31,139 bases of DNA, from NCBI GenBank assembly GCA_900758315.1, contig CAAERF010000386.1:1-31139 (forward strand), given 5' to 3'. Under the pieces are notes generated by a model, which did no database searches, was not told where the DNA came from, and saw only the letters and a program-made list of their open reading frames with translations. The position numbers were made by a program, and so were the translations under genes. Of this stretch, positions 1-31,139 are shown in pieces. Source of the DNA: an uncultured Oscillospiraceae bacterium. GTDB taxonomy: Bacteria; Bacillota; Clostridia; Oscillospirales; Oscillospiraceae. Positions within the stretch are counted from its first letter, which is position 1; each line of letters begins with the position of its first letter.

Positions 1-24
1 AAGGAACAGAAGGTTGTTGACCAA

Positions 25-1551
25 ATGAAGCGAAGCTGCGGCATTTTACTGCATATCACCTCCCTGCCCTCCCGGTACGGCATCGGGAATCTGGGACAGG
101 CGGCCTATGACTTTGTGGATTTCCTCCACGCCGCCGGCCAGCGCTGCTGGCAAATTCTCCCCATCGGCCCCACCGGCTATGGGGACTCCCCCTATCAGTC
201 CTTCTCCACCTTTGCCGGGAATCCCTACCTCATCGACCCAGATCAGCTCATCCAACAGGGCTGGCTGACCCAGGCCGAGGCGGACGCCGTCTCCTGGGAG
301 CAGCGACCGGATCAGGTGGATTTCCGCCTCCTCTACCGGCAGCGACTCCCCCTCCTCCGCCGGGCCTATGAGCGATTTCAACTGGCTCCGCCCGCCGGTT
401 TCTCCCGGTTCTGCCAGGCAGAGCGGGACTGGCTGGAGGACTACGCCCTGTTTATGGCCCTCAAGGCCCACTTCGGCGGCGGTCCCTGGAGCGACTGGCC
501 CCAGGCACTCCGTCTGCGGGAACCGGCGGCTCTGGACCGCTATCGCACGGAACTGGCAGAGGAAATCGACTTCCACCGCTTTTTACAGTACGAATTTTAC
601 CGCCAGTGGGACCGGCTGCGCGCATACACCCGGGAAAAGGGCGTCAAACTGATTGGAGACATCCCCATCTACGTGCCCATGGACTCCGCTGACCTGTGGT
701 GTCATCCAGACCTGTTCCAGCTGGACGAAAACCGGCAGCCCACCTGTGTGGCCGGCTGTCCGCCTGACCGCTTCAGTGAAGAGGGACAGTACTGGGGCAA
801 TCCCATCTACGACTGGGACCGGATGGAGCAGGACGGCTTCGCCTGGTGGCTACGGCGGATTGAGGCTGCCGGCCGGCTCTTTGACGTGATCCGCATCGAT
901 CACTTCCGCGGCCTGGAGAGCTACTGGTCCATTCCCGCGTCCAGTGACAGTGCCCGGGACGGCGTGTGGGTCAAGGGTCCCGGCAGGAAGCTGATTGACG
1001 CCATTCAGACCACCTTCCCCAACCTGGACTTTATCGCCGAGGACCTGGGCTTTCTCACAGACGAGGTGCGGACCCTGGTCACCGAGTCCGGCTATCCCGG
1101 CATGAAAGTGCTGGAGTTCGCCTTCGACTCCCCGGAGCCCAGCGACTACCTGCCCCACCGCTACGGAGACAACTGCGTCTGCTACACCGGCACCCATGAC
1201 AACACCACTCTGGCCCAGTGGTGCCAGGAGAGCCCGGCGGAAATCTGTAACCGGGCCCGGTCCTACCTGGGCCTGTCCCAGACCGACGACCTGGCATCCG
1301 CCCTGCTGCAAAGCGGGCTGGCTTCCCAGGCAGATCTGTTTGTGGCCCAGATGCAGGACTACCTGGGACTGGGCGGCAGCGCCCGGATGAATGAGCCAGG
1401 TACGGTAAAACCGGAAAACTGGCGCTGGCGCAGTACAGCGGAGCAGTTCACCCCGGCGCTGGCCCGGCAGCTCCGAACTGCGGCAGAGGCCAGCCATCGG
1501 ATTCCGCCGGAGTCCATCCCTTCAACTGAGAACAAGATCAGGAGCATATGA
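25..1551 (+). CDS. malQ: 4-alpha-glucanotransferase (amylomaltase, GH77)
   Basis: The 508-aa product transfers alpha-1,4-glucan segments between maltodextrins in the cytoplasm, making substrates that glycogen/maltodextrin phosphorylase can shorten. The N-terminus (MKRSCGILLHITSLPS) is the usual GH77 start. The catalytic triad is visible: nucleophile Asp292 in RIDHFRG, acid/base Glu339 in FIAEDLG, and Asp392 in TGTHDN. These positions are almost the same as in Thermus amylomaltase, and the length is normal for the short bacterial form. A weak site (AGAAGG, 8-13) precedes the ATG; the frame is open upstream to the window edge, so a longer form cannot be fully excluded. The next gene, glgP, begins 3 nt after the stop, so the two are surely co-transcribed. 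Confidence 0.96.
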   Translation: MKRSCGILLHITSLPSRYGIGNLGQAAYDFVDFLHAAGQRCWQILPIGPTGYGDSPYQSFSTFAGNPYLIDPDQLIQQGWLTQAEADAVSWEQRPDQVDFRLLYRQRLPLLRRAYERFQLAPPAGFSRFCQAERDWLEDYALFMALKAHFGGGPWSDWPQALRLREPAALDRYRTELAEEIDFHRFLQYEFYRQWDRLRAYTREKGVKLIGDIPIYVPMDSADLWCHPDLFQLDENRQPTCVAGCPPDRFSEEGQYWGNPIYDWDRMEQDGFAWWLRRIEAAGRLFDVIRIDHFRGLESYWSIPASSDSARDGVWVKGPGRKLIDAIQTTFPNLDFIAEDLGFLTDEVRTLVTESGYPGMKVLEFAFDSPEPSDYLPHRYGDNCVCYTGTHDNTTLAQWCQESPAEICNRARSYLGLSQTDDLASALLQSGLASQADLFVAQMQDYLGLGGSARMNEPGTVKPENWRWRSTAEQFTPALARQLRTAAEASHRIPPESIPSTENKIRSI

Positions 1552-1554
1552 TTT

Positions 1555-3876
1555 ATGAAGTATGATGTAACACAGATCGTGGAACGGACTGAGACGCTGC
1601 TCAAGTGCCGCCACGATGAGACGCTGATGGAAACCAACGCCGCCCGGCTCCACGACTGTCTGGGCGAGGCGGTGATGCTCACCATCAGCGACCAGTGGAC
1701 CCGCTGCCGGAAGGAACGCGCGCCCCTCCGGAAGGCCTACTACTTTTCCGCCGAGTACCTGATGGGCCGGCTGATCTACAGCAACCTGTACAATCTGGGC
1801 ATTCTGAAGGAGATGCGGGAGGACTTTGCCCGCAAGGGCGTGGATCTGGCCCTGCTGGAGGAAGTCGAGGACGCCGCGCTGGGCAACGGTGGTCTGGGCC
1901 GGCTGGCGGCCTGCTTCCTGGACAGCGCCGCCACCCTGAAGCTCCCTCTCACCGGCTACGGCCTGCGCTACCGCTTTGGGCTGTTCAAACAGCGCTTTGA
2001 AGGGGGCAGTCAGAAGGAGATGATCGACGACTGGACCCGTTTTGGCGACCCCTGGAGCTATCGCCGGGACAAATACGCCGTCCGGGTGGCCTTCGCCGAC
2101 CAGACCGTCATCGCCGTCCCCTACGAGATGCCCATCATCGGCTATCACAACGACAACATCGGCACCCTGCGCCTGTGGCAGTGCGAGGCCGTCCACGAGC
2201 TGGACTTTGAGGCTTTCAACGCCCAGGACTACTACCAGGCGCTGGCGGAGAAAAACGCCGCCGAAAACATCACCCGGGTCCTCTATCCCAACGACACCAC
2301 CTGGGAGGGCAAGCGCCTGCGCATCAAGCAGCAGTATGTCCTCTCCTCTGCCTCGCTCCAGGACATCCTGCGCCATTACAGCCAAGTCCACGGGGACAAC
2401 TGGGAGAATCTGGCTGCCTTCTGCGCCATTCAGCTCAACGACACCCATCCGGCCATGTCCATTCCCGAGCTGATCCGACTGCTAATGGAGCGTGGTCTGG
2501 ACTTTGACCAGGCCTTCGACATCACCCGTCAGGTGTTCTCCTACACCAACCACACCGTGATGAGCGAGGCCCTGGAGAAGTGGAACATGGACCTGCTGCG
2601 CTCGGTGGTCCCCGCCATCTGTCAGATTCTGGAGCGCATTGACCAGCGTCTGCGCCAGGAACACCCGGACAGCAACCTGTTCATCATCCGGGACAACACC
2701 GCCCACATGGCAAATCTCTCCGTCTACGTCTCCTCCGCCGTCAACGGGGTGGCCGAGATCCACTCGGAGCTGCTCAAGCGGGACCTGTTCCGGGACTGGT
2801 ACGCCCGCTATCCCGAGCGCTTCCAGAACAAGACCAATGGCATCACCCCCCGGCGTTGGCTGGGACTCAGCAACCCTGAGCTGACCCAGCTGATTGAGGA
2901 CAAAATCGGGCCCGGCTTCCTCACCGACCTGAGCCGGCTGGAACAGCTCAAGCCCCTCATTGACGACGAGCTCATCCTCCAGTTCAACCGGGTCAAACTG
3001 CTGAAAAAGCAGCAGCTCTGCGACCGCATCTGGAAGAGTGAGGGTATCGTTCTGCCACCCCACTTCGTCTTTGACGTGCAGGTGAAGCGGCTCCATGAGT
3101 ACAAGCGGCAGCTCCTCAACGCCCTGTCCATTGTGGCCATCTACCAGGAGCTGAAGGCGGGCCGTCTTCCCGACTTCACCCCTACGGCCTATATCTTCGG
3201 CGCCAAGGCCGCCCCGGGCTACGACCGGGCCAAGGCCGTCATCCGCTATATCAACCGGATCGCCCAGATGATCAACAACGATCCCGCCGTCCGCGGAACG
3301 CTGCAGGTGCTCTTTGTCCAGAACTACAACTGCTCCTACGCCGAGCAGATCATTCCCGCCGCCGATATCTCCGAGCAGATTTCTCCCGCCGGCACCGAGG
3401 CCTCGGGCACCGGCAACATGAAGCTGATGCTCAACGGCGCGGTGACCTTGGGCACCCTGGATGGCGCCAATGTGGAGATCGTCCAGCAGGCCGGTCTGGA
3501 AAACAACTATATCTTCGGCGCCACCGTGGAAGAGCTGGAGTCCATCCGGGACAACTACCACCCCCGTGCCCTGTACGACAGCGATCCCATCCTCCACCGG
3601 GCGCTGGACACCCTGGTGAACGGCACCGTAGAGGTGGACGATCCCCAGCGGGAGCTCTACACCTCCCTGCTGGACGGCGCCGGCTGGCACGCCGCCGACC
3701 ACTACTTCCTGCTCAAGGATTTTTCCAGCTACCTGGACGCCAAGCTCCGGGCCAACCGGGACTACCAGGATCGGATGGCCTTCGGGCGCAAGTGCCTGAT
3801 CAACATCGCCTCCGCCGGCAAGTTCTCCTCCGACCGGACCGTCCGCCAGTACGCCGACGAGATCTGGCATATCTGA
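1555..3876 (+). CDS. glgP: Glycogen/maltodextrin phosphorylase (GT35)
   Basis: The 773-aa enzyme releases glucose-1-phosphate from alpha-1,4-glucans using phosphate and pyridoxal phosphate. The PLP-binding segment EASGTGNMK carries the Schiff-base lysine at about residue 623, followed by the typical NGAVTLGTLDGANVEI stretch. The N-terminal GNGGLGRLAACFLDS and the FENKTNGITPRRW-like segment (here FQNKTNGITPRRW) are family hallmarks. It is a little shorter than the E. coli enzymes, as is usual in Clostridia. An AGGAG (1540-1544) inside the end of malQ lies 10 nt before the ATG, so translation is coupled with malQ. Together the two enzymes turn maltodextrin or glycogen into glucose-1-phosphate. 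No clear terminator follows the stop. Confidence 0.97.
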   Translation: MKYDVTQIVERTETLLKCRHDETLMETNAARLHDCLGEAVMLTISDQWTRCRKERAPLRKAYYFSAEYLMGRLIYSNLYNLGILKEMREDFARKGVDLALLEEVEDAALGNGGLGRLAACFLDSAATLKLPLTGYGLRYRFGLFKQRFEGGSQKEMIDDWTRFGDPWSYRRDKYAVRVAFADQTVIAVPYEMPIIGYHNDNIGTLRLWQCEAVHELDFEAFNAQDYYQALAEKNAAENITRVLYPNDTTWEGKRLRIKQQYVLSSASLQDILRHYSQVHGDNWENLAAFCAIQLNDTHPAMSIPELIRLLMERGLDFDQAFDITRQVFSYTNHTVMSEALEKWNMDLLRSVVPAICQILERIDQRLRQEHPDSNLFIIRDNTAHMANLSVYVSSAVNGVAEIHSELLKRDLFRDWYARYPERFQNKTNGITPRRWLGLSNPELTQLIEDKIGPGFLTDLSRLEQLKPLIDDELILQFNRVKLLKKQQLCDRIWKSEGIVLPPHFVFDVQVKRLHEYKRQLLNALSIVAIYQELKAGRLPDFTPTAYIFGAKAAPGYDRAKAVIRYINRIAQMINNDPAVRGTLQVLFVQNYNCSYAEQIIPAADISEQISPAGTEASGTGNMKLMLNGAVTLGTLDGANVEIVQQAGLENNYIFGATVEELESIRDNYHPRALYDSDPILHRALDTLVNGTVEVDDPQRELYTSLLDGAGWHAADHYFLLKDFSSYLDAKLRANRDYQDRMAFGRKCLINIASAGKFSSDRTVRQYADEIWHI

Positions 3877-3900
3877 CCGCTCTTCCGGGCAGGTTCCCTT

Positions 3901-3938
3901 CAATTCGAATTGACTTTGTCCCAGTCCCGTTATATGAT
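3901..3938 (+). promoter_or_regulatory. Promoter for the DUF4825-like lipoprotein, with palindrome
   Basis: TTGACT (3910-3915) and TATGAT (3933-3938) are separated by exactly 17 nt, giving a strong sigma-A-type promoter. A perfect 12-bp palindrome, CAATTCGAATTG (3901-3912), overlaps the -35 box and could be an operator; that role is inference. Confidence 0.75.
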
Positions 3939-3970
3939 GGTACGTGCGCCTCTGAAAAGAGCGTAATCCG

Positions 3971-4034
3971 AACATGACACAACCATCATTCGTCTGCTCT
4001 GGCTGACCGCGGCACTGGCTGGCCTTGTTTTGAG
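3971..4034 (+). repeat. Decayed duplicate of the lipoprotein signal-peptide coding region
   Basis: This stretch repeats the first ~65 nt of the gene at 4057. Both copies contain AACATGA then, after a length difference of 4 nt, CTGCTCTGGCTGACC and a GGCNCTGGC...CTGAGC-like end. Read in the frame of the intact gene the copy gives IIRLLWLTAALAGLVLS against FRLLWLTMALAALILS. Its own ATG (3974) is out of that frame and reads only MTQPSFVCSG then stop (3974-4006). It lies inside the 5' untranslated region set by the promoter at 3910-3938. It looks like the remnant of a tandem paralogue whose body was deleted. Confidence 0.65.
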
Positions 4035-4056
4035 CATCCAAGGGAGGAACCTGAAC

Positions 4057-4614
4057 ATGATACGCAAAAAACCATTTCGCCTGCTCTGGCTGACCATGGC
4101 CCTGGCCGCACTGATCCTGAGCGTCTCCGGCTGCTCGGACAGCGCCCCCGCCTCCTCTGCCGAGATGGCGCAGTCCTACGCCCAGTCCCTCTACAACAGC
4201 CAGGTCCAGTACATTGGCGACAACGCCGCCGTGAGCAGTCTGCTGTCCCAGCTGGGCGTCGAAAACCACCTGGGCACCTTCACCATCGAGTTGGAAACGA
4301 CCGAGGAGCCCTATGGCCTGATCCTCCACTTTGACCAGCTCCCGGAGGATATCGACGTCTTTACCGACCAGTTTTACTACTATGCCGACCTGCTGCTGGC
4401 CCTGATCGACAACTGCGGCCAGGTCAGCTGCACCTATCCCAACGGCGACGCTCTGGTGAATCTGATTTGGACGACTCAGCAGGCCAGCGACAGTCTCAAC
4501 GTGGACATCAAGTCCTGTGCCGGCTCTCCGGAGGACGTGGCTGCGCTGCTGGAGACCATCCGCACGGTCTATGCAGACAACCCGAATATCATGGAGCTGT
4601 ATCAGGAATCCTGA
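4057..4614 (+). CDS. Small secreted lipoprotein, DUF4825-like
   Basis: The 185-aa product has a type II signal peptide: MIRKKPFR, a hydrophobic core, then the lipobox SVSGC (Cys26). The mature part YIGDNAAVSSLLSQL ... IELETTEEPYGLILHF resembles the DUF4825 family (IGDNs-V-ll-L, then a sheet strand ending EPYGL); I am moderately sure of that match and no function is known. The ATG at 4057 is chosen over the in-frame TTG at 4030 because AGGGAGGAA (4041-4049) lies 7 nt before it. The gene stands alone between its own promoter and a good terminator. Confidence 0.85.
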   Translation: MIRKKPFRLLWLTMALAALILSVSGCSDSAPASSAEMAQSYAQSLYNSQVQYIGDNAAVSSLLSQLGVENHLGTFTIELETTEEPYGLILHFDQLPEDIDVFTDQFYYYADLLLALIDNCGQVSCTYPNGDALVNLIWTTQQASDSLNVDIKSCAGSPEDVAALLETIRTVYADNPNIMELYQES

Positions 4615-4658
4615 TTCCATTGTGCACAAATCATTCATTATCGTTGCGTTTTTTTCAG

Positions 4659-4696
4659 GAACGACGTGGTTTTCAGCCATGTCGTTCTTTCTTTTT
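4659..4696 (+). terminator. Rho-independent terminator
   Basis: GAACGACGTGG (4659-4669), a 7-nt loop, and CCATGTCGTTC (4677-4687) pair over 11 bp with one G-U, followed by TTTCTTTTT. It ends the lipoprotein transcript. Confidence 0.88.
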
Positions 4697-4798
4697 GCAA
4701 GTCAGCTTTCACCCCGATGCAAAACCGACCGCAGTCTACTGAATTATGAAATTTTTTTAATTTTTTTCGTGATTTCCCTTTTTTATCGCCTTTTCCTC

Positions 4799-4826
4799 TT
4801 GCAAATTCCGTAATTTATGCTAAACT
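4799..4826 (+). promoter_or_regulatory. Probable promoter of the 178-aa protein/cstA operon
   Basis: TTGCAA (4799-4804) and TAAACT (4821-4826) are 16 nt apart, with an extended -10 TGC directly before TAAACT. An AT-rich tract (about 4740-4800) lies upstream and may act as an UP-like element. The rest of 4697-4884 holds nothing else that I recognise. Confidence 0.55.
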
Positions 4827-4884
4827 AGTAACTGTTCCTATGAAGCAAATATTGCATAACTGACACAGACAGGAGGCTGAAAAG

Positions 4885-5421
4885 ATGCCAATGAGCAGAG
4901 AGGCTCTTTTGACGCGCCTTTTGAACGCTTACACCGCATATTACGATGTAGAACGGGTGGAAGGCCAGGACCCCTTGGTTGCGACCGCCTTTTTTCACGT
5001 CCACGGTGTCAAATACGTTCTGGTCAAACGCGCTCAGATCTGGGCCGCGGACAACAATGAGTACGTCTACTTCTTCTCCTGTCCCCACCTGACAGCGGAA
5101 CTCTACGAACAGTGCCTGCAGCTGGCTTACGAACGGGGCTCTCAGTTGATCAACCCCGACGAAAACCATATGAGCAGCTACGTTGTCGCCCTGTTCCTCT
5201 GTGACTCCTGCGACGATGAGGCCCGCAAACGCCTCAAAAAGTGCCGCATGCGGAAAAGTTTTCAATTTTCGCTGAAGGGCTGGATGGAGGTTCATACCGC
5301 CGTGGTCGATTTAGGGATGGATTCGGTCACGGCCAACTCCGACGGCCGAAAAACAGCGGAATTTTTGAAAACCGTGCTTCACCCGGAAAAACGGAAGAAG
5401 CGCGGACTGTTTAGAAAGTAA
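4885..5421 (+). CDS. Unknown 178-aa soluble protein upstream of cstA
   Basis: I do not recognise a family. The product is soluble, without signal peptide or membrane helix. The first ~75 residues look like a compact alpha/beta fold (MSREALLTRLLNAYTAYY, then TAFFHVHGVKYVLVKRAQIWAADNNEYVYFF), the middle has a CDSCDDEARKRLKKCRMRKSF segment, and the last ~15 residues are very basic (HPEKRKKRGLFRK). Cysteines at the middle (LCDSCDDE...KKC) could bind a metal, but this is speculation. AGGAGG (4871-4876) lies 8 nt before the ATG. The stop is 16 nt before cstA, with a ribosome site directly after it, so both genes are one operon and the protein may serve the transporter. Confidence 0.8.
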   Translation: MPMSREALLTRLLNAYTAYYDVERVEGQDPLVATAFFHVHGVKYVLVKRAQIWAADNNEYVYFFSCPHLTAELYEQCLQLAYERGSQLINPDENHMSSYVVALFLCDSCDDEARKRLKKCRMRKSFQFSLKGWMEVHTAVVDLGMDSVTANSDGRKTAEFLKTVLHPEKRKKRGLFRK

Positions 5422-5437
5422 GGAGTGTAGAAATTTT

Positions 5438-7204
5438 ATGAATGCTGCTTTAATTCTGATCATCGGCATCGCTGTACTGGTCTGCGGCTACATCTTCTAC
5501 GGCGGCTGGCTGTACAAACAGTGGGGTGTCCAGGACACCGACAAGACGCCTGCCCATGAAATGGAAGATGGCATCGACTACGTTCCCGCCAAGGCTCCCG
5601 TCCTGATGGGTCACCACTTTTCCTCCATCGCCGGCGCCGGCCCCATCAACGGTCCCATTCAGGCCGCTGTCTTCGGCTGGGTCCCGGTTATGCTCTGGGT
5701 TCTCATCGGTGGTATCTTCTTCGGCGGTGTCCATGACTTTGGCGCTCTGTTCGCCTCTGTCCGTCACAAGGGCCAGTCCATTGGCGAGATCATTGCCGTC
5801 AACATGAACGGCCGCGCCAAGAAGCTGTTCAACGTCTTCGCTTATCTGACCCTCGTGCTCGTGGTTGCCGCTTTCGCTTCCATCGTGGCCAACACCTTCT
5901 GCACCGTCGCTCCCAGCGACGTCATCACCCCCGAAGTGGCCGCCACTCAGACGGAGTCCCATGCCGCCGTGGCTATGATCTCCATTCTGTTCATCCTGCT
6001 GGCTATCGTCTTCGGTCTGCTGGTGTACCGGCGCAACGCTCCTCTGGGCGTCTCCAGCGTCCTGGGTATCGCCGCAATCATCATCTGCCTGGTGATCGGT
6101 CTGAACTTCCATCCCATCGAACTGAACTACACCACCTGGATGGTCATCTGCGGTATTTACATTGCAATCGCATCCGTCACTCCGGTCTGGATCCTGCTCC
6201 AGCCTCGTGACTATCTGTCCTCCTTCCTGCTCTACGGCATGATGATCATCGCCGTGCTGGGCGTGCTGGGCTGCGCTATCTTCGGCGAGACCCACGCAAA
6301 TCTGGACATTCCCGCTTTCACCACCGCTTACAGCCCCACCTACGGGCCCATCTTCCCCGCCCTGTTCGTCACCATCGCCTGCGGTGCCATCTCCGGTTTC
6401 CACTCTCTGGTCTCCTCCGGCACCACCGCAAAGCAGCTGGACAACGAAAAGCACGCACGTCCCATCGCTTATGGCGGTATGCTGATCGAGTGCGCACTGG
6501 CTATCATCGCTCTGTGTGCTGTGGGCTATGTCTGGACTCAGTACTCCGCTGGTGAAATCACCGTTCCCACTACCGTTTTCGCCACCGGCATCTCTCAGAT
6601 GGTCGGCTGCATCCCCGGTCTGGGCTCCGCAGCTGTCGTCAGCACGGTTTCCTCCCTGCTGGTTCTGGCTGTCTCCGCCTTCTGCCTGACCTCTCTGGAC
6701 ACCGCCACCCGTCTGGCTCGTTACATGTTCCAGGAATTCTGGCTGGCTCCCGGTGAGACCGAAGAGAACGCCACTGGCTACAAGAAGGTTCTGACCAACA
6801 AGTACCTGGCTACCATCATCACCGTCGTTCTGGGCGTCGGCCTGGGCCTGACTGGTTATGCCAAGATCTGGGGCCTGTTCGGCGCTGCCAACCAGTTGCT
6901 GGCCGCTCTGGGCCTGCTGGCTGTGGCTACCTGGCTGGGCAACGCAGGTAAGAACAACAAGATGTTCCTGTTCCCCATGGGCTTCATGCTCATCGTCACC
7001 ATCACCTCTCTGATCCTGACCATCCGCGCTCAGGCCCTGACCATCATGGGCAAGGTGCTGGATGCTACCGGTGCAGTGGTTGCCGCTGACTGGGGCACCT
7101 ATGCAAAGCTGATCCTCGGCGCTCTGCTGGTCATCCTGGCCGTCATCCTGGCTGTCGAGGGTATTCAGACCCTGATCAAGCAGCGCAAGGCAAAGGCTGC
7201 CTAA
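5438..7204 (+). CDS. cstA: CstA-family carbon starvation / pyruvate-peptide transporter
   Basis: The 588-aa integral membrane protein belongs to the CstA/BtsT family, known to import pyruvate and implicated in peptide uptake during carbon limitation. Family features are the N-terminal YKQWGVQDTDKTPAHEMEDGIDYVPA segment, GHHFSSIAGAGPINGPIQAAVFGWVP, and VHDFGALFASVRHKGQSIGEI, followed by many hydrophobic helices. Near the end, FGAANQLLAALGLLAVATWL is also typical. It is shorter than E. coli CstA (about 700 aa), matching the clostridial form. AGGAG (5421-5425) precedes the ATG by 12 nt. No LytTR or other regulator sits next to it; regulation is probably through the promoter at 4799. Confidence 0.95.
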   Translation: MNAALILIIGIAVLVCGYIFYGGWLYKQWGVQDTDKTPAHEMEDGIDYVPAKAPVLMGHHFSSIAGAGPINGPIQAAVFGWVPVMLWVLIGGIFFGGVHDFGALFASVRHKGQSIGEIIAVNMNGRAKKLFNVFAYLTLVLVVAAFASIVANTFCTVAPSDVITPEVAATQTESHAAVAMISILFILLAIVFGLLVYRRNAPLGVSSVLGIAAIIICLVIGLNFHPIELNYTTWMVICGIYIAIASVTPVWILLQPRDYLSSFLLYGMMIIAVLGVLGCAIFGETHANLDIPAFTTAYSPTYGPIFPALFVTIACGAISGFHSLVSSGTTAKQLDNEKHARPIAYGGMLIECALAIIALCAVGYVWTQYSAGEITVPTTVFATGISQMVGCIPGLGSAAVVSTVSSLLVLAVSAFCLTSLDTATRLARYMFQEFWLAPGETEENATGYKKVLTNKYLATIITVVLGVGLGLTGYAKIWGLFGAANQLLAALGLLAVATWLGNAGKNNKMFLFPMGFMLIVTITSLILTIRAQALTIMGKVLDATGAVVAADWGTYAKLILGALLVILAVILAVEGIQTLIKQRKAKAA

Positions 7205-7238
7205 GCGCCTCGCTTACCATCAAACAAACAACGCAAAG

Positions 7239-7270
7239 GAGCGGTACTCTGGGAAGGGTACCGCTCTTCT
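7239..7270 (+). terminator. Possible terminator after cstA
   Basis: GAGCGGTAC (7239-7247) and GTACCGCTC (7258-7266) form a 9-bp perfect stem with a 10-nt loop, but the tail is only TTCT. It may be a weak terminator or a 3'-end-stabilising hairpin. I see nothing further in 7271-7395. Confidence 0.6.
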
Positions 7271-7395
7271 GAATGTTCCCAGACGGACGGCCCATACCAA
7301 AATGAACAATGCACTCCTTTAAAGCATGAAAGATCGTGATATCTCCTATCCCCAGTATATGAGGAACTCTAATAGTCGGTATTTTGAAATGTCGC

Positions 7396-7424
7396 TTAAC
7401 AAAAATCGTCATATCATATAAAAT
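7396..7424 (+). promoter_or_regulatory. Probable promoter of the NSS transporter
   Basis: TTAACA (7396-7401) and TAAAAT (7419-7424) lie 17 nt apart in an AT-rich stretch 50 nt before the gene. Confidence 0.55.
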
Positions 7425-7475
7425 ACTTTTTGTTCTGTCAGCGTATTTTTAGAGAAAAGGAGAGAAATCACAACT

Positions 7476-9035
7476 ATGGAACAGAGACAAACCTGGTCCT
7501 CTCGCGCCACCTTTATCATGGCCGCGATTGGCTCCGCAGTGGGTCTGGGCAACGCCTGGCGTTTCCCGGGACTGGCTGCAAAATACGGCGGAGGTGCCTT
7601 CCTGCTGGTCTACATCATCGCCATGCTGGTGCTGGGCTTCCCCCTCCTCATGATGGAGATCTCCATCGGCCGTAAAACCCGTCAGGGCGCACCGGGCGCC
7701 ATGCGCACCGTCAACCCCAAGTTTGAGTTCGTGGGCTGGACGGCCACCAGTAACGCCTTTGCGATCCTCACTTACTACTCCGTGGTGTTCGCATGGGTCA
7801 TTCTGATGGTGGTCAACAGCTACAAGTTCGTCGGCTTCACCGGCACCGAAACCGCCGCTGAGGACGCAAGCGGCCTCTTCGGCACCCTGACCCAGACAAC
7901 GTGGACCATCTCCGGCTTCCACATTCCTCTGGCCGTCTTCCTGTGCCTGCTGGTGGGCTGGGTACTGATCTACGCCTGCATTCACAAGGGCACCGTCAGC
8001 GCCGGCAAGGTGGTCAAATTCACCGGCCTGATCCTGCCGCTGCTCTTCCTGGTCATCATGGCCGTCAAGGGCCTGACCATGAACGGCGCTATGGAAGGTC
8101 TGGCCAAGCTGTTTACCCCGGACTTCTCCTCGGTCATCGAGGCGGGTATGCTGCCCAGCCTCATTGTCGACGCCATCGGTCAGGTGTTCTTCAGCCTGTC
8201 CATCATGATGGCCATCATGTTCGCCTATGGCTCCTATCTGGAAAATGGCGCCTGCGTTGCTGCGGATGCCGCTATCATCGCCATCGCAGACCTCTCCATC
8301 AGCGTCCTGTCCGGTATCGTCATGTTCACCACCATGTACGGCGTCGGCATGACCACTGCGGACATGTCCTCCTCCGGTATCGCTACCGCCTTTATCATCT
8401 ATCCCCAGGCCATCGTCAACCTGACCAGCAACGGCGTGGTCAATGCACTCTTCGGCGCGATCTTCTATCTGTGCCTGTGCTCTCTGGCCATTGACTCCGC
8501 CTTCTCTATCGCCGAGGGCGTCATCGCAGCTGTCGCGGACAAATTCGGTCTGAGCCATCGGAAAACCACCATCGGTGTCTGCCTGGTCGCCGGCATCATC
8601 TCCATCATCTACACCACCCAGTCCGGTCTGGCCTGGCTGGACATCGTGGACAACTGGACCAACCAGTACAACATGATTCTGGTGGGCGCCCTGGAGTGCC
8701 TGGTGGTCGGCTGGTTCTTCGATCCCAAAAAGGTCCTGGACGAGGTCAATCGCAATCACAAGAATTTCAGGATGCCCAACTGGTGGTTCACTGCCAGCAT
8801 CAAGATTATCGCTCCCTTCGCGCTGGTGATCTTCTGCGGCTGGAACTTCTACGCACTCTTCGCCGCCGGCGGCGTCTACGGCGCTGCGGACGGTTACCCG
8901 CTGTGGTCCAACCTGATCGCGGGCTGGGGGGTAATGCTGCTCTCCTTCCTCAGCGGTCCGATTATCAACGCCATTTACCGGGCGAAAAAGAAAAAGGGCC
9001 TGGCTGTCGAGGAAAAAGCCTGGCACGAATGCTAA
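7476..9035 (+). CDS. Sodium-dependent amino acid symporter, NSS (SNF) family
   Basis: The 519-aa membrane protein is a member of the neurotransmitter:sodium symporter family (LeuT, MhsT, TnaT). The signature of helix 1, GSAVGLGNAWRFPGLAAKYGGGAF (about residues 19-42), with its unwound middle forms the Na+ and substrate sites in LeuT. About 11-12 hydrophobic helices follow, with MSSSGIATAFIIYPQAIV and IDSAFSIAEGVIAAVADKF in the helix 7-8 region. The substrate is likely a neutral or aromatic amino acid, but it cannot be read from sequence. AAGGAG (7457-7462) lies 13 nt before the ATG. A LysR-type gene follows on the same strand after a hairpin and may control it. Confidence 0.94.
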   Translation: MEQRQTWSSRATFIMAAIGSAVGLGNAWRFPGLAAKYGGGAFLLVYIIAMLVLGFPLLMMEISIGRKTRQGAPGAMRTVNPKFEFVGWTATSNAFAILTYYSVVFAWVILMVVNSYKFVGFTGTETAAEDASGLFGTLTQTTWTISGFHIPLAVFLCLLVGWVLIYACIHKGTVSAGKVVKFTGLILPLLFLVIMAVKGLTMNGAMEGLAKLFTPDFSSVIEAGMLPSLIVDAIGQVFFSLSIMMAIMFAYGSYLENGACVAADAAIIAIADLSISVLSGIVMFTTMYGVGMTTADMSSSGIATAFIIYPQAIVNLTSNGVVNALFGAIFYLCLCSLAIDSAFSIAEGVIAAVADKFGLSHRKTTIGVCLVAGIISIIYTTQSGLAWLDIVDNWTNQYNMILVGALECLVVGWFFDPKKVLDEVNRNHKNFRMPNWWFTASIKIIAPFALVIFCGWNFYALFAAGGVYGAADGYPLWSNLIAGWGVMLLSFLSGPIINAIYRAKKKKGLAVEEKAWHEC

Positions 9036-9058
9036 TCTTATCGTTTACGTAACCACTT

Positions 9059-9095
9059 GGAAGGGCAAAGCGCGTTCTTTGCCCTTCCCTTCTGT
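9059..9095 (+). terminator. Hairpin terminator after the NSS transporter
   Basis: GGAAGGGCAAAG (9059-9070), loop CGCGTT, CTTTGCCCTTCC (9077-9088): a perfect 12-bp stem, then CTTCTGT. The T-tract is poor, so some read-through into the LysR gene is possible. Confidence 0.75.
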
Positions 9096-9126
9096 AAGGC
9101 GGCACATTTTAATATGAGGAACTGCT

Positions 9127-10005
9127 ATGAATATCGCGAAATACCAGGCCTTTCTGTGCGCGGCGGAGCTGGGCAGCTTTACCAAAGCCGCAGAGAAGCT
9201 GGGCTATACCCAATCGGGCCTCACCCACATGATGAACAGCCTGGAAGAGGAAATCGGATTTCCTCTGCTCCGGCGTGGGTATTTTGGGGTTCGGCTGACC
9301 CCCAACGGCACCCAGCTGCTGCCCAAAATTCAGGAGCTGGTAAAAACCAGTGACGAACTGGAGGCCATGATTGATGACCTGCGTCAAAACGGCTGCGAAG
9401 TCCTGCGCATCGGTTCCTTCTCCAGCATGACCCTTCACTGGCTTCCCTCCATCGTGCAGCAGTACAACCGGGACTTTCCCAATGTCCGGGTGGAGCTGAC
9501 CTCCAGCTCGGTGGATGAGCTGTATGACGGGCTCCGCAGCGATCAATTTGACCTGGTTTTTATCAGCAAAAACGAAAAGATGTCCACCGACTGGATCCCC
9601 CTGTGGGAGGATCAGCTGCTGGCCATCTTTCCCAAAACCTTTCCGCTGAAACACAACGACGCCGTTCCGCTGGAGGACTTCAACGGTCAGAGCTTTCTCA
9701 TGCCCGGCCTGGGATTTAATCTGGATATTCTCCGCATTTTCAAACAGCGGAATATCTCTCCCGACATCATCTCAACCTCTCTGGACGATCCCTTCATCCT
9801 GTCCATGGTAGAGCATGAGCTGGGCGTCAGCATCCTCTCGGAACTGATTTTGAAAAAACGCACCAATGACGTTATCGCTCTGCCGCTGGACCCACCCGCT
9901 TTTCGCTATCTGGGTATCGCCGTCCTTCCCAACCGGAGACGGGAACCGCACATCCAGCAGTTTATCCGTTACGCCAAGGGTTTTGCGGAACAATTTCACA
10001 TCTGA
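9127..10005 (+). CDS. LysR-family transcriptional regulator
   Basis: The 292-aa protein has the N-terminal winged helix-turn-helix of LysR regulators: FLCAAELGSFTKAAEKLGYTQSGLTHMMNSLEEEIGFPLLRR (residues about 9-50), then a linker helix and a periplasmic-binding-like effector domain beginning near VLRIGSFSSMTLHWLP. The recognition helix has QSGLTHMMNSLE where most members have QPAVS.QI..LE. GAGGAA (9116-9121) precedes the ATG by 5 nt. It lies 91 nt after the NSS transporter, on the same strand, rather than divergent as is common for LysR and target; control of the transporter is therefore only a guess. Confidence 0.93.
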   Translation: MNIAKYQAFLCAAELGSFTKAAEKLGYTQSGLTHMMNSLEEEIGFPLLRRGYFGVRLTPNGTQLLPKIQELVKTSDELEAMIDDLRQNGCEVLRIGSFSSMTLHWLPSIVQQYNRDFPNVRVELTSSSVDELYDGLRSDQFDLVFISKNEKMSTDWIPLWEDQLLAIFPKTFPLKHNDAVPLEDFNGQSFLMPGLGFNLDILRIFKQRNISPDIISTSLDDPFILSMVEHELGVSILSELILKKRTNDVIALPLDPPAFRYLGIAVLPNRRREPHIQQFIRYAKGFAEQFHI

Positions 10006-10015
10006 TCTTTTTAAC

Positions 10016-10054
10016 GGGCATCCTGACTCAGAAGCTGTCGGGATGTCCTTTTTT
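10016..10054 (+). terminator. Rho-independent terminator after the LysR gene
   Basis: GGGCATCCTGAC (10016-10027) pairs with GTCGGGATGTCC (10037-10048) over 12 bp with two G-U pairs, then six T. Confidence 0.9.
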
Positions 10055-10067
10055 GCTGCTCCCATAG

Positions 10068-10106
10068 AAAAGCGGCCAGAAACCCGCCAAAGCAGGTTCC
10101 TGGCCG
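10068..10106 (-). terminator. Terminator of the RND exporter/lipoprotein operon
   Basis: On the minus strand CGGCCAGGAACC, a short loop and GGTTTCTGGCCG form a 12-bp stem followed by CTTTT. It faces the LysR terminator; the two operons converge here. Confidence 0.8.
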
Positions 10107-10111
10107 TTCCC

Positions 10112-12445
10112 TTATTCGCCGATGGAATCGGTTTTATAGATAAACTTGGTGGAGCAGTCCATGTCCTTGACGTTGCCGCCGTAGGACTGGTACGAGTCCG
10201 CGTAGTCCTGGATAGCTTTCAGCCGGTCCACGATGCCGGTCAGGTCGCTGTCCATCAGGCCGGTGAGCTTCTGGATGCCCTCCTTGTCGAACTCCGCCAT
10301 GCCCTCTGCCAGGTCGTTGGAGCCGTCCAGCAGCTGGCCGATCCCGTCGATCAGGGCACTGACGCCTTCGGACAGCTCGCCGGTCCCGTCAGACAGCTGA
10401 CCCAGGTAGCCGGAGAGACTGCCCGCGCCGTTGGCCAGCTCCGCCGTGCCATCCGCCAGACTGCCTGCGCCGTCAGACAGCTCATTGGTGCCGTCGGCCA
10501 GCTGGCCCATGCTGTCGGAGAGGGTGTTGCTGGCCTCATCCAGCTTGTTGACGCCTTCTACCAGCGTGCCACTCTGGCTGTTGAGCTGGTTCAGGCCGTC
10601 AATCAGGGCGTTCAGGTTGGAGCCGTTGTTGCCGGAGACCATGGTGTCGATTCCGCTTTCAATGGCCTGGGCACCGGCGGCAATCTGGTTGGCACCGTCC
10701 GCCAGACTGACTGAGCCGTCGGCAATCTTGCCCGCGTAGGTGGAGATGGTCGACGCGCCGTTCTCGATGCTGGACAAGCCGCCTTGCAGTGTGTTATCGC
10801 CACTGCTGGTCAGGGCACTGTAGACTCCATCCTGGTACTGGAGACTGCCCTGCAGTTCCTTGATAATGGTTGCATAAGTGGATTTCATCTCATCCGTAGC
10901 ACCCTCTGCATTGCTCAGCTGCTGAAGCTGACTGATAGCCAGCTTGATGTAATCCTCCGAGCAGTCGGCGTCATCAGATGCGTTTTTCAAGTTGGATGCC
11001 GCCTGAGTCAGACTGCTGGAGATGGCCTGAGCACCGCTCTTGATCTGCTCCGCGCCAGACTGGATGCCCACAGCAGCTTCATAGATGCTGGTCCCATCGC
11101 TGTTCTTCAGACTGCTGGACAGCTGTTTTGCGCCCTGCTCAATGGACATGGCACCGGTATAAATCGTGTTGCCCGTGCTCTTCTTGTCACCCAGCGCAGT
11201 TTTGATTCCCTTGGCGCCATTGAGCAGCTGGGCCGCCGCGTCAGGCAGGCCGGCAACGCTGTTCGCCAGCGTGTCCATATTGGACGCGATCTGAGAGGAT
11301 CCGTCACTGATTTTCCCCGCCGCACTGGCCGCGGAGTTTGCGCCCTCCTTCACCTGATTGGCGCCACTGTTGACCTGGTCCGCACCGTTTTTCAGGGTGT
11401 CGGAGCCCTTGGCAATCTCCTTGGTGGAGTCGTCCAGGGTATTCACACCATCGGCCAGATCGCCGCTTTTCTCGTCCAGCTCTCCTACGCCGTCAGCCAG
11501 GTCCTGACTGCCGTCTACCAGCTTTTCAGAGGCCTCGCCCAACTCCTCCAGAGAATCCTTCAGGCCATCCACACTGTCCACGTCGTCCAGATTCAGCTCC
11601 TCCAGTGCGCTGTTTGTAGCCACGGTCACAGTGGTCAGCAGGGAGAAGTCGGTGACATCCGCCGTGATGGTCACCTGCTCCGGAAGATCCAGGTCGATGG
11701 CCTTGCCGTCCTCGTCCTTCAGGTCGTTCAGACCCAGGCTCTCGCTGAGGCCGGGCATCGCCAGTCCCACCGCAATCTGCTTATCGCCGCTGTTGACCAC
11801 CTTGCCGTTGGTCACTTCCACATTCGTGGCCTTCTCCCCGTCCAGCACCAGACCGGAGACCATCAGGAAGGGCTGATAAATGGTGACCTGCTCTCCGTTG
11901 ATCTTCTGTTTTTTGGCCGTGTTGTTCTTGTAATCGAATTGAATGGTCAGCTTGCCGGAGGCGCCGTCCAGCTTTTCCGCCGTCACCGGCTTGCCGTCCA
12001 ATTTATAGGTGACGGTCACATCCACCGGCAGCTGAGCGGTGCTGGTGCCCTGGTAGTAGATGTCCTTGCCCTTGGCGTTCCAAGTCAGGGTATCACCGCT
12101 GCCTTTGGTGTAATCCTCGTCCCCTTTGACGTTTTCGATGTCGTTCAGGCGGGACGCATCCCGGATGGTATCCGCGCCGTCGCCGTTTTTCAGCCACTCG
12201 CTGACAATCACCTGATCCGGCTTGCCGTTGGGGTCCGCGATCACGTAGACCGTCTCCTCCTTGCCGTCGGTGTCACTGTGGCCCAGCAGCTGCTCCGCCG
12301 CCGTGGTCACCGCGCCAGACGCAGTATCCTGCGCCGAGCTGCTCTCGGACCCGTCACTGGAATCCGCATTCCCACTGCCGCAGCCCGCCAGCGTGGAGGC
12401 CAGCATCATACACGCCACAGCCAGTGCCAACAATCTTTTCTTCAT
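10112..12445 (-). CDS. Large lipoprotein with xxxLxxG heptad repeats (YhgE/Pip-like repeat)
   Basis: The 777-aa product starts with a lipoprotein signal (MKKRLLALAVACMMLASTLAGC, Cys22) and a Ser/Asp-rich linker. Residues about 30-280 look like beta-rich domains. From about 290 to 735 it is a long run of heptads of the type LADGVGEL / LSDGAGSLADGTAEL, the xxxLxxG repeat (TIGR03057) also seen in YhgE/Pip proteins, with an Ala/Ser-rich middle. No C-terminal membrane helix follows, unlike YhgE, so it is tethered only by lipid. AAGGAGG (12455-12461) overlaps the stop of the upstream exporter gene, so both are translated from one mRNA. It is probably an extracellular accessory of the MMPL-type exporter; its cargo is unknown. 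Confidence 0.9.
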   Translation of the reverse strand: MKKRLLALAVACMMLASTLAGCGSGNADSSDGSESSSAQDTASGAVTTAAEQLLGHSDTDGKEETVYVIADPNGKPDQVIVSEWLKNGDGADTIRDASRLNDIENVKGDEDYTKGSGDTLTWNAKGKDIYYQGTSTAQLPVDVTVTYKLDGKPVTAEKLDGASGKLTIQFDYKNNTAKKQKINGEQVTIYQPFLMVSGLVLDGEKATNVEVTNGKVVNSGDKQIAVGLAMPGLSESLGLNDLKDEDGKAIDLDLPEQVTITADVTDFSLLTTVTVATNSALEELNLDDVDSVDGLKDSLEELGEASEKLVDGSQDLADGVGELDEKSGDLADGVNTLDDSTKEIAKGSDTLKNGADQVNSGANQVKEGANSAASAAGKISDGSSQIASNMDTLANSVAGLPDAAAQLLNGAKGIKTALGDKKSTGNTIYTGAMSIEQGAKQLSSSLKNSDGTSIYEAAVGIQSGAEQIKSGAQAISSSLTQAASNLKNASDDADCSEDYIKLAISQLQQLSNAEGATDEMKSTYATIIKELQGSLQYQDGVYSALTSSGDNTLQGGLSSIENGASTISTYAGKIADGSVSLADGANQIAAGAQAIESGIDTMVSGNNGSNLNALIDGLNQLNSQSGTLVEGVNKLDEASNTLSDSMGQLADGTNELSDGAGSLADGTAELANGAGSLSGYLGQLSDGTGELSEGVSALIDGIGQLLDGSNDLAEGMAEFDKEGIQKLTGLMDSDLTGIVDRLKAIQDYADSYQSYGGNVKDMDCSTKFIYKTDSIGE

Positions 12446-12459
12446 CTCAAGGTCCCTCC

Positions 12460-14538
12460 TTAGACATCCACCGTCTTGCGTAAGCCGAGGGTGGTTTTAC
12501 AGATGAGCTTGTCAAACAGCATAAACATACTGGGCAGGAAGAGAATGACCACGACCATACTGATGATCGCACCTCGGGCCATCAGCAGGCACAGGGAACC
12601 GATCAGGTCCACGTCGGAGTAGATGCCCACACCGATGGTGGCGGCAAAGAACCCCAGGGCGCTGGAGATCACCGAGTGAATGGAGGTGCTCAGCGCAGTC
12701 TGGACTGCCTCCTGCTTGGAGCGCCCTTCCATCCGCTCCCGCTTGTACCGGGTGGTCATCAGGATGGCGTAGTCCACCGTGGCGCCCAGTTGGATGGTGC
12801 CGATACAGATGGAGGCGATAAAGGGCAGCGTAGTGCCCGTATAGTAGGCCAGCGACATGTTGATGAAGATGGCCAGCTCGATCACCGCCACCAGAATGAT
12901 GGGAAGTGAGATGGACCGCAACACCAGCAGAATAATCACAAAGATGGCCACAATGGAGACGGCGCTGACCACCATAAAGTCGTGGTCGGTGATGGTGATC
13001 AGGTCCCGGGTACAGGGCGCCTCACCGATGAGCATGCCTCCCGGGTCGTAGGACTTCACAATTTTCTCGAGTTCATTGCACTGGGCATTGACCTCGTCGG
13101 TGGCCACCTCATACTGAGAGCTGATCATCAGCAGCTGATAGCCGCTGCTCTCCAGCTTCTCCCGGGCCACATCCGGAATCAATTTATCCGGTACCAGTGG
13201 TCCGGTAAGGGAGTTCAGCCCCAGGGCAAAGTTGATACCGTCCACCGATTCCATCTCGCTGAGCATGGCCTTGACCTCTTTCTGGGACAGGTCGGAGCGG
13301 CAGAGTACCATTTCCACCGAACTCATGTCAAACTTCTCATTGAGCACCTGGTTCGCCTGAACCGAGGGAAGCGAATCAGGCAGGCTGTTGTCCAGCTTGT
13401 AGTACACATTGTAGTTGGCGTTGCCGTACATTGCCGGAATCCACAGCAGCAGCATCACAATGGCAAACAGCTTATAGTGCTTCTGGACAAAGCTGCTGAC
13501 GCCACCGGTCCGCAGCTGGAAGGTCCGGTGGGCGGTTTTCCAGATGGCCTTGTCAAAGACCAGGATCAAAGAGGGCAGGACGGTGACGCAGCAGAGCACG
13601 CCCAGCACAACTCCCTTGGCCATCACAACGCCCAGATCCAGTCCCAACGTGAAGCTCATAAAGCACAGGGCGATGAAGCCGGCGATGGTGGTCAGAGAGG
13701 ACCCGGTCACTGAGGTGATGGTGGCCGCAATTGCGTGGGCCATCGCCTCTTTTTTATCCGGATAGAGCCCCATCTGCTCCTTATAGCTGCCCCACAGAAA
13801 GATGGAGTAGTCCATGGTCACGCCCAACTGGAGCACTGCCACCAGCGCCATGGTGATGAAGGAGATCTCTCCCTTGATGAAGTTGGTGCCCAGATTGTAG
13901 ATAATCGCCATGCCGATACTGAGCATAAAGAGGACCGGGATCATAAAGGAATCCATGGTCACCGCCAGCACTAGACAGCAGAGCAACGCCGCAATGATGA
14001 CGTAGACCGGCATCTCCTGCTCCACCAGATTTTTGGTGTCTGTGACGATGGCGGACATGCTGGACAGGAAGCAGTGCTCTCCGGACAGGGTCCGGATGGC
14101 CGCAATGGCGTCCATGGTCTCATCAGCAGAGGTAGTGGTGTCAAAGAAGATGGCCATCAGGGTGGCGTCCCCATCCGCGGAGTTGAACACCTCCCGGATG
14201 CTGTCCGGTAGCACCTCCACCGGGACGGACAGGTCTGCCACCGAGTCGTACCAGATCACATCCTCCACATGGTCCACCTGTTCCAGGTCGGCTTTCAGCG
14301 ACGCCACATCCTTGTATTCCATGCCCTCGCAGACAAAGAGGGCGTAGGCGCCCTTCCCGAACTCATCCATCAGGATATCCTGGCCCTGCATGGTATCAAT
14401 GTCATCCGGCAGGTAGTAGAGGATGTCGTAATTGATCCGGGTGTTGAAAAAGCCTATGGCGGCGGGAATCAACAGCAGGACACTGAGGATGAGGATCGGT
14501 ATGCGCAGTTTTACGATTTTTTCACCGAATTTCAGCAC
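12460..14538 (-). CDS. RND superfamily exporter, MMPL type
   Basis: The 692-aa membrane protein has two related halves, each with one helix, an extracellular domain and a group of five helices. Each half has the paired Asp-Tyr of the proton relay: VTMDYSIFLWGSYKEQ (Asp243) and ATVDYAILMTTRYKRE (Asp589). Exporters of this type move lipids or hydrophobic compounds using the proton gradient. The GTG at 14538 is chosen because GGAAGGAAGGAG lies 5 nt upstream and the frame then opens with MLKFGEKIVKLRIPI; the longer open frame back to 15105 runs through the promoter and the divergent regulator and is not real. It is followed directly by the heptad-repeat lipoprotein. Confidence 0.94.
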   Translation of the reverse strand: MLKFGEKIVKLRIPILILSVLLLIPAAIGFFNTRINYDILYYLPDDIDTMQGQDILMDEFGKGAYALFVCEGMEYKDVASLKADLEQVDHVEDVIWYDSVADLSVPVEVLPDSIREVFNSADGDATLMAIFFDTTTSADETMDAIAAIRTLSGEHCFLSSMSAIVTDTKNLVEQEMPVYVIIAALLCCLVLAVTMDSFMIPVLFMLSIGMAIIYNLGTNFIKGEISFITMALVAVLQLGVTMDYSIFLWGSYKEQMGLYPDKKEAMAHAIAATITSVTGSSLTTIAGFIALCFMSFTLGLDLGVVMAKGVVLGVLCCVTVLPSLILVFDKAIWKTAHRTFQLRTGGVSSFVQKHYKLFAIVMLLLWIPAMYGNANYNVYYKLDNSLPDSLPSVQANQVLNEKFDMSSVEMVLCRSDLSQKEVKAMLSEMESVDGINFALGLNSLTGPLVPDKLIPDVAREKLESSGYQLLMISSQYEVATDEVNAQCNELEKIVKSYDPGGMLIGEAPCTRDLITITDHDFMVVSAVSIVAIFVIILLVLRSISLPIILVAVIELAIFINMSLAYYTGTTLPFIASICIGTIQLGATVDYAILMTTRYKRERMEGRSKQEAVQTALSTSIHSVISSALGFFAATIGVGIYSDVDLIGSLCLLMARGAIISMVVVILFLPSMFMLFDKLICKTTLGLRKTVDV

Positions 14539-14555
14539 AACGGCTCCTTCCTTCC

Positions 14556-14577
14556 ATTCTGACCAACGGTCATTTTT
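14556..14577 (-). promoter_or_regulatory. Candidate TetR operator 1 (downstream of exporter promoter)
   Basis: On the minus strand it reads AAAAATGACC-GTTG-GTCAGA. The core TGACCAACGGTCA (14560-14572, plus strand) is a perfect 5-3-5 inverted repeat. It lies just after the predicted start of the exporter transcript (about 14582), where a bound repressor would block elongation. Confidence 0.7.
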
Positions 14578-14588
14578 TGAGCAAACAC

Positions 14589-14617
14589 AGTCTACTACAA
14601 AGGCGCGGGAGATGCAA
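14589..14617 (-). promoter_or_regulatory. Promoter of the RND exporter operon
   Basis: Minus strand TTGCAT (14617-14612), 17-nt spacer, TAGACT (14594-14589). The transcript would start near 14582 and the GTG start is about 44 nt downstream. Confidence 0.75.
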
Positions 14618-14621
14618 TAAG

Positions 14622-14643
14622 AAAAATGACCAAAAGTCAGATT
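14622..14643 (+). promoter_or_regulatory. Candidate TetR operator 2 (upstream of exporter -35)
   Basis: Plus strand AAAAATGACC-AAAA-GTCAGA. It matches operator 1 in opposite orientation at all but the four central bases and one flank. It sits 5 bp upstream of the exporter -35 box and 26 bp upstream of the tetR -35 box. Confidence 0.7.
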
Positions 14644-14668
14644 TTTCTGAAAATTCCCCTTTGCCCGC

Positions 14669-14697
14669 TTGAATCGCGCCGCGTTCCGGGCTATACT
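14669..14697 (+). promoter_or_regulatory. Promoter of the tetR gene
   Basis: TTGAAT (14669-14674), 17-nt spacer, TATACT (14692-14697). Its place rules out the in-frame ATG at 14626 as the regulator's start. Confidence 0.8.
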
Positions 14698-14730
14698 AAA
14701 GGCACTCCACCCGGAAAGGAAGGTAGCTCT

Positions 14731-15321
14731 GTGGGCACTTTGACGCAAAAAAAAGAGGCCAAACGCCAGCGTCTGCTGGACGCCGCCTACAGCCTGTTTC
14801 AGAAAAAGGGCGCCGCCAGCACCACCATTGACGACATCGCAAAGGAGGCAAAGGTGGCCAAAGGGACCTTTTATCTCTACTTTCACGATAAAAACGCCCT
14901 TTTGGACGCCCTGGTGTTCAACATCTGCCACAAGGTCTTTCGGGACGCCTGTGAGAACATGGACGAGCACCGGTCGGACAATCTGGCGGACAACGTCATC
15001 CATGTGGTGGACTATATCATCGAGTACTTCAAACGGGATCCTCTGACCCTCTCCGTGGTCTGCCGCAACTTCGGCTGGAAGCCGGTTCTGGAGGTAGAGC
15101 TCCACGAGTCCGAGGATCCCTTCTTAAAACGCATCCTCCTGGCCCTGAAAAACAGCCCCGAGATGAAAGGACGGACGGAATCAGAGGTGATCAACCTGGT
15201 ATATGTGCTGATGGAGATGGCCGGGTCCGTCTGCTACGCCTCTATCATCGAGCACGCACCCGATGACATCGACAATATGAAGCCAGTACTCTATGAGGTC
15301 ATCCGGAAGAGCCTTTCTTAA
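14731..15321 (+). CDS. TetR/AcrR-family repressor of the RND exporter operon
   Basis: The 196-aa protein has a TetR helix-turn-helix at the N-terminus: KRQRLLDAAYSLFQKKGAASTTIDDIAKEAKVAKGTFYLYFHDKNALLDAL (about residues 11-61). The rest is a helical ligand-binding domain with no recognisable subfamily. The GTG start at 14731 has AAGGAAGG (14716-14723) 7 nt upstream and lies after a strong promoter; the upstream ATG at 14626 would add 35 untypical residues. It is divergent from the exporter, and two copies of one inverted-repeat site flank the exporter promoter, so it most likely represses that operon until a toxic or lipid-like compound binds. Confidence 0.92.
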   Translation: MGTLTQKKEAKRQRLLDAAYSLFQKKGAASTTIDDIAKEAKVAKGTFYLYFHDKNALLDALVFNICHKVFRDACENMDEHRSDNLADNVIHVVDYIIEYFKRDPLTLSVVCRNFGWKPVLEVELHESEDPFLKRILLALKNSPEMKGRTESEVINLVYVLMEMAGSVCYASIIEHAPDDIDNMKPVLYEVIRKSLS

Positions 15322-15325
15322 CCGC

Positions 15326-15363
15326 AAAAACGGGACAGCCCCACCTGGAGCTGTCCCGTTTTT
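15326..15363. terminator. Bidirectional terminator between tetR and srtB
   Basis: AAAAACGGGACAGC (15326-15339) and GCTGTCCCGTTTTT (15350-15363) pair over the whole length, with a 10-nt loop. It has a T-tract on either strand and serves both converging genes. Confidence 0.92.
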
Positions 15364-15377
15364 CTTTCGTTTTCAGA

Positions 15378-16133
15378 TTATACGATGCGCTTGGCCACCA
15401 CCACAAACCGGCCCTCTTCCTTGTGGTAGGCGCAGGTGGACAGAGTCAGCAGCTCGTCGCCGTACTCCGCCGTGACGCCGGTCTGGTACTGGGACAGGCT
15501 GATCACCTGCTCCACAAACTGGTCAAAGTCCGCCTGGTCCTCCGCGTTGATGAAGTCGTAGTAGTGGAAGTGCTCGGTGTCGTCGGCTGCATAGGCCTGT
15601 CCCCGAAACACGGAGAGCACCTGATACTCTCGGTGCTCCCGGATGGTGTCAAAGACAAAGGTCCTGTGGGCCTCATAGAACTCCTTGTCCTCATAGTTTT
15701 GGAGCTTGCCGAACATTTTCCCGCTCTTCATATGGTGTCCGTAGATAATCAGGTTGTCCGACGGCCGCTCCAGGTCGCAGGTCCCGTCCAGAAACAGGGT
15801 GCCGGCAGAGGCCTCCTCGCCGTTAAAATCCCGGTGCAGGTAGTACTCCGGGTCCTCCTTCCGCTGTACCACCGGGTAATTGATGGGCGTGTCCTCAATG
15901 GTCAGCCACCCCACCATGTCGGGGTTTTGGGCATACAGATCCGCGTACCGCACCAGTACCCCGTCCTCGTTCACCGCATAGGGATCCTCGCTCTCATCCA
16001 GCTGTCCCCGCAGGTCAGACACCGTCTGCTCCTGCCGGAACGCGGTCAGATAATAGCTGCCCAGCTGCCAGGTGCTGTAGAGAAACACCCCCGCCAGCGC
16101 CACAAACAGCAGAATCTTGATCGCTTTTTTCAT
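15378..16133 (-). CDS. srtB: Class B sortase
   Basis: The 251-aa membrane-anchored transpeptidase joins proteins with a C-terminal sorting signal to the cell wall or to a pilin-like partner. It has an N-terminal anchor helix (residues about 5-28), then the sortase domain with the catalytic histidine in YGHHMKSG (131-138), the cysteine in LSTCAYH (Cys234) and the arginine in EGRFVVVAKR (Arg242). The LSTC box, the spacing and the two helical inserts fit class B. GAGAGGAAC precedes the ATG at a loose spacing. It is last in an operon with a VTT protein and a hydrolase (31 nt gap). I found no protein with a sorting signal in this window, so its substrate lies elsewhere. Confidence 0.94.
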   Translation of the reverse strand: MKKAIKILLFVALAGVFLYSTWQLGSYYLTAFRQEQTVSDLRGQLDESEDPYAVNEDGVLVRYADLYAQNPDMVGWLTIEDTPINYPVVQRKEDPEYYLHRDFNGEEASAGTLFLDGTCDLERPSDNLIIYGHHMKSGKMFGKLQNYEDKEFYEAHRTFVFDTIREHREYQVLSVFRGQAYAADDTEHFHYYDFINAEDQADFDQFVEQVISLSQYQTGVTAEYGDELLTLSTCAYHKEEGRFVVVAKRIV

Positions 16134-16164
16134 CGTCTTCTCGTTCCTCTCTCCCGCACAGTGC

Positions 16165-17145
16165 TCAGCACAGCTGGCGGTCGTATTTCCGGAACCAGGC
16201 CCGCAGCTTTTCCCGGTATTGATCGCCGCCCAGCAGGTAGCTCTGGATATGCCGGGCGCCCTTCACCAGCAGCAGCTCCTTCTCCGCCTGACAGGCCTGG
16301 TAATTGCGCAGGGTGTTGGATACGGGCACAAACCGGTCCTCGCTCCCGTGGACAAAGAGCACCGGCGTCCGGTTGGTTTTCATGGCCTCCAGCGTGGAGT
16401 AGTCCCGGCAGGAGTATCCGGCCCGGTGGCGGCAGATCCGGTCTGCCACAAACAGGAAGGGCTGCTTAGGCAGGTGCCACCAGTCCCGGAGGGTAGTGGC
16501 AATCTGCTCCTCCGGCGAGAGGAATCCGCAGTCCGCGATGATGCCCCGCACCTGCTCCGGCAGAGCAAATCCAGAGGCCATCAGCACTGTCGCCGCCCCC
16601 TGGGAGCATCCCAGCAGATAGATGGGCAGTTCCGGCTCCCGTTCTTGGAGATAATGAATCCACGCCAGACAGTCATAGCGCTCCAGCACGCCAAAGCCCA
16701 GATATTTGCCTTCGCTTTCCCCGTGACCCCGCTGGTCCACAAAGAGCAGGTTACACCGCTGCTCCTGCAAAAAGAGCCCGAAGGGCACCATATCCCGCTC
16801 CCAGCTGCCCCGCCAGCCGTGGACCAGCAGCACCGTCCGCTCTGCTCCCGGACAGGGCAGGTAGTGCCCCACCAGGCGCAGATTGTCCCTGCTCTGGATG
16901 GCAACCGTCTCAAAGGGCTGCACCCGGCGCCAATGCTCCGCCGCCAGGGCGCCCTCCTGAAGCCGCAGCTGTTCCGGCGTGGGCGGACGGAGCGTCCGCT
17001 TCTTTTTTGGCGGTTTCCGCTGGAACGCCGCCACCATTCCCACCTGAAACAGGTAGCAACAGCTGATGTAGAGCAGCAGGCACAGCACTGCCACCACAGT
17101 CACCACAATCAGGGCGATCTTTGCCGCCATTCCGCTACTTCCCAT
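16165..17145 (-). CDS. Membrane-anchored alpha/beta hydrolase
   Basis: The 326-aa product has one N-terminal membrane helix (residues about 8-35), a basic stretch (KPPKKKR) and an alpha/beta-hydrolase domain. The oxyanion segment is LLVHGWRGS, the nucleophile elbow GCSQG has Ser181, and Asp270 (HGSEDRFVP) and His299 (GARHIQ) complete the triad. It resembles the YcjY/BAAT-like serine hydrolases (COG1073), whose substrates are mostly unknown; an esterase or peptidase acting at the membrane is likely. The ATG follows the stop of the VTT gene directly (TAAATG), with AGAGGAGA upstream. Confidence 0.9.
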   Translation of the reverse strand: MGSSGMAAKIALIVVTVVAVLCLLLYISCCYLFQVGMVAAFQRKPPKKKRTLRPPTPEQLRLQEGALAAEHWRRVQPFETVAIQSRDNLRLVGHYLPCPGAERTVLLVHGWRGSWERDMVPFGLFLQEQRCNLLFVDQRGHGESEGKYLGFGVLERYDCLAWIHYLQEREPELPIYLLGCSQGAATVLMASGFALPEQVRGIIADCGFLSPEEQIATTLRDWWHLPKQPFLFVADRICRHRAGYSCRDYSTLEAMKTNRTPVLFVHGSEDRFVPVSNTLRNYQACQAEKELLLVKGARHIQSYLLGGDQYREKLRAWFRKYDRQLC

Positions 17146-17820
17146 TTACTTTGTCTCCTCTGCCGCGTTTTTCGGCGTCACATGCCGCTCGATGGCCTTC
17201 ACCACCAGGAAGTTCAGCACCAGCAGTACCCCCCACAGGCACCAGAACTGCCACCCTGCTCCGGCGGTCAGATTGGCCCCCAGCAGCGTGAAGAGCACCA
17301 TTCCGGTCAGCTTGCCCAGCACCGTTCCCAGCACAAAGGGCAGGTAGTCCAGACCGGTGGTGCCCAGATACCAGCTGAGCAAATCTCCGGGCACCACACA
17401 GACCACCCGCAGCAGGAAGCAGTATGTAAAGGGCGTCCGGTTCTGGAAATTCTCCACCCGCTGGAGCTTGGGAAAGCGCTGGATCAGCTTGCGCTGAAGC
17501 TCCGGCGTGGTCTTTTTTCCCAGTACGAAGGGAATGGTCACGATGATCACCAATCCGGCCAGATTCACCAGCAGCGCCACAGGCAGCGAGTAAATCATGC
17601 CGGAGGCGACCTGCAATGCCCCCAGCGGGAACATGATGGAACAGGTTTTCAGCACATAGAGGGCCAGCAGCTCCACCACTGAGACAGCAGGGTTGTCCGA
17701 AAGAAGGCTGACCACATCAGCACCGCTGAAATTCAGGGCGAAGGAGCCACAAATCATACACAAGATCACAATGGCTGCCACGGGAATGAGCAGGAGCCAT
17801 AGATAACGCTTTTTCTTCAG
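17146..17820 (-). CDS. TVP38/TMEM64 (VTT domain) membrane protein
   Basis: About 224 aa with five or six hydrophobic segments. The VTT features are FPLGALQVASGMIYS near residue 75 and TYCFLLRVVCVVPGDLLSWYLGTTGLDYLPFVLGT near residue 140-175. The VTT/DedA superfamily contains lipid scramblases and flippases, e.g. for C55-phosphate or phospholipid. The start is a puzzle: the first in-frame GTG (17781) has no ribosome site and would cut off the natural KKKRYLWLLLIP lead. A CTG at 17820 gives MKKKRYLWLLLIPVAAI and has GAGGTG 8 nt upstream, so I take this as the likely start. There is no in-frame ATG, GTG or TTG nearby; a sequencing frameshift is the alternative. Confidence 0.82.
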   Translation of the reverse strand: MKKKRYLWLLLIPVAAIVILCMICGSFALNFSGADVVSLLSDNPAVSVVELLALYVLKTCSIMFPLGALQVASGMIYSLPVALLVNLAGLVIIVTIPFVLGKKTTPELQRKLIQRFPKLQRVENFQNRTPFTYCFLLRVVCVVPGDLLSWYLGTTGLDYLPFVLGTVLGKLTGMVLFTLLGANLTAGAGWQFWCLWGVLLVLNFLVVKAIERHVTPKNAAEETK

Positions 17821-17982
17821 TTCTCCCGCACCTCTTTTCTTCCATTTTTCTGTCTGCCGCGCGGGCAGTCGTATTTTATTGTACCGTTTCTTCCCCGCAC
17901 TTTTGTGAGGATTCTGTAAATTGTAACAGAGTTTCCTTCGGATCGCAAGGAGTTTCCCGGGAACGCACGGACCGTAAACCGG

Positions 17983-18008
17983 AAAAAGGAGGCGCCGCAG
18001 CGCCTCCT
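17983..18008 (-). terminator. Terminator of the SH3-like lipoprotein gene
   Basis: Minus strand AGGAGGCGC, tetraloop TGCG, GCGCCTCCT, then TTTT. It separates this gene from the VTT-hydrolase-sortase operon; 17821-17982 would hold that operon's promoter, but I see only a weak -10 (TACAAT) with no convincing -35. Confidence 0.9.
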
Positions 18009-18038
18009 CTCCCGCAAAAGTGCGGTAAAATCAACCGA

Positions 18039-19037
18039 TCAGTCCGCAATAAACAGGTTGTCAAACACGTCCGTGGCCTCCCACGTTTTCCCGTCGGAGA
18101 CAATGGTGGAAAAATCCTTCAAATAGATCCAGCCCTCCGTACCGTCCTTGGTCTTCATCTGGACCCAGTGCTCATTGTCCGTGGCCGGGAAGGTCACTGC
18201 CTCTTTGGACGGTTCCACCGTCAACGTCCCCGCCGTCTGGTCCGGATTGGTGTAGAGCGTCAGCTCCTGCTTCAGCGTCACCGTCGCATCCTGAGGCTGA
18301 ATGGGCTCATACTGGCTCTGGGGCACCTCCACCAGCGCGCCGTCCTTCAGCTCAAAGGAGAAGGGTGCGCTCCAGGTCTGGAGCAGGCTCAGACGGCCCA
18401 CTGCCAGCACATTTCCCTGGCCATCCCGCTGGCTTTCTTTGTCGTCCGGGAAGCCGGGCAGGGAGCCAATGGTCTTAAGGGCACCGTCCTTGTACTGGAA
18501 GTACCAAGTGACCGGATCGTCACTGGGCCCGTAGTCCAGCAAGGCGATCTCCAGCGCTCCGTCCGTGGTGTCCAGATCCGTGAGGAAGTAGTGATCCTTC
18601 TCCGGCGTCGCCAGATAGACCTTGTAGGCACTCAGCGGATCCACGCCATTCGGCTCCGCCATCTCCTTGCCGTTGATGACAATGCTGTTGAGCACGAACT
18701 CAGTCCAGGTGTTCTCCCCTTCGCCCTGCTTGCTCTCCTTGCCGGAGACCTGCAGGGTATCCTTCTTTCCGTCGCCATCCAGATCCACCTCTACCTGCTG
18801 CCCCATGGGCTCAGATACCAGGTAACCGTTGGATTTCTGGGGAATGCCGCTGTCCTGTTCTGCCTTCTGAGCAGTCCCGGTGGCAGAGCTCTCTTCCGGG
18901 GCCTGCTGGGGCTCCGAAGTGTGCGCAGCATTGGACTGACTGCCCTGGCCCGCGCTCTGAGCGCCGCAGCCAGCACAGCTTAACGCCAACAGACCAGCCA
19001 GTATTCCCGCCGTCAGCATCGTTTTTTGTTTCATCAT
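18039..19037 (-). CDS. Secreted lipoprotein with FG-GAP-like and SH3-like parts
   Basis: The 332-aa product opens with a lipoprotein signal (MMKQKTMLTAGILAGLLALSCAGC), then a Gln/Ser-rich linker. Near residue 80 the stretch VDLDGDGKKDTLQV has the Asp spacing of calcium-binding FG-GAP/VCBS loops; the following sheet repeats it more weakly (DLDTTDGALEIAL). The C-terminal ~70 residues (LTLYTNPDQTAGTL ... WVQMKTKDGTEGWIYLKD) look like a bacterial SH3 domain, which often binds peptidoglycan. ATG at 19037 is preferred over the upstream ATG because AAGGAGG lies 8 nt before it. It stands alone; its promoter is not clear. Function unknown, probably cell-wall associated. Confidence 0.85.
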   Translation of the reverse strand: MMKQKTMLTAGILAGLLALSCAGCGAQSAGQGSQSNAAHTSEPQQAPEESSATGTAQKAEQDSGIPQKSNGYLVSEPMGQQVEVDLDGDGKKDTLQVSGKESKQGEGENTWTEFVLNSIVINGKEMAEPNGVDPLSAYKVYLATPEKDHYFLTDLDTTDGALEIALLDYGPSDDPVTWYFQYKDGALKTIGSLPGFPDDKESQRDGQGNVLAVGRLSLLQTWSAPFSFELKDGALVEVPQSQYEPIQPQDATVTLKQELTLYTNPDQTAGTLTVEPSKEAVTFPATDNEHWVQMKTKDGTEGWIYLKDFSTIVSDGKTWEATDVFDNLFIAD

Positions 19038-19252
19038 TTCCAATTCCTCCTTGCGCCACAACTCGGTGGCCTTTCTGCTGTTACCGTATCACAAAGCGCC
19101 TGTAACTACCAGTAAAAAATGGTATCAACCTCGTCTCTATCACACAGTGCGGAAAAGGCCCCTTTTTCCCTGCGAAAGCGCCATTTTCCGCTCTTTTTTC
19201 CGGCCTTTCCCTCTTCTTCCGCTCCGATCGGAAACAAAAAATCAAATTTCTC

Positions 19253-19281
19253 TTGACAATCCGACAAAATCTTGCTATTTT
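19253..19281 (+). promoter_or_regulatory. Promoter of the riboswitch-exchanger transcript
   Basis: TTGACA (19253-19258), 17-nt spacer and TATTTT (19276-19281) with an extended TGC before the -10. The stretch 19062-19252 between this and the divergent lipoprotein gene is pyrimidine-rich and shows nothing else that I can name. Confidence 0.85.
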
Positions 19282-19289
19282 GTAACAAT

Positions 19290-19398
19290 AATAAAAGGGA
19301 GTAGTTGGCGCAGAAATGCGTTTGCGAGGCCGTCAATCCCGATTTCCTGCCTGTGGGCGTGGAATCCGGTCCGCAACTAAGCAGCGAGACTTTTGTTG
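19290..19398 (+). promoter_or_regulatory. yybP-ykoY (manganese) riboswitch aptamer
   Basis: The leader has the conserved blocks of the yybP-ykoY family in order: AAAAGGGAGTAG (19293-19304), CGTCAA (19331-19336), TCCGGTC (19365-19371) and GCGAGACTTTTG (19384-19395). P1 pairs ATAAAAG (19291-19297) with CTTTTGT (19390-19396), and AGTTG (19303-19307) pairs with CAACT (19374-19378). This family binds Mn2+ and controls exporters of cations. The P1 3' strand is also the first half of the terminator stem that follows. Confidence 0.88.
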
Positions 19399-19433
19399 TA
19401 AGGAAATTGCAGCAAAAGGGTCTCGCTTTTTTT
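19383..19433 (+). terminator. Riboswitch expression-platform terminator
   Basis: AGCGAGAC-TTTTG (19383-19395) pairs with CAAAA-GG-GTCTCGCT (19413-19427), followed by seven T. Its 5' half includes the GAGAC and P1 strand of the aptamer, so the two folds exclude each other: Mn2+ bound, no terminator, gene on. Confidence 0.9.
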
Positions 19434-19474
19434 GTTGCAAAATTTTGGATATCATAAGCAGGGAGGAACGAAAT

Positions 19475-20410
19475 ATGTACATCTTATTTCAGTGTATTCT
19501 GTTGATTCTGGGCTTCGTCATGCTGGTCAAAGGCGCAGACTGGTTTGTGGAGGGCGCAGCCGGCATCGCGGACCGGTTCGGCATCCCGCAGCTGGTCATC
19601 GGTCTGACCATCGTAGCCATGGGTACCAGCGCTCCGGAGGCCGCCGTCAGCATTACCGCAGCCCTGAAGGGCAGTGCCGCCATCACCATCGGCAACGTGG
19701 TGGGCAGCAACATCCTCAACATTCTCGTCATTTTGGGCGTCACCGCCTGTATCATCCCGGTGGCCGTCTCCCGGTCCACCGTCCGCTATGAGCTGCCCTT
19801 CATGATCCTGGTCACCGGCCTGCTTCTGGTACTGGGCTGCACAGGCGGCGAAATTGTCCTGTGGGAGGGGGTTGTTCTCTGGCTGTTCTTCCTCCTCTAC
19901 CTGGCCTACTTGTTCTTCATGGCCAGGAAAAACCGCACCGAGCCGCCGGAGTCCTACGGCAACGCCCCGCTGTGGAAGCTGCTGCTCTTCGCCGCCGCCG
20001 GCCTGGGCCTGATTATCTGGGGCAGTGATGTAACAGTAGATGCCGCCTCCGCTCTGGCCACAGAGTTTGGACTCAGCGAGCGCTTTATCGGCCTGACCAT
20101 TGTGGCTCTGGGCACCTCTCTGCCGGAGCTGGTCACCTCGGTCACCGCCGCACGCCGCGGCAAGGCGGATATCGCTATCGGCAACATCGTGGGCAGCAAC
20201 CTCTTTAACATCCTCTTTGTGACCGGCACTACTGCCCTGATTACACCGGTGGTCTTCGCCTCCAATTTTGTAGTGGACACCGTCATCGCCGCCCTGGCAG
20301 GGGTTCTCCTGCTCCTGTGCGTGGTCCGGAAAAAGCAGCTCACCCGGCCCGGCGGCGTTCTCATGCTGGCAGGCTACGCTGCCTACTTCGCCTACCTTCT
20401 GTACGTTTGA
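19475..20410 (+). CDS. CaCA-family cation exchanger (YrbG-like), Mn2+-regulated
   Basis: The 311-aa membrane protein has the two inverted alpha-repeats of cation/Ca2+ exchangers: VIGLTIVAMGTSAPEAAVS...IGNVVGSNILN and FIGLTIVALGTSLPELVTS...IGNIVGSNLFN. The acidic and Asn residues of these repeats bind the cation. About ten helices are present, the usual length for the YrbG type. The ATG at 19475 has GGGAGGAA (19461-19468) 6 nt upstream; the open frame reaching back to 19316 runs through the riboswitch and is not translated. A Mn2+ riboswitch upstream suggests the protein exports Mn2+ (perhaps also Ca2+) when cell manganese is high. Confidence 0.95.
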   Translation: MYILFQCILLILGFVMLVKGADWFVEGAAGIADRFGIPQLVIGLTIVAMGTSAPEAAVSITAALKGSAAITIGNVVGSNILNILVILGVTACIIPVAVSRSTVRYELPFMILVTGLLLVLGCTGGEIVLWEGVVLWLFFLLYLAYLFFMARKNRTEPPESYGNAPLWKLLLFAAAGLGLIIWGSDVTVDAASALATEFGLSERFIGLTIVALGTSLPELVTSVTAARRGKADIAIGNIVGSNLFNILFVTGTTALITPVVFASNFVVDTVIAALAGVLLLLCVVRKKQLTRPGGVLMLAGYAAYFAYLLYV

Positions 20411-20430
20411 ACCATATCTCTAACCATGAC

Positions 20431-20472
20431 AAAAACGCCGGCAGCGAGCCCAGTGCCCGTTGCCGGCATTTT
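20431..20472. terminator. Bidirectional terminator
   Basis: GCCGGCAGCG (20437-20446) and CGTTGCCGGC (20458-20467) pair over 10 bp with one G-U; plus-strand tail ATTTTCTC, minus-strand tail GTTTTTG. It separates the exchanger from the convergent small-gene operon. Confidence 0.88.
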
Positions 20473-20480
20473 CTCTACCG

Positions 20481-20714
20481 TTACCGCCGTTCGTCCCGTT
20501 CTCCTTTCAGGCGCTCCTTCGCCTCTTCCACGGTTTCACCGTCCCTGGTCAGATAACGGTCTACAAAGGCGTCCTCGATTTTCGTATAGCCGCTGACAAC
20601 CGTATCCTCGAGCTTCGTATAGCCATTGACAACCGTATTCTCTACTTTCTGAAATGCACCGACCACCTGTTCCGCGATCTTTTCATTTGCCTTTACCAAT
20701 TTCGACTTTGCCAT
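20481..20714 (-). CDS. 77-aa protein of four 11-residue repeats
   Basis: I know no named family. The product is soluble and charged. Residues 13-56 are four undecad repeats: IAEQVVGAFQK, VENTVVNGYTK, LEDTVVSGYTK, IEDAFVDRYLT. The hydrophobic places recur every 11 residues, as in amphipathic helices of LEA proteins and synuclein that lie on membranes, or right-handed coiled coils. The last 20 residues are strongly charged (EEAKERLKGERDERR). AGGAG (minus strand) is 8 nt before the ATG. The start lies inside the end of the upstream membrane-protein gene (22-nt overlap), so it is translated in the same operon. Confidence 0.85.
   Translation of the reverse strand: MAKSKLVKANEKIAEQVVGAFQKVENTVVNGYTKLEDTVVSGYTKIEDAFVDRYLTRDGETVEEAKERLKGERDERR
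20583..20648 (-). repeat. Two 33-bp tandem repeats inside the 77-aa gene
   Basis: Units 20583-20615 and 20616-20648 are identical at 27 of 33 bases and encode two of the 11-residue repeats, so this part of the gene arose by fairly recent in-frame duplication. Confidence 0.9.
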
Positions 20715-21394
20715 AGTGATATCTCCTCTTTTCTAATCCCTCTGACTACCATCGCAACTCCGAGACACAGCACAAACAGGCACACAGCGGCTCCGGAAAT
20801 CCGGTTCAGCAGGTGCGCTTTGGGCTCCGTCATGCTTCCAAAGGAGGCCAGCATAGAGCGCTGCAAGGTCAGCACCGATGCCGCCACCTCAGCATACCGT
20901 ATGCCGCGGAGGACCCTCTCCAGCGGAGCAGGATTCTTCTTGGCCTTTACCGCACGGGTAATCGCCATTGCAACCTTATAAAAGGTGTAGGCTGCGATGG
21001 TAATCATGAGGATTTCATCATATTTTGTCGCGATATTTTGAGACAGACTCACGTAAATGACGCCGGTTAGAATCAAACTCCACATAATCATAAGGGCACC
21101 TGTGAGTCTCATCACAAAATACGCCCTGGCAATTCCGGCGGCGGAACGCCCCCTCCTGCCGCACAAAACGGCTGAAAACCGCATTGCACTCAAAACACTG
21201 TAGTACGCACACATAGACGCAAACCATACCGACTGGTTGAGAACGCCGAGTATCCCATGATAGATAGCATACAGCAGGTTCAGCAAGAGCGGAACCACAG
21301 CGGTCCAGAGGATGGGATGTCGCCGCACCCAGGCAAATCCTTTTCCAGCCCGTGATTGGCGCATCCTCCGAAGGGCGTTCCGCGTTCGATTCAC
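20693..21394 (-). CDS. Unknown integral membrane protein, about six helices
   Basis: The 233-aa product begins with a basic stretch (MNRTRNALRRMRQSRAGKGFAWVRRH) and then has about six hydrophobic segments, e.g. WTAVVPLLLNLLYAIYHGIL, ALMIMWSLILTGVIYVSL and AAVCLFVLCLGVAMVVRGI. I do not recognise a family. The GTG at 21394 overlaps the stop of the gene before it (GTGA) and has AAGGGA 8 nt upstream. The larger open frame reaching to 21772 runs antisense-frame through that neighbour and its N-terminal part has no protein-like character. The downstream 77-aa gene overlaps its end by 22 nt. Confidence 0.8.
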   Translation of the reverse strand: MNRTRNALRRMRQSRAGKGFAWVRRHPILWTAVVPLLLNLLYAIYHGILGVLNQSVWFASMCAYYSVLSAMRFSAVLCGRRGRSAAGIARAYFVMRLTGALMIMWSLILTGVIYVSLSQNIATKYDEILMITIAAYTFYKVAMAITRAVKAKKNPAPLERVLRGIRYAEVAASVLTLQRSMLASFGSMTEPKAHLLNRISGAAVCLFVLCLGVAMVVRGIRKEEISLWQSRNW

Positions 21395-21762
21395 TTTGTC
21401 AGTCCCTTCGCCAGCGGAATGGTACAGAGCAGGATGACAATCCCCAACAAACCGATGACAATACCCAGGATCAGCTTGCCCCATACCATGCTGAAGCACA
21501 TGCCAACCCCCAGCGCCAGCGCGCCGATAATCCCGACGGCAGTCAATCCCAGCATTCTGCCGGAAATATGAATCGGCTCTTTCTGTTCCATTCGTCTCCA
21601 CACAATCAATGTGATCAGGCCCAGGACCAGCCCCACACAGCCGAAGATCACACCAGGACGAAACGCATTCCACTCGGGAATCAACGCCATACACATACCG
21701 AGGGCAAACAGCATTCCACTCACGGTCCCCAGCACCATTGCGACAAAACTGCTTCTCTTCAT
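21391..21762 (-). CDS. Unknown small membrane protein, four helices
   Basis: The 123-aa product has four hydrophobic segments (FVAMVLGTVSGMLFALGMCMALI, VIFGCVGLVLGLITLIVW, LGLTAVGIIGALALGVGMCFSMV, LILGIVIGLLGIVILLCTIPL) joined by short basic loops. ATG at 21762 is chosen because AGGAGGTG lies 7 nt before it; the open frame reaches 21852 but that part is promoter. It is the first gene of a three-gene operon divergent from a TetR-type regulator, which suggests the regulator controls it. No function can be given. Confidence 0.82.
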   Translation of the reverse strand: MKRSSFVAMVLGTVSGMLFALGMCMALIPEWNAFRPGVIFGCVGLVLGLITLIVWRRMEQKEPIHISGRMLGLTAVGIIGALALGVGMCFSMVWGKLILGIVIGLLGIVILLCTIPLAKGLTK

Positions 21763-21794
21763 CAGAAAGCACCTCCTGAAAACGAATTTTAAAA

Positions 21795-21808
21795 GCAACA
21801 CTTGTTGC
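21795..21808. promoter_or_regulatory. Candidate operator A of the second TetR-type regulator
   Basis: GCAACA-CT-TGTTGC is a perfect inverted repeat with a 2-nt centre. It overlaps the -35 box of the regulator's promoter and lies just downstream of the start of the divergent operon's transcript. Confidence 0.6.
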
Positions 21809-21852
21809 CTTAATGCAAGTACAGTATAATGCTGTTTACAGGAGAAAAACAA
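21802..21852. promoter_or_regulatory. Overlapping divergent promoters
   Basis: Plus strand, for the regulator: TTGTTG (21802-21807), 17 nt, TATAAT (21825-21830). Minus strand, for the membrane-protein operon: TTGTTT (21852-21847), 18 nt, TATACT (21828-21823). The two -10 boxes share the bases AGTATAAT, so the polymerases compete for one place. Confidence 0.6.
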
Positions 21853-21866
21853 TCACCAATTTCCAG

Positions 21867-21876
21867 ACAAGTGTTG
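21867..21876. promoter_or_regulatory. Candidate operator B (inverted copy of operator A core)
   Basis: ACAAGTGTTG is the exact reverse complement of CAACACTTGT (21796-21805) in operator A, 71 bp away, on the other side of the divergent promoters. Confidence 0.5.
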
Positions 21877-21898
21877 GAATAATGAGAGGAGGCGCCAC

Positions 21899-22423
21899 AT
21901 GAACACCAAAAATAACCGGCGCAGGCGTGCATCCATGGAGCGAATCGAGAGCGCTTTTATCAACCTGCTGCAAACCAAAGAGCTCAATCAGATCACTGTA
22001 TCCGATATCTGCAAGCGGTGTGGATTGAATCGCAGCACCTTCTACGCCAATTATGCGGACATCTACCAGCTGGCCGACCGGGTGCGGGAACACTTGGAAG
22101 CCGAAGTCAACCAGCTCTACGAGCCGGAAACCGCTCATGGTTTTAACAGCAATGACTATCTGAAACTGTTCCGCCACATCAAGGACAACCAGCTATTTTG
22201 CCGCACCTATTTCAAGCTCGGTTACGACAACCAGTACCAGATCACGCTCTACGACACTCACCAGGCCCAGCAGTATTTTGACAATCAGCATATTGCGTAC
22301 CACATCGAGTTCTTCCGAAGCGGCTTCAACGCCATCGTAAAAATGTGGCTGGCCGGCGGATGTCAGGAGACACCGGAAGAGATGGAGCAGATCATCCACA
22401 GCGAATATCAGGGGCGTCTTTGA
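21899..22423 (+). CDS. TetR-family regulator, DhaS-like N-terminus
   Basis: The 174-aa protein has the helix-turn-helix ESAFINLLQTKELNQITVSDICKRCGLNRSTFYANYADIYQLADRV (about residues 17-62), the version with NRSTFY...D.Y.L found in DhaS-like and many clostridial TetR regulators. The C-terminal part (FRSGFNAIVKMWLAGGCQETPEEM) is also typical of that branch. GAGAGGAGG lies about 7 nt before the ATG. It is divergent from the 21762-20481 membrane operon, with shared promoters and paired inverted-repeat sites between them, so it probably represses that operon and itself. Confidence 0.9.
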   Translation: MNTKNNRRRRASMERIESAFINLLQTKELNQITVSDICKRCGLNRSTFYANYADIYQLADRVREHLEAEVNQLYEPETAHGFNSNDYLKLFRHIKDNQLFCRTYFKLGYDNQYQITLYDTHQAQQYFDNQHIAYHIEFFRSGFNAIVKMWLAGGCQETPEEMEQIIHSEYQGRL

Positions 22424-22436
22424 GGACTGCAAAAAC

Positions 22437-22482
22437 AAAAACGGCTGAAAGCCTTGCTGAAACAAGGTTTTCGCCGTTTTTT
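22437..22482. terminator. Strong bidirectional terminator
   Basis: AACGGC-T-GAAAGCCTTG (22440-22456), loop CTGAAA, CAAGGTTTTC-GCCGTT (22463-22478): a 16-bp stem with one bulge and one G-U, flanked by A-rich and T6 tracts. It ends the regulator gene and, from the other side, the whole pst operon. Confidence 0.92.
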
Positions 22483-22498
22483 CATAAACGCATTTCTT

Positions 22499-23344
22499 TT
22501 ATATCGAATATTTGATCGCATACTGCGCCAGCGCCGTCTGATCGGCTTCCCCACAGGTCCACTCCTCCTTCAGGCTTTTCTTTTTCCAACGGGCCAGCCC
22601 GGTGCGCTCCATTCCGCTCTGAATCATCTGGGTCAGCTCCAGAATATCCTCGCAGTCCATGTACACACAGGAGAGAACATAACAGGCATCGGCGGAAATG
22701 GTACCATTTTTCAGACAGACCACCACACCAGTTTTCATCTGGAGCAGCAGGTCGGTGATCACCTTTTTCAGGGCCTGGGTCTGTGAGAGCTTTTCCAGGT
22801 CATTGGTATGATAGGCCTCCGAAAGCAGACTCATCAGTTCTCTCAGTGCCTCTGACACCACCAACAGGTCCCGCTTATCCTCCTCGGAGAGAAAGACCTC
22901 CAGCGCCGCTCCCTTTGCCGCCAGCTTCTCCAGCTTCACCGCGCAGGCGCCCAGCGCCTGAATATTGCCGATGGTCAGATTCAGCTTTACCTGCTGCAAA
23001 ACCTCCTCCTTTGACAGGTCGCTGCCGGGAATTCTGGTGATATAACCGCTCAGCTTCTCCTCGTACCGGTCCAACTCACGCTTTTTCTCCTGCACTGCCT
23101 GGGCCGCCTCCGGCTGGTACTGCTGGAACTGGCCCATTGCCAGCTCCAGGCTCTGCCGTGCCGTCTCAAACATGTACTCCGCCTGCCGACCGCACTCAGA
23201 CAGGGCAACCGAAGGGACGGACAGCAACACCTGATCAAAGAGGGCATCCTCGTCCTCAGTCTTTCGACACACCAGGAATACCGCTCGCAGAGCATACCAG
23301 AGTCCTGCCACCAGAATAATCGCAGCCACTATGATAAATCCCAT
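22499..23344 (-). CDS. Single-helix membrane protein with degenerate NptA-type PhoU domain
   Basis: The 281-aa product has one N-terminal membrane helix (residues 3-25) and then a helical domain (36-281). This domain aligns without gaps for about 200 residues to the PhoU-like tail of NptA (residues 338-584, gene at 27773): LLSVPSVALSEC against LLQSPSVAIREC, YHTNDLE against YEKNDVE, QMKT at the same place, and both end YxxKYS[LI]. The first PhoU metal motif FERLGDHA is here IQALGACA, so Glu, Asp and His are lost; the second (YERISDHC) is CEDILELT. AAAGGAG lies 9 nt before the ATG, 45 nt after phoU, so it is the last gene of the pst operon. It may be a non-metal PhoU homologue that holds or tunes the Pst-PhoU-PhoR complex at the membrane; this role is inference. 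Confidence 0.87.
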   Translation of the reverse strand: MGFIIVAAIILVAGLWYALRAVFLVCRKTEDEDALFDQVLLSVPSVALSECGRQAEYMFETARQSLELAMGQFQQYQPEAAQAVQEKKRELDRYEEKLSGYITRIPGSDLSKEEVLQQVKLNLTIGNIQALGACAVKLEKLAAKGAALEVFLSEEDKRDLLVVSEALRELMSLLSEAYHTNDLEKLSQTQALKKVITDLLLQMKTGVVVCLKNGTISADACYVLSCVYMDCEDILELTQMIQSGMERTGLARWKKKSLKEEWTCGEADQTALAQYAIKYSI

Positions 23345-23389
23345 CTTATTCCGCTCCTTTCGCTCCCTGTCTATCCGGCTCCTTCGCCG

Positions 23390-24043
23390 TCAGGTAATCG
23401 GCGCGTGGGTACCGGTGATGGAGTAAACCACCCACCCGGCGATATTCACCGCGTGATCGCCGATTCGCTCCAGATACTTGGACACCATCAGCAGATCCAC
23501 GCACACCGCGCCGGAATCCGGGTGCTGGGTCAAAATTCCGATCAGCTCTTCCCGCACCTTGGCGAAGAGCTCATCCACCACGTCGTCGTAGGCGATCACC
23601 GACTGGGCCAGCACCAGATCCTTGGATACAAAGGAGGCGATACTGTCCGTCACCATCTTGGTGACTGCCGAGGTCATCTTCTTGATGTGGATCCGGTTGA
23701 TCACTTCCTCGCCCCTGACAAAGCGAATGATCTCGGTGATGTCCGACGCCTGATTTCCGATCCGCTGCATGTCGTAGATCATCTTCAGGGCGGAGGAGAT
23801 AATCCGCAGGTCCCGGGCCACCGGCTGCTGCTGGAGGAGCAGCCGCATGCACAGGTTCTCCACACTCCGCTCCTTCCGCGCGATCTCATCATAGAGCTCG
23901 GCGGTTCTCTCAATGGCCTCATGGGGCCGTTCGGACTCAAACAGAGCCTGAGTGGCCGAGTTGATCGCGCTCTCGCACAGGCTTCCCATCTCGGTCAGCT
24001 CAGTATTCAGATGTGCCAGCTGTTCGTCAAAGCGATTTCTCAT
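23390..24043 (-). CDS. phoU: Phosphate signalling regulator PhoU
   Basis: The 217-aa all-helical cytoplasmic protein has the two PhoU repeats and links the Pst transporter with the PhoR kinase: with enough phosphate it keeps PhoR off and limits uptake. The second metal motif is intact (KYLERIGDHAVNIA, near the C-terminus). In the first the usual E...D is replaced by amides: DMQRIGNQASDI, where family members commonly have ERIGDQ. The ATG overlaps the pstB stop by one base (TGATG), so translation is coupled. The phosphate operon continues with a degenerate PhoU-like gene after 45 nt. Confidence 0.96.
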   Translation of the reverse strand: MRNRFDEQLAHLNTELTEMGSLCESAINSATQALFESERPHEAIERTAELYDEIARKERSVENLCMRLLLQQQPVARDLRIISSALKMIYDMQRIGNQASDITEIIRFVRGEEVINRIHIKKMTSAVTKMVTDSIASFVSKDLVLAQSVIAYDDVVDELFAKVREELIGILTQHPDSGAVCVDLLMVSKYLERIGDHAVNIAGWVVYSITGTHAPIT

Positions 24044-24795
24044 CAGCCAAACCTCCCGGTAATGTAATCTTCAGTCCGCTTGTCCTTGGGCATGGAGAAG
24101 ATCCGCTCCGTAGAGCCGTACTCCACCACCTCGCCCAGCAGGAAGAACGCCGTCATATCCGAGATTCGCACCGCCTGCTGCATGTTGTGGGTCACCATGA
24201 TGATGGTGTACTTCTGCTTCAGATCGGTCACCAAGTCCTCGATCTTGGAGGTGGACACCGGGTCCAGAGCGCTGGTGGGTTCGTCCATCAGCAGTACCTC
24301 CGGCTCTACCGCCAGGGCACGGGCAATACACAGCCGCTGCTGCTGTCCGCCGCTCATGCCCAGGGCGCTCTTCTTCAGCCGGTCCTTGACCTCGTCCCAG
24401 ATGGCCGCTCCCCGCAGGGATTTTTCTACAATGTCATCCAGCTGGGACTTCTTCCGGATGCCGTGGGTCCGGGGTCCGAAGGCCACGTTGTCATAGATGC
24501 TCATGGGGAAGGGATTGGGCTTCTGGAACACCATACCCACCCGTTTGCGCAGCAGATTCAGATCCATACTGCCGTAGATATCCTCGTTGTCCAGCTTCAG
24601 GGAACCGGTGATCCGGCAGCCCTCCACCAGATCGTTCATCCGGTTCAGGGACTTGAGCAGTGTGGATTTCCCGCAGCCCGAGGGACCGATCAGCGCCGTG
24701 ATCTGGTTGGCCGGCAGGTTCAGATTGACGTCCTTCAGGGCGTGGAAGTCGCCGTACCAGAGGTCCATATGTTCAATCGTAATCTTGTTCATCAT
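24043..24795 (-). CDS. pstB: Phosphate ABC transporter ATPase PstB
   Basis: The 250-aa ATPase powers the high-affinity phosphate importer. Visible motifs: Walker [10 protein letters not shown] (37-45), ABC signature MSGGQ (147-151), Walker B VLLMDE (167-172), and [12 protein letters not shown] typical of PstB. The start is uncertain by two codons: GTG 24798, ATG 24795 and ATG 24792 are in frame. I choose 24795 because AAGGA lies 8 nt before it and it overlaps the pstA stop as TGATG, the same coupling as pstB-phoU. Confidence 0.97.
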
Positions 24796-25724
24796 CACTG
24801 CAGTCCTTTCGTCAGCTTCTTGGCCACCAGTCCGGAGATCCCGTTGAGCAGCACCACCATGACCAGCAGCACCACCGCAGTTCCGTAGGCCTGATCGGTG
24901 TATAGGCCCTCGGAGAGCAGCAGGTACATGTGGACCGACAGGGTCCGGCCGGAGCTGAACAGGCTGTCCGCCACGCCGGGTACCGTGCCCGCGGTATACA
25001 TCAACGCCGCCGTCTCACCTACGACCCGGCCCATACCCAGGATGATGCCGGAGAGAATGCCAGGCACCGCAGGAGGCAGAACAATCCGGAATACGGTACG
25101 CAGTCTTCCTGCGCCCAGGGCAAAGCTGCCCTCCCGATAGGAATCGGGCACCGCTTTCAGCGCCTCCTCGGTTGTACGCATAATCACCGGCAGAATCATG
25201 ATGGACAGCGTCAGGCCGCCGGACAGGATGGAGTATTTGAACCCGCAGGCGATGACCAGCATCAGGTAGCCGAACAGGCCGTACACGATGGAAGGAATAC
25301 CGGACAGGGTCTCCGCCGTAATCCGCACCACACTGACCAGCTTACTGCCCCGCTTGGCATACTCCACCAGGTAGATGGCGGAAAAGACGCCCAGGGGTAC
25401 CGCGATGACCAGGGACAGGGCTGTCATAAACACTGTGTTGATGATGGCCGGCATCATGGACACGTTGACACTGTTGTACTCCCACTCGAACAGGCTCAGG
25501 TGCAGGTTGGGGATGCCCATCACCAGGATGTAGCCGATCAGTGCGATCAGCGCCCCCACAGTCACTACTGCCGAGAGCAGGACCAGGATCAGCACGGCCA
25601 GTGAGCCCGGCTTTCTCCGGTAGGCCGCCAGCTTTTGCAGCAGGTTCTGCCGGTTAATGGCTGCCGGCCGATTGGACAATCCGCCCTTCCCTACCGGCGC
25701 CGCCTGGACACTTTTTCCGCTCAT
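24795..25724 (-). CDS. pstA: Phosphate ABC transporter permease PstA
   Basis: The 309-aa permease has a long N-terminal cytoplasmic part (about 40 residues with [19 protein letters not shown]) and six membrane helices. ABC permease EAA loop: [40 protein letters not shown]. The [14 protein letters not shown] stretch is typical of PstA. The ATG overlaps the pstC stop (ATGA). It forms the membrane pore with PstC. Confidence 0.96.
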
Positions 25725-26572
25725 GCTTTATCCCTCCTCTTCAACAGGGAGAACGTCAGGTTGATAATCAGAATGAACACAAACAGCACAACTGCTGTCG
25801 CGATCAGCGCCTCCCGGTGCAGGCCGGTGGCATAGCCCATCTCCATGACGATGTTTGCCGTCATGGTACGTACGCCGCTGAGCGGACCGCTCGGAATCAC
25901 CGGCTGGTTGCCTGCCACCATGATCACTGCCATGGTCTCGCCGATGGCTCTGCCGATGCCCAGCACAATGCCGGCCAGAATGCCGCTCTTGGCCGCCGGC
26001 AGTACCGCCGCAAACACACTGCGCTCCCGGGTGGCGCCCAGGGCCAGGGCCCCTTCGTAGTAGCTCTCCGGCACCGCACGGATGGCGGACTCGGAGACGC
26101 CGATGATGGTGGGAAGGATCATCAGGCCCAGCAGCAGAGACGCGGTGAGCATATTCTTGCCGCTGCCGCCGAACAGATCCTGCACGATGGGCACGATGAC
26201 CATCAGGGCAAAGAAACCGTACACCACCGAGGGAATGCCCGCCAGCAGATCCACCGCCGGCTTCACGATCCGATACAGGGCCGGCGGACAGAACTCCGCC
26301 AGAAACACCGCGCACAGCAGCCCGATGGGCACACCCACGATGATGGCGCCGGCCGTGACATAGATACTGCCCACAATCATGGGGAAGATGCCGTAGATGT
26401 CGTTCAGGGGCTTCCACTGCTTCCCCAGCAGGAAGTCGGCTACGCCGATCTTCCCGATGGCGGAAAAACCGTTGGTGAACAGGAAGATGCAGATCAGGGC
26501 AACTGCCAGAATTGAGGTACAGGCGGCCAGCAGAAATACGGTTTTCATGCCGCGCTCTTTCAACTGTTTCAT
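25721..26572 (-). CDS. pstC: Phosphate ABC transporter permease PstC
   Basis: The 283-aa permease has six membrane helices, the segment AGIPSVVYGFFALMVIVP and the EAA loop SAIRAVPESYYEGALALGATRERSVFAAVLPAAKSGILAG. AGGAGGAG lies close before the ATG (26572); an alternative ATG at 26548 (MKTVFLL) is possible and would fit the first helix better, but has no ribosome site. A perfect hairpin lies between pstS and this gene. Confidence 0.96.
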   Translation of the reverse strand: MKQLKERGMKTVFLLAACTSILAVALICIFLFTNGFSAIGKIGVADFLLGKQWKPLNDIYGIFPMIVGSIYVTAGAIIVGVPIGLLCAVFLAEFCPPALYRIVKPAVDLLAGIPSVVYGFFALMVIVPIVQDLFGGSGKNMLTASLLLGLMILPTIIGVSESAIRAVPESYYEGALALGATRERSVFAAVLPAAKSGILAGIVLGIGRAIGETMAVIMVAGNQPVIPSGPLSGVRTMTANIVMEMGYATGLHREALIATAVVLFVFILIINLTFSLLKRRDKA

Positions 26573-26589
26573 GATCTCCTCCTAAAAGG

Positions 26590-26618
26590 AACCGGGTTTG
26601 CAAAGGGCAAACCCGGTT
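26590..26618 (-). terminator. Intercistronic hairpin between pstS and pstC
   Basis: AACCGGGTTTGC, 5-nt loop, GCAAACCCGGTT: a perfect 12-bp stem. On the minus strand the tail is only CCTTTTAG, so it is probably a partial terminator or an mRNA-protecting hairpin that leaves pstS expressed more than the transporter genes. On the plus strand it has a T6 tail but there is no gene to end. Confidence 0.7.
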
Positions 26619-26630
26619 TTTTCCCTCTGC

Positions 26631-27551
26631 TTACTGAGCCAGCTCAGACCAGTCGGTGGTCTCGCCGGTGAAGATGCTCTTGACCTGATCCTTGGACAGA
26701 TCTTCCACGGTGTTCTCGTTGTTGACGATCACAGCGATGCCGTCCAGTGCGATGACCTGGGACTTCAGGCCCTGGCTGGTCTCCTCTTCGCTCAGCTCAC
26801 GGGAGGCCATGCCGATGTCGCAGACACCTTCAATGGTGGAGGTCATGCCGGTGGTGGAGTCGCTCTCCTGGATGTCGATCTTGGCGTTGGCGTTGACTTC
26901 CAGATAGGCTTCCTTCAGCTTTTCCATGACCGGAGTGACGGAAGAGGAACCTGCTACTACGATGCTGCCCTCTGCACCGGAGGTGGTGAAGTCACCGGTG
27001 TTCTCCTGGCTGATGTAGCCGTTCTCTTCTACGACCTTCTGGCCGTCTGCGCTGAGGATGTAGTCGATGAAGTCCTGTGCCACATCGCTGACCTCATCCT
27101 TGGTGGCGATGTTGAAGGGACGGGAAACGGTGTAGGTGCCGTTCTTGATGTTATCGGTGGTGGCTTCCACGCCGTCAATCTTGACTGCCTTGACGGTGTC
27201 GTTCATGGAGCCCAGGGAGACGTAGCCGATGGCACTCTGGTTGCCCTGGATGCTGGCCAGCATGACAGCGGTGCTGTTGGTGATCTCAGCGCTGTCCGTG
27301 GTGTGGTCCACCTTGTTGCCGTTGGCGTCCTTTTCCTCGATGCCAAACAGCTCGATGAAGGCGCCACGTGTACCGGAACCGTCTTCCCGGGAAACGACGG
27401 TGATGCTGCTGTTTTTGGTGGTTGCTGCGTTGGCAGTGCTGCTGGTGCTGCTGTCACCGGTGGTCTGGCTGCCGGAGCTGCCACAGCCGACCAGTGCCGT
27501 TGCTGCCATCAGTGCGGACAAACTCAGTCCAATAATTTTTTTCATTTTCAT
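26631..27551 (-). CDS. pstS: Phosphate-binding lipoprotein PstS with permuted domain order
   Basis: The 306-aa lipoprotein (lipobox ALVGC, Cys23) binds phosphate outside the cell for PstCAB. The family motifs are all present but in the wrong order. Residues 50-181 hold what is normally the second half: VVSREDGSGTRGAF (52-65), then NAIGYVS-like SAIGYVSLGS, and DYILSADGQKVVEENGYIS. After a short linker (182-195) residues 196-306 hold the normal first half: VVAGSSSVTPVMEKL, DIGMASREL, GIAVIVN, IFTGETTDW, and the protein ends at WSELAQ. This is the arrangement of a circular permutation at the lobe hinge. ATG 27551 is chosen, with AAAGGAG 9 nt upstream; the ATG at 27557 is only 3 nt from it. Confidence 0.93.
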   Translation of the reverse strand: MKMKKIIGLSLSALMAATALVGCGSSGSQTTGDSSTSSTANAATTKNSSITVVSREDGSGTRGAFIELFGIEEKDANGNKVDHTTDSAEITNSTAVMLASIQGNQSAIGYVSLGSMNDTVKAVKIDGVEATTDNIKNGTYTVSRPFNIATKDEVSDVAQDFIDYILSADGQKVVEENGYISQENTGDFTTSGAEGSIVVAGSSSVTPVMEKLKEAYLEVNANAKIDIQESDSTTGMTSTIEGVCDIGMASRELSEEETSQGLKSQVIALDGIAVIVNNENTVEDLSKDQVKSIFTGETTDWSELAQ

Positions 27552-27612
27552 TACCATACACTCCTTTGAGTTGTCTCTTTTTTGTTTTTATCCCTCTTGC
27601 GGGAACACTGCT

Positions 27613-27670
27613 ATCATACCGGCGCCATGTTAAATCCAAAATCACGGTCAGGTTAAACCTATATCAAACC
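27613..27670 (-). promoter_or_regulatory. pstS promoter with candidate Pho box
   Basis: Minus strand, in order: GGTTTGAT (27670-27663), 3 nt, GGTTTAAC (27659-27652), 15 nt, GATTTAAC (27636-27629), 10 nt, -10 TATGAT (27618-27613). No good -35 is present, as expected for a promoter activated by PhoB/PhoP. The spacings are the same as before nptA. TTTAAC is close to the Bacillus PhoP half-site TTAACA with 11-bp period. Confidence 0.8.
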
Positions 27671-27712
27671 TTTTCCCCTTTTATTAAATTCAGGTAAAAT
27701 GCGGCAGGGCAT

Positions 27713-27747
27713 AAAAAATACCCGGCAGCTCTTTTGAAACTGCCGGG
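27713..27747 (-). terminator. Terminator of nptA
   Basis: Minus strand CCCGGCAG, 11-nt loop, CTGCCGGG, then TATTTTTT. It separates nptA from the pst operon, which has its own promoter. Confidence 0.9.
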
Positions 27748-27772
27748 CGTTCACCCTTCGTTTTTCTTCCGC

Positions 27773-29527
27773 TCACAGGGAGTATTTCACCTCATAGCGG
27801 TCATAGATGCTGTTAAATTCACTGTTTCCGTACTTCACGCCGTTGAGATATTTGTGGGCGTCAAAGCTGTTGTGGACCACCTCGATCACCGCCACGGCGA
27901 TGTTGGAGCAGTGGTCGGAAATCCGCTCGTAGTTGGACAGCAGATCGGAGAAGATAAAGCCCATCTCGATAGTGCAGACACCCCGCTGGAGCCGCTCGAT
28001 GTGGTTGGTTTTCATCTGGGCGGTCAGGTGGTCGATCACCTGCTCCAACGGCTCCACCTGGGCGGCCAGCTCCACGTCGTTTTTCTCGTAGGCGGTCACC
28101 GTGATGGAGAGAATCTCATCAATGGCCCGGGTCAGCACATCCAGCTCCCGCTGGGCCGCCGGCGTGAAGGCAATTCCCTTGTCATGGAGCTCTTTGGCCA
28201 CCTTGGTCAGATTGACCGCATGGTCGCCCAACCGCTCAAAGTCGCCGATGGCGTGGAGCATTTTGGAGATCACCTGAGAGTCCTCCTGGGACAGCGCCTG
28301 GGCGGACAGTTTCACCAGATAGGTGCTCAGCCGGTCCTCGAAGGCGTCAATTTCCTCCTCCGTCTGGAGCACCAATTCCGCTTTTTTCTCGCTGTAATGC
28401 CCGAAGAGTCCGCCTGCCAGATACAGGCTCTCCCGGGAAAGCTCCAGCATCTGCTTGCTGGCGTTGTTGCACTCCCGGATGGCAACCGACGGGGACTGGA
28501 GCAGCCGCTCATCCAGAAACGGTGTTTCCTCCGGAGACACCAGCTCGCCCTTTTTTCCGCCTGCCAGTCGCTCGGTCACCCACAGCAGATACTTGGAGAA
28601 AGGCATCAGCAGAACCGTCGTGGCAATGTTGAATACAGAGTGCGCCAGCGCGATGGTCACCGGCGAGACTGCCGTGTCCCAGAAGGGCAGTCCGATCAGC
28701 CAGTTTGCCAAGCAGAGAATGGGCAGCCACACCACCGTGCCCAGCACGTTGATGAGCACATGCACTACACCCACTCGCTTGGCCTGGATGTTGGTCCCGA
28801 TACAGGAGATCAGAGCAGTGACGCAGGTGCCGATGTTCTGGCCCATGATGATGGGAATGGCCATGCCGTAGGAGATGCCGCCGGTGAGGGACAGGGCCTG
28901 CAAAATGCCGATAGAGGCCGCAGAGCTCTGGATCACACCGGTGACGATGGCGCCCACCGCCACGCCGACCAACGGCTGGTTGAACTTGGTCAGCAGCTCG
29001 GCAAACAAAGGGGAATCTGCCAGGGGACTGACCGCCTCGGTCATCATCTTCATCCCGTAGATCAGCACCGCAAAACCGACAAACACCGTGCCGATGCTTT
29101 TCTTTCGGTCGTTGTTGGAGAGCATGACCATCAAAATGCCAATGAGGGCGATAATCGGCGAAAAGTTCTCCGGTTTCAGCATATTGATCCAGATACTGTC
29201 ACTCTGGATGCCGGAAAGGCTCAAAATCCAGGAGGTCAGCGTGGTGCCGATATTGGCGCCGAAGATCACGCTGAGGGTCTGGGAAAACTCCATAATACCT
29301 GAGTTGACCAGGCCCACCAGCATCACGGTGACTGCGGACGAGGACTGGACCGCAATGGTAATCACCGCGCCAAGGATAATGCTGATCACCGGGTTGGACG
29401 TCATCTTCTTCAGCAGGTGCTCCAGCTTGCCGCCCGCCATCTTCTCCAGACTGCCCGACATCACATTCATGCCAAACAGGAAGAACGCCAGGCCGCCGAT
29501 CAGGGTAATGAACGAGAAAATAGTCAT
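27773..29527 (-). CDS. nptA: Na+/phosphate cotransporter with C-terminal PhoU-like domain
   Basis: The 584-aa membrane protein takes up phosphate with sodium. The two inverted repeats of the Na/Pi-cotransporter family have the QSSS motifs: QSSSAVTVMLVGL (61-73) and QSSAASIGILQAL (200-212). About eight helices are followed by a cytoplasmic PhoU-like domain from about residue 338 with intact metal motifs DFERLGDHA and NYERISDHC. AAGGAG lies 9 nt before the ATG. It is a low-affinity partner of Pst, here in the same regulon: its promoter has the same repeat set as pstS, and PhoR lies directly upstream. Confidence 0.96.
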   Translation of the reverse strand: MTIFSFITLIGGLAFFLFGMNVMSGSLEKMAGGKLEHLLKKMTSNPVISIILGAVITIAVQSSSAVTVMLVGLVNSGIMEFSQTLSVIFGANIGTTLTSWILSLSGIQSDSIWINMLKPENFSPIIALIGILMVMLSNNDRKKSIGTVFVGFAVLIYGMKMMTEAVSPLADSPLFAELLTKFNQPLVGVAVGAIVTGVIQSSAASIGILQALSLTGGISYGMAIPIIMGQNIGTCVTALISCIGTNIQAKRVGVVHVLINVLGTVVWLPILCLANWLIGLPFWDTAVSPVTIALAHSVFNIATTVLLMPFSKYLLWVTERLAGGKKGELVSPEETPFLDERLLQSPSVAIRECNNASKQMLELSRESLYLAGGLFGHYSEKKAELVLQTEEEIDAFEDRLSTYLVKLSAQALSQEDSQVISKMLHAIGDFERLGDHAVNLTKVAKELHDKGIAFTPAAQRELDVLTRAIDEILSITVTAYEKNDVELAAQVEPLEQVIDHLTAQMKTNHIERLQRGVCTIEMGFIFSDLLSNYERISDHCSNIAVAVIEVVHNSFDAHKYLNGVKYGNSEFNSIYDRYEVKYSL

Positions 29528-29564
29528 ATATCGCTTCTCCTTGGCTCTGTTTTGTATCTTATTT

Positions 29565-29622
29565 AGTTTACCGGATCAACGTTAAATCTATTATCTCCAT
29601 TCTGTTAAATCCATGTTAAATC
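29565..29622 (-). promoter_or_regulatory. nptA promoter with candidate Pho box
   Basis: Minus strand, in order: GATTTAAC (29622-29615), 3 nt, GATTTAAC (29611-29604), 15 nt, GATTTAAC (29588-29581), 10 nt ending CCGG, -10 TAAACT (29570-29565). All three octamers are identical, and every distance equals that at pstS. The first octamer starts where the phoR terminator stem ends. Confidence 0.82.
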
Positions 29623-29653
29623 AGGCAGTCCCGGCAAACATCCGGAACTGCCT
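29623..29653 (-). terminator. Hairpin after phoR
   Basis: Minus strand AGGCAGTTCCGG, 7-nt loop, CCGGGACTGCCT, a 12-bp stem with one G-U, followed by GATTTAAC, which is part of the Pho box. The short T-tract makes partial read-through from phoBR into nptA likely. Confidence 0.75.
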
Positions 29654-29658
29654 GCTAT

Positions 29659-31008
29659 TTACGCTTTCGGGAATCGGATGGAGATCACTGTCCCCTTTCC
29701 CACTTCACTTTCCACTTCGATGGCCGCGTTATGATAGGCCACCCCGTGCTTGACAATGGACAGGCCCAGACCTGTGCCTCCCACTTCCTTGGAGTGGCTC
29801 TTGTCCACCCGGTAGAAGCGCTCAAAAATCCGGTCCAGCTCTGCGCTTGGAATCCCGATGCCCGTGTCAGCTACCTCCAGGACTGCCCATCCGGGTTCGT
29901 CCGTCACGGACACTGTCACAGTGCCGTTCTCCTTGTTGTATTTAATGGCGTTGTCGCAGAGGTTGTAGACGATCTCGTCGATAATCTGCTCTACCCCTTT
30001 GAAAACCGCGTGGGTTCCCCTGAGGACAAACCGGATATGTTGTTTTTGGGCCGCATGCTCCAGATTGGAGAGCACGCCCTGACAGCATTCATACAGGTCG
30101 ATCTCCGCCTTCGGAGGCTGCAGCTCCTTGCTCTCCAGCTGGGAGAGCTGAATGATGTCCCCTACCAGCGTGATCAGGCGCTGGGCCTCGTCGTAAATCT
30201 TGCCGGAGAATCGGCTGATGTCCTCGGGTCTCGCCAGACCGTCCCGGATGATCTCCGCGTAACCGGAGATGGAAGTCAGCGGCGTCTTGAGCTCGTGTGA
30301 CACGTTGGCGGTGAACTCCCGCCGCATGGCGTCCTGCTTGGCGTGCTCCAGCTTCAGCTCGTTCATCTGCCGCTGAATCTGCCGGTTCTGGCCGTTGATT
30401 CGGCGCACCAGCGGCTGAAGCTCGGGATAGACATCCCGCTCGTCCGGTGCCTCCAAGTCGATCCGGTTGATGGGCTCCGTCACGCTTTTGGACACTCGGG
30501 AGGCCAGGATCACCGACAGCAGGATGGCCAGGAGCAGCACTGCCACCATAGAGTAGAACATGCCCACAATCAGGGTCACTGCGGTATACTGGGTACCGGA
30601 CACCCGGATCACCGTGCCGTCCTTGAGTCGAATAGCGTAGTTGGTGGTCTTCTCCGACAGGGTATCCGAATAGCGGCTACTCTCACCAACCCCCTCGGTC
30701 AGGGCCTGCTGAACCTCTTCCCGGTTCTTGTGGTTGCCCATCTCGTCCGGATCGGCTACGCTGTCGTAGAGCACGGTGCCATCGGTGTCAATCCAAGTGA
30801 CCCGAGTCGTGCTGGTGGTCTGGCGGTGCCGGAGAAAGTCAATCCCGTTTTCCTCCACTGCCGCCGCTACATAGCTGGCCTCATCTCTGATCTCCGCGTT
30901 GTGTTCCGCAGAGAAGTAGCTGTACAGCGAACACAAAGTCAGGGCAATACAGGACACAAAGACCACCATGGCCACCAGGAAAATGTGCTTGAAAATCTTA
31001 GTTTTCAA
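29659..31008 (-). CDS. phoR: Phosphate regulon sensor histidine kinase PhoR
   Basis: The 449-aa kinase has helix 1 (about 11-32), an extracellular sensor part (33-140), helix 2 (144-170), a HAMP-like linker, the H-box [12 protein letters not shown] with the phosphorylated His238, the N-box [13 protein letters not shown], and the G boxes [34 protein letters not shown]. It phosphorylates PhoB/PhoP when phosphate is scarce. The start is the TTG at 31008: GGGAGGA lies 7 nt before it, and it overlaps the end of phoB by 11 nt. The longer open frame upstream of it runs through phoB. Confidence 0.94.
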
Positions 31009-31139
31009 CCGCTTTTCCTCCCAGCTTGTAGCCCACGCCCCGCACGGTCTCAATCAGCTCCCCGGCGGGACCCAGCTTCTGGCGCAGCGTCCGGATATGC
31101 ACATCCACCGTGCGGTTTTCCCCGTCAAAGGAGTAGCCC
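30998..31139 (-). CDS. phoB: Response regulator PhoB/PhoP (OmpR family), C-terminal end only
   Basis: The window edge cuts the gene; the last 46 residues are visible. [22 protein letters not shown], then [18 protein letters not shown], is the end of an OmpR/PhoB winged-helix DNA-binding domain with the recognition helix ([12 protein letters not shown]) and the wing (TVRGVGYKL). The reading frame ends at TAA 31000-30998, inside phoR. The gene pair and the downstream phosphate genes make PhoB/PhoP the natural call, though other OmpR members look alike at this end. Confidence 0.9.

Follow-up and report, generated by a model that had tools for sequence, protein, structure and literature searches.

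A membrane-anchored PhoU-type protein of NptA kinship, with no intact metal motif, at the end of a pst operon from an uncultured Oscillospiraceae bacterium

The pst operon in a 31,139-nt stretch of DNA from an uncultured Oscillospiraceae bacterium (GenBank assembly GCA_900758315.1, contig CAAERF010000386.1; hereafter the window) ends with a gene for a 281-amino-acid protein, here called X, which is very probably a real, conserved membrane protein of the PhoU type that descends from the tail of the phosphate transporter NptA. Our overall explanation, in which we have somewhat less than even confidence, is that this membrane-held NptA derivative without metal motifs eases a PhoU-type brake during phosphate starvation.

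The genes of the region follow one another in the order phoR-like, nptA, pstS, pstC, pstA, pstB, phoU, and X, with nptA located about 4.4 kb upstream of X (Table 1). The coordinates of X in the initial annotation are correct, X being encoded on the minus strand, and its placement of X as the closing gene of the pst operon is borne out by a ribosome-binding-site-like sequence in the 45-nt gap after phoU and by a terminator-like hairpin behind X. This hairpin is strong and has a T tract; positions 22425-22498, directly after X, fold with -25.5 kcal/mol (z -3.88), a value equaled by none of 200 shuffles, and a terminator match on the plus strand is found at 22446-22473.

Table 1. Features of the window in the region of the pst operon.
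Feature	Position	Strand	Basis
X (281-aa membrane-anchored NptA-type PhoU domain protein, no intact metal motif)	22499..23344	-	ORF, NptA match, PF01895
X membrane helix, residues ~1-26 (hydrophobic peak 1-19)	23267..23344	-	Kyte-Doolittle, 18/18 rows
X PhoU-type domain, residues 36-281	22502..23239	-	
AAAGGAG, ribosome-binding-site-like, before X within the 45-nt phoU-X gap	23354..23360	-	Sequence
Terminator-like hairpin 3' of X, common to the convergent plus-strand gene	22437..22481	-	Fold and terminator match
phoU	23390..24043	-	TIGR02135, 190.8 bits (cut-off 130.25)
pstB	24043..24798	-	ORF; tblastn identity 56-79% at six pst loci
pstA	24795..25724	-	ORF; tblastn at six pst loci
pstC	25721..26572	-	ORF; tblastn at six pst loci
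pstS	26631..27557	-	ORF; tblastn at six pst loci
PHO-box-like GATTTAAC before pstS	27629..27636	-	Four exact copies in the whole window, this one included
Terminator-like hairpin in the nptA-pstS gap	27720..27748	-	12 pairs, then ATTTTTTATG
nptA, Na/Pi cotransporter with PhoU tail (~331-584), X paralogue	27773..29527	-	PF02690, 199.9 bits; PF01895, 89.2 bits
Three PHO-box-like GATTTAAC before nptA, including a pair with 11-bp spacing	29581..29622	-	Motif search
phoR-like sensor kinase (sCache-like, HisKA, HATPase)	29659..31053	-	Pfam

The PHO-box-like element GATTTAAC is present in four exact copies in the 31-kb window, compared with 0.30 expected by chance, and it is placed only before nptA (three copies) and pstS (one copy). 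An exact TTTAAC-N5-TTTAAC lies at 29604-29620 before nptA; the accessible text on Streptococcus pneumoniae describes a Pho box with a similar 11-bp repeat design (PMC4913102). Since the element stands at both nptA and pstS, the motif match supports one shared regulon for nptA and pst-phoU-X, and the three PhoU-type domains that had been placed in one regulon are indeed found behind two promoter regions with PHO-box-like elements in common. Because a terminator-like hairpin separates nptA from pstS, nptA and pst-phoU-X probably represent two transcription units. The Pfam matches of the phoR-like kinase include a single-Cache-like domain but none to PAS, so that a PhoU-PAS contact of the Escherichia coli type may not apply.

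The kinship of X with the NptA tail was recovered by several comparisons. The ungapped alignment of about 200 positions on which the initial annotation was built comprises 206 positions (X 29-234, NptA 331-536), of which 66 (32%) are identical and 115 positive (108 bits, E=5e-31). The Smith-Waterman score of the two proteins was 281, as opposed to a mean of 37.6 (sd 6.5, maximum 70) for 500 shuffles, and in the profile-profile comparison X 32-281 was paired with columns 336-586 of the NptA profile at a probability of 99.5, reaching both C termini. In the window X and NptA end with KYSI and KYSL, respectively, and X has retained the NptA linker motif with the invariant residues L40, V43, P44, A47, L48, E50, and C51. 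The general PhoU profile PF01895 matches X with 28.9 bits, above its curated cut-off of 23.5, whereas the score for the PhoU equivalog TIGR02135 (14.7 bits) is below the cut-off of 130.25, and the Smith-Waterman score of 48 with the PhoU of the window is near background (shuffle mean 35.5, maximum 58). PF02690 (Na_Pi_cotrans), which is readily detected in the window NptA, is absent from the matches of X, in line with the proposal of a detached NptA-type domain whose transporter part is gone. X thus shares with the NptA tail the ungapped 32% identity, the linker motif, and the C-terminal end but differs from it by one membrane helix in place of the transporter and by the absence of any intact E(D)xxxD motif. 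In a search of 21 further loci, every X match falls on an NptA tail.

Phylogenetic trees were based on 43 rows, i.e., 10 of the 18 X rows, 11 close NptA tails, 15 other NptA tails, and 7 PhoU proteins; 7 long rows were dropped for a reduced tree, and neither tree contains PitR. In the full tree X is monophyletic (100/100) and belongs to a clade with the 11 closest NptA tails (100/100), and the clade of X and close NptA tails received a support of 99/100 in the reduced tree; X clusters with NptA tails and separately from the PhoU clade. The stem of X is long, with 3.13 (full tree) and 3.66 (reduced tree) changes per column, compared with at most about 0.3 for branches inside X. A position of X outside all NptA tails was rejected by the AU test for the full set (p=0.025) but not for the reduced set (p=0.175), and a clade of the close NptA tails without X was likewise not rejected (p=0.284). 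Tree support and AU outcomes together indicate that an NptA origin of X is well supported and that an origin inside this lineage is likely, if unproven.

The replacement of the transporter by a single membrane helix, as initially annotated, was recovered in all 18 X rows. The best Kyte-Doolittle 19-mer reaches 2.06-2.68; it starts at the first residue (1-19) in all rows but one of the 18, where it covers 8-26, while past residue 40 the best hydrophobic window is just 1.09-1.80, leaving one clear hydrophobic segment. This segment is invariant in 13 of its 26 columns (10 representatives), and from R20, R27, and K28 of the window protein the C-terminal side of X is expected to be cytoplasmic. The helix of X showed no match to the helices of NptA above shuffles (185 and 283 of 500 equal or better). 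An origin from the second helix of PhoR was considered but is not proposed here: the score of 42 (shuffle mean 25) was the best of six comparisons, and the likeness, confined to X residues 8-25, fades in the diverged orthologue P0015, where 304 of 1000 shuffles were as good.

The most conspicuous changes of X concern the metal motifs. E(D)xxxD is the pattern named for PhoU in the accessible part of a study on Staphylococcus epidermidis (PMC5686610). The NptA tail contains four such motifs (E390-D394, E431-D435, E495-D499, and E534-D538), which are invariant in all 22 aligned rows (22 of 120 listed NptA proteins, from 8,000 matches); none of the four is intact in the 18 X rows, where they typically read KxxxD, QxxxA, KxxxT, and ExxxE. 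In motif 1, E390 is replaced by K in 17 rows and Q in one, while D394 is retained in all 18; in motif 2, E431 has become Q (17) or H (1) and D435 A (13), V (2), T (2), or S (1); in motif 3, K (15), Q (2), or R (1) stands for E495 and T (13), N (2), A (1), S (1), or V (1) for D499. Motif 4 has kept its acidic character, with E534 unchanged in 17 rows (G in one) and D538 exchanged for E in all 18. The counterparts of E390, E495, and D499 in the window protein are K88, K193, and T197. Replacements beside the motifs are fixed in all 18 rows for H436 (C134), N439 (K137), D528 (C226), and N532 (D230), and R535 corresponds to D233 in 17 rows and to A in one. The latter arginine aligns with R201 of E. 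coli PhoU, so that the Arg of helix alpha-6 is reversed to Asp in X; an R201A exchange is cited, in the portion of the source at hand, as affecting signaling (PMC12301784).

The initial annotation had read the first motif as changed from FERLGDHA to IQALGACA and D and H of the second as changed to E and L, and both readings are correct. Its restriction of the metal loss to the first site, which is altered as described, was too narrow, given that the partner motifs have changed as well, and the comparison across orthologues shows the replacements to be largely fixed in the 18 X rows. We take the four motifs to belong in pairs to metal sites 1 and 2; since none of them is intact, both sites are altered, and the aligned motif columns show damage to metal site 2 in addition to site 1. 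It is likely that X has no normal PhoU metal sites, but X may still bind some metal because E232 and E236 (site 2) and D92 (site 1) remain acidic. The first motif of the PhoU encoded in the window reads QRIGN, compared with ERxGD in six other PhoU proteins, and its second motif reads ERIGD, so that two of the three PhoU-type domains encoded here have a weakened first site.

A PhoU fold of two three-helix bundles was predicted for X when NptA and PhoU rows were included in the alignment, and the five models made with these helper rows had means of 60.4 to 82.3. With rows of the X family alone the predicted fold was poor (pLDDT 47), without a confident PhoU fold, and a comparison of the X family profile with solved structures returned no PhoU up to E=10. 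A lack of PhoU fold, which had been named as an observation that would speak against the annotation, is thus seen only for predictions from the X family itself and not for those with NptA and PhoU rows.

The protein search detected 17 clusters of relatives with 64-98% identity, all 280-281 amino acids long, within length limits by which fragments of less than about 155 amino acids would escape. A family profile search, which scored the 7,995 candidates with the most shared words, recovered no relatives beyond these 17 and no intermediates. X was not found in GTDB r220 (84,980 species) with six window peptides or two family peptides, nor in IMG/VR at the sensitivity of the scan; scans of IMG/VR for PhoU and NptA also found none. 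The sole named NptA among the 120 listed stems from an Oscillospiraceae metagenome-assembled genome (P0097; tail identity 73%). With 17 clusters only and none from the GTDB r220 or IMG/VR scans, X is a narrow family, probably of one group near Oscillospiraceae. Its conservation is patchy: among 10 representatives of the 18 rows, 113 of 281 columns are invariant, including 7 of the last 11 but just one of the 22 from column 249 to column 270, a pattern of constraint that fits a working protein.

With respect to function, we favor a reading in which X relieves a brake. The sequence comparisons support a descent of X from the PhoU tail of NptA, probably in this lineage or close to it; X lost the transporter part, gained a single membrane helix, and diverged heavily, with loss of the metal motifs and gain of cysteines, and it has been held under constraint since. 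X would be produced along with PstSCAB-PhoU as part of the PhoP response to a lack of phosphate. It would be located at the membrane, its domain facing the cytoplasm, and would be unable to switch via metal bound at E(D)xxxD motifs in the normal way. K88 and K193, lysines at the place of motif acids in both halves of the domain, may replace the metal charge and fix the state of the bundles. X may pair with, or occupy the docking place of, the NptA tail as its closest relative or of PhoU and would thereby, during starvation, ease the braking of phosphate import and of PhoR by PhoU-type domains. An action of X as an antagonist or decoy towards the NptA tail or PhoU is conceivable but somewhat doubtful, and the complete scenario of a starvation-induced, lysine-locked, metal-free membrane pseudo-PhoU, by which the NptA tail or PhoU is displaced and import as well as PhoR freed, is unlikely in all its parts. 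X may cap or compete in a Pst-PhoU-PhoR complex, as the initial annotation proposed; kinship, linker, and C-terminal motifs of X point to NptA at least as much as to PhoU. According to the accessible text on Staphylococcus aureus, the PhoU domain of NptA represses PhoPR, and an NptA-reliant strain without this domain grows less in alkaline medium at increasing phosphate, in which the authors see a possible control of NptA import by the PhoU domain (PMC13170248). In the available part of a two-hybrid study of S. aureus, PhoU and PitR gave significant signals only with themselves, and no signal was seen for NptA/PhoR or PhoU/NptA, with a caution of the authors on negatives (PMC11705898); in view of this self-only pairing, cross-pairing of PhoU-type domains is not to be assumed.

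Cysteines offer a different explanation, in which X is a re-tooled metallo- or redox switch that signals to Pst or NptA through a cysteine site binding zinc or an iron-sulfur cluster or acting as a thiol switch. Seven cysteines (26, 51, 134, 210, 221, 226, and 231) are invariant in all 18 X rows, and five of them (26, 134, 210, 221, and 226) distinguish X from the 22 NptA rows, of which none has a counterpart; C134 and C226 occupy the columns of NptA H436 and D528, C26 lies within the new membrane segment, and 7 of 8 cysteine columns are invariant in the 10 representatives, compared with 113 of 281 over all columns. However, C51 (Cys in 22 of 22 NptA rows) and C231 (9 of 22) are not new, C518 and C540 of NptA are absent from X, and cysteines are often conserved for packing. 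The predicted model assigns C134 to core helix 3 and C221-C231 to core helix 6. We regard such a switch as rather improbable. A similarly low probability is assigned to X as an adaptor of the PhoU type, held at the membrane, whose sole target would be the Pst transporter, as a constitutive import brake and not as an antagonist. That X immediately follows phoU in the operon would suit this role, and PhoU1 of S. pneumoniae is reported, in the text available, to tune its own transporter without direct control of pst1 transcription (PMC4913102), but X groups with NptA tails and not with PhoU and has neither the four intact motifs nor the alpha-6 arginine.

The retained linker and C-terminal motifs of NptA could also mean that X serves NptA as a factor for stability or assembly, a non-signaling subunit bound via the shared linker and tail surfaces; this has a slim chance of being correct, given that X sits with pst and not with nptA and that a terminator-like hairpin divides the transcription units. 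The order of genes at other loci bears on a further possibility, that X is a functionless, decaying nptA duplicate left in place after phoU. Six of the 21 loci searched carry phoU (L004, L015, L016, L017, L018, and L021), and more than 1 kb after phoU is visible in four of them (L004, L015, L016, and L018); in one of these four, L004, the first gene matched behind phoU is nptA, at a distance of about 290 nt. From this order X may go back to a copy of nptA located behind phoU, an origin suggested by the single locus L004. Positions 1-6160 of L004, a faecal contig labeled 'Bacteriophage sp.', show the order pstA-pstB-phoU-nptA-phoR, and several 'Bacteriophage sp.' records contain bacterial phosphate genes. 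The long stem of X is likewise compatible with decay, but none of the 17 relatives detected is truncated, the motif replacements are fixed, half of the columns in the membrane helix are invariant, as are 7 of the final 11 of the protein, a ribosome-binding-site-like sequence is present, and the GC3 of X (0.71) and its codon composition are close to those of its neighbors (GC3 0.77-0.83). A pseudogene is thus disfavored, and decay is very improbable. Orthologues are rare, as had been foreseen for a decaying NptA fragment, yet none of the 17 clusters is broken and many altered motif columns are conserved.

Among known systems, the PhoU of Pst (TIGR02135) differs from X, which scores far below the cut-off, has a membrane anchor, falls into a separate clade, and has lost the motifs. 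PitR is, like X, an additional PhoU-like regulator beside PhoU (PMC13170248), but it is tied to PitA, and PitR of S. aureus was purified as a dimer according to the part of the report available (PMC11705898). S. pneumoniae and S. epidermidis resemble the organism studied here in having more than one PhoU-type protein per cell, PhoU1 and PhoU2 (PMC4913102, PMC5686610). By contrast, the accessible sections state that the metal sites are conserved in all homologues aligned with the S. epidermidis proteins (PMC5686610), and those on the two species describe no membrane-anchored tail without motifs (PMC4913102, PMC5686610). Titles and abstract openings listed in searches of the open-licence literature indicated no detached or membrane-anchored PhoU tail of NptA.

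A survey of 926 genomes from 2026 found each PhoU clade to be tied to its own transporter (PMC13170248). X, in comparison, is a domain of the NptA clade without a transporter, residing in a Pst operon after the loss of its metal motifs. It may be regarded as a natural experiment on the purpose of the PhoU metal sites and on the need of PhoU-type regulators for their cognate transporter. If X indeed displaced the NptA tail or PhoU, it would break the rule of one clade for one transporter, with an NptA-type regulator working inside a Pst operon.
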